Positions 1 through 64,000 of a stretch of 64,000 nt of DNA are shown here, piece after piece. Every line of letters begins with the position of its first letter. The first letter of the stretch is position 1. Below the pieces are notes generated by a model. It had not been told where the DNA came from. It ran no database searches and saw nothing but the letters and a program-made list of their open reading frames with translations. The translations under genes and the position numbers were made by a program. The stretch is from assembly GCA_017473265.1 (NCBI GenBank), contig JAFULQ010000021.1, positions 1-64,000 on the forward strand. Direction: 5' to 3'. Origin of the DNA: Erysipelotrichaceae bacterium. Lineage in GTDB: Bacteria; Bacillota_I; Bacilli_A; Erysipelotrichales; Erysipelotrichaceae.

Positions 1-68
1 AAAATCCTCCTCGTTATTTTATTTCGTAGTTTCGCAGACCACGATTTCATTATAACTCAGAGGATTTT
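1..68. repeat. Nested imperfect inverted repeat at window edge
   Basis: AAAATCCTC (1-9) is matched exactly by GAGGATTTT (60-68). GTTAT (13-17) pairs with ATAAC (52-56), and CGT (25-27) with ACG (41-43). The nested arms could form one long hairpin followed by T residues on the plus strand. It may be a terminator or the end of a structured RNA from a gene left of the window. No known family is recognised. Confidence 0.4.
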
Positions 69-104
69 TTATTTTCATTATCACTCCAGTAAACTTTGTA
101 GGGA

Positions 105-128
105 CCCCCAGACTATCTGGGGGTTTTG
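105..128 (+). terminator. Intrinsic terminator of an upstream plus-strand gene
   Basis: CCCCCAGA (105-112), loop CTA, TCTGGGGG (116-123), then TTTTGTTT. This is a strong GC stem with a T tract in plus orientation. It must serve a gene or RNA that lies before position 1. Confidence 0.8.
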
Positions 129-142
129 TTTACAACAAAAAC

Positions 143-170
143 AAAGAGCCAATTAACTAATTGGCTCTTT
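143..170 (-). terminator. Terminator after parC (bidirectional)
   Basis: A 12-13 bp stem AAAGAGCCAATTA / TAATTGGCTCTTT lies just past the parC stop. An A-rich stretch on its left becomes the T tract on the minus strand. T residues also follow on the plus strand, so it can act both ways. Confidence 0.8.
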
Positions 171-174
171 TCCT

Positions 175-2661
175 TTATTCAAAATTAAATTGTATTACAT
201 CATAATCATCATTAGATGGTAATTTTTCTGCTGTTTCTGGAATATCTAAAATCTTAACTTCTTCCAATCCTCTATAAACAAACCAATCATTTTCACTAGT
301 TAAAGCACTAGAATATGTAGCTTCTTTATTCATTAAAGAAATATCTTTAGCTAAGAACTTTTTCAATTCCTTATCTTGGAACCATACATTTTGATTCAAT
401 GTACAATTCATAAGATAACGAACAACATTTGGTTTCGATTTCACTTTCTTCGCAACCAATTCTCCTTTATTGGTACGTTTACAACGCGTAATATCACTAG
501 CTTTAATACGTTTAACTAATGATTTTTCAGTAAACACAAGCATACCTGTATCATTTGTACGTAAAATACTTGCACTAGCAACCACATCTTCTTTAGATAG
601 ATTAATAGCCTTTACCCCTTTACTACGACAAGAAGTTACAGGGATATCACTAACTGGATAACATGCAATATATCCTTCTTGCGTAATAATCGCAACCTCA
701 TCATTTTCATAAGCTACAAAAGATCTAACAATTTCATCATTTTTCACTAAATTCATAGCTGTAGAAACTTTAGAATTACGTTGTAAATACCATTCACTCA
801 TAGGAGTACGTTTAATCATACCTAATTTAGATACAGTTACAATCCATGCATAGGTATTAAAGTCTTTAACAATACATCCATCCACAATCTTTTCATTCGC
901 ATTCATTTTAGAATACTTACTAACATGATTCCCTACTTCTTTCCACTTAGCTTCATCTAATTGGTATACAGGCAAACATGCATAATTACCAAGATTTGTG
1001 AAAGCTAGCATTGTGTCTAATGTATCCACTTCAGCTTGCCCAATGATATGATCACTTTCTTTCATACCTGTAATCGCATCCGCAACCGCATTAAATGAAC
1101 GCATAGAAACACGTTTTACATAACCATCACGAGATAATGTTACCATGACTCTTTCATTGGCAATCATACTTGTCTTATCAATAACAATTTCTTGAACTTC
1201 ATCTTCAATTTTAGTTAAACGAATTCTAGGATTATCAGATTTAATTTTCTTTAATTCTTTAATCATTACATTATGCAAGACTTTCTTATTTTCAATAATT
1301 TCTTTTAAGTCTTCCATCTCATTTAACAATAATGCAAACTCTTGACGCAATAACGTAATATCCGTATTTGATAAACGATATAAACGCAATGTAACAATTG
1401 CTTCCGCTTGTTCATCACTAAAACCAAAGGCTTCAATTAAACGTTTCTTAGAATCCGCTTTATCTTTTGATTTACGAATAATCGCAATAACTTCATCTAA
1501 AACAGATACAGCCTTCATCAAACCTTCTAAAATATGACAACGCTTTTCTTTTTTATCAAGTTCATAACAACTTCTTCGATAAATAACCTCTTCACGATGA
1601 GCAATAAAGGCATCAATCAACTCTAAAATACCTAATAATTTAGGACGTTTATTAACAATACCTACTACATTGTAGTTGTAATAGGTTTGTAAATCGGTAT
1701 TTTTATAGAAATAGTTCAATACGCTATTTGCATCAATATCTTTCTTTAAGTCAATGACAATACGTAATCCATTACGGTCTGTTTCATCACGAACATCTAG
1801 TAAACCATCAATTTCCTTAGATAAACGAATTTCATCTAATTTCATGACTAAATTACTCTTAATTACTTCATAAGGAATTTCACTAACGATGATTTGTTGA
1901 ATCATTTTTTGTTGAACAATTTCACATTTTGCTCTTACAACTACTCTTCCTTTACCAGTTTTAAAAGCATCGATAATCCCTTTTCTACCTTGTACAATAC
2001 CACCTGTAGGGAAATCAGGTCCTTGAACAATATCCATAATGCTTTCCACATCACAATTAGGATGACGCAAACGCATAATGACCGCATCCAACACTTCATT
2101 TAAATTGTGTGGCGCAATATTGGTCGCATAACCAGCCGCAATACCTGTACAACCATTTACCAATAAGTTAGGATACATTGCTGGTAAAACGGTTGGTTCC
2201 ATTTCTGTATCATCAAAGTTAGGCGCAAATAAAACCGTTTCTTTTTCAATATCTTCTAATAATAAACTAGAAATTTTCCCTAAACGAGCTTCTGTATAAC
2301 GCATAGCCGCTGCAGGGTCATCATCAATACTACCATTATTCCCTTGCATATCAATTAATGGTTCTCGCATTTTCCAAGGTTGAGACATACGAACCATTGC
2401 ATCATATACACTACTATCACCATGAGGATGATAGTTACCAATAACTAAACCAACAGTCTTAGCACTTTTACGCGTTGGTTTTTCATAAACATTTCCATCT
2501 TTATGCATCGCATATAAAATACGACGTTGAACTGGTTTTAAACCATCACGAACATCAGGTAATGCACGTTCTTGGATAATATATTTCGAATACTTACCAA
2601 AACGATCCTCCATGATTTCTTCTAATGTAAGAACTTGTAATTGATCTAATACTTTACTCAT
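175..2661 (-). CDS. parC: DNA topoisomerase IV subunit A (ParC)
   Basis: The 828-residue type IIA topoisomerase A subunit cuts and rejoins DNA with ParE to decatenate daughter chromosomes. The catalytic tyrosine is Tyr122 in [10 protein letters not shown]. The quinolone region [12 protein letters not shown] (78-89) keeps Ser83 and Asp87, the usual susceptible residues. The C-terminal third is a beta-pinwheel without a GyrA box (QRRGGKG). That, together with the overlapping parE and nearby plsY, favours ParC over GyrA. The start overlaps the parE stop by 8 nt, so the two are translationally coupled. A terminator follows the stop. Confidence 0.95.
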
Positions 2662-4582
2662 TTACATGTCCCTCCATTCTATATTCATCTTCTAACGTAA
2701 AGGCAACATTGCTTTCAATCCATGCACGACGAACATCGGCTTTATCACCCATCAATACATTCACACGTTTACTTACCGTAAATGCATCTTCAATCGTTAC
2801 TTGAATCAATGTACGATTTGCTGGATCCATCGTTGTTTCCCATAATTGAGAGGCATTCATTTCCCCTAACCCTTTATAACGTTGAATTTCGGCTTTCCCC
2901 ATTTTTTGACGTAAAGCATGTAATTCATCATCACTATAGGCATAATAAACGTCTTTACCCTTTTGAATCTTATATAAAGGAGGTAAAGCAATATACACCA
3001 TACCTTGTTCAATTAAAGGACGCATATAACGATAGAAAAATGTTAATAACAATACTTGAATGTGAGCACCATCTGTATCGGCATCGGTCATGATAACAAC
3101 TTTGCTATAGTTACTAGCCTCATAATCAAAATTATCACCAACACCAGCACCAATCGCATGAATAATCGTATTCAATTCCACATTCTTTTCAATTTCACTT
3201 AATGTACTTTTTTCTGTATTTAACACTTTACCACGCAATGGTAAAATTGCTTGATATTTACTATCTCTACCTTGTTTAGCGCTACCACCAGCAGAATCAC
3301 CTTCGACTAAGAACAATTCTTTCTTACGAGCATCCTTGCTTTGAGCAGGCGCTAATTTACCACTTAAGACCTTTTCAGACTTACCCGTCTTCTTCCCTTT
3401 ACGAGCTTCTTCTCTAGCCTTACGAGCCGCTTCACGCGCTTGAGAAGCACGTAAAATTTTACGAACCAACATTTGCGCAACTTCATGATTTTCCTTCAAG
3501 AAATATCCCAAATGTTCATTTACGATATTTTCAACCGCCACTTTCGCCTCAGGAGTACCTAGTTTACCTTTCGTTTGACCTTCAAACTGTAATAAATTTT
3601 CTGGGATACTACAAGAAACAATAACTGTTAAACCTTCACGAACATCATTACCTTCAAAGTTTTTATCTTTATCTTTTAATAAACCATGAGAACGCGCAAA
3701 CTCATTAAATGCTTTCGTAAACGCAGTACGATAACCAACTTCATGCGTACCGCCATCTTTTGTACGAACATGATTAACAAAAGAATAGGTATTCTCTTGA
3801 TATTCATCAAGATATTGGAAAGCAAAATCCACTTTAATATCATTCACAACCCCACTAAATGTTACTGGACTTGTTAATGTTGTATGCCCCTCATGTAAAT
3901 ACTCTAAAAAGGCTTCCAATCCATTTTCATAAAAGAACACATCATGTTTATCTGTTCTACGATCAAAACATTCAATCTTCAATCCTTTTAACAAAAATGC
4001 TGCTTCTCTACATCTTTCAACAATCGTAGAATAATGGAAATCAATCGTACTAAAAATCTTTTTATCCGGCATAAAACGAATACTACTACCTGTCAATTTT
4101 GTAGGACCAAGATTTTGTAATTTGCCAACCTTTTTACCACCATTATCAAAACGCAATTTATAACAAGTCCCTTTATAGTGACTTGTAACTTCTAACCAAC
4201 TACTTAAAGCATTAACTACACTAGCACCAACACCATGTAATCCACCACTTGTTTTATAGCCGCCTTCACTACTAAACTTACCACCAGCATGCAAAACCGT
4301 AAAAATAACTTCTAAAGTATTCATACCATTGGCATGTTTACCAACAGGCATGCCACGCCCTTTATCCGTAACTGTTACACTACCATCTTTTTCAATCGCA
4401 ACAGTAATTTCATTACCAAAACCATTTAATGCTTCATCCATTGCATTATCTACAATTTCCCAAACTAAATGATGTAAACCACGTCCATCAGTAGAACCAA
4501 TATACATCCCCGGACGCTTACGAACCGCTTCTAATCCCTCTAATATTTGAATACTATTTTCATTATAGTCTTTTGAAACCAT
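2654..4582 (-). CDS. parE: DNA topoisomerase IV subunit B (ParE)
   Basis: This 642-residue ATPase subunit of topoisomerase IV has an N-terminal GHKL domain with [10 protein letters not shown] (42-51; Glu42 is the likely catalytic base) and a [11 protein letters not shown] lid. A transducer domain follows, then a TOPRIM domain with [13 protein letters not shown] and [10 protein letters not shown]. The start has a GGGGTG ribosome site about 8 nt upstream and a clear promoter (TTGAAA-18-TATAAT). It is the first gene of a two-gene operon with parC. The parE-parC plus divergent plsY order is common in Firmicutes. Confidence 0.95.
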
Positions 4583-4608
4583 ATTAAAATCACCCCAATA
4601 CGTTATAT

Positions 4609-4638
4609 ATTATATCAAAATTAACATGTTCATTTCAA
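4609..4638 (-). promoter_or_regulatory. parE-parC promoter
   Basis: On the minus strand TTGAAA (4638-4633) is followed after 18 nt by TATAAT (4614-4609), with TGA just before it (extended -10). It lies back to back with the plsY promoter. Confidence 0.7.
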
Positions 4639-4664
4639 ATTCTTCCATGTTTTTTACTGACATG

Positions 4665-4673
4665 TGATATAAT
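4665..4673 (+). promoter_or_regulatory. plsY extended -10 promoter
   Basis: TGATATAAT (4665-4673) is a perfect extended -10. No good -35 hexamer is seen 16-18 nt upstream. AAGGAAGTG before the plsY start is the ribosome site. Confidence 0.6.
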
Positions 4674-4696
4674 AACACACATAAGGAAGTGATACT

Positions 4697-5302
4697 ATGA
4701 CAAATTTGATTTTACCATTCATTATAGGTTATATCATTGGCTCTATTCCTATGGCATTAATTGTTGGTAAAGTATTTTATAAAACTGATATTCGAAAACA
4801 TGGCTCTGGTAATCTTGGAGGAACCAATGCTGGTAGAGTCTTAGGTAAAAAAGTTGGCGCAATCGTTATCACATTAGATGTATTAAAAGCCGTTATTCCA
4901 GTACTACTTATGCAATTTTTAGTTGGTTATGATGAAGCCATCGTTATTGGATTAGCTGTAGCTATTGGACATTGTTATCCAATCTTTGCGAAATTTAAAG
5001 GTGGTAAAGCTGTCGCAACATCCTTTGGATATGTTGGCGCAATTACTGTCACAAACTTTTTACATTTTGGTTTATTATTGTTACTACCATTATTGATTCT
5101 ATATTTAGTGGTTAAAACAACAAAATATGTTTCATTAGGTTCGATGACATCATTCCTAACCGCAATGGTATTATCATATTTTATTCAACCAAATATTGTA
5201 TTATCTATTTCATTTACATTCTTATGGATATTCATTGTATTTAGACATTGGCCAAATGTAAAAAAATTATTAAATGGCACAGAAAGTAAAGTTACATGGT
5301 AA
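4697..5302 (+). CDS. plsY: Acyl-phosphate glycerol-3-phosphate acyltransferase PlsY
   Basis: This 201-residue polytopic membrane enzyme moves an acyl group from acyl-phosphate to glycerol-3-phosphate, the first committed step of phospholipid synthesis. PlsY signatures are GSGNLGGTNAGRV (36-48) and KFKGGKAVATS near residue 98. There are five or so hydrophobic segments, and the length is normal for the family. It is transcribed divergently from parE as a single gene with its own terminator. Confidence 0.95.
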   Translation: MTNLILPFIIGYIIGSIPMALIVGKVFYKTDIRKHGSGNLGGTNAGRVLGKKVGAIVITLDVLKAVIPVLLMQFLVGYDEAIVIGLAVAIGHCYPIFAKFKGGKAVATSFGYVGAITVTNFLHFGLLLLLPLLILYLVVKTTKYVSLGSMTSFLTAMVLSYFIQPNIVLSISFTFLWIFIVFRHWPNVKKLLNGTESKVTW

Positions 5303-5322
5303 GAGGTTTAATAACCTCTTTT
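5301..5322 (+). terminator. plsY terminator
   Basis: AAGAGGTT (5301-5308), loop TAAT, AACCTCTT (5313-5320), then TT. The T tract is short, so strength is moderate. Confidence 0.65.
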
Positions 5323-5334
5323 CATTTACTAAAA

Positions 5335-5356
5335 AAGGAATAGTCACCTATTCCTT
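5335..5356 (-). terminator. Terminator of the Gfo/Idh gene
   Basis: AAGGAATAG / CTATTCCTT with a four-base loop. On the minus strand it ends in TTTTTT. The stem includes the stop codon of the gene it ends. Confidence 0.8.
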
Positions 5357-6304
5357 ATTCATCGCATCATCTTTAGCCTTATACACCTTCATGATTTCTA
5401 AACATTCATGATATCCAATAACATCACTTTCTTTAGCACCATTAAGAATACAATTCACAAAATGCTCTGTTTCATATTTAAAATCACTAACCATTTCTGC
5501 TTTCATAACACGCTTCATACCATCAACTGTTACAATCGCTTCACTAGCTTTCCAGAAATTCACAATTTCAATCGTACCTTTAGTACCATAAATCATTGCT
5601 TTATTCTCTGTTTGTAAATCTAAACCACCTACATTAGAACTAATCACACCATTTTCATAGCGAACTAAAGCCTGTGTAAAAGCATCCACACCTGTTTCAG
5701 CCTTACGAGACATAGAAACAATTTCTTTAATATCACTATTCACTAAATAGTTAAAATAACCTAAAGGATACACTCCAACATCACGCATTCCTCCACCACT
5801 TGGATAATGATATGCCCAATGATCCATTTCCAAATCACTCTTATATGAATATTTACCATCCATGTATAAGATATCACCAATCTTACCACTTTCCATAACT
5901 TGTTTTACTTTTTGCGTTAATGGTAAAAATAATGCTTTCATAGCTTCCATTAATACTAAATTTTTGCTATATGCTAATTGATATAATTCATCTAATTCCT
6001 CAATTGTAGTAAACATTGGCTTTTCACACAAAACATGCTTTCCATGCAACAAACACTTCTTAACAATCTCATAATGGGTATCATTAGGTGTTGATACATA
6101 AACTGCATCAATATGTTCATCCATAATTAAATCATCAATTAAACCATGATAAGGTATTTTGTATTGTAAAGCTACCTTCTCTGCTCTTTCTTTATTTCTA
6201 CCAGCGACTGCATATACTTCACAACTAGGAATCATTTGTGCACCTTTAATAAAACGATGACAAATTGTACCCGGTCCAATTACACCAATTCGAATCTTTT
6301 TCAT
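5348..6304 (-). CDS. Gfo/Idh/MocA family NAD(P)-dependent oxidoreductase
   Basis: This 318-residue protein starts with a Rossmann motif, IGVIGPGTICHRF (6-18). The family signature CEKPMFTT follows near residues 93-100, and a C-terminal alpha/beta substrate domain holds the usual GGGMRDVGVYPL segment near 170-181. Relatives oxidise or reduce sugars, inositols and related polyols. The substrate cannot be read from sequence and no sugar operon surrounds it. The start has a GGAGGAT ribosome site. It appears monocistronic. Confidence 0.85.
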   Translation of the reverse strand: MKKIRIGVIGPGTICHRFIKGAQMIPSCEVYAVAGRNKERAEKVALQYKIPYHGLIDDLIMDEHIDAVYVSTPNDTHYEIVKKCLLHGKHVLCEKPMFTTIEELDELYQLAYSKNLVLMEAMKALFLPLTQKVKQVMESGKIGDILYMDGKYSYKSDLEMDHWAYHYPSGGGMRDVGVYPLGYFNYLVNSDIKEIVSMSRKAETGVDAFTQALVRYENGVISSNVGGLDLQTENKAMIYGTKGTIEIVNFWKASEAIVTVDGMKRVMKAEMVSDFKYETEHFVNCILNGAKESDVIGYHECLEIMKVYKAKDDAMNKE

Positions 6305-6352
6305 AAAATATCCTCCAACATCTACATATTATCACATTTTATATAAAGAAAA

Positions 6353-6372
6353 AACACAGTATGCACTGTGTT
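6353..6372 (-). terminator. Terminator after the YneF-type gene
   Basis: AACACAGT, loop ATGC, ACTGTGTT. Read on the minus strand the stem is followed by TTTTTTCTTT. Confidence 0.8.
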
Positions 6373-6380
6373 CTAGTAGG

Positions 6381-6596
6381 CTATTTTGCTTGACCCATGC
6401 TTTTCATAACTTGCTTGATTTGTGCTTCAGATGGTTTACGACCCATTTGTAAGAACATTGCACGAATCATTTTTTCAGTTACAGGTGGATTTTCTCTTAA
6501 TTGTTTTTCGAAATATTTACGAGTTAAGAAATAACTTGCTACTGCACCAATTAAAAGACCAACTACTAAATAAATAAGATTAGTCAAAACTTCCAT
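6381..6596 (-). CDS. UPF0154 (YneF-like) small membrane protein
   Basis: This 71-residue protein has one N-terminal transmembrane segment (about 6-26) and then a short basic cytoplasmic tail containing RKYFEKQLRENPPVTEKMIRA and MGRKPSEAQIKQVMKSM. That layout and the ENPPVTEKMIRAMF motif are typical of the YneF/UPF0154 family of Firmicutes. Its function is unknown. The start has an ideal AAGGAGG site. It is a single gene with its own terminator. Confidence 0.85.
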   Translation of the reverse strand: MEVLTNLIYLVVGLLIGAVASYFLTRKYFEKQLRENPPVTEKMIRAMFLQMGRKPSEAQIKQVMKSMGQAK

Positions 6597-6647
6597 TATA
6601 GATGCCTCCTTGCAATATATATTACCACTTTTTAATATTTTTTCAAG

Positions 6648-7031
6648 TCATTGTGGTATTTCCATAATCAATACATCCTCATAACAATAATGAAACCATC
6701 GATACATTGGATTATTAGGAACATCACTAATCAACATTCCATACGCAGTTAATTTTGCTTCTACACTACTATTACTACCACTAGGCGTATAATAAAATGC
6801 ATTTCGATAGGCCTGAATATACTCCCAGTCTTTTAAATATTCATAAAACTTAACCATAGTTTCATCATATTTCATTTCAATTATATGACTTAATTGTTTA
6901 TCACTTTTCTGATCAATTAATTGTAATATCGTCTGTTGTAATTCATTTTTTACATGCACAAATTCTTTTTGAATACCCACTAAATAATACATATCATCAC
7001 CCAAATAAACAATATCATAACTATTTGTCAT
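6648..7031 (-). CDS. Hypothetical protein
   Basis: The open frame encodes 127 residues, rich in Tyr, Asp and Glu, with no signal peptide, membrane segment or motif I recognise. The first ATG (7031) has no ribosome site, because the preceding bases are the T tract of the previous terminator. Met14 (6992) is preceded by GGGTGATG, the same kind of site used by recU, so a 114-residue product is equally likely. It sits 34 nt after the lipoprotein gene and may be expressed only by readthrough. Confidence 0.55.
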   Translation of the reverse strand: MTNSYDIVYLGDDMYYLVGIQKEFVHVKNELQQTILQLIDQKSDKQLSHIIEMKYDETMVKFYEYLKDWEYIQAYRNAFYYTPSGSNSSVEAKLTAYGMLISDVPNNPMYRWFHYCYEDVLIMEIPQ

Positions 7032-7045
7032 TATATGTCAAAAAA

Positions 7046-7067
7046 AGGTATTCACTAAGGAATACCT
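7046..7067 (-). terminator. Terminator of the carbohydrate-binding lipoprotein gene
   Basis: AGGTATTC (7046-7053), loop ACTAAG, GAATACCT (7060-7067). Seven T residues follow on the minus strand. The stem covers the end of the coding region. Confidence 0.8.
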
Positions 7068-8403
7068 ACACATTGGTGTTTGGATTAAATTCTCCATCCG
7101 GTTTATTATTCGGATCAAATTTTCCATCTGGTCTTTGCATACCTTCAGGAATATTATTCGGATCAAAATCTTCAGGCAAACGATTAGGATCAAAATCACC
7201 ATCAGGTCTTTGCATACCATTTGGTATATTATTTCGATCAAAACCACCCATACCTTTACTTTGATTTATACTCACATCCGCATTATTGATAGTATAGATA
7301 CCATTTTCATTAATATCGCTAGAAGAAAATAATAAACTAGAATAACGTCGAGCTGTAGTATATTCATAAATAACCTTATTATCTTGTTTAATTTCAATTA
7401 TATTAGCATAAACATTACCAGAGATATAGTCTTGTAAACTAGATGGTTGAATTTGACCATTCATCCCAAAAGCTAAAACTGTACCACCATTAATTGTAAT
7501 TCCTAAATCAGAATCAATACCACCATCAGCACTAGTATTACATGGCATTGCTACAATTGTCCCACCATTAATAACAATAGAACCATTAGAATCAATACCA
7601 TCTCCCTCTTCACCATAACCTGAATCAACAGTTAATAAACCATTATTCATTGTAAAAATAGATACACCATCTTCATTCACATTAATACCATCATTTTGCG
7701 CCACAATATTAATATTTCCACCATTAATTGTTAAATGCATTTCTGTATCTAAACCTTCATTTTGAGCATTGATATTTAAAACCCCAGTATTTCCATCTAC
7801 AATCATACTTTTCTTAGAATAAAAAGCTCCATCATATTTATGCAATTTCTTTTCTGTACCATCTTTATAAATTTTCGCTACATAGGATCCATTTATAGTA
7901 TTTTTACTACCATCTTCAATATAAACATTTGCACCAGCATCATCAGTACTTTCACTTTCGTATACATTATAGAAAATAATAGCAGGCGCAACAGTACATG
8001 TAATATCTACATTATCCAATACTAAAGTAACAATAGCATTAGGATCCTCTTTTGCATCTTCACCTAAATCAACTGCTATTTGCCCTTTCGATAAACTACC
8101 TTTTAAACGATATGTTCCCGCCTTAGTAATATGTACTACAGAATGCGATTTAGCTTCTTCTATGCTATGAGAATCACTCTCAGTACCTTCACCATAGCTA
8201 CTGTCTTTACCTTCTTCATAGTAAATAATATCGTTAGCTAGATATACATCATCACTAGTACTCATAGAAATTTTATTATCATTAACTAAAATTTCATTAT
8301 CACTCAATGTAATAGTTATTGCATCATCATAAGACACACTACTACCATTAGAACATCCAACAAATAATAAAATACAAATAAATAAAACAATAATTTTCTT
8401 CAT
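7066..8403 (-). CDS. Carbohydrate-binding (Cthe_2159-like) beta-helix lipoprotein
   Basis: About 445 residues. The signal peptide MKKIIVLFICILLFVGC ends in a lipobox Cys, so the protein should be anchored outside the cell membrane. The body is a run of beta-helix repeats with INGG, NDGINVNEDG, EGDGIDSNGS and DGGIDSDLGI motifs, as in the Cthe_2159/DUF4353 family that binds acidic polysaccharide or cellulose with calcium. A C-terminal tail repeats P-x-GMQRPDG-x-FDPN units and may be a flexible wall-spanning stalk. Start chosen at 8403: GAGGG lies 6 nt upstream, whereas the ATG at 8409 abuts that site. Confidence 0.8.
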   Translation of the reverse strand: MKKIIVLFICILLFVGCSNGSSVSYDDAITITLSDNEILVNDNKISMSTSDDVYLANDIIYYEEGKDSSYGEGTESDSHSIEEAKSHSVVHITKAGTYRLKGSLSKGQIAVDLGEDAKEDPNAIVTLVLDNVDITCTVAPAIIFYNVYESESTDDAGANVYIEDGSKNTINGSYVAKIYKDGTEKKLHKYDGAFYSKKSMIVDGNTGVLNINAQNEGLDTEMHLTINGGNINIVAQNDGINVNEDGVSIFTMNNGLLTVDSGYGEEGDGIDSNGSIVINGGTIVAMPCNTSADGGIDSDLGITINGGTVLAFGMNGQIQPSSLQDYISGNVYANIIEIKQDNKVIYEYTTARRYSSLLFSSSDINENGIYTINNADVSINQSKGMGGFDRNNIPNGMQRPDGDFDPNRLPEDFDPNNIPEGMQRPDGKFDPNNKPDGEFNPNTNV

Positions 8404-8474
8404 AAACATCCCTCATTTTCATTTTTATTATGCATAATCAATGTGTCCATTATGTGAACATATTTTGAAAAATA

Positions 8475-8635
8475 GAAAAACCTAGAAGGCCGATATTATT
8501 TCCTGGCTTCCCAGGTGGGTATCCTGTGTCTAATTTTAGGATTCCTACATAAATGTAGGCATTCAACACCAATAGACAACATCCGGATTCCCGTATATCG
8601 CATGTAGGAAATATATTATCCTTCTAGGCAACTAC
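8475..8635 (-). ncRNA. ssrS: Probable 6S RNA (SsrS/BsrA type)
   Basis: The 350-base gap after aspS holds a long rod-like RNA on the minus strand. CCTAGAAGG (8628-8620) pairs with CCTTCTAGG (8489-8481). A second block, TATTTCCT / AGGAAATA, extends the closing stem. Large internal bubbles follow, including a CCTGG-GAAG-CCAGG mini-hairpin on the 3' side. An apical stem ends in CCTACA-TTTA-TGTAGG. The 3' end runs into TTTTTCTATTTTT. Closing stem, central bubble and apical stem are the 6S RNA architecture, and B. subtilis 6S-1 is also next to aspS. The 5' end is approximate. Confidence 0.7.
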
Positions 8636-8739
8636 ATAATAACATATAAATTTTGAATGTACATTCTTGACAATCGACTTTTCTTCTACTTATCCAAAAG
8701 AAATCGTTTACATTTTTCGTGTAACTTTTACAAAAGAAA

Positions 8740-8759
8740 AAGAAGACTTTTGTCTTCTT
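8740..8759 (-). terminator. aspS terminator
   Basis: AAGAAGAC, loop TTTT, GTCTTCTT. TTTTTCTTTT follows on the minus strand. It overlaps the aspS stop and separates aspS from the 6S RNA gene. Confidence 0.8.
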
Positions 8760-10494
8760 ATTCTACAATCTTAATACTCAATTCTCTTAATTGTTTTTCA
8801 TCAACTAAGTTTGGTGCTTCACTCATTAAATCTGAAGCACTAGCTGTTTTAGGGAACGCCACAACATCACGAATGTTATCTGTACCAGTTAAAATCATAA
8901 TTAAACGTTCTAGTCCGATACCTACACCACCATGAGGAGGAGTTCCATAACGGAATGCATCAATAAAGAAACCAAATTTTTCATGAGCTTCTTCCATTGT
9001 CATACCAATTGCTTCAAATACTTTTTCTTGTAATTTTTGATCATGAATACGGATAGAACCACTTAATAATTCATAACCATTTAAAACCAAGTCATAAGCT
9101 CTAGAATAACAATTTTCTTGATCTGTCATCAACTTATCTACATCTTCTAAGTTAGGAGAAGTAAATGGATGGTGAGCAGCTACATAACGGTTTTCTTCTT
9201 CCACATATTCAAACATTGGGAAGTTAGTTACCCATAAGAAACTATATTTATTTTCATCAATTAAGCCTAAATCTTTACCTAATTTAGAACGTAATGCGCC
9301 TAAAGCTGTTTGCGCAACTTTCTTCTTATCAGCTACAAAGAATACGATATCGCCTTCTTTAACACCTAATTCAGAAATTAAAGCCGCTTTTTCCTCTTCA
9401 CTTACAACTTTCGCAATGCTACCAGACCATTCACCAGTATACTTTAAGTTCGCTAATGCTTTAGCACCATAGATTTTTACAAATTCTTGTAATTTATCTA
9501 AATCTTTACGAGAGAATTTATCAGCACCATTTTCAACTACTAATGCATTTACGATACCTTTATTTTCTAATACAGATTGGAATACACCAAATGTTGTATT
9601 CGCAAATACTTTACTAGCATCCTGTAAAGGTAAATCAAAACGTAAATCCGGTTTATCACTACCATACTTACTCATACATTCTGTATAAGGAATACGTAAG
9701 AAAGAATCTAATTCAATACCTTTAACTTTAAAGAATACTTCTTTCATTAAAGATTCAACAACACCCCAAATATCTTCTTCATCAATGAAACTCATTTCAA
9801 TATCAATTTGAGTAAATTCAGGTTGTCTATCAGCACGTAAATCTTCATCTCTAAAACAACGAGCAATTTGGAAATACTTTTCCATTCCACCAACCATTAA
9901 TAATTGTTTATAGATTTGTGGAGATTGAGGTAAAGCATAGAATTTACCTTTACTAATACGAGAAGGAACTAAATAGTCACGAGCACCTTCTGGTGTAGAT
10001 TTACATAAAATAGGAGTTTCTACTTCAATAAATCCTAAACTAGATAAGAAATTACGTACAACCATACAAACTTGATGACGTAAAATCAAATTCTTTTGAA
10101 TTGTTTCTCTACGAATATCTAAATAACGATATTTTAAACGAGTATCTTCTAATGCATCTGTTTCATCCGCAATCATAATTGGAGTAGTTTCTGCACTATT
10201 TACAATCTTCACTTCACTAACTCTAACTTCAACTTCACCAGTTGCTAATTTAGGGTTAGGTACATCTTTAGCTGCTACAATACCTGTAACTTGTAAAATA
10301 TATTCATTACGAACTTCTTTTACACTATCAGCCATAGTTTCATCAAAAGTTAATTGTACTAAACCACTTCTATCTCTTAAATCAATAAATACAAGAGAAC
10401 CTAAATTTCTACGTTTACTAACCCATCCAATCAAAGTAACTTCTTGACCAACATGAGATAAACGTAATTCACCATTGTTATGTGTTCTTTTCAT
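8758..10494 (-). CDS. aspS: Aspartyl-tRNA synthetase
   Basis: This 578-residue class II synthetase charges tRNA-Asp. It has an N-terminal OB-fold anticodon domain (about 1-105), then class II motif 2 in FRDEDLRADRQPEFTQ and motif 3 in GVGIGLERLIMILTG. The bacterial GAD insertion lies between them (about 290-400). Length is normal for bacterial AspRS. It starts 2 nt after the hisS stop with AAGGGGA as ribosome site, so it is the second gene of the T-box-controlled hisS-aspS operon. Confidence 0.97.
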   Translation of the reverse strand: MKRTHNNGELRLSHVGQEVTLIGWVSKRRNLGSLVFIDLRDRSGLVQLTFDETMADSVKEVRNEYILQVTGIVAAKDVPNPKLATGEVEVRVSEVKIVNSAETTPIMIADETDALEDTRLKYRYLDIRRETIQKNLILRHQVCMVVRNFLSSLGFIEVETPILCKSTPEGARDYLVPSRISKGKFYALPQSPQIYKQLLMVGGMEKYFQIARCFRDEDLRADRQPEFTQIDIEMSFIDEEDIWGVVESLMKEVFFKVKGIELDSFLRIPYTECMSKYGSDKPDLRFDLPLQDASKVFANTTFGVFQSVLENKGIVNALVVENGADKFSRKDLDKLQEFVKIYGAKALANLKYTGEWSGSIAKVVSEEEKAALISELGVKEGDIVFFVADKKKVAQTALGALRSKLGKDLGLIDENKYSFLWVTNFPMFEYVEEENRYVAAHHPFTSPNLEDVDKLMTDQENCYSRAYDLVLNGYELLSGSIRIHDQKLQEKVFEAIGMTMEEAHEKFGFFIDAFRYGTPPHGGVGIGLERLIMILTGTDNIRDVVAFPKTASASDLMSEAPNLVDEKQLRELSIKIVE

Positions 10495-10496
10495 GA

Positions 10497-11774
10497 TTAT
10501 TCCCCTTCTTTCATTAATAATTCGATTGTATCCACTACATCATCAATATCACAAGAAACTTGTTTTTGAGATGCAATATGTTTTACATTACACATATGTT
10601 GTTCTAATTCTGTTTCACCAACAATTACCGCAAATTTTGCTTGTTTACGATCTACAGATTTGAATTGTGCTTTTAAACCTCTAGGAGTAATATTGAATTC
10701 ACTCACAAAGCCATTTGCACGACAAGCTGTCGCAATTTCTAGTGGTACAGTACCAACATTGCCTAAGCCCATAACATATACGTCAATGCCTTCTCTTTGA
10801 CCTAAAGCAATACCTTCAGCTTCAGCTAAGATCATTAAACGTTCCATACCCATCGCAAAACCAACACCACTCATTTGAGGTCCACCAAAGTACTCAACTA
10901 AACCATCATAGCGTCCTCCTGCAAATACAGTAGCTTGAGAACCACTTTCAGGATGTGTACTTACAACTTCAAATACTGTGTGTGTATAGTAATCCAATCC
11001 ACGTACTAAACGATCATCAATTTCATATGGAATTTCTAAAGCATCTAATGCTTTAAGAACTTCATTGAAATAGGCTTTAGATTCTTCATTTAATGAATCC
11101 TCCATCTTAGGAGCACTCATCATACTTGGATGATCTTTATCCACTTTACAATCTAATAAACGTAATGGATTTTGTTCATATCTACGTTTACAATCTGCAC
11201 ATAATTCATCTAAACAAGGCGCAAAATGTTCTTTTAGTTTCGCACGATAATTAGCACGAGATTCATCATCACCTAAAGTATTTAATACTACTTTAATTTG
11301 ACTTAATCCCAATGCTTTAAGAATGCTATAACCCAATGCAATTACTTCCGCATCCACTAAAGGACTCTTAACACCAATATTCTCAATACCAAATTGATTA
11401 AATTGACGATAACGACCCTTTTGAGGACGTTCATAACGGAACATTTCTCCCATATAATATAACTTCGCAGGCATTTCCATAATTCCATACATCTTATGTT
11501 GAACAAAACTACGAATAACTCCAGCAGTTCCTTCAGGACGTAAAGTTAAACTATCTTCATTGTTAATAGAGAATGTATACATTTCTTTATTTACCATATC
11601 GGAACTATCATTCTCACGTTTAAATACTTTCGTATCTTCAAAAACTGGAGTACGAATTTCATCATAACCATAGTAATAACATACACTACGAATCAATTCT
11701 TCAACTTCTAACCATTTTCTAGAATCACTAGGCAAAATATCCTGTGTTCCTCTAGGTGTTTGATAACTAGCCAT
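10497..11774 (-). CDS. hisS: Histidyl-tRNA synthetase
   Basis: This class II synthetase of about 425 residues charges tRNA-His. Motif 2 region MFRYERPQKGRYRQFNQFG and the HisRS signatures LVRGLDYYTHTVFE and AGGRYDGL are present. The C-terminal anticodon domain is complete. The ATG at 11774 is preferred: GGAGG is 8 nt upstream, while the in-frame GTG at 11777 is only 5 nt away. It is the first gene of the hisS-aspS operon, behind a T-box leader. Confidence 0.97.
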   Translation of the reverse strand: MASYQTPRGTQDILPSDSRKWLEVEELIRSVCYYYGYDEIRTPVFEDTKVFKRENDSSDMVNKEMYTFSINNEDSLTLRPEGTAGVIRSFVQHKMYGIMEMPAKLYYMGEMFRYERPQKGRYRQFNQFGIENIGVKSPLVDAEVIALGYSILKALGLSQIKVVLNTLGDDESRANYRAKLKEHFAPCLDELCADCKRRYEQNPLRLLDCKVDKDHPSMMSAPKMEDSLNEESKAYFNEVLKALDALEIPYEIDDRLVRGLDYYTHTVFEVVSTHPESGSQATVFAGGRYDGLVEYFGGPQMSGVGFAMGMERLMILAEAEGIALGQREGIDVYVMGLGNVGTVPLEIATACRANGFVSEFNITPRGLKAQFKSVDRKQAKFAVIVGETELEQHMCNVKHIASQKQVSCDIDDVVDTIELLMKEGE

Positions 11775-11796
11775 CACAATTTCCTCCTTTTATAAA

Positions 11797-12007
11797 TAAA
11801 AAAAGCATCCCTCTAAGGACGCTTTTGCGTGGTACCACCTTAGTTTACATCACTGTACACTCAAATCGTTAACGCCGACATACGGTTATTCTTCATCAAA
11901 TAACTTCTCAAAAGTGTCCGATATCCAGTGTCATAAGAAACCTTTCACCAAAATAGTTTCCTCTCTAATAAGACTGTACAGAATATACCCTCTTCATCAT
12001 CGAATTG
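11797..12007 (-). promoter_or_regulatory. T-box leader of hisS-aspS
   Basis: The leader reads from about 12007 down to a terminator (AAGCGTCC / GGATGCTT with T tract, 11824-11797). The T-box core GGTGGTACCACG (11839-11828) can form the antiterminator with uncharged tRNA. Stem I has GATGATGAAGAG, the AGGAAAC/GTTTCTT apical stem and a GGTGAAAG loop. The candidate specifier region reads GGACAC (11919-11914), so GAC (Asp) and CAC (His) overlap. Aligned on the common TTGAGAAG, GAC occupies the place of the Ile codon in the brnQ leader. Confidence 0.9.
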
Positions 12008-12012
12008 CCTAT

Positions 12013-12041
12013 AGTTTAGCATAACTATTATGCTTTTTCAA
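12013..12041 (-). promoter_or_regulatory. Promoter of hisS-aspS leader
   Basis: TTGAAA (12041-12036), 17 nt, TAAACT (12018-12013), with TGC directly before the -10. The 50 bases beyond it, up to the pyk terminator, hold nothing recognisable. Confidence 0.65.
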
Positions 12042-12093
12042 CAATTACCTATTTTAAAACTTTTAATTACGAATCAATTAAGATATAAGAAAA

Positions 12094-12115
12094 CAAAGAC
12101 ATATACATGTCTTTG
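12094..12115 (-). terminator. pyk terminator
   Basis: CAAAGACAT, loop ATAC, ATGTCTTTG. TTTTCTTAT follows on the minus strand. Confidence 0.8.
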
Positions 12116-12124
12116 CTTAATAAA

Positions 12125-13537
12125 CTATTGAACTTCTTCAAAACGCATAGTATTTGTATTACCACGACCAGCATGCCATCCAGCCGCAATAATCATTGTA
12201 CTGCCTTTAGGTAAATCTAATTGTTTAGCAATTACTTGAGCAGTTTCATCATATAAAGTATCATCTGTAATATCTTGATCTAATACAGGTAATACACCCC
12301 AATATAAGCTCATTTTTCTAGCAGTATGCTTAGAGTTAGTAGCTGCTACTAGAGGTACACTTGGTCTAAATGGACACAAACGTCTAGCAGTACCACCTGT
12401 TTCAGTAAATGCTAATACACAACTAACATTATCTAATGCTAAACAAGATTCACTGATTGCAATACCAATTGCATCATTGAATGTACGATGTTTAAATTGA
12501 GTAGCTCTATCAATATATCCACGATAGTTAATCATAGGTTCCATTGTTTCAGCAATAGAAGCCATTGTTTTAACTGCTTCAATTGGATAATCACCAGCTG
12601 CAGTTTCACCAGATAACATGATTGCATCACTACCATCTAATACAGCATTCGCAACGTCTCCTGCTTCAGCACGTGTAGGTCTTGGATTATGAATCATAGA
12701 CTCTAACATATGTGTTGCAGTAATAACTGGTTTACCCATTTCATTAGCCACTTTAATAATGTTCTTTTGATAACTTGGTACTAATTGGAATGAAACTTCC
12801 ACACCTAAATCACCACGAGCAACCATTACACCATCACTTACTTCTAAAATAGAACGTAAGTTATCATAACCTTCTTGGTTTTCAATTTTCGCAATAATTT
12901 CAATATTGAAATTACCTTCTTCAGCTAAAATTTGACGAATTGCTAAAATATCTTCAGCACGACGAACAAAACTTGCCGCGATAAAATCTAAATCATTTCT
13001 AGCCGCAAAACGAATATCCGCTTCATCTTTTTCAGAAATAAAAGGCATAGTTAATACAACATTAGGTACATTTACACCTTTCTTGCTAGATAGGATACCA
13101 TCATTTTCAACGCGACAAATCATATCTGTTTCTAACATTTCAACAACAGTCATTGTCATTTTACCATCATCAATTAGGATTTTAGTTCCCACTTCAACAT
13201 CCTTAAATAATTCAGAACAAACAATTTGGAAACGTTCATGTGTTCCCATAACTTCTTCAGGAGTAACAGTAACTAAATCCCCAGTTCTAAATTGAATTTT
13301 ACCATCCATTTTTCCCAAACGAATTTCAGGTCCTTTTGTATCCAACATAGTAGCTACATGTGTTCCTAATTTCTTGTTGATCTTTCGAATGTTTAAAACA
13401 CGTTTCAATTGTTCTTCATGATCACCATGAGAAAAATTCATACGCATAACATTCATCCCTGCTAATACTAACTTCTCCATCATTTCCAAAGATTCACTCT
13501 TTGGACCAATCGTACAAACGATTTTCGTCTTTCTCAT
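12125..13537 (-). CDS. pyk: Pyruvate kinase
   Basis: This 470-residue enzyme makes pyruvate and ATP from phosphoenolpyruvate. It has MRKTKIVCTIGPKS at the start, the MNFSHGDHEEQ and MLDTKGPEIR segments, and active-site IAKIENQEGYDNL with its catalytic lysine. MVARGDLGVEV follows. It ends after the C-terminal allosteric domain and lacks the extra PEP-utilising domain of Bacillus-type Pyk. It begins 12 nt after pfkA, so the two late-glycolysis genes form an operon. Confidence 0.97.
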   Translation of the reverse strand: MRKTKIVCTIGPKSESLEMMEKLVLAGMNVMRMNFSHGDHEEQLKRVLNIRKINKKLGTHVATMLDTKGPEIRLGKMDGKIQFRTGDLVTVTPEEVMGTHERFQIVCSELFKDVEVGTKILIDDGKMTMTVVEMLETDMICRVENDGILSSKKGVNVPNVVLTMPFISEKDEADIRFAARNDLDFIAASFVRRAEDILAIRQILAEEGNFNIEIIAKIENQEGYDNLRSILEVSDGVMVARGDLGVEVSFQLVPSYQKNIIKVANEMGKPVITATHMLESMIHNPRPTRAEAGDVANAVLDGSDAIMLSGETAAGDYPIEAVKTMASIAETMEPMINYRGYIDRATQFKHRTFNDAIGIAISESCLALDNVSCVLAFTETGGTARRLCPFRPSVPLVAATNSKHTARKMSLYWGVLPVLDQDITDDTLYDETAQVIAKQLDLPKGSTMIIAAGWHAGRGNTNTMRFEEVQ

Positions 13538-13549
13538 ATTTATCCTCCC

Positions 13550-14512
13550 TTAAACTAGTCGATCGAACATATCATACATACGTTTTCTTGATTGTCTTTC
13601 TTCATGTAACGCTTTATCAATTGGCACACCAACAATTTCATTATCAATGATACCAACACAATGGCCACCTTTACCTTCTTCAATCAATTTAACCGCATAA
13701 TCACCCATTCTAGTTGCTAAGATACGATCATTCGCAGTAGGAGAACCCCCACGTTGGATATGACCCAATACCGTAGCTCTTCCAGCAAAACCAGTGTTTT
13801 CTGTAATTTTTTCAGCCAATTTATGCGCATTTGTAATTTTCTCAGATAAAATTACAATCGCATGACGTTTTTTCTTAATTCTTTCTAATTCTTGTAATCT
13901 CTTAATAACTTTATCTTCATCAAATCCTGTTTCTGGTGAAATAACCACTTCAGCACCACAAGAAATGGCAGTATATAACGCTAAATCACCACAATGATTC
14001 CCCATCACTTCAACAACTGAACAACGATGATGACTACTAGATGTATCTCTTAATTTATCGACAGCATCCAATATTGTGTTTAAAGCTGTATCAAAACCAA
14101 TGGTAAAATCTGTACCAACGATATCATTATCAATAGTTCCAGGAATTCCAATACAATTAATTCCCATTTCTGTTAAAGATAATGCTCCACGATATGTACC
14201 ATCTCCACCAATAACAACTAAAGAATCAATTTCATATTTCTTTAATTGTTCAACCGCTTCCTTACGTACTTCCTCATCTTTGAATTCAGGCAAACGAGCA
14301 GAACCCAAAATTGTTCCACCACGAATCATAATATCAGAAACACTACCACGATCAAATTCTACAATTTTTCCTTTAACTAAACCTTTGTAGCCATCCATAA
14401 TCCCATAAACTTCCATACCACGTTTTAACGCAGCACGAGTCACAGCACGAATCGCCGCATTCATCCCAGGCGCATCGCCACCACTAGTTAAAATACCAAT
14501 CTTATGAGCCAT
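13550..14512 (-). CDS. pfkA: ATP-dependent 6-phosphofructokinase
   Basis: This 320-residue PfkA phosphorylates fructose-6-phosphate. ATP site GILTSGGDAPGMNAAIR (5-21), GGDGTYRGA and the catalytic PGTIDNDIVGTD with its aspartate are intact. Effector-site residues typical of the bacterial tetramer are present. AGGAGG lies 7 nt before the start. Upstream dnaI ends only 11 nt away, so transcription may run from the replication operon into pfkA-pyk. Confidence 0.97.
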   Translation of the reverse strand: MAHKIGILTSGGDAPGMNAAIRAVTRAALKRGMEVYGIMDGYKGLVKGKIVEFDRGSVSDIMIRGGTILGSARLPEFKDEEVRKEAVEQLKKYEIDSLVVIGGDGTYRGALSLTEMGINCIGIPGTIDNDIVGTDFTIGFDTALNTILDAVDKLRDTSSSHHRCSVVEVMGNHCGDLALYTAISCGAEVVISPETGFDEDKVIKRLQELERIKKKRHAIVILSEKITNAHKLAEKITENTGFAGRATVLGHIQRGGSPTANDRILATRMGDYAVKLIEEGKGGHCVGIIDNEIVGVPIDKALHEERQSRKRMYDMFDRLV

Positions 14513-14523
14513 AAATAAACCTC

Positions 14524-15435
14524 CTAGAATCTACGATTCTTTCCTTTTATTTGTACAAGCGTCGACATTGACTTCACTCGTTCCATCAAACGCAACGCAT
14601 TAATCTCATCCTTCTCACCTTTATTATTGTACATAAAGTGATTTAATAATTCATCATAATTGTAATTACTTGTAAAAATCGTAAGTTTATGATTCCCCAT
14701 ACGATCATCAAAAATAGGGAATAATAATTCATCACGTACCCAATTTGTTACAATTTCAGAACCAATATCATCCACAACCAACAAATCCACATTCTTTAAT
14801 GTACGAATTGCATCTTGCAAATAGTCATTTTGATTCCAATTCATACGCATCTCATTACAAAATTCACTAGAATTAATAAACGCTACCGTCTTCCCATTTC
14901 TAGCAAAACCATTACTAATACAAGCAGCCAAATACGTTTTACCTACGCCAAATCCACCATAGAAATATAAACCTTTTGTAGGATTTATAGACCACTCTTT
15001 AATTAATGCATACGCTTTTAGATAATCAATTGATTCATTCTCTAAAGCAATCTTATTAAAATCAACTTCATACAAATCTTCACGCAAATGATTCATCACA
15101 TACTGTTTCATATGCGCAAAACGATTATTATGTTCCTTTAAATACGAACACATTTTACTTGTAATCACTAATTTTCCATTTTGAACATCCAAATCACGAT
15201 ATTCACCTTGAATACCATATGGACAATTCTTTAATCCATAACACTTTTTACAAGTATTACAAACCTCAACATAATCTGAAAATTTTCCAACATACTTTTC
15301 AACAAATGAAGGATCTAATTGATGTTTTGATAAAAATGCTAATACATCTTCATTTTCTTTTAATGATTGCATCAATTGTTGACGAGACAATACTTGAGCA
15401 GGATTTAATTGAATATCAATACGAATTTTTTCCAT
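14524..15435 (-). CDS. dnaI: Primosomal protein DnaI (helicase loader)
   Basis: This 303-residue AAA+ ATPase loads the replicative helicase in Firmicutes. The N-terminal half has a zinc-type cluster, CNTCKKCYGLKNCPYG (about 77-92). The C-terminal AAA+ domain has Walker A GGFGVGKTYLA near 160 and Walker B LLVVDDIGSE near 215. Its ATG overlaps the dnaB stop by one base (TAATG), so the two are coupled. The partner helicase gene is not in the window. Confidence 0.93.
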   Translation of the reverse strand: MEKIRIDIQLNPAQVLSRQQLMQSLKENEDVLAFLSKHQLDPSFVEKYVGKFSDYVEVCNTCKKCYGLKNCPYGIQGEYRDLDVQNGKLVITSKMCSYLKEHNNRFAHMKQYVMNHLREDLYEVDFNKIALENESIDYLKAYALIKEWSINPTKGLYFYGGFGVGKTYLAACISNGFARNGKTVAFINSSEFCNEMRMNWNQNDYLQDAIRTLKNVDLLVVDDIGSEIVTNWVRDELLFPIFDDRMGNHKLTIFTSNYNYDELLNHFMYNNKGEKDEINALRLMERVKSMSTLVQIKGKNRRF

Positions 15436-16631
15436 TAAAATCCTCCTTCCTTGTTACGAATACTACGTAACAATGCCTCTTTATCTTCATCATTAGAACT
15501 AACTTCTTGTTGTTCACTATACCACTGAGGAAGTGGTTTTTCTTTTACAGTCTTTTTCTTAACAGACTGCGATTGAATCAAAGTCAATGCATCTTCTACA
15601 CTATCAATATGCAAACGAACCCAACTAGCCGCAATCTTTTCCGTAACACTACGACTTAATTTCATATCGTAAGTATTCAATACATATTCAACCAATACAT
15701 TTACCACACTAGGTGATAATTTCATATTACGAACTAAATCTTCTAATAATTTTGTATCAGCTGCAGTAACCGTAACACCATTTTGAATATTCTTCAAAAA
15801 TTGAACTGGTGCAACATCATACTTTGTCTTCGGTGTATTTGGATTTACATACGCACTCTTTTCACTACGACAACGACTACGAAGTTTTTGTTCATCCAAT
15901 GTCTTATCTTTTAGATTAATACAACGACTCACCAATACTCCCATACGCTTTGGTTCAATACCATAAATCGTAGCCAACTCACCTATTACTTTTAAACTTT
16001 GTTTACTTCTTGCACTAGCAGGAACTGCTAAAAAACTTAAATCTTGCAAAAATGCATCATAATCAAAATTAATTTGTAAATCACTAATCTCATTAGTTTG
16101 TTCAAAACTTGGACGAACACGATGGAATTCTTGTTCCTTTTGTTGATTCCAACTCGATAAGAAACGATTTTGGAACGGTTTAGAAACATCTACAAAATTC
16201 TCTTTTTGTTCATCCGGATGAATACACATTTGTTTTGTGATTTCATATTGTTGTAAACCAACTGCTTGAGCATACATTCTACCAAACACATCATGCTTCA
16301 AGAAATCTTTTGGCAATAATGGCATCACTACTTGATAAATATAATAATCAACTTCATTTTGTTGACGATAATACGTTTTTAATAATAATACCTCTTCCAA
16401 TTGACCTCTAGCATTTTCAACATCCACAATATTCGCATTCAAAATCGTACAAATACGCTCATGTGGTAATGCAACTACACTTTGATTTGCTTCCGCAACT
16501 AAATAACAATATAACTGCGTAGCCAATGAACTAAGAAATGGCGCATATAACACCGACAAAGAAAACAATTCATTTGCCGAAATGGAATCTTGGCATTCAA
16601 TTCGATACATATCATTTGCTTTTAATTCCAT
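15435..16631 (-). CDS. dnaB: Replication initiation and membrane attachment protein DnaB
   Basis: About 398 residues in the Firmicute DnaB/DnaD superfamily, acting with DnaD and DnaI to place helicase at origins and restarted forks. It has an N-terminal winged-helix region, a variable middle, and a C-terminal DDBH2-like segment near LARNMKLSPSVVNVLVEYVL and IAASWVRLHIDSVEDALTLI. The start is set at 16631, where AGGAGGG stands 5 nt upstream. The longer frame (to 16670) would overlap coaE and has no ribosome site. Assignment rests on weak motifs plus strong synteny. Confidence 0.88.
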   Translation of the reverse strand: MELKANDMYRIECQDSISANELFSLSVLYAPFLSSLATQLYCYLVAEANQSVVALPHERICTILNANIVDVENARGQLEEVLLLKTYYRQQNEVDYYIYQVVMPLLPKDFLKHDVFGRMYAQAVGLQQYEITKQMCIHPDEQKENFVDVSKPFQNRFLSSWNQQKEQEFHRVRPSFEQTNEISDLQINFDYDAFLQDLSFLAVPASARSKQSLKVIGELATIYGIEPKRMGVLVSRCINLKDKTLDEQKLRSRCRSEKSAYVNPNTPKTKYDVAPVQFLKNIQNGVTVTAADTKLLEDLVRNMKLSPSVVNVLVEYVLNTYDMKLSRSVTEKIAASWVRLHIDSVEDALTLIQSQSVKKKTVKEKPLPQWYSEQQEVSSNDEDKEALLRSIRNKEGGF

Positions 16632-16666
16632 ACAATCCCTCCTAGCCATTTCCGTTAAATTATATC

Positions 16667-17233
16667 TCAAAGATTTTTTTCACGCAAGGCAATTAACAAC
16701 TTATTCACAAGCTCTTTCAAAATGAAAGCACTATCATTATTATTAATACTAAAATCACAACGATTTAGCTTTTCTTGCGTAGGCATTTGTGACGCAATTC
16801 TTTGATTTACATCATCCAAATTCATACCGCGATATGTGACTAAACGATGCTTTGCAATTTCATCATCAACATACACAACAACCGTGTAATCAAAATACTT
16901 TTCCCATCCACTTTCAAACAATAATGGTACTTCCACAAACTGAATTCCATCTTTATATTCATTACAATTTTGAATTTCTTGTAAGATTAATGGATGCAAA
17001 AACGATTCTAATAAACGTTTCTTTTCTTTATCTTTAAAAATTACATCCCTAACATTTTCTTTACTAAAAGATGGTAATTCAAGTAAAGACACAATCTTAT
17101 CTTGAATGGTAGCATCTTCTAATAATTTTTTATTAATAGCATCAGCACTCAAACAAGGATAGCCTTCATCAGCTAACATTTTTAAAACTGTACTTTTACC
17201 AGATCCAATAGTTCCTGTAATAGCTACCTTCAT
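16667..17233 (-). CDS. coaE: Dephospho-CoA kinase
   Basis: About 188 residues. CoaE phosphorylates dephospho-CoA, the last step of coenzyme A synthesis. The P-loop AITGTIGSGKSTVLKML is at the start, followed by the CoaE motif LSADAINKKLL and the lid segment HRLVTYRGMN. The ATG at 17233 overlaps the mutM stop by 4 nt (ATGA) with AAGGTG upstream. The longer frame begins with a TTG and lacks a site. The position in polA-mutM-coaE-dnaB-dnaI matches other Firmicutes. Confidence 0.94.
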   Translation of the reverse strand: MKVAITGTIGSGKSTVLKMLADEGYPCLSADAINKKLLEDATIQDKIVSLLELPSFSKENVRDVIFKDKEKKRLLESFLHPLILQEIQNCNEYKDGIQFVEVPLLFESGWEKYFDYTVVVYVDDEIAKHRLVTYRGMNLDDVNQRIASQMPTQEKLNRCDFSINNNDSAFILKELVNKLLIALREKNL

Positions 17234-18039
17234 TTCTGACACCTTGGACAATAATATGTCCCCCTACCTTTCAATTGTATTTTAACGATTTTCTCATGAC
17301 ATATTTTACATTCTTCTTTATCTCTTCCATGTACCATCAATGACAATTGGAAACGGCCATCAACTCCTAATGAAGAAGTATAACTACGAATCGTTGTTCC
17401 TCCACTAGCAATCGCATTTTCCAAAATCCTACGCGTATGTACAATGACTTGTTCAAACATTTCATTCGTAAATGATGATACACTGCACATAGGAAGAACA
17501 TTCAATGCAAAACAAATCTCATTCGCATAAATATTACCAATACCAGCTATAATACTTTGATCCAATAAAAACTGTTTAATTGGCATATCTTTTGCTTTAC
17601 TTCTTAAATACTCTACATTCAATTTAGAATCCCAAGGTTCTAAACCTAATTTTGATAAACAAGTTAATGGTTCATTTTTATCATAAAGATACATTCTGCC
17701 AAATTTACGTACATCATGATACAAAAGATAACGACCATCATCTAATGTAAATATAACATGAGTATGTTTATCTACTAGTGTTAAATCTTTCTCAACATAA
17801 AATTTACCTTCCATACGTAAATGACAAACTAATACTTTAGTATCTAATGTAAAAATTAGATATTTCCCTCTACGAGAATAGGAAGTAAATCTCTCATTTT
17901 TCAATAATTCACAAAAAGAATTCACTTCAACATTATCAATAATGTTTGGATACAATACTTCACAAGAAGCAATCCCAACATTACCTAACTGATATTCTAA
18001 TGTACGAACAACGGTTTCAACTTCTGGTAATTCAGGCAT
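17230..18039 (-). CDS. mutM: Formamidopyrimidine-DNA glycosylase (Fpg/MutM)
   Basis: This 269-residue base-excision repair enzyme removes 8-oxoguanine. Catalytic Pro2-Glu3 is exposed after Met removal (MPELPEVETV). A beta-sandwich domain follows, then the helix-two-turn-helix with DQSIIAGIGNIYANEI and a C-terminal zinc finger with Cys pairs CKIC and CPRC. Its start overlaps the polA stop by one base. All catalytic elements are intact. Confidence 0.97.
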   Translation of the reverse strand: MPELPEVETVVRTLEYQLGNVGIASCEVLYPNIIDNVEVNSFCELLKNERFTSYSRRGKYLIFTLDTKVLVCHLRMEGKFYVEKDLTLVDKHTHVIFTLDDGRYLLYHDVRKFGRMYLYDKNEPLTCLSKLGLEPWDSKLNVEYLRSKAKDMPIKQFLLDQSIIAGIGNIYANEICFALNVLPMCSVSSFTNEMFEQVIVHTRRILENAIASGGTTIRSYTSSLGVDGRFQLSLMVHGRDKEECKICHEKIVKIQLKGRGTYYCPRCQK

Positions 18040-20621
18040 TATTTTGCCTCATACCAAGTAGCACCACAAACCGATTGAGCTACTAATGGAACTTGTAACG
18101 TAAATGCATGTTCCATTTCATATTCAATTAAATGACGCATTTGTTCTAATTCTTCTTCATACACATTAAATATCAATTCATCGTGAACTTGTAAAATCAT
18201 TTGTGATTGCAAATTCAATTCTTTCATCTTATTCGCAATATGAATCATCGCTACTTTAATTAAATCCGCTGCAGTACCTTGTACAGGCGCATTCATCGCA
18301 GCACGCTTACCAAATTCACGAACCATATAATTCTTATCTTTAATTTCTGGAATATCACGCTTACGATTTAACATCGTAACCACATACCCATTTTCTTCAC
18401 AGAAACTAACAACATCATCCATATACTTTTTAATACCTGGATAACTTTCAAAATAACTTTGAATATAACTTTGTGCTTCTTTTCTAGTAATTTGTAATTG
18501 TTCACTCAAACCAAAATCACTAATACCATATACAATACCAAAGTTAACAGCCTTCGCTTTTCGACGCATATTACTATCAACTTCATTTTCAGAAACTTTA
18601 AATACATCCATCGCTGTTTTAGTATGAATATCCATATTACTACAGAAAGCATCAATCAATTGTCGTTCATTAGCTAAATGCGCTAAAATACGCAATTCCA
18701 CTTGCGAATAATCCGCAGAAACTAATACACAACCCTTTTCAGGTACAAACGCTTTACGAATCTCTCTAGCCTCTTCACTACGAACCGAAATATTTTGAAG
18801 ATTTGGTTCAGAACTACTTAAACGACCCGTTTGCGTTACACATTGATTATATTTGGTATGAATTTTGCCATCTTCATGAATATATTTTTTCAAACCTTCA
18901 GCATATGTACTATACAACTTTTGATATTTACGATATTCCATTAAATACTCAATAATCGGATGTGCTGAACGTAGTTTTTCCAACACATCAACTGCAGTAG
19001 AACGTTTTTTACCACTAGGCAAACCTAATTTATCATATAAAATTTCACCTAATTTTTTAGGAGAGTTAATATTAAATTCCTCTTCAGCATATTCATAAAT
19101 TACCGCACTTAAATCCTGTAATTTTTGATAGGTTTCTTTCGCAATTTGATCCAATACATCTTCTTCCATACGAATACCCGTTTTTTCCATTTCATATAAA
19201 ACAGAAGCTAACGGCAATTCTACATCATAATATAAAGATTCTAATTGCAATTGTTTCATTTGTTCTTTAACAATCGGATATAAAACAAATAATGCATTTG
19301 CTTGTTCACAAGCATATTGCACAACACGCTCTTCCTCAACTAAAATTGGTTTATTTACTTTACCAAATAAATCTTCTAATGTATAAGAAATATGCAAATT
19401 ATTTTGTTCTAACAACAATTCATAATGATTTGTCTGACTATGATTTAAGAAACTCGCTAACATCACATCAAAGTACTTAGAAAGCTTCGTTAATCCAAAA
19501 CGATCTTGTATATGTAACAATTCTTTAATATCATAAACAATTTTGATAGAATCGCTAGCTAACCATGCATCCCAAGCAGTATCTTTTAGTGTATCCTCAT
19601 AACGAATGTAATAGCATCCTCTACTATTCTTTAATGCATACCCATAAATCATATCTGGATTACGTAAATCATACGCATAATATAAAGCTGTAGGTTCATC
19701 TAATTGTAATTTTGCAATTGATTCTACAATTTCATAGGTCAATTTTGTATCCGTATTTTCAACAGGAACATCCAACTTCTTCAAGAAACTTTCCATTTCA
19801 TATTTACGATAAAAATCATATATTTTCTTTACATCAACTTCATAAGTTAAAGAATCAATATCTATAGGTAAATTAAAATCTGTACGAATAGTTGCTAAAT
19901 CTTTAGACAATAATGCTAAATGCGCATTCGCTTCTACATTTTCTTTCAACTTCCCTTTTAATTCACTAGTATTCGCTAATAAATTCTCAACACTTCCAAA
20001 TTGTTCTAATAACTTTAATGCAGTCTTTTCACCAACTTTTGGAATACCTGGAATATTATCCGAAGCATCACCCATTAAACCTTTTAAGTCAATGATTTGT
20101 TTAGGAGTTAATTGATATCTAGCATATAATGCTTCAATATCCATCTCTTCAATTTCACTTAAGCCTTTTTTCATTAACCAAACACTCGTTGTTTCATCAA
20201 TTAATTGCAACAAGTCCTTGTCACTACTTAACACATTAATTTGCCAATCCGGATACTTTTTAACCATAGAACCGATAATATCATCCGCTTCAATTCCTTC
20301 TTGTTCATAACGAGAAATATTCATCGCATCTAAATACTCACGCACAATTGGGAATTGAATCTTTAATTCATCATCTGCAGGTTTACGAGTCCCTTTATAC
20401 TCCGCATAAACATCATGTCTAAACGTCTTTTTACCTGCATCAAAAGCCACCAAAATACGATCTGGTGTAATTAATTCAATGGCCTTTTGCATCATTAATG
20501 CAAAACCATATAAAGCATTGGTAGGAATACCATTCGACGTTGTCATCATCTTGCCATACATCGTCGCATGATATGCTCTAAACACCAATGAATTTCCATC
20601 AATTAATAATAATTTCTTCAT
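18039..20621 (-). CDS. polA: DNA polymerase I
   Basis: This 860-residue repair polymerase fills gaps and removes RNA primers. The N-terminal 5'-3' nuclease domain (about 1-290) starts LLLIDGNSLVFRAYHA. The middle 3'-5' exonuclease-like domain lacks the DxE proofreading motif (LYYAYDLRNPD at that site), so proofreading is probably lost, as in Bacillus Pol I. The polymerase domain has motif A DYSQVELRILAHL and motif C QVHDELIF. It leads the polA-mutM-coaE-dnaB-dnaI operon. Confidence 0.97.
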   Translation of the reverse strand: MKKLLLIDGNSLVFRAYHATMYGKMMTTSNGIPTNALYGFALMMQKAIELITPDRILVAFDAGKKTFRHDVYAEYKGTRKPADDELKIQFPIVREYLDAMNISRYEQEGIEADDIIGSMVKKYPDWQINVLSSDKDLLQLIDETTSVWLMKKGLSEIEEMDIEALYARYQLTPKQIIDLKGLMGDASDNIPGIPKVGEKTALKLLEQFGSVENLLANTSELKGKLKENVEANAHLALLSKDLATIRTDFNLPIDIDSLTYEVDVKKIYDFYRKYEMESFLKKLDVPVENTDTKLTYEIVESIAKLQLDEPTALYYAYDLRNPDMIYGYALKNSRGCYYIRYEDTLKDTAWDAWLASDSIKIVYDIKELLHIQDRFGLTKLSKYFDVMLASFLNHSQTNHYELLLEQNNLHISYTLEDLFGKVNKPILVEEERVVQYACEQANALFVLYPIVKEQMKQLQLESLYYDVELPLASVLYEMEKTGIRMEEDVLDQIAKETYQKLQDLSAVIYEYAEEEFNINSPKKLGEILYDKLGLPSGKKRSTAVDVLEKLRSAHPIIEYLMEYRKYQKLYSTYAEGLKKYIHEDGKIHTKYNQCVTQTGRLSSSEPNLQNISVRSEEAREIRKAFVPEKGCVLVSADYSQVELRILAHLANERQLIDAFCSNMDIHTKTAMDVFKVSENEVDSNMRRKAKAVNFGIVYGISDFGLSEQLQITRKEAQSYIQSYFESYPGIKKYMDDVVSFCEENGYVVTMLNRKRDIPEIKDKNYMVREFGKRAAMNAPVQGTAADLIKVAMIHIANKMKELNLQSQMILQVHDELIFNVYEEELEQMRHLIEYEMEHAFTLQVPLVAQSVCGATWYEAK

Positions 20622-20648
20622 GAGATCACCACATTTTCTAATACTAGT

Positions 20649-20657
20649 ATTGTACCA
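20649..20657 (-). promoter_or_regulatory. polA operon extended -10
   Basis: TGGTACAAT (20657-20649) is an extended -10. GGTGATC before the polA ATG is the ribosome site. No convincing -35 is visible; that position falls in the neighbouring terminator. Confidence 0.5.
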
Positions 20658-20666
20658 AAAAAAAGA

Positions 20667-20682
20667 GAAGATTTTAATCTTC
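20667..20682 (-). terminator. Terminator of the TroA-like lipoprotein gene
   Basis: GAAGAT, loop TTTA, ATCTTC. Eight T residues follow within a few bases on the minus strand. Confidence 0.75.
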
Positions 20683-20683
20683 C

Positions 20684-21637
20684 CTACTTTATTTTTTCTA
20701 AAGTTGTTAAATTGTCATACATAATCGTTAAATAATCTTTATTCTTATCAAACTCTTCCTTAGTCAAAGAAGAAATATTACTCAACGAAATCTCAGTTAA
20801 ATTACACTCTTTCTTAACCTTTTCATACAACGCTAACATATCTTCCGTTAAATTTGCCTCTTTCGCAATATATTTAACTTTATCCTCTTTAATACGAGCA
20901 ATAATAACATCTAATTGTTCATCAGAAGGCATCGCACCATAACGAGATAAAATTACCGGATACACACCAAAACCATATGCTTTTTGCCAATTACCAAATG
21001 ATGGAGTAATTGTAACAATCTTAATATCATTACCAACCAAATCACGATATTCCGCATCCAAACGAACTAAATCAGCTTCTAAAGCCTTAAAATTCATTTC
21101 AAAATAAGCAGCTTCCTGAGGATAATTTGTAACCAACCAATCTTTAATTGTACGAGCCATACTCGTCATCGCAATCGGATCAATCCATAAATTTGGATCT
21201 TTAGAATACACATCAACAGATTGAAAAATATCACCATCATAATACGCACTTTCAACTACAACCGCATTGCCACTTACAATACCTGTCGTATAACGTTTAA
21301 AGTCATATAAAGCACTTGTACCCGTTAAATCAATAATTGTCGTTTCATTATTAATAAAATCAGATGCATAAATCTTCCAATACGATTCCAAATCCCCCAA
21401 ATGAACTAATAAATCTGCATTATCAATTTTCGTTTGATAATCAGAAACAATATTTGCTGTTTGAATTGGACCTTCTGTAGATAACTTAGAATACGTAATA
21501 CGATTATTCGCAATACGATCTAAAATATATTCCACTGGATATACGGTATACACCACATGTAATTTTTCACTACTACAACCCGTTAAAGATGTAGAAAACA
21601 TTAGACATACTAATAAAAGAATCAATAATTTTTTCAT
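20684..21637 (-). CDS. TroA/ZnuA-fold substrate-binding lipoprotein, divergent
   Basis: About 317 residues. MKKLLILLLVCLMFSTSLTGC is a lipoprotein signal peptide, so the protein is exported and membrane-anchored. The fold matches cluster A-I metal-binding proteins of ABC importers: NADLLVHLGDLESYW, DPNLWIDPIAM, AYGFGV and the ending DYLTIMYDNLTTLEKIK. The His residues usual for zinc or manganese are missing (DPNLW instead of DPHxW; TPSFGNW instead of THxAF). No ABC ATPase or permease gene is adjacent. The start at 21637 has AGGAGAT upstream. A TGCTATAAT promoter lies just before it. Confidence 0.75.
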   Translation of the reverse strand: MKKLLILLLVCLMFSTSLTGCSSEKLHVVYTVYPVEYILDRIANNRITYSKLSTEGPIQTANIVSDYQTKIDNADLLVHLGDLESYWKIYASDFINNETTIIDLTGTSALYDFKRYTTGIVSGNAVVVESAYYDGDIFQSVDVYSKDPNLWIDPIAMTSMARTIKDWLVTNYPQEAAYFEMNFKALEADLVRLDAEYRDLVGNDIKIVTITPSFGNWQKAYGFGVYPVILSRYGAMPSDEQLDVIIARIKEDKVKYIAKEANLTEDMLALYEKVKKECNLTEISLSNISSLTKEEFDKNKDYLTIMYDNLTTLEKIK

Positions 21638-21659
21638 ACAGATCTCCTTTACTTGTAAT

Positions 21660-21668
21660 ATTATAGCA
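21660..21668 (-). promoter_or_regulatory. Extended -10 of the TroA-like gene
   Basis: TGCTATAAT (21668-21660), about 20 nt before the AAGGAG ribosome site. Confidence 0.6.
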
Positions 21669-21696
21669 CACATAAAAAAGCAAAGATACTTTTTTA

Positions 21697-22455
21697 TCAT
21701 TTGGATTTCTTTACAAAGTAACGAGATATCCACTCTTTCTCAGTCATACGCTTATTATGATGAACAATTATATTATGAAAATCTTTATATAAATCATTGT
21801 GATTATGAATCTTATTTTTAAATACAACTTTACTTTGAAATCGTTGAAAATAAAACTCTAACTTCTTTTCTAATACCATTTGATATTCTTTATACAAATA
21901 AAATGCATACACAATGATAAAACACCACATCCAAATAGAGGTCATATTACACATACTACAAATGAATGCAATAACAGATAAAATATATGTAATATTCAAT
22001 GCTTTACCAAAAGGAAAAAAATGCATACAAATTGCCCTTAAAATTCTACCACCATCTAAAGGATATATAGGTAATAAATTAAATATGGCCATTTGTATAT
22101 TTAACAATTGATAATAATCCAATTGATTTAGTGATATCATCTGATACTGATAGAATATATTCAAAATTATAAAATTAAACAATTGAAACAATGGACCACT
22201 AATTGCCATATACATTTCATATTTACTAGGCAAATAATCCAAGTTCTCATATTCAGCAAATATCCCAAACGGATAGATACGTAAAGATATTAAAGGAATC
22301 TTTAAGTAATATCCCATGAAAAGATGACCTAATTCATGAATCATCAACATCATAAAGACAATCCATACCATTTGCGCAACTTTAAAATAACTTAGAAACA
22401 ATAGATAAGGTATCCACAATATGGATACCCTAATTTTTGCCAATAGCTTGTTCAT
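21697..22455 (-). CDS. spoIVFB: SpoIVFB-like site-2 (M50) metalloprotease
   Basis: A multi-pass membrane protease of about 252 residues. The zinc motif MIHELGHLFMG lies in one membrane helix. The second conserved motif, NLLPIYPLDGGR, supplies the third ligand aspartate. A hydrophilic C-terminal part of about 80 residues follows. SpoIVFB cuts pro-sigma-K in the mother cell of sporulating Firmicutes. Directly upstream is a SpoIVFA-like gene, which supports the name. The start is uncertain: the ATG at 22455 overlaps spoIVFA by 26 nt without a ribosome site, and a TTG downstream behind AGGG is possible. Confidence 0.82.
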   Translation of the reverse strand: MNKLLAKIRVSILWIPYLLFLSYFKVAQMVWIVFMMLMIHELGHLFMGYYLKIPLISLRIYPFGIFAEYENLDYLPSKYEMYMAISGPLFQLFNFIILNIFYQYQMISLNQLDYYQLLNIQMAIFNLLPIYPLDGGRILRAICMHFFPFGKALNITYILSVIAFICSMCNMTSIWMWCFIIVYAFYLYKEYQMVLEKKLEFYFQRFQSKVVFKNKIHNHNDLYKDFHNIIVHHNKRMTEKEWISRYFVKKSK

Positions 22456-22975
22456 ACGAAATAAAGTTTTGATTATCCATAAAATCCATATACAATTTAT
22501 CTTGATACGTACCAATTATTGAATTTTTTAAAATGCGATCATCCACCTTGACTGATACATCATTCATATTGGCATAGGTAACCAAAATATCATTATCATT
22601 TTTAACTATTATTTGATATCCTTGTTCACTTTCATTTAAATAAACACATACACCATCTGCGATGGCATATACCATATTGGTACTATTCGTAAAATAATGA
22701 TCATCTATTTTTTGATAGGAAATCGTACTATTTACAGCCTTATTCGATGGCAAAAACCAATTTTCAAATACAACAATATTCCCTAGTTCGAGTTTATTCA
22801 TATATTGTAACAATGATTGCTTAGCATCTTCAAAAGATGTTTCAGTAATGATTAAACCAGATAAAACAAAAGTAATAGCACACATAAAGACAATCATCAT
22901 CCGATACATCCACAAAAACGAAGTATTCCTATTTTTAGGATAAATTTTTTTACGAATACGTTCTATATCATTCAT
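22430..22975 (-). CDS. spoIVFA: SpoIVFA-like membrane protein (degenerate M23 domain)
   Basis: About 181 residues. A cytoplasmic N-terminus is followed by one membrane helix (near FLWMYRMMIVFMCAITFVLSG without its ends) and an extracytoplasmic domain. That domain echoes the LytM/M23 fold (AIADGVCVYL, GYQIIVKNDND, TYANMNDVSVKVDD) but has no His/Asp zinc ligands. SpoIVFA holds and inhibits SpoIVFB in Bacillus, and the gene pair is preserved here. The AGGGGTGG site favours Met3 or Met4 of the open frame (22978 or 22975). The name rests on architecture plus neighbourhood. Confidence 0.75.
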   Translation of the reverse strand: MNDIERIRKKIYPKNRNTSFLWMYRMMIVFMCAITFVLSGLIITETSFEDAKQSLLQYMNKLELGNIVVFENWFLPSNKAVNSTISYQKIDDHYFTNSTNMVYAIADGVCVYLNESEQGYQIIVKNDNDILVTYANMNDVSVKVDDRILKNSIIGTYQDKLYMDFMDNQNFISYEQAIGKN

Positions 22976-23017
22976 CATATCCACCCCTACAACAAACTAT
23001 GCTAAACATAAAAGAAA

Positions 23018-23037
23018 AATACCGCAAATACGGTATT
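23018..23037 (-). terminator. minD terminator
   Basis: AATACCG, loop CAAATA, CGGTATT overlaps the minD stop. TTTTTCTTTT follows on the minus strand. It separates minCD from spoIVFAB. Confidence 0.75.
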
Positions 23038-23809
23038 ATCCAAAAATTCGTTTCATTATACTTTCTTCCATCTTCGGTAATACAATATCTTCACCCAATA
23101 AACGCTTTGCCATTGCATAATAACATTTATATGTAAAAGAATACTGATCGAGTACTCGTAAAACCCCTCGATTATTCGCACTCATTTGCAATTCATCTTC
23201 ATAAATCATTCCACAAACATCCATCCCTAACCACTGTACAACATCTTTAATTTTTAATGATATCCCCTTCGATACTAATTTCGGATTGATACGATTAATC
23301 ACAATTTGAATATTATGTATATCTTCTTTCCACAACAATCCCATCACACGATCTCCATCCTGAATACTGGAAGTATCCAATTGCACAACAACAATCGCTT
23401 CTGATGCCAATTTTGTTACAAAAGAAAAACCTCGATCAATACCAGCAGGACAATCATATAATATGATATCGAATAGTGGTTCCATTGCTTGCATAACCCG
23501 TTTCAAATCCTCAAAACGAAATGAATATATATCCAATGATTTACACGCTGGCAGTAAAAACAAATTCGCCTGATGTTTATCTTTAATTAATAATTTATGT
23601 AATTCACACTTACCCTCAATCGCATCCTTTATATCATAAATCACACGATTTTCTAAACCCATAATTACATCTAGATTTCTTAGGCCTAAATCCATATCTA
23701 CCAAACAAACTTTCAATCCCATTTGTGCAAACATCATACCCAAATTTGCACATATTGTGCTTTTACCTACACCCCCTTTACCAGAGGTAATCATAATTGA
23801 TCTTGCCAT
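23036..23809 (-). CDS. minD: Septum site-determining ATPase MinD
   Basis: About 257 residues. It starts MARSIMITSGKGGVGKST with the deviant Walker A lysine of ParA/MinD ATPases. VDMDLGLRNLDVIMGLENR and YDCPAGIDRGF are the expected MinD segments. The short C-terminus ending MEESIMKRIFG can form the amphipathic membrane-targeting helix. MinD recruits MinC to block division near poles. Start 23809 chosen: AAAGGA is upstream and MARS aligns with the family. It overlaps minC by 19 nt. The longer frame has no site. Confidence 0.94.
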   Translation of the reverse strand: MARSIMITSGKGGVGKSTICANLGMMFAQMGLKVCLVDMDLGLRNLDVIMGLENRVIYDIKDAIEGKCELHKLLIKDKHQANLFLLPACKSLDIYSFRFEDLKRVMQAMEPLFDIILYDCPAGIDRGFSFVTKLASEAIVVVQLDTSSIQDGDRVMGLLWKEDIHNIQIVINRINPKLVSKGISLKIKDVVQWLGMDVCGMIYEDELQMSANNRGVLRVLDQYSFTYKCYYAMAKRLLGEDIVLPKMEESIMKRIFG

Positions 23810-24333
23810 ATCCCTTTTTCCTTTCGATATTGATATTGGAGTACACATTTATCATATTCTTGAATATATTGCATTGGCATATCATTCATTTTCAAACGCA
23901 ATTTATAAATAGATAATGCATATAATTTTGATTTCTTACTATAAAATTCAATTTCACCTGAAACTTTTCCAAATACATACATATTTCCATGATACATAGT
24001 AATTGAAGTATGAAGTGGTATATCATTCAATATTAATACATCATGATAAAAGTCATAATGCCCTATACCAATCGAATCCAACGTTTCAATCATAGCATTT
24101 TGAAACGTATAAGAAATAGAAGCTACCAACATTTCACACGTATTTACAAGTGTAATTAATGATAACACTTCATGACTGTCTATCATCTTTTCTAAAAATA
24201 TATGTATCATTTCTACTTGTAAACCCTGTAAAGGTTGTAATCGTTGACCCAATTCTTCCATTGGTAAACTTCTATTACTATTTTTAATATAGACCTGTAA
24301 TTGATCTTGTCTTCCACGAATTTCAACATACAT
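23791..24333 (-). CDS. minC: Septum site-determining protein MinC (short)
   Basis: This 180-residue protein is directly upstream of and overlapping minD. The C-terminal half shows MinC beta-helix turns: DVLILNDIPLHTSITMYHGN, MYVFGKVSGEIEF and KSKLYALSIYKLRL. MinC binds MinD and stops FtsZ polymerising at wrong sites. It is shorter than the usual 220-230 residues and the N-terminal domain is poorly conserved, so the call leans on the minD partner. Promoter candidate TTGACA-16-TATGGT lies upstream. Confidence 0.85.
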   Translation of the reverse strand: MYVEIRGRQDQLQVYIKNSNRSLPMEELGQRLQPLQGLQVEMIHIFLEKMIDSHEVLSLITLVNTCEMLVASISYTFQNAMIETLDSIGIGHYDFYHDVLILNDIPLHTSITMYHGNMYVFGKVSGEIEFYSKKSKLYALSIYKLRLKMNDMPMQYIQEYDKCVLQYQYRKEKGIWQDQL

Positions 24334-24354
24334 AACATCACCTACTAAAGATGT

Positions 24355-24382
24355 ACCATATAGAAAGAGAGAATCTTGTCAA
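24355..24382 (-). promoter_or_regulatory. minCD promoter candidate
   Basis: TTGACA (24382-24377), 16 nt, TATGGT (24360-24355). A second TTGACA lies 10 nt further upstream. Confidence 0.45.
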
Positions 24383-24414
24383 AATATGTCAAACAATAAA
24401 CAAATACGACAGAA

Positions 24415-25080
24415 TTACTCTGCCGCATTTGATAATAAACCCTGTTTACGAAAACTAAACCAACTATGTGTCGATACAATAATATGATCCATAATCGGGA
24501 TATGCATAATTTTAGAAACATCTTCTAATAACATTGTTACCTTATGATCTTCACTAGATGGAATGACATCTTGACTAGGATGATTATGTACTAAGATAAT
24601 TTTACTGGCACTACGTGTAAAGGCTTCTTTAAAGATTTCCCTTGGATGAATATTTGCACTATCCAATCCACCAACAAAAATCGTTTTATATCCAATAATA
24701 TGATTTTTAACATTCAAAAATACAACGAAAAAATGCTCTTGTTCTAAATGACCCAATTCAATTTTTAACCAATCAACTAAACTTTGAGGTGTTGTTATTA
24801 CATTTACATTTTTCGTGTATTCAAAACTACATCTACGTACCAATTCAAAAACCGTCATCAATTCAATAGCTTTAGCCTCTTTGATACCCTTAAACTCCAT
24901 CCAATCCTGTAATTTCATATTTGGCAATTGCCCAATACCGCCCTTTTTATGTATAACCTCATCCGCTAGTTCTAAACTACTTTTTCCTTGGTAGCCAGTG
25001 CGCAATAAAATAGCTAACAATTCTCGATTTGATAAAGTTTCCACACCATATAAAATTACTTTTTCTCTTGGACGCTCCAT
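24415..25080 (-). CDS. radC: RadC family JAMM/MPN protein
   Basis: This 221-residue protein has an N-terminal helix-hairpin-helix-like region (LSNRELLAILLRTGYQG, MEFKGIKEAKAIEL). The C-terminal JAMM domain has HNHPSQDVIPSSEDH and the closing aspartate in MDHIIV. The His-x-His...Asp zinc set is complete. The family's role is unsettled, and a DNA-repair role is not supported in all species. It stands between the SPOR gene and minC as in Bacillus, but mreBCD is absent. It follows the SPOR gene by 14 nt, so co-transcription is likely. Confidence 0.93.
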   Translation of the reverse strand: MERPREKVILYGVETLSNRELLAILLRTGYQGKSSLELADEVIHKKGGIGQLPNMKLQDWMEFKGIKEAKAIELMTVFELVRRCSFEYTKNVNVITTPQSLVDWLKIELGHLEQEHFFVVFLNVKNHIIGYKTIFVGGLDSANIHPREIFKEAFTRSASKIILVHNHPSQDVIPSSEDHKVTMLLEDVSKIMHIPIMDHIIVSTHSWFSFRKQGLLSNAAE

Positions 25081-25094
25081 TTCAGGAATTTCTC

Positions 25095-25502
25095 TTATTT
25101 GGATGCCATCACCTCCAATAATAAATCATAAGATTGTTGTTCAATCGATGAAATAATCATTTCATCGGTTATTACGACTTGTTTTTCATATGAACCATAT
25201 CCTTTATTCAATAGAACCTCTTTCATATCATCCTTACTTTGTATATCCATGCTAATACCAGTGATTACATAATACATATCCTTATTTTCATAATACATCG
25301 CTTCCACATTATCACTTTTTAGTTGATCTACTCTTTTTTTAGCATTATCTTCATTACCAAACACTCCTACTTGTAAATAGTAAACAATAGCACTCGATGT
25401 ACTTGTAGAAATTGTTTGATCATCCACAAACACTTTCATATATACAAATGAAAATAGTAAAGTAAGAGATAATGCCATAACTGTAACAAAAGAACGTTTC
25501 AT
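25095..25502 (-). CDS. SPOR-domain membrane protein (SpoIIB-like)
   Basis: About 135 residues. One N-terminal membrane helix (about 4-24) is followed by an extracytoplasmic SPOR domain: YYLQVGVFGNEDNAKKRVDQ and AMYYENKDMYYVITG. SPOR domains bind denuded peptidoglycan at septa. B. subtilis spoIIB lies near radC-minCD, so this may be the local SpoIIB counterpart, though it is much shorter than SpoIIB. The start is the ATG at 25502 with AGGAGGGG 5 nt upstream. A CCTAATC/GATTAGG hairpin overlaps that ribosome site. Confidence 0.72.
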   Translation of the reverse strand: MKRSFVTVMALSLTLLFSFVYMKVFVDDQTISTSTSSAIVYYLQVGVFGNEDNAKKRVDQLKSDNVEAMYYENKDMYYVITGISMDIQSKDDMKEVLLNKGYGSYEKQVVITDEMIISSIEQQSYDLLLEVMASK

Positions 25503-25512
25503 AAACACCCCT

Positions 25513-25535
25513 CCTAATCTACTATATTGATTAGG
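25513..25535 (-). promoter_or_regulatory. Hairpin overlapping the SPOR gene ribosome site
   Basis: On the minus strand CCTAATC (25535-25529) pairs with GATTAGG (25519-25513). The 3' arm covers the first bases of AGGAGGGG (25515-25508). It could hide the site, or be a weak attenuator between the peptide gene and the SPOR gene. Confidence 0.45.
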
Positions 25536-25549
25536 AAAAACAAATAGAC

Positions 25550-25720
25550 TTACTTACTCCATTGAAATGAAAAACCACTAAAACTCAAACGACCAGATTT
25601 TGATGTTAAAATCTTGTAAATGCCACTAGCACCAGCAGCCAACATCAAATACACCAACACCAATTGCGGTGTAAGCGCACCTCCTTTCATTTCTTGCATT
25701 TGTAAACTAGTAAGCTTCAT
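25550..25720 (-). CDS. Small double-glycine leader peptide (bacteriocin- or pheromone-like)
   Basis: A 56-residue frame with a very strong ribosome site (GAGGGGGTG, 5 nt before ATG at 25720). The peptide begins MKLTSLQMQEMKGG, a hydrophilic leader ending in Gly-Gly as in peptides cut by C39-type exporters. The next part, ALTPQLVLVYLMLAAGASGI, is hydrophobic. The tail is basic and Ser/Phe-rich and ends SFQWSK. The predicted mature peptide is 42 residues with no cysteine. It lies 47 nt before the SPOR gene on the same strand. No C39 exporter or immunity gene is beside it. Alternatively it is a small membrane protein. Confidence 0.65.
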   Translation of the reverse strand: MKLTSLQMQEMKGGALTPQLVLVYLMLAAGASGIYKILTSKSGRLSFSGFSFQWSK

Positions 25721-25776
25721 TTTTTCACCCCCTCACTATACTTATTCTCCAAAAATTCCAGTTTTTCCTAAAAAAA

Positions 25777-25797
25777 AAGAAAACTTTTAGTTTTCTT
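25777..25797 (-). terminator. Nif3 gene terminator
   Basis: GAAAACT, loop TTT, AGTTTTC near the stop. Nine T residues follow on the minus strand. It isolates the small peptide gene from the Nif3-HAD operon. Confidence 0.75.
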
Positions 25798-26578
25798 TTC
25801 CTAATACTGTATGAATCTTGTATCCCTCATATAAATATTGTACATCTAGTGAAGGAAGCACATCATTAAAATATTCTACCATATGTTGTAAACCACCAAT
25901 TTCACAACTTGCATGATTTACAATGATAATTGGCATACCATTATCAATACACCATTGAATCGCAATCCAGTTATTTACACCATCATCACTAACAACAACT
26001 GCATCTGGTTTTTCCTTTAACATTGAAAAAATATTAGTTGCAGCACCAGTACCAATTGCAACACGACGCAAAGGTTTATCTAAATTACCAATGACTTGGA
26101 TACCTTCTTGTTCATATTTAGAAACTGCATTCGCCACTTTTTGTGCAAGCTCTTTTACAGTACAATCTACATTCGCATATGAATTATAAGAATTTACAAC
26201 TCTTGGCTCAAAATCCAATCCAATATCTTTAGACCAAATATCCGCAACCCCATAAGTAGGCATCATATCCCAAACATCATGACAGCGATAAACCGTGATA
26301 TCCCCTTCATCTAACATACGTTTCTTTTCATTTGCACTTTCTAATAATTGACGTTGAGGACTTGTAGAAGCTTCATAAAACATGTTCTCATGTGAAATAA
26401 TAAAATTAATACCAACTGCTTTAGCTTGCTCTACAACGCTTTTGGTCGCAACCCAACAAACACCCATCTTAGTAATTTCTTTATCAACTGAACCATGCAA
26501 AACAACATCACGTGTTTTATCCCAATTCACCCAATAACCAACAGATTCTAAATGTTTAATTACATCAATAACTTTCAT
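25787..26578 (-). CDS. Nif3-like dinuclear metal center protein (DUF34)
   Basis: This 263-residue member of the DUF34/Nif3 family has the metal-site segments IISHENMFYE (about 61-70) and IIIVNHASCEIGGL (about 220-233) and the linking GTGAATNIFSML. It is compact, without the inserted PII-like domain seen in many Firmicute homologues. Proposed roles include GTP cyclohydrolase-like or metal insertase activity, none certain. The usual trmK-nif3 partner is absent. It starts 2 nt after a HAD phosphatase gene and should share its transcript. Confidence 0.8.
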   Translation of the reverse strand: MKVIDVIKHLESVGYWVNWDKTRDVVLHGSVDKEITKMGVCWVATKSVVEQAKAVGINFIISHENMFYEASTSPQRQLLESANEKKRMLDEGDITVYRCHDVWDMMPTYGVADIWSKDIGLDFEPRVVNSYNSYANVDCTVKELAQKVANAVSKYEQEGIQVIGNLDKPLRRVAIGTGAATNIFSMLKEKPDAVVVSDDGVNNWIAIQWCIDNGMPIIIVNHASCEIGGLQHMVEYFNDVLPSLDVQYLYEGYKIHTVLGKEN

Positions 26579-26580
26579 AA

Positions 26581-27390
26581 CTATTCTCCTAAAATATATG
26601 TTTCAACAAATTTAGCAAATCCATCTTCTTCACATGAATCTACTACATAAGTAGCACTTTCTTTTGCTAATGCGCTACCATTACCTACACAACCAGAAAT
26701 ACCAGCTAACTTCAACATCGGCACATCATTATTACCATCACCAATACATGCAATTTCTTCTTTAGAAATCCCTAAACGATTTGCAATTTCCATGATTGCA
26801 TTAGCTTTATTAACAGTTAATAATGAGACATCCAAATAACCAGGATGTGGAATATTGAAGAAATAACGATCTCCGTATAACGTTTTAATCTCTTTTTCTA
26901 ATAAAACAATCGTTTCTTTATCACCAGTAAATGCACAACGATATACAGGTTTTACAACTTTTTTCGTAATATCATGCACCCAGTGCAAATCAATTCCAAC
27001 ATTAAGAAAATCATAAGAAATACTCGAATCAATTCCAGTAGTTAAAGTAAACGTATCCTGACAAATACTAAAATTAACATTGTGATTTTTAGAAAACGCC
27101 TCTAACAATTCCAAGTCTTCCATAGCAAATGGATGATCTAAAAACAATTGATAATCTTTCACTTCATACAATTCAGCACCATTATTCACAATCATATATT
27201 CAAGTGGCTTTTCTAAAGCTAATTCATTAACAATGACCTTCATCCCTTGTAAAACACGACTACTTGCTAATACAACATAAATACCTTTATCTTGCATTTT
27301 CTTAATAGCTTCTATATTACGCTTAGAAATGCAATTTCTTTTCGCATCATATAATGTATGATCAACATCTGTCGCAAATAAACGAACCAT
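26581..27390 (-). CDS. Cof-type HAD superfamily hydrolase
   Basis: This 269-residue phosphatase has HAD motif I in LFATDVDHTLYDAKRN (4-19), motif II in LASSRVLQG and motif IV in IACIGDGNNDVPML with a C2-type cap between. Note DVDHT instead of the common DLDGT; both aspartates are kept. Relatives remove phosphate from sugar phosphates or flavin cofactors. The substrate is unknown. The ribosome site is AGAGGTGAT. It opens the HAD-Nif3 operon after a strong terminator, behind TGTTAAAAT. Confidence 0.88.
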   Translation of the reverse strand: MVRLFATDVDHTLYDAKRNCISKRNIEAIKKMQDKGIYVVLASSRVLQGMKVIVNELALEKPLEYMIVNNGAELYEVKDYQLFLDHPFAMEDLELLEAFSKNHNVNFSICQDTFTLTTGIDSSISYDFLNVGIDLHWVHDITKKVVKPVYRCAFTGDKETIVLLEKEIKTLYGDRYFFNIPHPGYLDVSLLTVNKANAIMEIANRLGISKEEIACIGDGNNDVPMLKLAGISGCVGNGSALAKESATYVVDSCEEDGFAKFVETYILGE

Positions 27391-27407
27391 GATATCACCT
27401 CTTTATT

Positions 27408-27416
27408 ATTTTAACA
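27408..27416 (-). promoter_or_regulatory. Extended -10 for the HAD-Nif3 operon
   Basis: TGTTAAAAT (27416-27408) lies between the ABC-gene terminator and the AGAGGTGAT ribosome site. The -35 is unclear. Confidence 0.45.
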
Positions 27417-27420
27417 AAAA

Positions 27421-27446
27421 AAGTATGTTATGAAAATAACATACTT
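27421..27446 (-). terminator. Terminator of the ABC exporter pair
   Basis: A perfect 11 bp stem AAGTATGTTAT / ATAACATACTT with loop GAAA and seven T residues on the minus strand. It includes the stop of the second ABC gene. Confidence 0.85.
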
Positions 27447-29895
27447 AATCAACATCATTACGACTTAAAATACTAGCTGGAGTCTTACGTAATGTCATAT
27501 ATAAAGGATATAATCCAACCAAAATGTTAAATGCATAATACAATCCAATACTTAAAACAAATACTTCAGGATTTAAAACATATCCTGTTCCAATATATGG
27601 CATATTTGCTAAGGCATCAATGATATATCCCATCAAAGTAAAACCAACAATACTACAAACTAAGGTAATAGCTAAGATTTCACCTAAAAACATAAAATAG
27701 ATATCCATTTTCTTAACACCAATCGCACGATATACCCCAACTTCTTTTACTCTAGATAAGAAAGAAGAACGTAACATTAAGAAGATTTCAATTAAAGAAA
27801 TAAAAATCATCACACCACTAATAATCAGTGTACTCATAATTCCTTCCTCTTTACCTTGTAAAAACTTCAATTTACTTGTTTCATAAGGATCTTCCACATT
27901 CATTCCTAAAGCATGCAATTGATCAATAACCAATGTTTTATCTACTGTATAAATCGATACGTTTTCAGTTTTTGTAATCAAGTCATACATAACAGTTGTA
28001 TTTGATACTAAATATTCACTAATACCTTTACTGGTATTATAATATCCAACAACTTTTAATTTCTTATCATTCACTTTATATGGAATTGTTTTTCCAATCT
28101 TATAATCATATCTTTGACTATATGGAATGATAACCTCATAATCATTTGTAGGATAACGTCCCTTCTTCAAAGAAATACTTCCATTATCTACATACAATTG
28201 ATAATCTACACATTCAACAATACCTACTGTACTATTACTCATAGAATCATCAATAAAGTAATCCCCTTGACCTTTAGCATATAAAAGCATATTGGTAAAC
28301 ATACTTCTATCCATATAAATTCCAGGACTTTCTTTGAAAACAATACCTACAATGGTCAAAGTTCCAACTTTTTCAACCTCAGCTTCAATACCCAGCATAT
28401 CTTCAACAGAGTGAATACCCACTTGTTGTGCATACTCATTGTAATCAAACATCTTTTCAATTGCATATGCATCTACAACAATTTCTTTCGTATTTTCAGG
28501 CATTCTACCATACATGATATCTTCATCACTAATGATAGAAATATCCACTAATGTACCACTTAATTGATCAATAGTATTATAAGTTTGATAATAGAAATCC
28601 ATTGGAATATCCAATGTAACTTTTCCATCTCCTATTACAACATATTGCACACCATCCATCGTATTAAACATTTGATAATCATCAAGTGTCACTTGATTAT
28701 CTTTGACCGTTAAATAGTTATGTGGAGTTGTAATAAAATCCGCATCTGTATAATTATAAGCACCAAATACACGACTTGTCGCAAATAACATTGCCATAGC
28801 CGCAAAACAGAAGCCTACCAATAATACTTTTTTAATTACAGAATAGGTATTCACACGTTTAAACCCTTGAATCAAGCATTGAATCGGATTCACAATTGAT
28901 GCATAGCGAAGAGGTTTCTTATTTTCAATCATTTGCATATCCAATTGATCTTTTAAATAATCATCTTTTGAAATCATTTGATAATGATCATCCACAAACT
29001 CAATTGCTGAATGCTCATCCACAACTTCTACATTTTTAATACCATTGGTTTTGATATATAAATTACCATTTTGAAGAACAACTTCAATTTTTAAATCACT
29101 TGGTTCATTATGATAATAATCAACAATCAATCCATTTTGTTCGACATGCTCATTTAAAGCATAATCTTTCAAATACAATTTATTATCCATTCGATAATCT
29201 AATTTATTTTCATGGTCATTTACATAATCATTTACAACCTTACCATCACTCAATTCAATGATACGACTTGCATAGAAATGAGCTAAATGCTTTTCATGCG
29301 TAACTAAAATAACCAATTTTGTTTGAGAAATCGCTTTAATAATATTCATGATTTCAATCGTATTTTTGCTATCTAAATTACCAGTAGGCTCATCCGCAAT
29401 AATAATTGGAGGATTTTTTACTAACGCTCTAGCAATACCTACTCTTTGACGTTCTCCACCAGATAAATTAGAAGCCAAACGATTACGATAGCGATACATA
29501 TTCACTGCTTCTAAGACAAAATCTACACGTTTTTTAATTTCATTTTTATTCTTAATGCCCACCATTTTTAAAGCTAATGCGACATTATCAAAAACACTCA
29601 TGTTATCAATTAAATGATAATCTTGGAAAATATATCCAATATTCAAATTACGAATTTTATCAGTACGATGGGTAAACATACCATTCATCTTTTTACCATT
29701 TACAATAATTTGGCCATTATTTACTTTATCCAATCCACCAATTGCATTCAATAAAGTCGTCTTACCACAGCCACTTTCACCCAAAATAGCAACCAGACCT
29801 TGCTTTTCAAAATTAAGAGTCGTATCTGCAATAACATGAATTTGATTTTTCTTGTGACGATTATAATATTTATTTACTCGTTTTAATTGAATCAT
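27445..29895 (-). CDS. ABC transporter, fused ATPase and FtsX/MacB-type permease
   Basis: This 816-residue single-chain ABC exporter half begins with an ATPase domain (1-225): Walker A GESGCGKTTLL, signature LSGGERQRVGIARAL, Walker B IIADEPTG. A cytoplasmic linker (about 225-340), one membrane helix, a large extracytoplasmic domain (about 370-680) and three C-terminal helices of the FtsX type follow. Such MacB-like proteins move or sense peptides, lipoproteins or antibiotics rather than import sugars. It follows the next, similar gene by 3 nt, so the two probably form a heterodimer. Confidence 0.88.
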   Translation of the reverse strand: MIQLKRVNKYYNRHKKNQIHVIADTTLNFEKQGLVAILGESGCGKTTLLNAIGGLDKVNNGQIIVNGKKMNGMFTHRTDKIRNLNIGYIFQDYHLIDNMSVFDNVALALKMVGIKNKNEIKKRVDFVLEAVNMYRYRNRLASNLSGGERQRVGIARALVKNPPIIIADEPTGNLDSKNTIEIMNIIKAISQTKLVILVTHEKHLAHFYASRIIELSDGKVVNDYVNDHENKLDYRMDNKLYLKDYALNEHVEQNGLIVDYYHNEPSDLKIEVVLQNGNLYIKTNGIKNVEVVDEHSAIEFVDDHYQMISKDDYLKDQLDMQMIENKKPLRYASIVNPIQCLIQGFKRVNTYSVIKKVLLVGFCFAAMAMLFATSRVFGAYNYTDADFITTPHNYLTVKDNQVTLDDYQMFNTMDGVQYVVIGDGKVTLDIPMDFYYQTYNTIDQLSGTLVDISIISDEDIMYGRMPENTKEIVVDAYAIEKMFDYNEYAQQVGIHSVEDMLGIEAEVEKVGTLTIVGIVFKESPGIYMDRSMFTNMLLYAKGQGDYFIDDSMSNSTVGIVECVDYQLYVDNGSISLKKGRYPTNDYEVIIPYSQRYDYKIGKTIPYKVNDKKLKVVGYYNTSKGISEYLVSNTTVMYDLITKTENVSIYTVDKTLVIDQLHALGMNVEDPYETSKLKFLQGKEEGIMSTLIISGVMIFISLIEIFLMLRSSFLSRVKEVGVYRAIGVKKMDIYFMFLGEILAITLVCSIVGFTLMGYIIDALANMPYIGTGYVLNPEVFVLSIGLYYAFNILVGLYPLYMTLRKTPASILSRNDVD

Positions 29896-29898
29896 AAT

Positions 29899-32133
29899 CT
29901 ACACCTCTGCACGATATGTATCCATCGCACTCTTTTGGAACAATTTATTCCCATATTTATTAGAAATTAATAAAGATATAGCACAAATAAGAACATATAA
30001 AACGACATAATCCTTCATTTCTAAATACTCAATTAATTCTAATACCTTTGGTAATTCAATAATTCCCTTAATTAATAATTGAATAAAACCAAAGACCACA
30101 AAATATGCTAAATTCGCAACCGTAAACAATTCAATCGTCAATAATTGTTTCGCTACATGTTTATTAGCACCTAAAATACGAATAGTAGAATAATAAATAT
30201 TACGAGAACGATAAATCAATTGAATAATGAAATATGCGATAAAGAATAAAACAATTCCCATTGTAATATAAACACATACCAAGAAAATACGTGAAATCTG
30301 ATTATATCCCTCATACGCACCCACTAAAGAATCTTGTACACGTAATGTCTTATATCCCATATCTTCTAGCAACTGTAATGTTGCATCAATTTCTCTAGCA
30401 TTTTTAACATACACACTACTTTGATAACTTTGTTCACTAAATAAAGAACTATAGTCTTCCGCATTCACAAAAAACGCACCTTGATATGTCGCATAATCAC
30501 TAAATCCAGTATATTTCTTAATTGTTTTTTTATTATACGTACCCTTTACTTTTAAATTTAATGTTTCCGTATAATATAAATTACTAGCCGTAACTTTAAA
30601 TTTCTGTTTTGCACACTTTCCTTTTGGACAAGAATACAAATACTCTTCACCAACATATACAGAACCTTTAGGAACTTTTGTTGATGGTACTACTTGATTA
30701 AAATAAGACCAAGGTTCACTAAGAGTTTCTTGTGATAAGAATGTACTTGTAATCTTACTATATTGACGATATACACCTTGACGAATTTTAGACAATACAA
30801 CATCAGAAACATATGCCGCATCACGATAACTTGGATTTTCATCCATTGAATATAATTTAACACCAACAACGGTTACTTCATCTTCCATCAATAGACCACC
30901 AGAATAATTATCTTGTAATTTAAAAGACTTATTTAATACTTGATCAATACCATCTGTATAATAATAATCATTCTCAAAGCCATATAACACAATTTCATAG
31001 TCATTCTCAGGCAAACGACCAATATCTACTAAATCAATCGCATCAAAACTTTTCGCACTACCCCAAAAATAGAAATTATCAGAATACATGTTCATCATCG
31101 AATCAATTAACACATCATCTTTTACAACATAATCAATATTATCCAAATTCTGAATACTTTCAAATTCTTCATCCGTAAAATACGTACCATCTTTCTTTTG
31201 TAAAATCACACGTTCACTACTTGTATCATTAAAAAAGTAACTATAACCATTAGCCGCATCCACTGTATCCTGATGGGCCATAGTAGAATAACCAGCAATT
31301 ACTGAACTGCAAATTAATAAATACACCATCAAAATTAAACTAAACTTGATTGGTAAATTAAACGTATTACGTAAGCCCAAACGCAAACGAGAGAATAAAC
31401 GAATATTCTTTTGTTCTTTTGGCGTATATGGTTCTTTACATTCCGTCTCTTTAATTACTTCATCTTCAATAATTTGTCCATCATGCATACGAATCTTACG
31501 CGTAGCATATTTTTCTACTTGTTCATAATTATGCGTAACAATGACAACTAACTTATTCTTACTAATTTCATGTAAAAGTTCGAAAACATGATTTGCACTT
31601 TCAACATCTAAATTACCTGTAGGTTCATCCGCTACAATAATTGGTGTATCTTTAGCTAACACACGAGCAATCGCAACTCTTTGTTTTTGTCCTCCACTCA
31701 ATTTAGAAACCTTTTGTTTCGCAAACTTACGCAACCCAACTTCATCTAAAATCGCATAAACTCTTTCTTTAATTTCCTTCTTTTTATATCCATTCATCAA
31801 CATCATCAATTCAACATTTTGATAAACAGTATAACTATTAATTAAATTAAAATTCTGGAAGATATTTCCAATATATTTTTTACGATATTCTTCAAAATCT
31901 AAATCTCCATAGTGACTAGTCTCTTCGCCATGAATATACATTTCACCTTCTTGATATGAATCTAATCCAGAAATAACATTTAATAGTGTACTCTTTCCAC
32001 TACCAGATTCCCCAACAATGACAACGAATTCTCCCATGGATAAATCAAGAGATACTTTAGAAAAACCAGCACTGACTTGATTATTGGAATAATAATACTT
32101 TGACACATTTTTTAATTGTAAAATCTTATCCAT
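29899..32133 (-). CDS. ABC transporter, fused ATPase and FtsX-type permease
   Basis: About 744 residues with the same layout as its downstream neighbour. The ATPase domain has GESGSGKSTLLNV, signature KLSGGQKQRVAIARVLA and Walker B PIIVADEPTGNLD. A membrane helix near 265-285 precedes a long extracytoplasmic domain that contains a CPKGKC cysteine pair, then three C-terminal helices. It is the first gene of the pair. The ATG at 32133 has AGGAGG 7 nt upstream; the TTG two codons earlier is less likely. No two-component system is adjacent. Confidence 0.88.
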   Translation of the reverse strand: MDKILQLKNVSKYYYSNNQVSAGFSKVSLDLSMGEFVVIVGESGSGKSTLLNVISGLDSYQEGEMYIHGEETSHYGDLDFEEYRKKYIGNIFQNFNLINSYTVYQNVELMMLMNGYKKKEIKERVYAILDEVGLRKFAKQKVSKLSGGQKQRVAIARVLAKDTPIIVADEPTGNLDVESANHVFELLHEISKNKLVVIVTHNYEQVEKYATRKIRMHDGQIIEDEVIKETECKEPYTPKEQKNIRLFSRLRLGLRNTFNLPIKFSLILMVYLLICSSVIAGYSTMAHQDTVDAANGYSYFFNDTSSERVILQKKDGTYFTDEEFESIQNLDNIDYVVKDDVLIDSMMNMYSDNFYFWGSAKSFDAIDLVDIGRLPENDYEIVLYGFENDYYYTDGIDQVLNKSFKLQDNYSGGLLMEDEVTVVGVKLYSMDENPSYRDAAYVSDVVLSKIRQGVYRQYSKITSTFLSQETLSEPWSYFNQVVPSTKVPKGSVYVGEEYLYSCPKGKCAKQKFKVTASNLYYTETLNLKVKGTYNKKTIKKYTGFSDYATYQGAFFVNAEDYSSLFSEQSYQSSVYVKNAREIDATLQLLEDMGYKTLRVQDSLVGAYEGYNQISRIFLVCVYITMGIVLFFIAYFIIQLIYRSRNIYYSTIRILGANKHVAKQLLTIELFTVANLAYFVVFGFIQLLIKGIIELPKVLELIEYLEMKDYVVLYVLICAISLLISNKYGNKLFQKSAMDTYRAEV

Positions 32134-32260
32134 AGTCAAACCTCCTATCTAATAGTTAGATTACTATATCTATATGCTAATAACAACTTATTTTTCATCT
32201 AAAACAAAAATCACAAAACAATTTAGGACATTGAAATAAGTAAAGGTATCTATAAAAAAA

Positions 32261-32279
32261 GAGGTTGCATTGCAACCTC
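32261..32279 (-). terminator. hpf terminator
   Basis: GAGGTTGC, loop ATT, GCAACCTC, then TTTTTTT on the minus strand. It is a strong stem. Confidence 0.85.
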
Positions 32280-32287
32280 AAATTATA

Positions 32288-32824
32288 TTATTTAGCAGGC
32301 TCAGCCTCAATTAAACCATATCCACCATTAACTCTTTGATAAACAACCGAAATCATATCAGATTCCTCATCGGTGTAAATAAAGAATGAATGGCCCAACA
32401 TTTCCATGCGAAGGATAGCTTCATCCAAACTCATTTTTTGTGCTTCAATCGTCTTCGTACGAACTGGAATATCATTATCTCCATATTCATCTTCATCCTC
32501 TTCGATAAATGCTTTAGACAACTTATCTTTATGACGGCGATTCAAGCGATTCTTTTGCGTCTTCAATTGAGCTTCTAAACGATCACCCACTTCATCTAAA
32601 GCACAACGTAAATCAAGATCTGTTACTTCTGCACGTAAGAAACCAACCTTAGTAGCAATCGTAACTTCTACCCTAATTTTATTGCCCACCTTTTGAATGA
32701 CTGTGTTAGCAACATCATCGTCTTCAATTAACAAGTACTTATCAAGGAATTCTAATTTTTCCTCAATAACAGCGATGGTTTTAGGACTCACATCAACGTC
32801 TTTTCCATGTACATTAACTTTCAT
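32288..32824 (-). CDS. hpf: Ribosome hibernation promoting factor, long form
   Basis: This 178-residue long HPF pairs 70S ribosomes into inactive 100S dimers in stationary phase. The N-terminal S30AE domain (1-105) runs from MKVNVHGKDVDVS to the basic KTQKNRLNRRHKDK. An acidic linker (EEDEDEYGDND) leads to the C-terminal dimerisation domain with KMSLDEAILRMEMLGHSFFIY. It is monocistronic, with its own promoter and terminator. Confidence 0.95.
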   Translation of the reverse strand: MKVNVHGKDVDVSPKTIAVIEEKLEFLDKYLLIEDDDVANTVIQKVGNKIRVEVTIATKVGFLRAEVTDLDLRCALDEVGDRLEAQLKTQKNRLNRRHKDKLSKAFIEEDEDEYGDNDIPVRTKTIEAQKMSLDEAILRMEMLGHSFFIYTDEESDMISVVYQRVNGGYGLIEAEPAK

Positions 32825-32847
32825 ATGAATAGCCTCCTTATACTTAT

Positions 32848-32874
32848 ATTATAGTCCTATACAAGTAATATCAA
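32848..32874 (-). promoter_or_regulatory. hpf promoter candidate
   Basis: TTGATA (32874-32869), 15 nt, TATAAT (32853-32848), then AAGGAGGC before the hpf ATG. The spacer is short. Confidence 0.45.
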
Positions 32875-32921
32875 AGACTAGTCATCACTAGAATTAAGTG
32901 ATATAATAATAGTTGTGAGAG

Positions 32922-33836
32922 CTATAAATATTTTTTAAGAAAATCAAGGGTATTCAAAGACGCAATTCTTAGAATATCCTTTTTATTATACACTTTAGAT
33001 AATGCAGATTCTAAATTATGTAATTCAGAACTATTTTGCATATCCGCTAACATAAATGTATTTGGATCATAGAAATCCATAAAATCAAAACCACATGCAA
33101 TCCTAGATAAACCTAATTTAGACTCAAAATACTTTGCATGTTCCACTAAATGTTTGCAATCACGTAAAGATTCATCATCATTAACAAAATTACCATAGGC
33201 ATTTAAGCCAACTAAAGTATCTCTTTTCTTTAATACTTCTAATTGTTCATCACTCAAATTACGTAAAGCACTACACAACGCACGTGCATTACTATGTGTC
33301 GCAATAATTGGTAAATCATATTCCATAACATCAAAGAAACTCTTATCATTTAAATGTGAAACATCTAAAATCATACCTAATTCTTGCATCTTCAAAATAG
33401 CTTCTCTACCTAAAGCTGTGATACCATGATCAACTGTACCACGAACACCAGTAGCTAATGCATTCTCTTCATTCCAGCATAAAGAGCCAATACGAACACC
33501 TTGATCATATAACCACTGAATCTTGTTAGCGACATCATCTTGAATACCATACATACCCTCAATAGTTAAAATCACTTTAAATTTATCACTCTTCAAGTCT
33601 TCTTTAGACAATACAAATTGTACATCACTATTTAAAATTTGATTACGAGCAAATAAAACACAATCTTGCATCACTTCCCAAGACTCATAATCACCAAAAA
33701 AACAAGCAATACAAACACCACTTACATTATCTTTTAATAGTCTTGGAAGATGATACTCTTGAAAACGATTGTCATTACCTAAAAGATGTTCTTTATAAAT
33801 GTCATATCCGATATCCGCATGTAAATCAAACCACAT
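32922..33836 (-). CDS. Membrane dipeptidase (peptidase family M19)
   Basis: This 304-residue zinc dipeptidase of the renal dipeptidase family has FDLHADIGYDIY (first metal His/Asp), TIEGMYGI, the bridging-glutamate region, SHLNDKSFFDV and ATHSNARALC. Bacterial members cut dipeptides, including some with D-residues. It has no signal peptide, so it is probably cytosolic. It begins 2 nt after the radical-SAM activase and is thus the last gene of the glycyl radical operon. The biochemical link is unclear and may be incidental. Confidence 0.88.
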   Translation of the reverse strand: MWFDLHADIGYDIYKEHLLGNDNRFQEYHLPRLLKDNVSGVCIACFFGDYESWEVMQDCVLFARNQILNSDVQFVLSKEDLKSDKFKVILTIEGMYGIQDDVANKIQWLYDQGVRIGSLCWNEENALATGVRGTVDHGITALGREAILKMQELGMILDVSHLNDKSFFDVMEYDLPIIATHSNARALCSALRNLSDEQLEVLKKRDTLVGLNAYGNFVNDDESLRDCKHLVEHAKYFESKLGLSRIACGFDFMDFYDPNTFMLADMQNSSELHNLESALSKVYNKKDILRIASLNTLDFLKKYL

Positions 33837-33838
33837 AA

Positions 33839-34711
33839 TTACTCCCCTTTTAAATAACTATAAAATACTTGTACTTCTGCATCACTAAACGGTTTTAAAC
33901 CTGTTAAGGTATATTCTTGTTGTATCATAGGATACTTACTTTCAGCAAGAGGATTATAGTTTAACAATTCTATTTCAACTGTATGTTCTAGATTACGTAC
34001 AAATTCCCCAATGGCAGATAAATTCTCTTTTGTGGCTGTAATATTAGGTATTAGTGGTGTACGAATCAATAAAGAAACATCATGTTTCATTAATTTAAAA
34101 ATATTATCCAGTATTAAAGAATTATCCACACCAGTATATTCTTTATGCAATTGATTATCCATCAATTTTATATCAACAATAAATTGATCCACCAATCCAA
34201 TTACCTTTTCAATATGACTAAATGATGTCATAAAACTACTTTCAATCGTCGTATGAACTCCCATATCTTTACACATCTTTAATGCTTCATATAAAAACTC
34301 TGGTTGCATAAATACTTCTCCACCCGAAAAGGTAACCCCTCCTTTAGTAGTTTCATAAAAAATACGATCCTTTTCTATTTCTTTACGTAATTGTTCCAAG
34401 CTCATATCTTGTCCAATAATTTTCAAAGAATTCGTTGGACAAAAATCTACACATGCACCACAAGCATCACAATCTTCACTAATATGAATCTGATTATTTA
34501 CCATAGATAGACACTGTTTCTTACAGCGATTTATACAACGCATACATCCCATACAAGTATTCGCAATATATCCCAATTGTAAAGACGCATCCAATCCTTC
34601 AGGATTATGACACCACTTACAACGCAAAGGACACCCCTTTAAAAAGATGGTTGTACGAATACCATCTCCATCATGAATAGCATAACGTTTTATATCAAAT
34701 ACGATACCCAT
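33839..34711 (-). CDS. Glycyl radical enzyme activating protein (radical SAM)
   Basis: This 290-residue activase generates the glycyl radical on its partner enzyme using S-adenosylmethionine. The radical SAM cluster is CPLRCKWCHNPEG (28-40). It is followed by a two-cluster ferredoxin-like insert with CMGCMRCINRCKKQC and CDACGACVDFCPTN, as in PflC/YbiY-type activases but not PflA. TTKGGVTFSGGEVFMQP is the SAM-binding GGE region. It starts 2 nt after the glycyl radical enzyme gene. Activity requires anaerobic conditions. Confidence 0.93.
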   Translation of the reverse strand: MGIVFDIKRYAIHDGDGIRTTIFLKGCPLRCKWCHNPEGLDASLQLGYIANTCMGCMRCINRCKKQCLSMVNNQIHISEDCDACGACVDFCPTNSLKIIGQDMSLEQLRKEIEKDRIFYETTKGGVTFSGGEVFMQPEFLYEALKMCKDMGVHTTIESSFMTSFSHIEKVIGLVDQFIVDIKLMDNQLHKEYTGVDNSLILDNIFKLMKHDVSLLIRTPLIPNITATKENLSAIGEFVRNLEHTVEIELLNYNPLAESKYPMIQQEYTLTGLKPFSDAEVQVFYSYLKGE

Positions 34712-34713
34712 AG

Positions 34714-37098
34714 TTATACTTGATACTCCGTTCTAGCAATAATTTCATCCTGTAAGTCTGGTGATAATTCTACAAAATATGCAGTATAACCAGCTACACG
34801 AATTGTCAAACTCTTATATTCTTCTGGATGTTCCTTAGCTTTTAATAAATCTTCCTTATTCACTACATTAAATTGTGTATGATTAATACCTAATTTAACA
34901 ATGGAACGTAAAATACCTACAAACTTTAATAATGTATCCTCTTTCGCAAAAACACTTGGCAAGAATTTCATATTCAACAACGTACCATTAGTACCTAAAG
35001 AACCATCAATATGACTCACTGAACGTAATAACGCTGTAGGACCATTCACATCACGACCATAAACTGCACTCATACCGCCATCAGCTAATGGTTCTTTTGC
35101 ACGTCTTCCATCACAACTAGCACCTACATTGTGTCCCATAGGCACATGTGCACTAACTGTATACAATCCTGCATGATAAATGCCACCACGAACATTGGTA
35201 TACTTACTCAAAGCATCCGCAAAGAATTTAACCCATTTTTGACCAATGGCATCAACCCATTCTACGTCATTACCATATTTTGGCGCTTTATTTAAACACA
35301 TTTGACGTAACACTTCATCTTCAAAGTTATTATGCAAGGCTTCCATCATTTCTTCTTTAGAAATAATAGCTTTATCAAATACTAATTGCTTAATCGCAGC
35401 CAAACAATCCGAAACATTCGCAACTTGAATTGCTTGAATTCCACTTAAATTATAATGTGCACCACCTTGAGTTACATCCAAACCTTTTTCTAAACAATTA
35501 TCAATCACACCAGATAAGAATACAGAAGGTACAATTTCACCATGTAAACGATCCACAATACCACACATAGTCATCATCTTATCAATGAAGAAATCCATTT
35601 GTTTCGCATACGCTTCTTCTAATTCTTCAAATGATTTATAGGTTGTAAGATTACCTAAATCCAAGCCCATTTGTGAACCATCAAGCAAACATTTACCATT
35701 ATTTAAAGTTAACTCCAATACTTTTACCATATTAAACATCGCCGCATCAGACCAACCCAAATTATTACCACTTGTTGTTAATTCAACACAACCAACAATA
35801 CAATAATTATACGCATCTTCAACAGAAATACCCTTATTTATCAAAGCAGGAATAATACTTTCATCATTAAAGACTTGAGGCATACCACTACCCTTACCAA
35901 TAACACGACTAACCTCAACTAAGAATTCTTGAGGACTATTCGCATGTAAACGAACCGATAAGTTTGGTTGCGGTAATCCAATATATTCTTGTACCTTCAA
36001 GCATAAATAACTTAATTCATTAGTCGTATCTTGATCATGGATATCTTTACCACCTAAAGCCACATTAAAACCAATTGGGAACCCCGCAAAATACTTAGCA
36101 CCCTCTTTATTACGCATATATACAATTTGATTTGTTTTTAACCAGAAACCACATAAAATTTCAAAAATTTCTTGATTACTTACACCACTTTCAATGGCTT
36201 TTTTATAATATGGATACAAGTATTGATCCATTCTTCCTGGCGAAAAACTAGATGCATTACTTTCCATATGCAAGATAACAAATAAAAACCACAAAGACTG
36301 AACAGCTCCATGAAAATCTAGTTCCTCTTGATGTAAAATAGCATCACAATTACGAGCAACTTTTACTAAATTATCATGATTTGTATCATCACTTTTCGCC
36401 ATCTCAAACGCCAAGTCGCGATAACGACGAATAAATGTTAAAACACCTTCATACACCATCACTGTAGCCGTATAATAATCTCTAGTTTCCTCATTACAAC
36501 TAGCTAGATATTCTTTAGCTTCATGTAAGATACCAACAGGTCCCATTTGTAACCAACGTTCACAATTTGGATTAATATGACCCTGCGCATGATCCTTTTG
36601 GTTAATCTTAACTACCTTTTTAACAGGTGTTTCAATTTCACCAATATTATCATAAACAATATCTTCTAACGTATGACCCTTCCAATAAGGTACAATTACT
36701 TCTCTAAAAATACGAGCATCTTCTTCATGTACATTAAATTTATCTTGTACACGAGTAGCTAATGTATCAATTTCTCTTTCAACCCAAGAAATACCAGACT
36801 CAGGGAAAACAACACCCGCACGAACACCACTAGTACGATTCCCAACAATTCTTTCACTAGGTTCAATACGAATCTTCATATTACATAAAGCATCATGTAA
36901 CGCATATGCACGTTTCATAATTTTAGACTCATTTTCATGCTCTTTATACGCATTGGTAATAATAAGAGCTTGTTCAATCGATGCATAACGAGGTTCATCC
37001 AACATTGAATCTTTCAGCTCTTGCATATATTTAGGAAAATAACAATTTTCTAACTCATTATCAAATTTCTCATTAATTCTTGTTTTGTATTGTTTCAT
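34714..37098 (-). CDS. Glycyl radical enzyme (YbiW/PflD-like; candidate anhydrohexitol-6-phosphate lyase)
   Basis: About 794 residues. The thiyl cysteine is Cys437 in IVGCVELTT, with Glu439 next but one. The radical glycine is Gly770 in IRVAGYTAYF. A CxE active site marks the eliminase/dehydratase branch rather than pyruvate formate-lyase (Cys-Cys). The gene is followed by its activase and lies divergent from an FSA-type aldolase, as in E. coli ybiW-ybiY-fsaA. E. coli YbiW and PflD are reported to open 1,5-anhydroglucitol- or anhydromannitol-6-phosphate to 1-deoxyfructose-6-phosphate. The substrate here is inferred. Start 37098 has GAGGTG 6 nt upstream; the ATG at 37119 overlaps the -10. Confidence 0.85.
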   Translation of the reverse strand: MKQYKTRINEKFDNELENCYFPKYMQELKDSMLDEPRYASIEQALIITNAYKEHENESKIMKRAYALHDALCNMKIRIEPSERIVGNRTSGVRAGVVFPESGISWVEREIDTLATRVQDKFNVHEEDARIFREVIVPYWKGHTLEDIVYDNIGEIETPVKKVVKINQKDHAQGHINPNCERWLQMGPVGILHEAKEYLASCNEETRDYYTATVMVYEGVLTFIRRYRDLAFEMAKSDDTNHDNLVKVARNCDAILHQEELDFHGAVQSLWFLFVILHMESNASSFSPGRMDQYLYPYYKKAIESGVSNQEIFEILCGFWLKTNQIVYMRNKEGAKYFAGFPIGFNVALGGKDIHDQDTTNELSYLCLKVQEYIGLPQPNLSVRLHANSPQEFLVEVSRVIGKGSGMPQVFNDESIIPALINKGISVEDAYNYCIVGCVELTTSGNNLGWSDAAMFNMVKVLELTLNNGKCLLDGSQMGLDLGNLTTYKSFEELEEAYAKQMDFFIDKMMTMCGIVDRLHGEIVPSVFLSGVIDNCLEKGLDVTQGGAHYNLSGIQAIQVANVSDCLAAIKQLVFDKAIISKEEMMEALHNNFEDEVLRQMCLNKAPKYGNDVEWVDAIGQKWVKFFADALSKYTNVRGGIYHAGLYTVSAHVPMGHNVGASCDGRRAKEPLADGGMSAVYGRDVNGPTALLRSVSHIDGSLGTNGTLLNMKFLPSVFAKEDTLLKFVGILRSIVKLGINHTQFNVVNKEDLLKAKEHPEEYKSLTIRVAGYTAYFVELSPDLQDEIIARTEYQV

Positions 37099-37117
37099 CG
37101 TGTTCACCTCATAAATC

Positions 37118-37145
37118 ATTATATAACAAGAGAAAATATTTGCAA
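37118..37145 (-). promoter_or_regulatory. Promoter of the glycyl radical operon
   Basis: TTGCAA (37145-37140), 16 nt, TATAAT (37123-37118). The transcript would begin just before GAGGTG, which supports the start at 37098. Confidence 0.65.
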
Positions 37146-37152
37146 TTCTATC

Positions 37153-37180
37153 TTTTCAAAATTATAAATTGTAGTATAAT
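37153..37180 (+). promoter_or_regulatory. Promoter of the FSA-type aldolase gene
   Basis: TTTTCA (37153-37158), 16 nt, TATAAT (37175-37180). AAAGGAGATACTT precedes the ATG. It is divergent from the glycyl radical operon promoter, so one regulator site between them could control both. Confidence 0.6.
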
Positions 37181-37207
37181 AAATTCGGTAAAAAAAAGGA
37201 GATACTT

Positions 37208-37855
37208 ATGGAATTATATATCGATACAGCCAATGTAGAAAAAATTGAACAATATTGTGCACAATATCCTTTAGCAGGATTCACATGCAACCCAACAATC
37301 GTAACAAAAGAAAACCGTACAGTTGAAGAATTAGTAAACTTAGTACCAGGTAAACGTGTATTCGTTCAAGCTATCGCTGAAGATTACGAAGGAATCTTAG
37401 CTGATGCAAGAAAATTAAGATCAATGCGTGATGATATTTATGTAAAAATCCCATGCACACCTGATGGTTACCGTGCAATGTATACATTAAAACAAGAAGG
37501 ATTCGGCATCTTAGCAACAGCTGTTTACACAGTTGGACAAGCATTAATGTCTGCTGCTTGTGGTGCTGATTATGTTGCTCCATACGTAAATCGTATGAGT
37601 GATACAGAAGTTGATGGATGCGAATTAGTAGAAGATATCGTATGTGCATTCGCTTCTCAAAAAATCGAAACTAAAGTTATTGCAGCAAGTTTCAAAAACT
37701 TAAACCAAGTGGTTCGTTTATTAGTAGCTGGTGCTGAAGCAGTAACTATCCCTCTTGATTTATTTGAAAAATTAATCAATAACAAATTAACAAATGACGC
37801 AACAAAAGTTTTCGCTGACCAATGGGAAGCACACTTCAATCGTCGTGCAATCTAA
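37208..37855 (+). CDS. fsa: Fructose-6-phosphate aldolase / transaldolase-like protein
   Basis: This 215-residue class I aldolase is of the short transaldolase (FSA/TalB-like) family. Schiff-base Lys80 lies in IYVKIPCT. Asp6 (YIDTANV) and Asn28 (TCNPT) line the active site, and YVAPYVNRM matches FSA. It may cleave fructose-6-phosphate or, given the divergent glycyl radical enzyme, 1-deoxyfructose-6-phosphate to hydroxyacetone and glyceraldehyde-3-phosphate. A plain transaldolase cannot be excluded from length alone. It is a single gene with a strong terminator. Confidence 0.88.
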   Translation: MELYIDTANVEKIEQYCAQYPLAGFTCNPTIVTKENRTVEELVNLVPGKRVFVQAIAEDYEGILADARKLRSMRDDIYVKIPCTPDGYRAMYTLKQEGFGILATAVYTVGQALMSAACGADYVAPYVNRMSDTEVDGCELVEDIVCAFASQKIETKVIAASFKNLNQVVRLLVAGAEAVTIPLDLFEKLINNKLTNDATKVFADQWEAHFNRRAI

Positions 37856-37861
37856 AAAAGT

Positions 37862-37889
37862 AAGGAGTTCACACTAAAGTGAACTCCTT
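37862..37889 (+). terminator. Bidirectional terminator, aldolase and Gx transporter genes
   Basis: AAGGAGTTCAC, loop ACTAAA, GTGAACTCCTT, then TTT on the plus strand. TTTTTT follows a few bases on the minus side as well. Confidence 0.85.
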
Positions 37890-37890
37890 T

Positions 37891-38400
37891 TTACATTCGA
37901 ATATTCTTTTTTAATAAGCGCAAAGCACTTTTTGCAGTAAAACCAGTTAATAATCCAGTAGGAATAGCAGATAACAATAAGTATGGTAAAATCATCCACA
38001 TACTTTCTTGATTATAAAACAACATAACCATCAACACTTGACCTGTTGAATGCCCTACCGCACTCAACATACTCATCGACATAATAGGCATCTTTAATAC
38101 TTTTTTACATAAAATCAATACAATTGAACTTAATACGACTCCACTTAAAGAAATCCAGAACGTAGAACCAAAAATCAATCCACGCAATAAATTACCAATC
38201 ACAACACGCATTAAGTTAACAGAAAGCATTGCTTTTACATCCAATAATTCAATAGCAATTAATGCAATAATATTTGCTAAACCAAAACGAATTCCAAAAG
38301 GAAAAATTGGTAAATACGTAGATTCAAAAATATTAATAATAATCGCCATCGCCGACAACATTGTAATATACATTAAACGTTTTGTTTGATTCTTTCTCAT
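37891..38400 (-). CDS. Gx transporter family protein (Hpre_diP_synt_I)
   Basis: This membrane protein of about 169 residues has five or six hydrophobic segments, with the family blocks LSAMAIIINIFE, FGIRFGLANIIALIAI and LRGLIFGSTFWISLSG. The family was once named heptaprenyl diphosphate synthase component I. It is now seen as a small transporter-like protein often beside NusG domain II genes in flavin- and quinone-linked redox loci. The start at 38400 lies 1 nt after the NusG-II gene with GGAG upstream. No prenyl synthase or ApbE gene is in the window. Confidence 0.85.
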   Translation of the reverse strand: MRKNQTKRLMYITMLSAMAIIINIFESTYLPIFPFGIRFGLANIIALIAIELLDVKAMLSVNLMRVVIGNLLRGLIFGSTFWISLSGVVLSSIVLILCKKVLKMPIMSMSMLSAVGHSTGQVLMVMLFYNQESMWMILPYLLLSAIPTGLLTGFTAKSALRLLKKNIRM

Positions 38401-38401
38401 A

Positions 38402-38758
38402 CTATTCTCCAGTTTCACAAATAACCGCAATATTATTAGGTAAACAAGTAATACCTACTTGTGCAAACACACTATCATAATCCAACCAACCCATATTCAC
38501 ACAAATTTGATTTGGACACTCTACATCATACACTCTAAAAGATCCATCTTTTACTTCTAAATGCATTTTACCATAATCACCAGTAAACTCATATGTAGCA
38601 TTTTTATTCACATCAAAATAAAATAATACTTCACTACCATAAATAACAGCACCAGTTTTATCCCCTTTGTTATTCATGTTATTTAAATACATACCACCAA
38701 ACGCAATAGCAGCAACTAATACCAAAATTGCGATTACAATCCAATCTTTTTTCTTCAT
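38402..38758 (-). CDS. NusG domain II-containing membrane-anchored protein
   Basis: About 118 residues: one N-terminal membrane helix (6-27) and an extracytoplasmic NusG-II domain with the signature VECPNQICVNMGW. The two cysteines and following Gly-Trp are typical. It precedes a Gx transporter gene by 1 nt, a recurring pair. Members of the pair are reported near extracellular electron transfer and flavinylation genes; no direct function is proven. Start 38758 has GGAGG upstream. The longer frame lacks a site. Confidence 0.85.
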   Translation of the reverse strand: MKKKDWIVIAILVLVAAIAFGGMYLNNMNNKGDKTGAVIYGSEVLFYFDVNKNATYEFTGDYGKMHLEVKDGSFRVYDVECPNQICVNMGWLDYDSVFAQVGITCLPNNIAVICETGE

Positions 38759-38858
38759 AAAGACCTCCAATATAGCAAAAACAAAAAAGCTTTGTTCAAA
38801 ATTCACTTTAACTTGTAGCACGACTATTATACATAAGCTTTCTATAAAAGAAAAGAAA

Positions 38859-38882
38859 AATTAGTGAATATCACCACTAATT
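38859..38882 (-). terminator. EamA gene terminator
   Basis: AATTAGTG, eight-base loop, CACTAATT overlapping the end of the gene. TTTTTCTTTTC follows on the minus strand. Confidence 0.7.
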
Positions 38883-39767
38883 CTTTTTATTATCTAAGAT
38901 TGATAAAACGGTAACTGCACCTAAAATTAAAATACATCCAACCAGTTTATTCACTGACATTGATTCATGTAAGAAAATCATACCACCAATCACTGCAGTC
39001 ACTGGCTCAAAGGTACAAAAGATAGCTGCAGTTGAAGCACCTAAATATTTAATACCCAACTGTAATGTATATACTGCAATAAAAGCTGCACCAAAAGCAA
39101 TAATAAATGTATAAATAAAACCAATTGGTTGCATTGTAAATACCGTAAATTTATCAATACAAATTGCATAAATACCTACAGAAACACAAGTACATAAAGT
39201 AATATAAAACGTTAAAACATAACTATTTAAATCCTTAAGTTTCATACGTTCAATAGCTACCATATAAAAAGCATAAGTAACACCACTTGCTAAAGAAACC
39301 AAAATACCAATTAATGCTTGTTGCATCGATACACTAGATCCTGTTTCAATAAAGAAGAAAATACCACAAGTCGCAATTGTTAAAACAATTCCTTTTAACT
39401 TACCAAATTTCTCTTTAAAGAAGACAATTCCAAATAAAGCCACAAACACTGGATACATAAAATGTAATGTTGTTACAGTACCTACAGGTAAATAGGTATA
39501 GCCACTATATAACAATACATTAGTAGTCGCCATCCCCAATACACTGACAACTAAAATTTTCCAAAATATCCCTTTTGGCAAACGAATGTCTATTTTTTTA
39601 GACAAGATTATACACAATAATATTGGTAAAGCAAAAAAGTTTCTCAAAAAAACAACCGTTTCAGGATTTGCTCCAACATCATAAGCCAATGGACATAAAA
39701 GCGGTGTTAATCCATATGCTACCGCAGAAATAATTACAAATAATATTCCCTTATTTTTATCACTCAT
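38877..39767 (-). CDS. EamA/DMT family transporter
   Basis: This 296-residue protein has ten predicted membrane helices in two EamA repeats. The first repeat ends near LHFMYPVFVALFGIVFFKEKFG and the second near IFCTFEPVTAVIGGMIFLHES; both are the usual conserved positions. Drug/metabolite transporters export amino acids, nucleosides or other small metabolites. The substrate cannot be read. It begins 1 nt after the phosphohexomutase stop and has almost no ribosome site of its own, so translational coupling is likely. Confidence 0.9.
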   Translation of the reverse strand: MSDKNKGILFVIISAVAYGLTPLLCPLAYDVGANPETVVFLRNFFALPILLCIILSKKIDIRLPKGIFWKILVVSVLGMATTNVLLYSGYTYLPVGTVTTLHFMYPVFVALFGIVFFKEKFGKLKGIVLTIATCGIFFFIETGSSVSMQQALIGILVSLASGVTYAFYMVAIERMKLKDLNSYVLTFYITLCTCVSVGIYAICIDKFTVFTMQPIGFIYTFIIAFGAAFIAVYTLQLGIKYLGASTAAIFCTFEPVTAVIGGMIFLHESMSVNKLVGCILILGAVTVLSILDNKKN

Positions 39768-39768
39768 A

Positions 39769-41292
39769 TTAGCCTAAACTTTCAACATTCAAATGTTCAT
39801 ACTTTTTAAAGAATGGTCTTACTAAAGATAAAATCATTTCTACTCCACCTTCAGTATTTGCTTCAATATTCATAGGTAAAATTGGATCATGTAAAGACAT
39901 GCGAACCAACAACCACCCTTGTACTTGATCATTGTTAAATGAAATACGAACTCCTTCATAATTTGGCTCCACTACGATAAAGTTATTATTTTTCGCAAAC
40001 ACTTTGAAATCATCTAAAACTTGTAAGCCATATGTTTTAAAATCATCCACTAAAATACGCAAACGACATTCCTTGGTCTCTAATGCTTCTTCTAAGCCAT
40101 CTAATAAATCACCAATTGACTTACCTTCTTTTTTACAACGAACCGCTTCAATCAAAATCTTAACACTCATATAAGCACCATCATCTAAGAAATAGTTTTC
40201 TTTTAACGCACCATGACCAGATGTTTCAATTGCTAAAGGAGAAACAATTCCTTCATTATTTAAACGAATCGATTCATTAATTACATTACGATACCCACGT
40301 TTGAAACGATGATGTTGTAAACCCAATCGATTCACTAAGAAATCTTCTAATTGATCACTCGTTACAGAATCAGTAACAATTGTACTATTCGGATAATCTT
40401 TAACTAAAATTGCACTCATTAACGCAATTAAAGCATTCTTATTAATTTCTTTACCATTACTTAACACAGTAGCCGCTCTATCAACATCTGTATCAAAAAT
40501 AATACCTAAATCCGCATGATTTTCTACAGTCGCCTTACGAATCGCTTCCATAGCCTTTGCATTTTCAGGATTTGGAATATGATTAGGGAAAGAACCATCA
40601 GGATCTAAATATAAACTACCATCAATATTAGCACCCAAAGGTTGTAAAACACGACTAGCAAAGAATCCACCAGCACCATTACCAGCATCCACAACAATAT
40701 GCATATCCTTTAAAGGTAAATCTTGTTCATTACATTGTAATTCTCTACAAATAATAGAACGCATATTTGCACTATAGTATCCTAATAAATCACATGATTG
40801 AATTTCATGATTTACACCTTTAACAAATGATTCACTTTCTAAAACAATTGCTTTATTTAGTAACCATTTAATATCTTTACTTTCCAATCCACCTTCTTTA
40901 GTAAAGAACTTTAATCCATTACGATTAAAAGGCAAATGACTAGCTGTTATCATAATTGCGCCATCATATTGTAGTTTGTCCAATATACAAGACATAAACA
41001 TACTAGGAGTACTTGCCAAAGAACAATCAATGGCCATCGCACCACAATCTTGAATACCTTTTAACGCTCCATTTTTTAAAAAATTAGCTGATAATCGAGA
41101 ATCATGACCAACAGATATTTTCAAATCACAAATTTGTTTCCCAGTTTTTTCACTAACAAAATGCACAAAACCACTAACAATATAATAAGCAATTTCTTCC
41201 GTTAAATTCACATGTTCCCCTTCAATACCCTCTAAGGCAACCCCACGTACATCACTACCATTTTGTAAAGGCAAATATTTCTTTTCTAACAT
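39769..41292 (-). CDS. Phosphomannomutase/phosphoglucomutase family protein
   Basis: This 507-residue alpha-D-phosphohexomutase has the phosphoserine loop MITASHLPFNRNGLKFF (Ser in TASHLP), the metal loop FDTDVDRAA and the sugar loop IETSGHGALKENYFLDDGAY. A C-terminal phosphate-binding domain is present. The enzyme interconverts hexose 1- and 6-phosphates. GHGAL replaces the usual GEMSGH-type context, and mannose or glucose preference is not decidable. It is upstream gene of a pair with the EamA transporter. Confidence 0.88.
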   Translation of the reverse strand: MLEKKYLPLQNGSDVRGVALEGIEGEHVNLTEEIAYYIVSGFVHFVSEKTGKQICDLKISVGHDSRLSANFLKNGALKGIQDCGAMAIDCSLASTPSMFMSCILDKLQYDGAIMITASHLPFNRNGLKFFTKEGGLESKDIKWLLNKAIVLESESFVKGVNHEIQSCDLLGYYSANMRSIICRELQCNEQDLPLKDMHIVVDAGNGAGGFFASRVLQPLGANIDGSLYLDPDGSFPNHIPNPENAKAMEAIRKATVENHADLGIIFDTDVDRAATVLSNGKEINKNALIALMSAILVKDYPNSTIVTDSVTSDQLEDFLVNRLGLQHHRFKRGYRNVINESIRLNNEGIVSPLAIETSGHGALKENYFLDDGAYMSVKILIEAVRCKKEGKSIGDLLDGLEEALETKECRLRILVDDFKTYGLQVLDDFKVFAKNNNFIVVEPNYEGVRISFNNDQVQGWLLVRMSLHDPILPMNIEANTEGGVEMILSLVRPFFKKYEHLNVESLG

Positions 41293-41334
41293 ACAATATC
41301 CTCACAATCTACTTTACTATTTTACACAAACAAA

Positions 41335-41352
41335 AAGGCTATTTCTAGCCTT
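41335..41352 (-). terminator. recA terminator
   Basis: AAGGCTA, loop TTTC (GAAA on the minus strand), TAGCCTT, overlapping the recA stop. TTTTTGTTTG follows on the minus strand. Confidence 0.8.
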
Positions 41353-42352
41353 CTGTTACTTCATTTCTATGAAACAATTCATCTAATAATTGTTTTTCTA
41401 AATTTGCGACTAATTCAGGTTGAGAAGCTAGATAATTACGAACCGCTTCCTTACCTTGACCAATCTTATCTCCATTATAAGAGAACCAAGCACCTGATTT
41501 GTGAATAATATCTTTTTCTACACATAGATCAATAATTTCACTCATCTTAGAAATACCTTCACCATAGCGAATTTCTACAGCTGCAGTTTTAAATGGAGGT
41601 GCAACCTTATTCTTAACAACCTTAATATTTACTTTGTTACCGATAATATCAGAACCATTCTTAATCGCTTCACTCTTACGAACATCCAAACGAATTGAAG
41701 AATAGAACTTCAACGCACGTCCACCAGTAGTAGTTTCAGGATTGCCAAACATAATACCTACTTTTTCACGTAATTGGTTAATAAAAATTGCAGTACATTC
41801 ACTACGATTCATAACACCACTCAACTTACGCATTGCTTTAGACATTAAACGAGCTTGTAAGCCAATACTAGAATCACTCATTTCACCATCTAATTCTGCT
41901 TGAGGAACTAATGCAGCTACAGAATCAATAACAATTAAATCAATTGCACCACTACGAATTAACATTTCTGTAATTTCTAATGCTTGTTCACCACTATCAG
42001 GTTGTGAAAGAATCAATTCATCAATGTTAACACCTAATTTTTTAGCATACATCGGATCAATTGCATTTTCAGCATCAATAAAGGCGCAACGTCCACCCTT
42101 CTTTTGAACTTCAGCAATCGCATGCAAAGCCAACGTTGTTTTACCACTAGATTCAGGCCCAAAAATTTCAATAATACGTCCCTTAGGATAACCACCGATA
42201 CCTAAAGCTACATCAAGGGCAATAGATCCACTACTAATCGCATCAACATCTACATTTGCACGATCTCCTAATTTCATAATAGATCCTTTACCATATTGCT
42301 TCTCAATATCTTTTAAAGTATCCTGCAAGGCTTTATCTTTCTTTTCATCCAT
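41345..42352 (-). CDS. recA: Recombinase RecA
   Basis: This 335-residue recombinase forms filaments on single-stranded DNA for repair and recombination. Walker A GPESSGKT is at 65-72. [20 protein letters not shown], the L2 loop [22 protein letters not shown] and the normal C-terminal domain are present. It follows pgsA as in Bacillus, but cinA, usually between them, is absent. No recognisable Gram-positive LexA box was found in the 54-base gap upstream. Confidence 0.98.
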
Positions 42353-42406
42353 AATTAAATTCTCCCTTCACTATACTTATACGCTAAATAACACAAATAA
42401 TCCTAC

Positions 42407-43000
42407 CTATTTTGTTTCAAAAATCAAATCTTTGGCTTGAATAAAATAAGAAACACCAGAAATCACTGATAAGAATACACTTAACCAAATCATAATATCC
42501 GCAAATGGCACACCAACTAAAGCAAATGGTAAATTATTTAATAATACAAATACAATCGCAACCATTTGAGCCACTGTTTTAGCTTTACCTAACAAACCAG
42601 CCGCAACAACCACACCACGTTCAGCACACATCATACGAATACCATCAACCAAAATATCTCTCCATACCATAATTAATACAACTAATGGTGGAATAATTCC
42701 ATCGATTGCAAATAGAATAAACATTGTAGTTGTTAAAGCTTTGTCCGCAATTGGATCAATAAACTTACCTAACGTTGTAATTTGATTGAACTTTCTTGCA
42801 ATAAAACCATCTAAGAAATCAGAAATACTAGCTACTAAAAACAAAGAAAGTAGTACTAAATTCAATACAGAAATAGTTACAAATCCTACTCGTAAATATG
42901 GAATCATAATACCAAATTGTGCAAATGGAAATAACTTCGCAAATACAATAATTGGTATTAAAAACAATCGAAACATCGAAATTTTATTTGGTAAATTCAT
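42407..43000 (-). CDS. pgsA: CDP-diacylglycerol-glycerol-3-phosphate 3-phosphatidyltransferase
   Basis: This 197-residue membrane enzyme makes phosphatidylglycerol phosphate, the route to anionic phospholipids. The CDP-alcohol phosphotransferase motif is intact: SDFLDGFIARKFNQITTLGKF then DPIADK, giving D-G-x2-A-R-x8-G-x3-D-x3-D. It has five or six membrane helices and starts MNLPNKISMFR as usual. AAAGGAT upstream is the ribosome site. Confidence 0.96.
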   Translation of the reverse strand: MNLPNKISMFRLFLIPIIVFAKLFPFAQFGIMIPYLRVGFVTISVLNLVLLSLFLVASISDFLDGFIARKFNQITTLGKFIDPIADKALTTTMFILFAIDGIIPPLVVLIMVWRDILVDGIRMMCAERGVVVAAGLLGKAKTVAQMVAIVFVLLNNLPFALVGVPFADIMIWLSVFLSVISGVSYFIQAKDLIFETK

Positions 43001-43046
43001 GGAATATACATCCTTTCAATACATAACATAGTAAGTATAACACATT

Positions 43047-44159
43047 TTACAACTTTTTATATATACATAATAAAATGATTGTCAAAATAGAAAATAGTGA
43101 AACAATACATAAAGAAACATCATAACCAAATGATTGAACCAAATAATTACAAAGTATCGGCATAACAAATAAAGAAACACCCATATATATACTCATCGCA
43201 AACATTTGTGCTGTAGTCTTCAATCGTTCATCAATCAGTTCATCAAATTCTTCCTTACTACAAAATACAACAATCGGAAATGTTACTAATTGTAATATAC
43301 TTGCATATAGGAAATAAATAGGTATTTGTATCCAAGCATAAAGTAAAAAGCGAATTAAAAACATCAAACACGAAAATAACATAAGTTTATTAACACCATA
43401 CTTATTTAACAAGCGATTTCCAATTAATAAAATAGGAATCTCAAATAATTATTGCAATCCCCATTTCATACCCACTATCCATTTAGTTCCACCTATGGCT
43501 AAAACCTTATCTACAACAATGTACATATCTGCACACCCCAAAGCATACAAAAGAAAAACAATCACAACAAAGATCATATATTTTTTATTTTTCACAATTA
43601 TTTTTAAATCTGAAATAGCTAATTTTGCTTTATCTCTTTTGCTATCTTGAATAGATAAACTTAAAATAAAACTACATCCACCAACTATAATTAAAATCAA
43701 TGGAATGACATCAAAACCATATTTCTCTATAATCATAGCTAATAAAATACTACCTACACCCCATCCCAAAGCACCATAAGCACGTATACTAGCAAAATTA
43801 TCTTTATCTAATTGTACTATCCAACTATCCAACAACCCTTGCGAACAACGATAACACCCTCCTACTAACCCAACCACAAACAAATAATACATAAATTCAT
43901 AATCTACACTTTTAAATAAAATGATATTACTTATTAAATAAACAACATATATTCCTAAAAATACAATTTTAATCTTACGTAATTTATCCGATATATACCC
44001 ACTACAAAATTGCAAAACAATCGTAAAAATGGCAATCATAGCTAATAAATAACTTTTTGATTCTGTATCAAATCCTAAATATGTAATATAAGGAATAAGC
44101 TGTGTAGTTCCAACTGCACAAATACAATAATTTAAAAACATAAATAGTTTAAGTTTCAT
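43047..44159 (-). pseudogene. MFS transporter with in-frame premature stop
   Basis: Two frames of one Major Facilitator protein lie in the same reading frame, split by a single TAA at 43449-43451 after GMKWGLQ. The next codons read straight on (LFEIPILLIGNRLLNKYG), so no frameshift is involved. Changing that codon would give a protein of about 370 residues with twelve helices of the LacY/MFS_1-like type (RAYGALGWGVGS). The start is set at 44159 because longer frames run into the rnpB terminator. It may be a recent knock-out, a suppressed stop, or a sequencing error. Confidence 0.75.
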
Positions 44160-44191
44160 AAACATCACCATTAGTAGTATGCACAAAAAAA

Positions 44192-44207
44192 GGAAGCATA
44201 CGCTTCC
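44192..44207 (-). terminator. rnpB terminator
   Basis: GGAAGC, loop ATAC, GCTTCC, followed by TTTTTTT on the minus strand. Confidence 0.85.
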
Positions 44208-44212
44208 TTTCA

Positions 44213-44566
44213 AATACCTAACATATAAGCCATGTTCTGTCCTTCTTACGAAGGGATAACCATTTATCTACAGTTGTTACTGTCTTCTATTAGCTTCATT
44301 TCGCCTCTAGAAGTTCCTCTACCAAATTTGAGTTTCTCGCTTATGGGGTTTACCTCGTTCCACCCTACTAGTTTCCTAATAGGCTACGTCACTGTGGCAC
44401 TTTTATAGCTCTTAACCATAGTTTCCCTTAGGTCTTGAGTCAGCCGTCAGTTTTCACTGCCTAGACTTATTTATTAATCTAGCACAAACACTACAGTCAT
44501 CGCAGACTGTGCGAGCATGGACTTTCCTCTACAATAAAAGTTGCAGCGATTATCCAGTTAGATATT
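44213..44566 (-). ncRNA. rnpB: RNase P RNA (class B)
   Basis: The catalytic RNA that matures tRNA 5' ends. The P1 stem AATATCTAAC (5', 44566-44557) pairs with GTTAGGTATT (3', 44222-44213). The conserved core is visible: GAGGAAAGTCCATGCTCGCAC near the 5' end, then GAAACTATGG, GGGTGGAACGAGGTAAACCCC and ACAGAACATGGCTTAT near the 3' end. Loop content fits the Bacillus-type class B RNA. It starts two bases after the gpsB stop, the same neighbourhood as in B. subtilis. Confidence 0.97.
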
Positions 44567-44567
44567 A

Positions 44568-44906
44568 TTAGTTCTTTTTACCAAAAACTTCTTGTTCTAA
44601 ACGAGCAATACGTTTTAAGATATCAACTTGAGTATTGTTACTCATTGAAGAAGGTGTAGATACTGTCATTGTTCTTGACATTGCTTGCCCTTCTGCTTCA
44701 AGTAATTTTGCTTTTAAAGAAGCAATTTGCTTTTCATATTCAGCTAAACGTTCTCCTAATTCAGCAATCATATCATCATAAGCTTTATAATCAGCCATTA
44801 CTGTATCAAGAAATTGATCCACTTCAATTGGAGAATACCCCTTAAAGTCTACACTAAATTCTTTATTAAAAATATCGTCAATACTTAAATTAATCATTTT
44901 ATCCAT
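44568..44906 (-). CDS. gpsB: Cell division protein GpsB
   Basis: About 112 residues. It has a DivIVA-like N-terminal coiled-coil domain: MINLSIDDIFNKEFSVDFKG and GYSPIEVDQFLDTVMADY, then heptads to about residue 75. A Ser/Thr/Met-rich linker precedes a short C-terminal helix ending EQEVFGKKN, the trimerisation segment of GpsB. GpsB links penicillin-binding proteins such as PBP1A to division. ATG at 44906 lies 8 nt after GGAAGG; the upstream GTG overlaps that site. It is followed directly by rnpB. Confidence 0.93.
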   Translation of the reverse strand: MDKMINLSIDDIFNKEFSVDFKGYSPIEVDQFLDTVMADYKAYDDMIAELGERLAEYEKQIASLKAKLLEAEGQAMSRTMTVSTPSSMSNNTQVDILKRIARLEQEVFGKKN

Positions 44907-45097
44907 TTTGTTCACCTTCCTACAATAACAATTCTATATAATTTACACACAAAAAGCAACCACAAACACTTATTTTTCAATAGAGTTATAGCATATATGA
45001 GGATATCGTTATTAACATCCTTACAAGTAAAAATATAATTATTTTATATTATATATAATAATATAAGTATATTCACTTAAGCTTCACTTTGAATTTA

Positions 45098-45126
45098 TTG
45101 CATTAAAAAATTAGATAGTTTATAAT
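45098..45126 (+). promoter_or_regulatory. recU-ponA promoter
   Basis: TTGCAT (45098-45103), 17 nt, TATAAT (45121-45126). The rest of the 235-base recU/gpsB gap is very AT-rich, with only weak inverted repeats. Confidence 0.65.
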
Positions 45127-45141
45127 AAATTGGGTGATGTT

Positions 45142-45720
45142 ATGATTGGTTATCCAAACGCAAAACCAAGAATGAACACAACTTCGATAAAAAGCTCAGC
45201 TAGTAATCGAGGTATGTCATTAGAAAAAGATTTAAATCAAACTAACCTATACTATTTAGAGTTAGACAAAGCGGTGATTTACAAAAAACCAACGCCAGTT
45301 CAAATTGTAAATGTAGACTATCCAAAACGTAGTGCTGCAAAGATTACGGAAGCATATTTTAAAATACCATCTACAACCGATTACAATGGTGTTTATAAAG
45401 GTAAGGCAGTTGATTTTGAAGCAAAAGAAACGAAACTTAAAACTTCTTTTCCTTTTAAATTAATTCATCCTCATCAAATCGAACACTTAAAACGCGTAAT
45501 TCGTCATGGTGGAATTGGTTTTCTAATTATTCGATTTACATATTACGATGAGACATACTATATAGAAGCAGAAAAAATGATTGATGCATATTCTAATCGA
45601 GATCATCAATCTTTGCCCTATACTTGGTTTAAAGAAAATGGATATCTTATTCCCTTTTCTCTAACACCGCCAGTAGATTATCTAAAAATTATTGATAAAT
45701 ACATTTTAAAGGAGGTCTAA
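45142..45720 (+). CDS. recU: Holliday junction resolvase RecU
   Basis: About 192 residues. RecU cuts four-way DNA junctions in Firmicutes. MIGYPNAKPRM, SASNRGMSLEKDLNQTN, AYFKIPSTTDYNGVYKGKAVDFEAKETK (seen in sequence, split here for length) and the PFKLIHPHQIEHL segment are family hallmarks with the catalytic acidic residues and Lys. The ATG at 45142 follows GGGTGATG; the in-frame TTG four codons earlier is less likely. ponA follows after 1 nt, the standard Firmicute pair. Confidence 0.96.
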   Translation: MIGYPNAKPRMNTTSIKSSASNRGMSLEKDLNQTNLYYLELDKAVIYKKPTPVQIVNVDYPKRSAAKITEAYFKIPSTTDYNGVYKGKAVDFEAKETKLKTSFPFKLIHPHQIEHLKRVIRHGGIGFLIIRFTYYDETYYIEAEKMIDAYSNRDHQSLPYTWFKENGYLIPFSLTPPVDYLKIIDKYILKEV

Positions 45721-45721
45721 T

Positions 45722-48370
45722 ATGAGTGATTCTCAAAAGAAAAAAGTAAAGAAAGTAAAAACTAAAAAAGTTTTAACTACTTTTCAAAAGAAAAAAAGAA
45801 GAAGAAAAATCCTTAATGGATTAGTTATTAGCTGTATTGTTCTTGGAATTTTATGCTGCAGCGCTGGAGTAACGATGATTTACTCTATGATTAAAGGAAG
45901 CAGTATTGTATTAAACGTAGATGATTTCAAGAGTCCAGAGTCTACATTAATTTATGACCGTCATGGCAATTTAATTGGAACAGTTGGTGTAGAAAATCGT
46001 ATTAACGTAACTTATGATAAATTACCACAAGTTGTTGTTGATGCCTTTGTTTCTATTGAAGACTCACGTTTCTTTGAACACAATGGATTCGATATTCCGC
46101 GTTTTACAAAAGCATTCTTAGAAAATATTAAATCAATGTCTTTTGCTCAAGGTGGTTCTACATTAACGATGCAAATGGTTAAAAATACCTATTTCGTTAC
46201 TGCTGAATCGTTAGCTGAAAAATCCATTCCACGTAAAGTACAAGAAATTTACTTCTCATTAAAAATTGAAAAATTAATTAATAAGAAGAAAATTTTCGAA
46301 TTATATATTAATAAGATTAATTTCGGTGGCCCTGCTCGTGGTATTGAAGCTGGTGCTCAATATTACTTTGGAAAGTCATGTAGTGAATTAACATTATCTG
46401 AAGCTGCTACTTTAGCTGGTGTTATTAACTTACCAAACGTTTATAACCCATATTACAATATCGACTATGCGACAACACGTCGTAATGAAGTATTAAACTT
46501 AATGTATAAACATGGTTATATTTCAGAAACTGAAATGAAAGCTGCTAAAAAGATTAAAGTAGAAGACTTATTAGTTGGAGATAAACAAGATTTAGATTCT
46601 CATAAAACTGAGTATTTACAATCATATATCGACGAAGTATTAAATGAAGTTGAAGATATTACTGGTGAAGATCCTTATACAACGGCTATGCGTATTTATA
46701 CAGCAATGGATCCAGAAGTACAATATACAGCGGATACAATTTGTCGTGGTGAAAGTTTTGATTTCCCTGATGGACATATTCAAACTGGTTTCGCGGTTGT
46801 TGATAATGATACTGGTCAAATCGTAGCCTTAGGTGGTGGACGTGCTCGTCAAGGTGAAAGAACATTCTCATTTGCAACTGATGCACGTAAACAACCTGGT
46901 TCTTCTATTAAACCAATTATTGACTATGCATTAGGATTTGAATACATTGGTATGGCAACCACACATACTGAATTTGATGAAAAGACTACATGGAGAGGTA
47001 CAAAAATTGCAGTTACAAATGCTAGTGGCAAATTCTTAGGTGATTTAACTTTACAACATGCCCTATCTGCTTCATTAAATATTCCTGCATTGAAAGTATT
47101 ACGTAAAGTAATTGATACAGCAGGTAATGAAAAGATTCGTGAGTATTTAAGAACCCTAGGCTTTGATGAACGTGTAGTTAAAGGTTTCAATGAACAGTAT
47201 TCAATTGGTGGTTCTGACTTAACAGCATCTCCATTGCAAATGGCTGCTGCTCAAGCAATGTTATTTAACGGCGGTCTATATATTGAACCACACTGTATTA
47301 CACGTATTGAGTATATCGATGGTTCACAAGAACCATATACACCAACCTACACTCCTGTTCGTGCCATTTCAGAAGCAAGTGCTTACTTAATTGCACATAT
47401 GATGGAGAAAAACGTAAGTAATGATATTTATTTAGGAAATGTTAAAGCAATTAAAAAATCATATCCTGTTTACGCTAAAACTGGTACATCTGACTGGGGT
47501 AGCAATGGTAAACAATATGGTATCCCTGTTGGAGCTGCGAAAGATAGCTGGATGAATGCTTCTACTAGTCAATTTACAATGGCTACTTGGTTAGGATACG
47601 ACAAAGGTGTTAAAGGCCAAACATCTCATATCACAAATAAGACATTCAAGATGAATATTCCTGCTAAGATTACAAACCGTTTATTAGATGCTCTAGCAAA
47701 ATCTTATGGTAAACCAAAAGCAATTGCTAAGCCTAAAGGTATTGGTACAGTAACTTACATTCAAGGTACATGGCCATATACTGCAGCACCTGAATGGTGT
47801 CCAAAAGAATATATCGTAACTGGTCAAATTAAAGCTGGTACTGCTAATGTTGTTGCGTGGGAAACTCCTACTATTGATAACATTACTTCATTTACAGCAA
47901 CGTTAACTTCAAATGCCTCAACAAGCGCTACAGTACAATTATCATATAGTCCATTAAGTGAATTAATGCCTACTGTAGTTGAAGAAAAGGAATTTGAATG
48001 GGATAAAAAAGTATGGAAACAAAATGGAAAAGCAAAACGCTTATTCTCTAAAACTTGGGTTGATGGCGTTGTTCGTTATTTCGTAGAAGTTACAGATGAA
48101 AATGGTGATTTATTAGGTGTTTATTCATTTGAAAATCCAAATGAAAGTTTAACTCTTGATTTATCAGCACTTACAAATGGATCTCATACATTACGCTTAC
48201 GTGGTTACTATAGTTACACTATTGCCCCTGTTCAAAGTGGTGTAATTGATCAATATGTAAATGTACATGTTGAAAATGTAGTCATTCCTGAAACTCCTGT
48301 AGTTCCAGAAACACCTGTTGTTCCTGAAGTACCTGAAACTCCTGTTACTCCAGAAACACCTCAAGAATAA
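45722..48370 (+). CDS. ponA: Penicillin-binding protein 1A (bifunctional transglycosylase/transpeptidase)
   Basis: This 882-residue peptidoglycan synthase has a basic cytoplasmic tail (1-30), one membrane anchor (about 33-56), a GT51 domain with catalytic Glu113 in IEDSRFFEHNGFD, and a transpeptidase domain. That domain has Ser394 in SSIK, an SASLN motif and KTG at 586-588. The C-terminus has a beta-rich module and a Pro/Glu/Val tail (PETPVVPETP repeats). GpsB, a known regulator of PBP1, is encoded divergently next door. The gene ends at a bidirectional terminator shared with nth. Confidence 0.96.
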   Translation: MSDSQKKKVKKVKTKKVLTTFQKKKRRRKILNGLVISCIVLGILCCSAGVTMIYSMIKGSSIVLNVDDFKSPESTLIYDRHGNLIGTVGVENRINVTYDKLPQVVVDAFVSIEDSRFFEHNGFDIPRFTKAFLENIKSMSFAQGGSTLTMQMVKNTYFVTAESLAEKSIPRKVQEIYFSLKIEKLINKKKIFELYINKINFGGPARGIEAGAQYYFGKSCSELTLSEAATLAGVINLPNVYNPYYNIDYATTRRNEVLNLMYKHGYISETEMKAAKKIKVEDLLVGDKQDLDSHKTEYLQSYIDEVLNEVEDITGEDPYTTAMRIYTAMDPEVQYTADTICRGESFDFPDGHIQTGFAVVDNDTGQIVALGGGRARQGERTFSFATDARKQPGSSIKPIIDYALGFEYIGMATTHTEFDEKTTWRGTKIAVTNASGKFLGDLTLQHALSASLNIPALKVLRKVIDTAGNEKIREYLRTLGFDERVVKGFNEQYSIGGSDLTASPLQMAAAQAMLFNGGLYIEPHCITRIEYIDGSQEPYTPTYTPVRAISEASAYLIAHMMEKNVSNDIYLGNVKAIKKSYPVYAKTGTSDWGSNGKQYGIPVGAAKDSWMNASTSQFTMATWLGYDKGVKGQTSHITNKTFKMNIPAKITNRLLDALAKSYGKPKAIAKPKGIGTVTYIQGTWPYTAAPEWCPKEYIVTGQIKAGTANVVAWETPTIDNITSFTATLTSNASTSATVQLSYSPLSELMPTVVEEKEFEWDKKVWKQNGKAKRLFSKTWVDGVVRYFVEVTDENGDLLGVYSFENPNESLTLDLSALTNGSHTLRLRGYYSYTIAPVQSGVIDQYVNVHVENVVIPETPVVPETPVVPEVPETPVTPETPQE

Positions 48371-48376
48371 AAAAAG

Positions 48377-48402
48377 AAATGGATATCACACGATATCCAT
48401 TT
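48377..48402 (+). terminator. Bidirectional terminator, ponA and nth
   Basis: AAATGGATATC, loop ACAC, GATATCCATTT, with T residues on the plus side and TTTTTTT on the minus side. The left arm contains the end of nth. Confidence 0.85.
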
Positions 48403-49042
48403 TTCTTTTACTTTTCATCTTTTTATCTTTACAAACATCAAACAACGGACAATGATTACAATCCGGTTTTAATGCTTTACAATGATACCTACCAAAGAAA
48501 ATTAATAAATGATGTGTTTTTCTCCAACGATCTTTTTTAATTTTCTTTTTTAGAGTCATTTCTACTTCTAATACAGACGCATCCTTTTTAACGAATCCTA
48601 AACGTTTACTTACCCTTTCTACATGGGTATCTACAGCTAAAGCAGGAATTTTATACCATTCAGATAAAATGACATTTGCTGTTTTACGCCCGACTCCATC
48701 TAATTTAACTAAATCTTCCATCGTATTTGGTACAACACCATCATATGATTCAACCAAAGATTTAGCTAAACTTACTAAATTTTTAGCCTTATTACGATAC
48801 AATCCAATCGATTGAATATAAGGTTCAATTTCTTTAGGAGTTGCTAAAGCCATATCATTCACTGTAGGAAACTTTTCAAACAACGCAGGTGTAACCTTAT
48901 TAACAGCCACATCCGTTGTTTGCGCTGATAATACAACCGCTACAAGCAATTCATATGCATTACGATGTATCAATTCACAATCCGCATTCGGAAACATCGT
49001 TTCTATAATATCTAATATCTCATTCACTTTCACGTTGAACAT
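48386..49042 (-). CDS. nth: Endonuclease III
   Basis: About 218 residues. This base-excision repair glycosylase/lyase acts on oxidised pyrimidines. The helix-hairpin-helix LVKLDGVGRKTANVIL supplies the catalytic Lys, and ALAVDTHVERVSKRLG the catalytic Asp. A C-terminal 4Fe-4S cluster has CKALKPDCNHCPLFDVC spacing (C-x6-C-x2-C-x5-C). It overlaps dnaD by 23 nt, as the dnaD-nth pair does elsewhere. The exact start is unsure: ATG at 49042 abuts its GAGG site, and a GTG 9 nt after GAGG is possible. Confidence 0.95.
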   Translation of the reverse strand: MFNVKVNEILDIIETMFPNADCELIHRNAYELLVAVVLSAQTTDVAVNKVTPALFEKFPTVNDMALATPKEIEPYIQSIGLYRNKAKNLVSLAKSLVESYDGVVPNTMEDLVKLDGVGRKTANVILSEWYKIPALAVDTHVERVSKRLGFVKKDASVLEVEMTLKKKIKKDRWRKTHHLLIFFGRYHCKALKPDCNHCPLFDVCKDKKMKSKRKMDIV

Positions 49043-49562
49043 CCTCAACTAACTTTTCTACTGTAATTCCTTGTTTTTCCCAACGAGACAATATTGTATC
49101 AATATATTTGATATTCAATTTACGATAAATAGCCGCTTCACGTAAAGCATATATAATTAATTCATTATCATATTTACGATTCCATTCACTCAACATCATT
49201 AATTCCTTTTGTGTTAAAGGACGACCAAACTCTTGTTCAAATGTTTGGAAAATAGGCAGCGCATCAACATCCTTTTCTTTTTGTTGAAAAATACCATCCA
49301 TATTAAAAGACATAATCCCATTTGTAAATGTTACTTGTAAATATTGTTTCAAACACAATTGTGATAAACAATCATCAACATCTTGTATAGAAAGATTACT
49401 ATGAGCACTTAAAGATTCGGTTGTAATCAATCGATTTTGTTCCATAAATAACGTAATTAACATTAATAACATAAACTCTCGTTCGCTTAAATTTAAAGAA
49501 ACTATATTCTCCATTAACCAATTTTTCCGATTAAAATAACTCTCTTGCCAAAACTGTTTCAT
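49020..49562 (-). CDS. dnaD: DnaD-like replication restart protein
   Basis: About 180 residues. An N-terminal winged helix (about 15-95: LNLSEREFMLLMLITLFMEQ) is followed by the DnaD C-terminal domain with FEQEFGRPLTQKELMMLSEW and the closing YIDTILSRWEKQGI (YxxxIL.W motif). DnaD acts with DnaB and DnaI, both in this window, to load helicase. ATG at 49562 has AGGTGATT upstream; the longer frame includes the promoter. nth overlaps its 3' end. Confidence 0.93.
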   Translation of the reverse strand: MKQFWQESYFNRKNWLMENIVSLNLSEREFMLLMLITLFMEQNRLITTESLSAHSNLSIQDVDDCLSQLCLKQYLQVTFTNGIMSFNMDGIFQQKEKDVDALPIFQTFEQEFGRPLTQKELMMLSEWNRKYDNELIIYALREAAIYRKLNIKYIDTILSRWEKQGITVEKLVEDVQRESE

Positions 49563-49581
49563 ATAAAAATCACCTGTTTTG

Positions 49582-49590
49582 ATTATAGCA
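49582..49590 (-). promoter_or_regulatory. dnaD-nth extended -10
   Basis: TGCTATAAT (49590-49582). The transcript would start almost at the AGGTGATT ribosome site. Confidence 0.6.
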
Positions 49591-49604
49591 TACATAGAGC
49601 AAAT

Positions 49605-49633
49605 TTGCTTATTTTTTGTAAATATGGTAAAAT
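49605..49633 (+). promoter_or_regulatory. Promoter of the thioredoxin-like membrane protein
   Basis: TTGCTT (49605-49610), 17 nt, TAAAAT (49628-49633), with TGG before the -10. It is divergent from dnaD. Confidence 0.6.
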
Positions 49634-49653
49634 GCTACAGTAGGAGTGAAAAT

Positions 49654-50151
49654 ATGAAAAATAAACTATTATTTTATTGCATTGCAATATTTGCTTGTTT
49701 AGCAATTCTGTTCTCTATCCATTATTTAACAAAACCTGAAGAAATGCCAGTTGTTACTAGAAACACAGTATCTGGTCAATTATCCTATGATGAAGTAAAT
49801 GAATTTGTATATAATCAAAACAACACTGTATATTTATTTTTCTTCTCTAGTAAAGAAGCTGATAGTACATATGTTATCAATAATATCTTAAATCCTATTT
49901 TACAAGAAAATAAATTAGAAACTTTTGATGATTTATATTATGTAGATTTAGCAACATTACCTGCAGATACATCTGATAAATATACTAAAAATCAATGGGG
50001 ATTCTACAACCTTCCAAGTTTTGTTGGATTAAGAATCGAAAACAATAAAGTACAAATTTCAGATTTATTAGAATGGGATGGAACAAATCCATATACAATG
50101 GATACAGTAAAAACTTGGTTAAATGAACACAAACTATTAACGCAGAACTAA
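49654..50151 (+). CDS. Membrane-anchored thioredoxin-fold-like protein
   Basis: About 165 residues: one N-terminal membrane helix (4-24) and an extracytoplasmic domain. TVYLFFFSSKEADSTYVINN, the following LYYVDLATLP and NQWGFYNLPSFVGLR look like the strands and cis-proline region of a thioredoxin fold. There is no CxxC pair, so it cannot be a standard disulfide enzyme. I do not recognise the exact family. ATG at 49654 follows TAGGAGTG. It is a single gene, divergent from dnaD, with a strong terminator. Confidence 0.7.
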   Translation: MKNKLLFYCIAIFACLAILFSIHYLTKPEEMPVVTRNTVSGQLSYDEVNEFVYNQNNTVYLFFFSSKEADSTYVINNILNPILQENKLETFDDLYYVDLATLPADTSDKYTKNQWGFYNLPSFVGLRIENNKVQISDLLEWDGTNPYTMDTVKTWLNEHKLLTQN

Positions 50152-50163
50152 ATGTTCTGCGTT
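50139..50163 (+). terminator. Bidirectional terminator, thioredoxin-like gene and mtnN
   Basis: AACGCAGAAC, loop TAAAT, GTTCTGCGTT, then ATTTTCTT. It sits between convergent stops. The minus-strand T tract is weaker. Confidence 0.75.
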
Positions 50164-50169
50164 ATTTTC

Positions 50170-50865
50170 TTATAATGCTTTAACAACCTCTTTAACAAAC
50201 TTCGCACTACGAGCACTCGCTAATTGTGCATACGTTTCAAATGATAATTCATTACCTTCTTTTAAGACAATATCACTTAAAGAACGAATGATTACAAAAG
50301 GAACTTTATAGAAATCACAAACTTGTGCAATACAAGCAGCTTCCATATCTCCACAATATGCACTAGGATAATATGTCTTAATAAAATTAACATCCTCTTG
50401 TTTACAAATAAATTTATCTCCACTTACAATATCACCAACGAATACACGTGAATCACTTAATTGTTCCATCACATTTTTGGCTAAATCTTGTAATTTTTTA
50501 TCTGTTTTAAAGATATATGGATTTTCATCCGTAAAACCTAATGGAATATTATAAACAACTTCAAAATCGAAATCATATTTTACAACTCTATCAGAAATAA
50601 TAACATCTAATTCTTCTTCAACTTCTTGTAATCCACCAGCAGTACCAATATTAATGAAACAATCCAAATCGAATCTTTCTAATAATTGAGTCATCATCAT
50701 TGCACTTTTAACAGCACCAACACCACTTAATGCTACTACAACTTCTTTTCCTTCAATTGTACCTTTATAAATAGGTAAACCACTATTCTCAAATGTTTCT
50801 TCAATTGTCATGAACTTTAGAATTTCATTCAATTCAATGTTCATCGCACCCATAATTCCAATCAT
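50170..50865 (-). CDS. mtnN: 5'-methylthioadenosine/S-adenosylhomocysteine nucleosidase
   Basis: This 231-residue enzyme removes adenine from methylthioadenosine and S-adenosylhomocysteine, recycling products of SAM-dependent reactions. Family blocks: IGIMGAMNIELNEIL at the start with catalytic Glu, GVGAVKSAMM, FINIGTAGGL, DMEAACIAQVC with the ribose-binding glutamate, and IRSLSDIV with the catalytic Asp. It lies 4 nt after the yqeM methyltransferase gene, so it is the last member of the yqeG-mtnN gene run. Confidence 0.95.
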   Translation of the reverse strand: MIGIMGAMNIELNEILKFMTIEETFENSGLPIYKGTIEGKEVVVALSGVGAVKSAMMMTQLLERFDLDCFINIGTAGGLQEVEEELDVIISDRVVKYDFDFEVVYNIPLGFTDENPYIFKTDKKLQDLAKNVMEQLSDSRVFVGDIVSGDKFICKQEDVNFIKTYYPSAYCGDMEAACIAQVCDFYKVPFVIIRSLSDIVLKEGNELSFETYAQLASARSAKFVKEVVKAL

Positions 50866-50869
50866 CTTA

Positions 50870-51574
50870 CTACCCTACTTTCTTCGCTACATAAAAGATT
50901 TTCTCGCCTTCTTGTATACCTTCTAAATCAAAATCCGTATACATAGAAACATCAAATCCTATTCTTTCTAATTGTTCCTTGACCCATAAAGGATTATGTA
51001 CTTTTTGAACGTGTTGTTCTTGTTCTAATTTACCATTTGCATCATAGAAAGTAAAACTATGATACAAGAAATGATCTTCGTGACGAATCGTCCATTGATA
51101 AGCAACATCGTCTAAAAATCCTTCTTCAATATATTCTTCCGCAAATTCTACTTCTCTATCTAAACTATGAATATCAAATAAGAAAACACCACCATCTTCC
51201 AAACATGCATATACCTTTTCAAATACTGTAAGCACATCTTGATTTTGAACTACATAGTTTAAACTATCACAATAACACAAAATAGAATCATATTTTTTAT
51301 CTAATGGAAGTTGTACCATATCCAATGCTTCCCATTGAACAAGTTCACTACCTTCTTTTTCTTGCGCTTCATCAATCATTTCTTGTGATAAATCAGTACC
51401 ATACATTGAATAACCTAATTTCGCTAAAGCGATTGTAATTTCACCACTACCACAAGCTAATTCAAGAATATTAGTGCCTTTTGCATACTTTTGTGTAAAG
51501 TCTACCCACATTTGAGTTGCTTCATCATCTTTTACTAATAAATCATAAAATGGAGCTAATGTTTGATAAATCAT
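50870..51574 (-). CDS. Class I SAM-dependent methyltransferase (YqeM-like)
   Basis: This 234-residue Rossmann-fold methyltransferase has motif I in NILELACGSGEITIALAKLG (about 36-55), motif II YGTDLSQEMIDEA and motif IV ILCYCDSLNYV. It starts MIYQTLAPFYDLL, typical of YqeM. Its place after the YqeK-type gene, with a 4-nt overlap, matches yqeK-rsfS-yqeM of Bacillus, except that rsfS is missing here. The substrate of YqeM is not established. Confidence 0.88.
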   Translation of the reverse strand: MIYQTLAPFYDLLVKDDEATQMWVDFTQKYAKGTNILELACGSGEITIALAKLGYSMYGTDLSQEMIDEAQEKEGSELVQWEALDMVQLPLDKKYDSILCYCDSLNYVVQNQDVLTVFEKVYACLEDGGVFLFDIHSLDREVEFAEEYIEEGFLDDVAYQWTIRHEDHFLYHSFTFYDANGKLEQEQHVQKVHNPLWVKEQLERIGFDVSMYTDFDLEGIQEGEKIFYVAKKVG

Positions 51575-52383
51575 ACTTTTACACCTTCCTTACGCAAATA
51601 TGCAATTTGTTGTTCTTTTACAACTTTCATTGCTTGGTTTAAATCTTTTTTTGCTAACGCAATTTCCTTTGAACTATCATAGTCTCTTGATGGATCTAAT
51701 TTATCCGCTAAATAAATAATTTGAGCTAACGGATGATTCGAATCTCCTTTTACATGATGTAAAATAGCATGTAAAACATTTTGATTGCGTATTTTCAATA
51801 CTCTTCTACAATAGATTTCACCAGTATATTGATGATGAATGGCAAAAGCCTCATCAAGTTTATTAGACGCATTTAAACGCATCCAAAAACTTGATTCATC
51901 ATAATCCAACCTCTTTGTACAATCATGAAACATCCCTGCTAAAAACGCCTCATATGCATTCATATGATGAGATACAGCAAGATCTACTGCTAATTGTGTC
52001 ATACTCGATACATGTAACCAACGTTTAGGCTTCACTAAACTTCTAGCAATATCTTCAACATAAATACCATGTTCCATCATATATGTTTTCACCACACTAG
52101 AAACATCCTTCCAATGTAAATCAAAATCAAATTCAATATTTACAAAAGGTAATTGTACATAATCAATCCCTTCATATAACCAATCACCCTTCATAATCTT
52201 CAATTTACGATATGGGGCAATCATCAACTTCAACATATGGCTACGGTTTTCATAAGAAACCGTATGTTCTTCAAACACAAACCAGATTTCATCTAAAGAA
52301 TACTGCTTTCTAAACTTCAATATTTCAGACAATTGACTACACAAAAGAGGTGCAAACGCACCTTTTATAATCCCTACTCTCAT
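51571..52383 (-). CDS. YqeK-type HD hydrolase with a reduced, inactive-looking NadD-like N-terminus
   Basis: 270 residues. The C-terminal half (about 120-270) is an HD phosphohydrolase like YqeK, which splits Ap4A: RWLHVSSMTQLAVDLA, FLAGMFHDCTKRL, IHHQYTGE, AILHHVKGD, IIYLADKLDP. The N-terminal 115 residues look like a shortened NadD (nicotinate-mononucleotide adenylyltransferase): MRVGIIKGAFAPLLCSQ sits where GGSFDPxHxGH should be, and the HxGH motif is lost. Elsewhere nadD and yqeK are separate neighbours. NadD activity is therefore doubtful. It overlaps yhbY and yqeM by 4 nt each. Confidence 0.75.
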   Translation of the reverse strand: MRVGIIKGAFAPLLCSQLSEILKFRKQYSLDEIWFVFEEHTVSYENRSHMLKLMIAPYRKLKIMKGDWLYEGIDYVQLPFVNIEFDFDLHWKDVSSVVKTYMMEHGIYVEDIARSLVKPKRWLHVSSMTQLAVDLAVSHHMNAYEAFLAGMFHDCTKRLDYDESSFWMRLNASNKLDEAFAIHHQYTGEIYCRRVLKIRNQNVLHAILHHVKGDSNHPLAQIIYLADKLDPSRDYDSSKEIALAKKDLNQAMKVVKEQQIAYLRKEGVKV

Positions 52384-52670
52384 CGTGGTAACTCAATTTT
52401 CGCTTCTTTACTTCTACGATATAATACAATTGTACGACCAATTGTTTGTATAATTTCACTCTTAGTACCAACCGCTAATTCAATCGCAGCTTCTTTAACA
52501 CTCAAAGCACAAGTCTTTAATAAACTCACTTTCACTAATTCATGCGCTTCCAAAGAAACATCCAAACTTTCTAATACTGTATCACTTAATCCATCTTTAC
52601 CAACAATAACAACAGCCTTTAATGGATTCGCTAGTGAACGCAAATAACTCTTTTGTTTATTATTTAACAT
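52380..52670 (-). CDS. yhbY: YhbY/YqeI family RNA-binding protein
   Basis: This 96-residue single CRM-domain protein associates with the assembling large ribosomal subunit. LNNKQKSYLRSLANPLKAVVIVGKDGLSD is the family N-terminus (quoted in part), followed by HELVKVSLLKTCALSVKEAA and a C-terminal GRTIVLYRRS. Length and position after yqeH are as expected. The aroE gene usually between yqeH and yhbY in Bacillus is absent. Confidence 0.93.
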   Translation of the reverse strand: MLNNKQKSYLRSLANPLKAVVIVGKDGLSDTVLESLDVSLEAHELVKVSLLKTCALSVKEAAIELAVGTKSEIIQTIGRTIVLYRRSKEAKIELPR

Positions 52671-52671
52671 A

Positions 52672-53730
52672 TTACAACATCGCCTTTCTAACTTTTACTT
52701 TAACACCCTTAGGGTAACGAATATCAATATAATCACAACTTCCTTTAAAACATACCCAACCAACGCCATACATACAAATATCAGTAGCACGACCTTTCGT
52801 ATAAATACGTTCCTTCACAAAATCAGGATATAAATCAATTGTAGGAGATAATAACTCATTATAATGAGATTCCCACAAATGATCAGCATTTTCAACCTTA
52901 CCACGATGCAATGGCAAACGTCTTGAAGCATATACCGTCATCGATGCATTATCACGACAATTCACAGCATCCACACGCATCAAACCGCCTAATGCCAAAG
53001 ATTGATCACCATACAATTGATACACTACAGGACGAAGTGTACTAGACGGAATTACATACTTCAATTCATGATCATCTAATAAGAAAATTGCACTATCATA
53101 TTTATGAATACCAGGAGAATCATAGATGGTATAACCATTCCATTCCAATTTCGTAAAACCTAATGTAGTACCAGGATATCTAGACATCGTTAAACCTTGA
53201 TCCAAACGTAATAACGTATTCAAGATTGAACTTTTTCCAGCATTTGCTGTACCCATAACCACAATTTCTTTATTCTTCGCATACATTTCAATAGCACGAA
53301 TTAATTCACCAATACCATCCTTACCTTGATGTCCAGTAACTACAATACCATTCACCACAATGCCGTACTCTTTCAAACGACCTAATAAGAAATCTTTTAA
53401 TTTATTCTCAGATAAAGTATCTGGTAATAAATCACGTTTTGTAACTACCATTACAATATCCTTGCCAGCACAATGACGATTCATGCCCTCAATCATACTC
53501 GCTTCAAAATCAAACAAATCAACTACCCATAATACCAATGCATCCATATCCGCAATTGTCTTTAAAATCTGTGTAGTATCCATCTTTGTACTATAAGAAA
53601 CCGTTACATCATCATAATGTTGAATACGAAAACAACGCTGACAATAAATTGCATCCTCTTTTGGTGTATATCCAGGTAAATCCTTTGATTCACTTTGCAA
53701 ATAAGCACCACAACCCTTACATTGTTTCAT
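52672..53730 (-). CDS. yqeH: Ribosome biogenesis GTPase YqeH
   Basis: This 352-residue circularly permuted GTPase helps build the 30S subunit. An N-terminal zinc finger has CKGCGAYLQ and CQRCFRIQHY pairs. The GTPase motifs run in permuted order: G4 TKRDLLP (near 97), then G1 GTANAGKSSIL and G3 DSPGI. A C-terminal RNA-binding region follows. It overlaps yqeG by 14 nt with AAAGGAGAG upstream, so it is coupled to yqeG. Confidence 0.96.
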   Translation of the reverse strand: MKQCKGCGAYLQSESKDLPGYTPKEDAIYCQRCFRIQHYDDVTVSYSTKMDTTQILKTIADMDALVLWVVDLFDFEASMIEGMNRHCAGKDIVMVVTKRDLLPDTLSENKLKDFLLGRLKEYGIVVNGIVVTGHQGKDGIGELIRAIEMYAKNKEIVVMGTANAGKSSILNTLLRLDQGLTMSRYPGTTLGFTKLEWNGYTIYDSPGIHKYDSAIFLLDDHELKYVIPSSTLRPVVYQLYGDQSLALGGLMRVDAVNCRDNASMTVYASRRLPLHRGKVENADHLWESHYNELLSPTIDLYPDFVKERIYTKGRATDICMYGVGWVCFKGSCDYIDIRYPKGVKVKVRKAML

Positions 53731-54247
53731 GATACTCTCCTTTCTTCATATAACCTTTCTTTTCAAATATATAAAATACAAATGATTCTACTACTCGAAA
53801 AGGAATCGTGTAAAACAAATCTTTCTTTTCTAATGGTTCACATAAAATCGTTAATGAACCTTGCAAATTCCCACCTAAAATATCGGTAAATATCTGATCA
53901 CCCATAATCGCAATCTCATGACCATTTACACCATATTTCTTTTTAATTTTATTAAATACAAACGGAAAAGGTTTACAAGAAAAACTATGTGTTTCTAAAC
54001 CCGTTTCTTCAGCAATAAACTGCAAACGCTTCATTGTATTATTACTAGCAAATACAACTTGAATCCCCGCTTGTTTTAGCAATGATAAAAAATTACGCAT
54101 TTTATCATTCATATACAATTGATGATGTGGTAATAAACTATTATCTACATCACAAATCAATACTTTAATACCATTTCTAATTAAATCATCAATCGGCAAT
54201 GCATATGCACTTGATAAATATAACCTCGGTAACAATAGTTTAAACAC
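53717..54247 (-). CDS. yqeG: YqeG family HAD phosphatase
   Basis: About 176 residues. HAD class IIIA: motif I LICDVDNSLLPHHQ, motif II VFASNNTMKR and motif III/IV KKYGVNGHEIAIMGDQIFTDILGGN (split, both aspartates present). It is related to PGP phosphatases and is always next to yqeH in Firmicutes. The start is most likely GTG at 54247, 8 nt after GAGG and giving the usual short N-terminus. The in-frame GTG at 54256 overlaps that site. It heads the yqeG-yqeH-yhbY-yqeK-yqeM-mtnN run. Confidence 0.9.
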   Translation of the reverse strand: MFKLLLPRLYLSSAYALPIDDLIRNGIKVLICDVDNSLLPHHQLYMNDKMRNFLSLLKQAGIQVVFASNNTMKRLQFIAEETGLETHSFSCKPFPFVFNKIKKKYGVNGHEIAIMGDQIFTDILGGNLQGSLTILCEPLEKKDLFYTIPFRVVESFVFYIFEKKGYMKKGEYHETM

Positions 54248-54266
54248 ACATTTCACCTCATGTTAC

Positions 54267-54275
54267 ATTTTAACA
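54267..54275 (-). promoter_or_regulatory. yqeG operon extended -10
   Basis: TGTTAAAAT (54275-54267), between the rplT terminator and the GAGG ribosome site. Confidence 0.5.
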
Positions 54276-54301
54276 TAAGTACACACGTATTAAAATAAAA
54301 A

Positions 54302-54322
54302 AACTTCCCAAAGTGGGAAGTT
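54302..54322 (-). terminator. rplT terminator
   Basis: AACTTCCCA, loop AAG, TGGGAAGTT. A T tract follows on the minus strand. It ends the infC-rpmI-rplT operon. Confidence 0.85.
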
Positions 54323-54329
54323 ATAAAAA

Positions 54330-54689
54330 CTACTTAGCAAGTGCTTTTTGTGCTTTTTCAACGATAGTTTTGAAACCTTTTGGATCGTGAATAGCGATTT
54401 CAGATAACATTTTACGGTTAACTGTAATACCAGCTAATTTTAATCCGTGCATTAATTGAGAATAACTCATTCCATGAGCTCTACTAGCTGCATTGATACG
54501 AGCAATCCATAATTTACGCATTTCACGTTTTAATGTTCTTCTGTGAGCATATGAATAGCGTAAAGAATGCATTACTTGTTCATGAGCTGTACGATATAAT
54601 ACATGCTTAGATCCGAAGTAACCTTTCGCTAATTTTAAAACTTTCTTTCTACGTTGACGTGTTGTATATCCACCTTTAACTCTTGGCAT
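54330..54689 (-). CDS. rplT: 50S ribosomal protein L20
   Basis: 119 residues, very basic. [29 protein letters not shown] and [28 protein letters not shown] (quoted in parts) identify L20. It nucleates early 50S assembly and represses its own operon by binding the mRNA leader. It is the last gene of infC-rpmI-rplT. Confidence 0.98.
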
Positions 54690-54703
54690 CCTTATATTCC
54701 TCC

Positions 54704-54898
54704 TTAGTCTTGTAACATTAGTTTAATGCGTTTGTAATCGCTCTTAGAAACTAATGATGCTTTTCTTAAATGACGTTTTTGTTTTTGAGTCTTATGAGGT
54801 GCTAAGTGTGATACATACGCACGCCCTCTTTTTAATTGTCCGCTACCTGTTCTTTTAACACGTTTAGCTAATGCTTTTTTTGTTTTCATTTTTGGCAT
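54704..54898 (-). CDS. rpmI: 50S ribosomal protein L35
   Basis: 64 residues, very basic. [20 protein letters not shown] and [22 protein letters not shown] identify L35. Length is standard. It is placed 14 nt after infC and 14 nt before rplT, with clear ribosome sites. Confidence 0.98.
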
Positions 54899-54912
54899 AA
54901 TGATTTTTCCTC

Positions 54913-55440
54913 CTACTTATTACGTTTAGGTCCCATGATACAATACATGGTGTTACCTTCTAATGATGGTTGTTTTTCGACGATAGAAATATCCGATAAT
55001 TCTTCAATAAAGTTATCCATAACTTTCTTTCCGACATCCAGACGAGTAATTAAACGTCCACGGAATCTCATGTCTACTTTTACCTTTTTACCTTCCTCTA
55101 ACCACTTACGAGCTTGAGAAGCCTTTGTATTAAAGTCTCCAATGTCGATAACTGGTGACAAACGCATAGGTTTTACTTCAGTAACATGTTGATTCTTTTT
55201 CGCTTCTTTTTGCTTCTTTTGTTGAGCATAGCGATATTTTCCATAATCTAAAATTCTACATACTGGTGGAACAGCATTTGGAGCCACACATAATAAATCT
55301 AAATTACGATCGTAAGCTGCATTTAAAGCCTCAGTACGAGTTAAAATACCTAATTGCTCACCATTGTCCGCAATTACTAGTACTTCCTTGAAACGAATGT
55401 TTTCGTTCACCAATTCATCTGTTGAAAATTTCTTGTTGAT
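54913..55440 (-). CDS. infC: Translation initiation factor IF-3
   Basis: About 175 residues. The N-domain ([20 protein letters not shown]) and C-domain ([26 protein letters not shown] end) are intact. No ATG is near the start. AGGAGG (55454-55449) is 8 nt before ATC at 55440, the proper distance. The in-frame GTG (55449) and TTG (55446) lie on or too near the site. AUC as start would let IF-3 repress its own translation, as with the AUU start in other bacteria. The L20-type leader upstream adds a second control. Confidence 0.9.
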
Positions 55441-55590
55441 AAACAACACCTCCTATTACACAAGAAAAGCGGATTCCACACCCGCTTACATTCACATTAA
55501 TCTCTTAATATGTAGTAGCATATTACCTATGTCCACGTTAGGTCATCAGGTGAGAAGGGGTGCTTCTTCTTTCCACGTACTTTTCTTTGC
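55441..55590 (-). promoter_or_regulatory. infC-rpmI-rplT leader (L20-type autoregulatory RNA)
   Basis: The 150-base leader has GAAGAAGCACCCCTTCTCACCTG, a block typical of Firmicute infC leaders (quoted in part elsewhere as CACCCCTTCTCACCTG). Several hairpins follow, ending with AAGCGG / CCGCTT (55487-55467) and TTTTC just before the infC ribosome site. L20 binding is expected to favour this terminator. Confidence 0.75.
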
Positions 55591-55596
55591 TTATAT

Positions 55597-55624
55597 AGTT
55601 TACCATATCCATACCAAAAGTCAA
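55597..55624 (-). promoter_or_regulatory. infC operon promoter
   Basis: TTGACT (55624-55619), 16 nt, TAAACT (55602-55597), with TGG before the -10. Confidence 0.6.
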
Positions 55625-55699
55625 TTACTTTTTAACAGATATTTACCCTATTTTTGCTTATTAATTATAGCTATTTATCTACCCCTAGTCAATGATTTA

Positions 55700-55708
55700 T
55701 GCTATAAT
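55700..55708 (+). promoter_or_regulatory. proS extended -10
   Basis: TGCTATAAT (55700-55708), then AAAGGAGTAC before the proS ATG. It is divergent from the infC operon. Confidence 0.65.
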
Positions 55709-55735
55709 CTTAAAGATGTAAAGGAGTACATATAT

Positions 55736-57430
55736 ATGAAATTAAAAAACAGTTATTTTTACACATTAAGGGAAAATGTGAAAGACGAAGATTCCATTAG
55801 CGGTAATTTATTAGCACGCAGCGGAATGATTAAAAAGAATTCTGCAGGTGTGTATATGTACCTTCCCTTAGGATATAAAGTATTACAAAACATTCAAAAC
55901 ATCGTTAGAGAAGAAATGGACGCAACAGGTGCTCAAGAAGTATTAATGCCTGCATTAATTCCTGAAGAAATTTATGTAAATAGCGGACGTCGTGCTGGAT
56001 TTGGTAACGGTATGTTCTCATTAAAAGACCGTAACTTAAAACCATATGTATTAGGTCCAACACACGAAGAATTATTTGCTATGGCTGGTTCTATGGGTAT
56101 TCACTCATATAAAGATTTACCATTCAACCTATATCAATTCCAAACTAAATTCAGAGATGAAGCTCGTCCTCGTTTCGGTTTAATCCGTGTACGTGAATTC
56201 ATTATGAAAGATGCTTACTCTTTCGATACTGATTTAGCTGGATTAGATGTATCTTATCAAAAAATGTTTGATGCTTATAAAAAGTCATTTGATCGCATGG
56301 AAATCGATTATAAAGTAGTACGTGCAGATACAGGTGTTATGGGTGGTTTATTATCAGAAGAATTCCAAGCAGTTACTGATATTGGAGAAGATGTATTAGT
56401 ATTATGTGATTCATGTAACTATTCTAGTAACTTAGAAATTTCTCCATGTCCTGATAACTATGAAGATTCAACTGAAGAAATGTTAGAAAAAGAATTAGTA
56501 TTTACACCAAATGCTAAAACAATTGAAGAAGTTTCTGAATTCTTAGGTAAAAAACCTACTGATTTCGTTAAAACTTTAATTTATCAAGTAGATGATCAAG
56601 TAGTTGCTTGTATGGTTAGAGGAAATCGTGATGTTAACCAAACAAAATTACAAAAAGCATTCGGTGCTACTGAAGTTGCTTTAGCTGATTTTGATACAGT
56701 TAAACGTGTAACAAACGCTAACGTTGGTTTTGCTGGTCCTATCGGATTAACTATTCCAGTAATTATGGACTATGAAATTGCTCATATGAGAAACTTCATT
56801 GTAGGTGCTAACCAAACAGATTATCACTATACAAATGTAAATATGTCTGATTTCACTCCAACAAAAGTTATGGACTTACGTGAAATTCAAGAAAATGACA
56901 TCTGCCCTGTTTGCGGTGGTAAGATTTACTTCAAAAAAGGTATCGAAATTGGTAATACATTCAAATTAGGTACTAAATATTCAGAAGCAATGGATTTATA
57001 TTACACAGATACAAACAACAAATTACAACCAGTTGTTATGGGATCATACGGTTTAGGTCCAGGACGTGTTATGGCTGCGTTAGTTGAACAAAAACACGAT
57101 GACAATGGTATTATTTGGCCAGTAAGTGTTGCGCCTTATAAAGTAGCAGTAGTTATTATCAACAACAAGTTCGAAGACCAAGTGAAATTGGCTAACGAAT
57201 TATATGACACATTCAAAGCACAAGGCATTGATGTTATCTTAGATGATAGAGATGAAAGAGCTGGTGTTAAGTTCAAAGATATGGACTTAATCGGTGTTCC
57301 TGTTCGTATCACAGTTGGTAAATTAGCTAGTGAAGGAAAAGTTGAATACAAATTACGTACTGCTCAAGAAGCCGAAACATTAGATGCTCAAGATGCAGTT
57401 GCTAAAGCATTAGAATTGATTAAGAAATAA
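55736..57430 (+). CDS. proS: Prolyl-tRNA synthetase (bacterial type)
   Basis: This class II synthetase of about 564 residues charges tRNA-Pro. LLARSGMIKKNSAGVYMYLPLGY, GPTHEELFAMA and QFQTKFRDEARPRFGLIRVREF are ProRS motif 2 (quoted in parts). The editing INS domain of bacterial ProRS is present (about 225-380: KTLIYQVDDQVVACMVRGN to VGANQTDYHYTNV). The C-terminal anticodon domain follows. The start at 55736 has AAAGGAG upstream; the same frame is open 372 bases further but crosses the infC leader. It is a single gene. Confidence 0.97.
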   Translation: MKLKNSYFYTLRENVKDEDSISGNLLARSGMIKKNSAGVYMYLPLGYKVLQNIQNIVREEMDATGAQEVLMPALIPEEIYVNSGRRAGFGNGMFSLKDRNLKPYVLGPTHEELFAMAGSMGIHSYKDLPFNLYQFQTKFRDEARPRFGLIRVREFIMKDAYSFDTDLAGLDVSYQKMFDAYKKSFDRMEIDYKVVRADTGVMGGLLSEEFQAVTDIGEDVLVLCDSCNYSSNLEISPCPDNYEDSTEEMLEKELVFTPNAKTIEEVSEFLGKKPTDFVKTLIYQVDDQVVACMVRGNRDVNQTKLQKAFGATEVALADFDTVKRVTNANVGFAGPIGLTIPVIMDYEIAHMRNFIVGANQTDYHYTNVNMSDFTPTKVMDLREIQENDICPVCGGKIYFKKGIEIGNTFKLGTKYSEAMDLYYTDTNNKLQPVVMGSYGLGPGRVMAALVEQKHDDNGIIWPVSVAPYKVAVVIINNKFEDQVKLANELYDTFKAQGIDVILDDRDERAGVKFKDMDLIGVPVRITVGKLASEGKVEYKLRTAQEAETLDAQDAVAKALELIKK

Positions 57431-57455
57431 GAAGATTCGCACGAATCTTCTTTTC
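57431..57455 (+). terminator. proS terminator
   Basis: GAAGATTCG, CA, CGAATCTTC, then TTTTCTTTTT, directly after the stop. Confidence 0.85.
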
Positions 57456-57470
57456 TTTTTCCATAAAAAA

Positions 57471-57494
57471 AGGAAAGACTTATCCATCTTTCCT
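57471..57494 (-). terminator. Terminator of the ABC permease gene
   Basis: AGGAAAGA, eight-base loop, TCTTTCCT, followed by TTTTTTT on the minus strand. It overlaps the permease stop. Confidence 0.75.
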
Positions 57495-58202
57495 ACTAAC
57501 TATTTTCATAAAATTATCCAAAACAACAACCAATAATACAATCCAGATTGTCCAAGCAAATACACCCGTATAATCAAGATTCACTCTACAAAAATCAAGT
57601 CTAAAGCCAATACCTGATTGTACCCTACCCAGTATTTCTGCCATTACACTTACTTTAAATCCTAATCCCAAAGACGTTTGTAACGCTGCTTTAAGATATG
57701 GAGAAATTAATGGCAAATATACTTTCCTAATTTTATAACTAAAACTAGTAGGATACACTTTAATCACATCAATATAGCCAGTATCAATTGCCAATATCCC
57801 CTGCTTTACATTACCAAATACCACAGGAAATAAAACAAGGAAACTAACAACTGTTACACTCGCTTCAGAGCCCAACCAAATCAAAGATAGAATAATATAC
57901 GATATATTCGGTACTGTTTTTAAAATCACTTCTATCGGATAAAAGAATGCATCAAACCACTTTGACAATCCACATCCCAAACCAAAAGCAATTCCTAAAG
58001 CAAAGGCAAACACTAACCCCTTTAACATTCGATACAAGGTAATTCCAACACTACTATAAAATACAGGATTTTGTAAATCACTTATCATTTGGAATACTAC
58101 ATCTTGAGGCATTGGCAATAACACCTCATTTTGCAAAGAAAAAGAGATGACAAACCAAACACTAAACAAAGCAACCAAAGTGACCCATTTAGCACTCTTC
58201 AT
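57480..58202 (-). CDS. ABC transporter permease, NitT/TauT (SsuC) type
   Basis: This 240-residue inner-membrane permease has five or six helices. The EAA-like loop is YIDVIKVYPTSFSYKIRKVYLP near residues 145-165. The family imports sulfonates, nitrate, thiamine precursors or phthalate-like compounds together with an ATPase and a binding protein, neither of which is encoded nearby. It follows gltX by 20 nt on the same strand and ends at a terminator. The gene is intact by length. The substrate is unknown. Confidence 0.85.
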   Translation of the reverse strand: MKSAKWVTLVALFSVWFVISFSLQNEVLLPMPQDVVFQMISDLQNPVFYSSVGITLYRMLKGLVFAFALGIAFGLGCGLSKWFDAFFYPIEVILKTVPNISYIILSLIWLGSEASVTVVSFLVLFPVVFGNVKQGILAIDTGYIDVIKVYPTSFSYKIRKVYLPLISPYLKAALQTSLGLGFKVSVMAEILGRVQSGIGFRLDFCRVNLDYTGVFAWTIWIVLLVVVLDNFMKIVSRKDG

Positions 58203-58222
58203 TCATCATCCCTCCTAAAATA

Positions 58223-59680
58223 CTAAGCTAAAGCAGCTTCTAAATCCGCAATTGCTTGTTTTAAACGAGCAACTGTTTCTTCTTTACCTAATAATACTGC
58301 AATTTCAACAGCACCACCAGGAGTACGAGCTTTATTTGATAAAGCAACACGAGCAGGATACATTACACGACCATTCTTAACTTCTTTTTCAACAGCTAAG
58401 TTCATAAATACATCATGTAATACTTCTTCTGTGTATTCTTCACAAGCTTCCACTTTTTCTAAAACCCAACGTAACGCTTCTAATGAGTTTTCAGGTGTAG
58501 TTTTCATTTTCTTATTTTGATATAAGCTTGCATCAAATGCATGAGCTTCATCTAAGAAATCAACTGCTTCTAAAATATCCACTAAAGTTTCAACACGAGC
58601 TTGAATTGTTTTACTTAAATACATATGATCAATATCACGTTTAATTGCTTGAGTATAATATGGCATAGCCTTTTTATTAAACTCTTCAACACTTAAATTA
58701 CGGATATACATACCATTCATCCAAGTTAACTTATTAATATCAAAAATCGCTGGAGACTTGTTAATACGTTCAGCAGTAAATCTTTCTTCTAATTCTTTTA
58801 AAGTAAAGATTTCTTGTTCATCTTCTGGAGACCAACCTAATAATGCGATATAGTTCAAGATAGCTTCAGCTAAATATCCTTTAGCTAATAAATCTTGGAA
58901 AGACGCATCCCCATTACGTTTACTTAATTTGTGTTGTTCATCCTTCATTACAGGTGGAACATGCACATATGTAGGAATTTCCCAACCATATGCATTATAA
59001 ATTAAGTTATACTTAGGAGTACTTGATAAATATTCATTACCACGTACTACATGAGTAATATGCATATGATGGTCATCAATTACATTCGCAAAGTTATATG
59101 TAGGATATCCATCAGATTTTAATAATACATTTTCATCTAAAATAGAGTTTTCTACTTCAATATGACCATATACTTCATCATCGAAAGAAGTTGTTCCATA
59201 GCTAGGAATTGTTTGACGAACAACATATTTTTCACCATTAGCAATTCTTGCTCTTGCATCTTCTTTACTGATTGCATGACATGGATCCATAAACTTAAAT
59301 GCTTCACCATGTTCAGCAGCTAAATCTCTTTGTTTTTGGATGTCTTCTTCAGAACAGAAACAATAGTGAGCACCACCTAAATCAACCAATTCATCCGCAT
59401 ATTTTTTATACATAGGTAAACGTTCAGATTGAATATATGGTCCACAATCACCAGGTTTATCTGGTCCTTCATCATATTTTAATCCAGTTTTTTCTAATAC
59501 ATCATAAATAATATCTACTGCACCTTCAACTTCACGTTCTTGGTCAGTATCTTCAATACGTAAAATGAAATCTCCACCATCATGCTTAGCAATTAAGTAT
59601 TCATATAAAGCTGTACGAAGGTTTCCAATGTGCATATAGCCAGTTGGACTTGGAGCAAATCTAGTTCTTACTTTACTCAT
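58223..59680 (-). CDS. gltX: Glutamyl-tRNA synthetase
   Basis: This 485-residue class I synthetase charges tRNA-Glu and, in species without GlnRS, often tRNA-Gln. The HIGH motif is PSPTGYMHIGNLRTALYEYL near 10-29, and KMSKS appears as HKLSKRNGD. The zinc-binding-like region SHYCF/CHAIS and the helical anticodon domain are present. AGGAGGA precedes the ATG. It may share a transcript with the downstream ABC permease. Confidence 0.97.
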   Translation of the reverse strand: MSKVRTRFAPSPTGYMHIGNLRTALYEYLIAKHDGGDFILRIEDTDQEREVEGAVDIIYDVLEKTGLKYDEGPDKPGDCGPYIQSERLPMYKKYADELVDLGGAHYCFCSEEDIQKQRDLAAEHGEAFKFMDPCHAISKEDARARIANGEKYVVRQTIPSYGTTSFDDEVYGHIEVENSILDENVLLKSDGYPTYNFANVIDDHHMHITHVVRGNEYLSSTPKYNLIYNAYGWEIPTYVHVPPVMKDEQHKLSKRNGDASFQDLLAKGYLAEAILNYIALLGWSPEDEQEIFTLKELEERFTAERINKSPAIFDINKLTWMNGMYIRNLSVEEFNKKAMPYYTQAIKRDIDHMYLSKTIQARVETLVDILEAVDFLDEAHAFDASLYQNKKMKTTPENSLEALRWVLEKVEACEEYTEEVLHDVFMNLAVEKEVKNGRVMYPARVALSNKARTPGGAVEIAVLLGKEETVARLKQAIADLEAALA

Positions 59681-59704
59681 TTTATATTCCTCCTAATATA
59701 TCGT

Positions 59705-59745
59705 TACGCTTTAAGCGTAGTACATTCGCTGTGTTATTATAACAC
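59705..59745 (-). promoter_or_regulatory. gltX promoter with palindromes
   Basis: TGTTATAAT (59744-59736) is an extended -10. It sits inside a perfect palindrome GTGTTATTATAACAC (59731-59745). TACGCTTTAAGCGTA (59705-59719) is a second palindrome in the leader. They may be operator and hairpin. No regulator is known. Confidence 0.5.
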
Positions 59746-59775
59746 TTTTCTATTAATAATACATAATAATTTTCA

Positions 59776-60690
59776 TTATTTACTTATGAATTTTATGATA
59801 TCTTCATATATCTCTACTTTATTTTTCTCTTGTAAAATTTCATGACGCAATCCTGGGTATAAAATACCACTTACATCATGATAGCCAAGTTCTTTTAAAA
59901 ACTCTTGTGACTCTAACCATTTCTTTTCAGATAAAATAATCGGATCCTCTTCCCCTGCTATAAATAAAATAGATACATCTTTATTCTTTAGTTGAAACAA
60001 ACTCTTATCATATGTTTTATACATTAAAGTAAATAAGTTTTTATAGCCATTGTTTGTAAATAAAAAGCCACAATCTTCAATTTCATTATAAGCTAAGACA
60101 CTATCTAAATTTGCACACAACCAACGATTCGTTACATCACCTTCAAATTTGCCATCATTACGACCCAAAACAATTTGACGTAACCATCTACCACGATGTC
60201 GTTTCCCTTTTAACATACGCATAAACATCACAAGAGCAATACCAGCTTTTGCAGTAAGATTTTGTTCACTCACAGAACCACATACAATTAATTTATCTAA
60301 AATATCATCATGCTCTTGTAAGTATCGACGAACAATCATCGAACCCATACTGTGTCCAAATAAATACAATGGTAAATCTGGGTATTCTTCTTTCATCATG
60401 CAACCTACTTGATAAGCATCATCAATAATTGCTTGACCACTATCGTCATAAAAATAACCCCAATCCTCTTTAGATTTTACACTTTCTCCATGTCCTCGGT
60501 GATCATGACAAACACAAACATACCCTTCATTTGCTAGATATCGCATAAAATCATAATAACGTTTACGATTTTCTGCCATACCATGACATATTTGAAAAAT
60601 CCCCTTAGGATTTGTATTAGGACCAATAATTTTACCAGTTATTTGTAAACCATCAAAATTAGATGTAATTGTAAACTTTCTTTCAATCAC
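59776..60690 (-). CDS. Alpha/beta hydrolase, monoacylglycerol lipase-like (S33)
   Basis: About 304 residues. HGMAENRKRYYDF (oxyanion region), nucleophile elbow GHSMGS, acid residue in IAGEEDPI and catalytic His in GLRHEI make a full triad. This set is typical of the serine aminopeptidase S33/lysophospholipase group. It has no signal peptide, so it is cytosolic. The start is probably GTG at 60690, 5 nt after AGAGGG. The ATG at 60726 overlaps a TATAAT box. It follows brnQ on the same strand but may have its own promoter. Confidence 0.87.
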   Translation of the reverse strand: MIERKFTITSNFDGLQITGKIIGPNTNPKGIFQICHGMAENRKRYYDFMRYLANEGYVCVCHDHRGHGESVKSKEDWGYFYDDSGQAIIDDAYQVGCMMKEEYPDLPLYLFGHSMGSMIVRRYLQEHDDILDKLIVCGSVSEQNLTAKAGIALVMFMRMLKGKRHRGRWLRQIVLGRNDGKFEGDVTNRWLCANLDSVLAYNEIEDCGFLFTNNGYKNLFTLMYKTYDKSLFQLKNKDVSILFIAGEEDPIILSEKKWLESQEFLKELGYHDVSGILYPGLRHEILQEKNKVEIYEDIIKFISK

Positions 60691-60726
60691 AATATCCCTC
60701 TTTTCATTCTTTATATTATACACCAT

Positions 60727-62034
60727 TTATGATTTCTGCAATCGATTCATTATAAAACAACCAACAATTGTTACTACAGCAACAACTACCCATCCCAAGC
60801 CTAAAGAATACCACAGCAAATATTGGCATAAACTACTCACAATTGGCAAAGTAATCCCCACATTTTGTAATGCATAAACCACACTAACAAAACCAACACA
60901 ACCAATAGTAACAGGATACACTCCGTTAATATGTCCTATTAAATTATGAGATAACCCCATCACAATTAGTAAAATAGACATAGGATAAATCATATCTAAC
61001 AATGGTACCGATAAACTTAATAAGGTATTCAATCCTTGATTACAAATCAAAAATGAGAATACAGTAATTATAGTTACCCAATGCATATATGTAATCTTTT
61101 TTGTTAAAGTAGAAAAATACTGACTACAAGAGGTAATTAATCCAACACAAGTAGTCAAACAAGCTATAGTAAAGATAGCCGCTAATAAAATAGCACCTAC
61201 TTCACCAAATACTTGATGCACAATACAACGAAGTGTCCAAGCACCATTTTCTTGAATACTAAAAACGCCAGAACTACACATTCCCATAAAAGACAACATA
61301 AAATATACTAAAGCAAGAATTGTCCCAGCAATAATACCGCACTTAATAATTTGTTTAATTTTCATCTTATCATCAGATATTCCTAATGAAGCTAATGTTG
61401 TTGAAATTACAAATCCAAAGTTTAATGCCGCAATTGTATCCATAGTCATATATCCTTCTAAAAACCCTTTTACAAGTGGATTGTCAAGATATGCACCTTG
61501 TGCTTGCGCAATCACCTTTTCACCTTTAAACACAAAACTAACAAATAAAACAACAATTAAAAACAGCAAAGATGGTGTTAATACCTTACCAATACGATTT
61601 ACAAGTTTACTAGGATTTGAAGCCAACCAATACGCAATTATAAAAAACAACAATGAGAAAATAAATAAATACAGTTTTATATTACTACCATCAGGTAAAT
61701 ATGGTGCTACTGCCATTTCAAATGGTAAAGACGCTGCACGAGGAATCCCTAATCCTGGCCCAATTGATAAATAAATCAAAACAGAATAAATAATCGCAAA
61801 CTTAGGATGCACTTTACTCGCCAAATTTTGTAAACCATAAAACTTCGCTACAACAATTACACCCAATACAGGCAAAATAACTGCAGTAATACAAAAGGTT
61901 AAAATTGCTTGTACTGTATACTCACCTGCATTTTGTCCTAAAAATGGCGGAAAAATTAAATTTCCTGCACCAAAGAACAACGAAAACAACATAAAACTTA
62001 CTAATACTGTTTGTCTTTTAGATAATCCCATCAT
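60727..62034 (-). CDS. brnQ: Branched-chain amino acid carrier BrnQ (LIVCS family)
   Basis: About 435 residues with twelve membrane helices. The N-terminus MGLSKRQTVLVSFMLFSLFFGAGNLIFPP (quoted in part as FFGAGNLIFPPFLGQNAG) is the BrnQ hallmark. It imports isoleucine, leucine and valine with sodium or protons. The start is Met12 or Met13 of the longest frame (62034/62031), where GGGGG is 5-8 nt upstream; the longer frame crosses the leader terminator. The T-box leader ties expression to uncharged tRNA-Ile. Confidence 0.93.
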   Translation of the reverse strand: MMGLSKRQTVLVSFMLFSLFFGAGNLIFPPFLGQNAGEYTVQAILTFCITAVILPVLGVIVVAKFYGLQNLASKVHPKFAIIYSVLIYLSIGPGLGIPRAASLPFEMAVAPYLPDGSNIKLYLFIFSLLFFIIAYWLASNPSKLVNRIGKVLTPSLLFLIVVLFVSFVFKGEKVIAQAQGAYLDNPLVKGFLEGYMTMDTIAALNFGFVISTTLASLGISDDKMKIKQIIKCGIIAGTILALVYFMLSFMGMCSSGVFSIQENGAWTLRCIVHQVFGEVGAILLAAIFTIACLTTCVGLITSCSQYFSTLTKKITYMHWVTIITVFSFLICNQGLNTLLSLSVPLLDMIYPMSILLIVMGLSHNLIGHINGVYPVTIGCVGFVSVVYALQNVGITLPIVSSLCQYLLWYSLGLGWVVVAVVTIVGCFIMNRLQKS

Positions 62035-62054
62035 TAATTCCCCCATTAATACAC

Positions 62055-62294
62055 AAAAAAACACCATCCATAAGGACGATGCTAAAATCGTGTTACCACC
62101 TTAATTCCTAGTTTCCTAGCTCATTCACATCCAACAATGCGCATCACCTATAACGTAGCTTGACCACGGCTCACTTACTTATTTCAGTTTACTTCTCAAG
62201 GATGATTTCAAATATTACTTCATTGATAATTCTCACCAACCATTATCTCTCTACAAAATCCATAATACTCTACTTATTCCTATCATCGAATATA
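62055..62294 (-). promoter_or_regulatory. T-box leader of brnQ (Ile specifier)
   Basis: The T-box core GGTGGTAACACG (62100-62089) precedes a terminator CATCGTCC / GGATGGTG (62081-62062) with a T tract. Stem I has TTCGATGATAGGAATAAGTAGAG, an ATAAT-GGTTGGTGAGA-ATTAT apex and the specifier GAA-ATC-A. ATC (62206-62204) codes Ile, which fits a branched-chain amino acid importer. Confidence 0.92.
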
Positions 62295-62299
62295 TTTGT

Positions 62300-62328
62300 A
62301 TATTACCTCATTTTGTTATAATTTTCAA
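62300..62328 (-). promoter_or_regulatory. Promoter of the brnQ leader
   Basis: TTGAAA (62328-62323), 17 nt, TAATAT (62305-62300). The remaining bases up to the COG0523 gene have only a weak TTATC/GATAA hairpin. Confidence 0.6.
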
Positions 62329-62365
62329 CAAAAGACTACTTATCTTACGATAAAGGAGTCACTAT

Positions 62366-63322
62366 TTAATTAAAATACACTAGCGGATCTTTTAAAGCCT
62401 CACAAGAAGAAATATCCGCATTCACAAGTGAAATATAATCCATATTACTTTCATCATCATAATCCACCTGAACACGTCCTGATACAACAACCCAATCTCC
62501 ATCTTCAATACCAGAAGTATCACCATCTAATACTCCAATACCAATAAATGAAGTATCATCTTCACAACAAACCATCGCATATCTACCTAAAGCAATAATT
62601 GGTTTCCCAAATTGTTCTGTATGAAATGCAATACCCTTAATCGTTAATTGCTTATGTTCATATTTAGTTGGATGTTCCAAAGCATCCATATACCATAGAC
62701 CATAGTCATCATCTTCAATAACTAAAGCATCTTTACTTACATCAAACGGTAAATCATCTTCAGCCAATTGATTGACATTACCATAAATATCTTCATATAT
62801 GATTTGTGCATTACGATTCATTGCCTTGATATTACCACGCAAGAAACTCTTCTTAGTACTTTCATCACAACGATTGAAAATAATCATTTCCGCATGCACT
62901 AATTGCTCATACATCAAAGACTTCATATTCGTCACATAATTCATAAATGTTCCAGCATCAACAGTTGCGACAATTTGAACAACCATCCAATCCAATGGCA
63001 TTTCCATATCTAAGAATTGCGTAACCGGCCAAGTACCATTAAATTCAACAATGACTCTATCAGGCGCATACATTGTATCTAATTGCTCTAAATACTCCAA
63101 TGTAACTTGTTCAAAGCTATCTACATAAACCACATCCGTATTACAATGTTTCTTTAGATATGAATGATCATACTCAACTTCACCCTCTTCGAAGCATAAT
63201 AACAAATTACGTTCACCCTCATTAAAATCAGGATCACGCAATGTATCATTAATAAATGTACTTTTACCACTTTCTAAAAAACCAGTAAACAAATACACTA
63301 AGACATTACGATCACTTAACAT
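62366..63322 (-). CDS. COG0523/CobW-type GTPase with a DUF1980-like C-terminus
   Basis: 318 residues. The P-loop is FTGFLESGKSTF (12-23). VEFNGTWP takes the switch-II place, and FNRCDES resembles the guanine-specific NKxD motif. COG0523 proteins act in metal (zinc, cobalt, nickel) delivery. The CxCC metal motif is absent, and no His-rich loop is present. Instead of the CobW C-domain, the end (about 215-318) resembles the TIGR03943/DUF1980 protein family (GDWVVVSGRVQVDYDD...PLVYF). It overlaps the upstream CobW gene by one base, so they are coupled. The C-terminal call is by eye. Confidence 0.75.
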   Translation of the reverse strand: MLSDRNVLVYLFTGFLESGKSTFINDTLRDPDFNEGERNLLLCFEEGEVEYDHSYLKKHCNTDVVYVDSFEQVTLEYLEQLDTMYAPDRVIVEFNGTWPVTQFLDMEMPLDWMVVQIVATVDAGTFMNYVTNMKSLMYEQLVHAEMIIFNRCDESTKKSFLRGNIKAMNRNAQIIYEDIYGNVNQLAEDDLPFDVSKDALVIEDDDYGLWYMDALEHPTKYEHKQLTIKGIAFHTEQFGKPIIALGRYAMVCCEDDTSFIGIGVLDGDTSGIEDGDWVVVSGRVQVDYDDESNMDYISLVNADISSCEALKDPLVYFN

Positions 63323-64000
63323 TATTTAAATACCTCATGCAATCTTTCTCTATCTAAATCTGTACCAATTACACAAATACGACTCATATGACTTGCTTTA
63401 CCTTCACGAACTTCCACTTCTTCAGGAACCACATCAAAATATAACCATGTTCCATCAACCGTTTCAACAATACCTTTCGCACGAATCACATTTCCATATT
63501 GAGTAGAATTAGCCAAACCATCTAAAACCGTTTTTACAGTTTCAACATTAAATGCATTCGCTGTTTCTAAACCCCAAGTTTCAAACACTTCATCCGCATG
63601 ATGATGGTGGTGATGTCCACAACTACATTCCTCATCATGGTGATGATGTTCATGACAACAACATTCTTCTTCATGGTGATGATGTTCATGACAACAGCAT
63701 TCTTCTTCATGGTGATGATGTTCATGGCAACAACATTCCTCATCATGGTGATGATGTTCATGACAACAACATTCCTCATCATGGTGATGATGTTCATGAC
63801 AACAACATTCATGATCGTGATGATGATCTTCATGCATATCAAATACCCAATCCTCAGCATCTACTAAACGTAAAATATCATCCGCATCAAGTTTATCCCA
63901 ATCCGTAGTTACAATTTTCGCATGATCATTGTGCTCACGAATTAAAGCAATCGCTTGTTCTAATTTTTCTTGCGATACATTTTGGGTATGACTCATTAAA
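63322..64000 (-). CDS. COG0523/CobW-type GTPase, 3' part, with His/Cys repeat insert
   Basis: Partial: the frame stays open to the right edge, and the visible first residues (LMSHTQNVSQEKLEQAIALI) match the middle of a CobW GTPase, so the P-loop half lies beyond the window. After DILRLVDAEDWVFD comes an insert of six 12-residue units of the form HEHHHHDEECCC, then GHHHHHH. The CobW C-terminal domain follows (ADEVFETWG, GNVIRAKGIVETVDGTWLYFDVVP, RICVIGTDLDRERL). His-rich inserts are usual in these metallochaperones; repeated Cys triplets are not. A zinc or nickel role is likely but inferred. Confidence 0.85.
   Translation of the reverse strand, partial: LMSHTQNVSQEKLEQAIALIREHNDHAKIVTTDWDKLDADDILRLVDAEDWVFDMHEDHHHDHECCCHEHHHHDEECCCHEHHHHDEECCCHEHHHHEEECCCHEHHHHEEECCCHEHHHHDEECSCGHHHHHHADEVFETWGLETANAFNVETVKTVLDGLANSTQYGNVIRAKGIVETVDGTWLYFDVVPEEVEVREGKASHMSRICVIGTDLDRERLHEVFK
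63599..63825 (-). repeat. Six tandem 36-bp repeats encoding His/Glu/Cys units
   Basis: Near-identical 36-base units (plus-strand core CATGGTGATGATGTTCATG then ACAACA) run head to tail. Each encodes HEHHHHDEECCC with small changes (DEE/EEE; last unit CSC; first unit HEDHHHDHECCC). Boundaries are approximate. Such repeats can vary in copy number between strains. Confidence 0.85.

What the first reader, a model, noticed from the sequence alone, without database searches (positions are those of the whole stretch)
25550..25720. Uncalled 56-residue double-glycine peptide gene beside SPOR/radC/min genes
A short frame with one of the strongest ribosome sites in the window encodes a leader ending QEMKGG, then a hydrophobic stretch and a basic Ser/Phe/Trp tail. 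That is the layout of class II bacteriocins and secreted signal peptides. It lies 47 nt upstream of a septum-type SPOR protein gene on the same strand, away from any C39 exporter or known immunity gene. A secreted peptide linked to division or sporulation genes would be unusual.
Basis: partly seen in the sequence, partly recalled or inferred. Interest (0 to 1): 0.75.

Follow-up and report, generated by a model that had tools for sequence, protein, structure and literature searches.

The report
Membrane peptide with unlinked leader-cutting protease
A tiny gene between housekeeping genes makes a membrane peptide carrying a removable front part of the kind seen on bacterial toxins and signals, and the protease that probably removes it sits alone elsewhere in the genome without the usual export pump, so a secretion-type cutting system seems to have become a fixed household pathway in a large group of gut bacteria.

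Summary
The 56-codon frame is real. It is conserved across two families of the order and two families elsewhere in the class, under purifying selection (dN/dS 0.074), and always beside radC. The GG leader is genuine: L-12 in 43/43, GG in 42/43. The reading as a secreted bacteriocin is only partly right. The family is vertically inherited, found at one site, absent from searched plasmids and phages, and G000 has no C39 exporter. G000 does have a 111-aa stand-alone C39 peptidase with an intact Cys-His-Asp triad, unlinked, at the phoH-ybeY locus. That locus holds C39-ABC, C39 plus membrane domain, C39 alone, or nothing, depending on lineage. In the order, 15/15 stand-alone C39 genes occur in genomes with leader-bearing peptides. 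Genera without the gene carry leaderless peptides whose Met lies at the predicted cut site. The tree needs only 2-3 joint losses, so this is not statistical proof. Best reading: a leader-masked single-span membrane peptide matured by a transporter-free C39 peptidase. Cutting is untested; the cellular role is unknown.

The parts
25550..25720 (-). 56-codon precursor gene (stop codon included)
   Evidence: dN/dS 0.074 against G003
25726..25734 (-). Shine-Dalgarno-like GAGGGGGTG, 5 nt before ATG
   Evidence: sequence
25679..25720 (-). leader, residues 1-14 (MKLTSLQMQEMKGG); predicted cut after Gly14
   Evidence: L-12/M-7/M-4/GG match C39 rule; conservation of these positions in 43 distinct relatives; disordered in AF2 model
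25553..25678 (-). core, residues 15-56 (42-aa predicted mature peptide)
   Evidence: leaderless homologues begin at this point; dN/dS 0.048
25604..25669 (-). predicted membrane helix, residues 18-39
   Evidence: AF2 helix 18-39; best 19-residue hydropathy window at residue 20
25556..25597 (-). predicted C-terminal beta-hairpin, residues 42-55, with invariant Gly43 and Trp54
   Evidence: AF2 strands 42-47 and 50-55; invariant columns
25503..25549 (-). 47-nt spacer to the SPOR gene; 40 nt of it identical to G003, with inverted repeat CCTAATC/GATTAGG touching the SPOR ribosome site
25095..25502 (-). small SPOR-domain protein gene (neighbour in part of the order)
   Evidence: Pfam SPOR 1.2e-6; synteny
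24415..25080 (-). radC, the constant downstream neighbour across the class
   Evidence: synteny

Best explanation
The gene encodes the precursor of a small, constitutive membrane peptide. The 14-residue leader is predicted to bind, through Leu-12/Met-7/Met-4, a stand-alone C39 cysteine peptidase encoded elsewhere in the same genome (G000 contig 24, 59230-59565, between phoH and ybeY), which cuts after Gly14. The 42-residue product then inserts as a single membrane helix with a short C-terminal beta-hairpin; positive residues after the helix favour the tail staying on the cytoplasmic side. No ATP-driven export is involved in this lineage. The leader would act as a mask or timing device that keeps the hydrophobic core soluble or inactive until it is cut. 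Shown by computation: conservation, synteny, leader motif, peptidase triad, and co-variation of leader and peptidase. Inferred: the cut itself, insertion and topology. Guess only: that the mature peptide works with RadC or the envelope machinery encoded beside it.
For: Leader motif and its conservation. No C39 hit at E<1e-4 in G000 with Pfam, but a 111-aa C39 domain upstream of ybeY in G000, and relatives of it in G002, G003, G026; triad C3/H67/D82 invariant in 13; the profile matches solved C39 peptidases (6mpz 1.6e-5, PCAT1 4ry2 8.7e-4, ComA 3k8u 2.5e-3). Of 295 genomes of the order, all 15 with a stand-alone C39 have a leader-bearing peptide; with local loci, 17 of 21 leader-bearing genomes of this family have it and the 4 without are 79-89% complete; 0 of about 40 leaderless genomes have it. 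All f2 peptide genomes, bar the 69%-complete G104, have a C39; where checked a C39-ABC lies at the ybeY site. All 27 tested f8, f19 and f16 hits have a C39, and 7 of 8 inspected f8/f19 C39 loci lie directly upstream of ybeY with no ATPase domain. Leaderless start Met lies 19-22 residues before the conserved Lys; the Gly cut site lies 22 before it. No other double-glycine leader found in G000 by TIGR01847. AF2: helix 18-39 plus hairpin.
Against: No cutting was shown. The tree needs only 2-3 joint losses, so the 1e-11 Fisher value is inflated by relatedness. In g60, g23 and g11 the site is GK, GS, GL, GM or GR rather than GG although the stand-alone C39 is present, and G046 (f2) has GE; so the cut site is loose or the peptidase serves something else. 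The G000 peptidase scores below Pfam's gathering cut-off (17.1 against 22 bits). Two leaderless genomes (G108, G133) have other C39-ABC proteins of 719-759 aa. TIGR01847 is a weak 15-position model, so other leader-bearing peptides in G000 may have been missed. The AF2 model is from a single sequence (pLDDT 70, pTM 0.33).
Confidence: 0.66

Rival explanations
1. Secreted peptide (class II bacteriocin or pheromone): the leader is cut and the 42-mer exported by a peptidase-containing ABC transporter or another exporter.
For: Authentic GG leader; in family f2 the partner at the ybeY site is a full C39-ABC with ABC_tran domain, so export is plausible there; f2 genera g35 and g38 carry clusters of 2-4 such peptides.
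Against: No C39-ABC in G000-G003; in f8/f19 the partner has no ATPase domain; leaderless versions cannot use this route; no plasmid or phage copies; fixed vertically inherited site. A non-C39 exporter in G000 was not searched for.
Confidence: 0.15
2. The peptide is never cut in this lineage: it stays full length in the membrane, and the leader is an inherited remnant that also serves as an N-terminal tail.
For: The cut site is loose in g60, g23 and g11; the peptidase is diverged in g1; leaderless forms show that the leader is dispensable.
Against: Leader under some constraint in g1 (dN/dS 0.165 over 14 codons, few sites); an intact catalytic triad retained; leader and peptidase vanish together.
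Confidence: 0.14
3. Leader and stand-alone C39 co-vary only because both are old features lost two or three times in the same clades; the C39 acts on another substrate.
For: Only 2-3 joint losses on the radC tree.
Against: Leaderless start codons fall at the predicted cut site; the pairing repeats in three C39 architectures in four families; no rival leader found in G000.
Confidence: 0.15

Closest known systems
Peptidase-containing ABC transporter (PCAT/AMS) systems with double-glycine leader peptides: bacteriocins, ComC/ComA, LahA/LahT
   Same: Leader with hydrophobic -4, -7 (here Met), -12 and GG; C39 peptidase with Cys-His-Asp. Family f2 has the full C39-ABC protein at the same locus.
   Different: In the window's genome the peptidase has no transporter, is not linked to the peptide, and the pair is a fixed part of the chromosome, with leaderless derivatives in relatives that lost the peptidase.
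Class II bacteriocins, lactobin A/cerein 7B family (TIGR03949) and Bacteriocin_IIc (PF10439)
   Same: Leaders of several relatives score weakly to these models (3.2e-5 and 0.15); short hydrophobic core.
   Different: The core shows no match (predicted one helix plus beta-hairpin, invariant Lys, Ser, Gly, Trp); no immunity or transporter genes; vertically inherited; beside radC.
HetC of Nostoc (C39-ABC exporter needed for heterocyst differentiation; PMC10986499)
   Same: A C39 protein in the physiology of the producer rather than in killing (read).
   Different: HetC keeps its ABC part and needs its ATPase; its substrate is unknown. Here a probable substrate is identified and the ABC part is missing.
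Excised C39 domains used as tools (LahT150; PMC10885120)
   Same: A C39 domain that works without its transporter.
   Different: Those are laboratory truncations; here the stand-alone form is a natural gene.

Membership tests
Double-glycine leader peptides (C39 substrates) | Gly-Gly (or Gly-Ala/Ser) at -2/-1 | tested here: met
   MKLTSLQMQEMKGG|A in G000; GG in 42 of 43 distinct relatives of f2, g1, g24, g13; relaxed to GK/GS/GL/GM/GR in g60, g23, g11
Double-glycine leader peptides (C39 substrates) | hydrophobic residues at -4, -7, -12 | tested here: met
   Met-4, Met-7, Leu-12 in the window; in relatives -12 Leu 43/43, -4 hydrophobic 95%, -7 mostly Gln in f2; rule from PMC10885120
Class II bacteriocin gene cluster | linked C39-ABC exporter and immunity gene | tested here: not met
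   Neighbours are nif3/HAD upstream, SPOR, radC, minD, M23, M50 downstream; no C39-ABC in G000
Class II bacteriocin gene cluster | accessory, mobile or strain-variable distribution | tested here: not met
   Same site in all loci examined in f1 and f2 and nearly all in f8, f19; none on plasmids or phages
Class II bacteriocin gene cluster | killing activity of the exported mature peptide | not testable with these tools
   needs an experiment
Peptidase family C39 (the G000 protein at contig 24, 59230-59565) | catalytic Cys, His, Asp | tested here: met
   C3, H67, D82 invariant in 13 stand-alone members and aligned with solved C39 domains
Peptidase family C39 (the G000 protein at contig 24, 59230-59565) | score over Pfam gathering cut-off | tested here: inconclusive
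   17.1 against 22 bits for G000; orthologues in g13, g23, g60, g11 pass it
Peptidase-containing ABC transporter (PCAT) | C39 domain fused to membrane and ATPase domains | tested here: not met
   111 aa in G000; met in f2 (C39 4.2e-33 and ABC_tran 1.3e-23); membrane part but no ATPase in f8/f19

The most novel reading that the evidence does not exclude
A housekeeping branch of the double-glycine/C39 world: one small membrane peptide (valS-peptide-radC) and one unlinked C39 peptidase (phoH/rpsU-C39-ybeY), inherited together across at least four families of the class, in which the peptidase was stepwise stripped of its ATPase and then of its membrane part, and in which several lineages finally dropped both peptidase and leader and translate the mature peptide directly. 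Its job would be a core envelope or RadC-linked function, not warfare or signalling. The direction of the stepwise loss is inferred.
Probability: 0.55. Interest if true: 0.82.

Novelty: new variant of a known kind. Interest (0 to 1): 0.7.

Why it matters
C39 peptidases and GG leaders are treated as marks of secretion, and genome mining labels such peptides as bacteriocins. Here the same signals belong to a fixed household peptide whose peptidase has lost its pump. That offers a ready natural series (C39-ABC, C39-membrane, C39 alone, none plus leaderless) for asking what the leader does when nothing is exported. It gives radC, a widespread gene whose function is unsettled, a constant small partner. 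It also warns against naming bacteriocins from leaders alone. No paper found in the library joins these elements.

Tried and rejected
Chance frame: rejected. Mobile bacteriocin: no plasmid or phage match, constant synteny. Known Pfam family or solved fold: none. Sporulation-specific role: Spo0A is present in G000, but absent from many carriers in f8, f19, g23, g25, g10, g59 and some f2. 'No C39 in G000', my first conclusion, was wrong: PF03412 at E 1e-4 misses the diverged stand-alone form, found by looking upstream of ybeY and then by profile. G013 at first seemed to lack the peptidase because my ORF caller was masked by an antisense frame; it is there. f16 hits (G445, G463) are not in the valS-radC setting and are left out as probably unrelated leader peptides. 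Automatic start choice gave a wrong start for G003 (corrected). A viral-contig search with the alignment could not be run.

Full report
What is there. The minus-strand frame 25550-25720 encodes MKLTSLQMQEMKGGALTPQLVLVYLMLAAGASGIYKILTSKSGRLSFSGFSFQWSK. Its stop lies 47 nt before a small SPOR-domain gene, followed by radC, a 180-aa protein without a Pfam match in the position that minC has in relatives, minD, an M23 protein and an M50 protein; upstream lie a Nif3-like and a HAD gene.

It is a conserved gene. A single-sequence search found it in 25 of 60 relatives. A profile of 29 members found it in 102 of 295 genomes of the order: nearly all of family f2 and about 60 genomes of the window's family f1. 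In the class it also occurs in f8 and f19. Against the nearest relative with a full locus (G003) there are 11 synonymous and 4 non-synonymous changes, dN/dS 0.074 (core 0.048, leader 0.165; radC 0.039). Invariant residues are Lys36, Ser40, Gly43 and Trp54. No Pfam or NCBIfam family or solved structure fits the whole peptide.

It has one address. In nearly every locus that reaches far enough, the peptide is followed by radC, sometimes with a small SPOR-type gene between. In f2 it is preceded by valS and followed by radC, mreC, an mreD-like gene, minC and minD in most genera (ValS, MreC and MinC confirmed by Pfam in G048). In f8 and f19 it is valS-peptide-radC-rplU-prp-rpmA-obg in most loci, with no mre or min genes (gene names in f8/f19 read from sequence, not from Pfam). 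So the division setting is local; valS and above all radC are the constant neighbours. Spo0A is present in G000 but missing from many carriers, so sporulation is not the common thread. No copy was found on plasmids or phages.

The leader is real. In 43 distinct leader-bearing peptides, Leu is at -12 in 43, hydrophobic at -4 in 95%, Gly at -2 in 43 and Gly at -1 in 42. The window also has Met at -7. This is the recognition rule reported for C39 peptidases (PMC10885120).

Where is the peptidase? Pfam's C39 model finds nothing in G000-G003 at E<1e-4, yet finds a full C39-ABC protein in nearly every f2 genome, and short 113-141 aa C39 frames in some f1 genomes. Those short frames all sit directly upstream of ybeY, mostly behind phoH. 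Looking upstream of ybeY in G000 revealed a 111-aa protein, MNCGIYCLKEYLKL..., with phoH and ybeY nearby. Its relatives share an invariant Cys, His and Asp, and their profile hits solved C39 domains (6mpz 1.6e-5, PCAT1 4ry2 8.7e-4, ComA 3k8u 2.5e-3). In f2 the C39-ABC protein is at the same place, directly before ybeY, with ABC_tran. In f8 and f19 a 370-396 aa C39 protein with a membrane part but no ATPase domain is also directly before ybeY in seven of eight loci inspected.

Leader and peptidase go together. In the order set, 15 of 15 genomes with a stand-alone C39 bear a leader-bearing peptide. Six of six leader-bearing genera of f1 have the peptidase; eleven leaderless genera have none at ybeY or by profile (one further genus, g5, has an unclear leader and was not counted). 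Four leader-bearing genomes lack a detected peptidase, all 79-89% complete. Fisher values are 8e-5 for genera and 1e-11 for genomes, but the radC tree needs only 2 well-supported, at most 3, joint losses, so the statistics must not be taken at face value. The strongest qualitative point is the start codon: in leaderless genomes the Met lies 19-22 residues before the conserved Lys, and in leader-bearing ones the glycine cut site lies 22 residues before it. Those lineages translate what would otherwise be the cut product.

Structure and likely action. AlphaFold2 on the single sequence gives a disordered leader, helix 18-39, and strands 42-47 and 50-55 (mean pLDDT 70, core about 73-82, pTM 0.33). 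The tail carries four positive and no negative residues, so by the positive-inside rule it should face the cytoplasm (inference). I therefore read it as a leader-masked membrane peptide cut by a transporter-free C39 peptidase. The cut, topology and function are inferred. A role with RadC is a guess from constant adjacency; RadC here keeps the JAMM-like motif HNHPS...SSED (read from sequence).

Membership. It meets the sequence definition of a C39 substrate. It does not meet the gene-cluster definition of a class II bacteriocin. The G000 peptidase is a C39 peptidase by triad and profile but below Pfam's cut-off, and it is not a PCAT. Nearest functional precedent: HetC, a C39-ABC exporter needed for cell differentiation (PMC10986499).

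Weak points. The cut site drifts (GK, GS, GL, GM, GR) in three genera that keep the peptidase, and is GE in G046. Other substrates of the peptidase cannot be excluded, since the leader model used to look for them (TIGR01847) is short.

Noticed in passing
window 25503-25549 (minus strand): 40 nt between the peptide and the SPOR gene are identical in G000 and G003 although synonymous sites differ at about 30%; they hold an inverted repeat (CCTAATC/GATTAGG) that abuts the SPOR ribosome site, so a translation-controlling hairpin is possible. G002 does not keep the same hairpin.
   Followed up: partly
L306, L307, L309, L312 (family f12): A further family has a linked version: C39-ABC (~690 aa), in most cases a ~140-aa membrane protein, and one or two short GG-leader peptides, near rpsU/yqeY-type genes in at least some loci. 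It may be the ancestral, linked form of the ybeY-site peptidase.
   Followed up: partly
L037, L043, L049, L116 and the g35 loci (family f2): The peptide locus in genera g38 and g35 holds two to four GG peptides side by side, including a second type (MKELPVSSQ..VSGG...SITR); leaderless genus g26 also has two different peptides together.
   Followed up: no
L279, L280, L282, L285, L286, L293, L294: 370-396 aa proteins with an N-terminal C39 domain and a membrane part but no ATPase domain, directly upstream of ybeY: a C39 architecture without an energy source.
   Followed up: partly
window 23791-24333 (minus strand): 180-aa protein between radC and minD in g1 without any Pfam match, in the position that minC has in relatives; probably a diverged MinC.
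   Followed up: no
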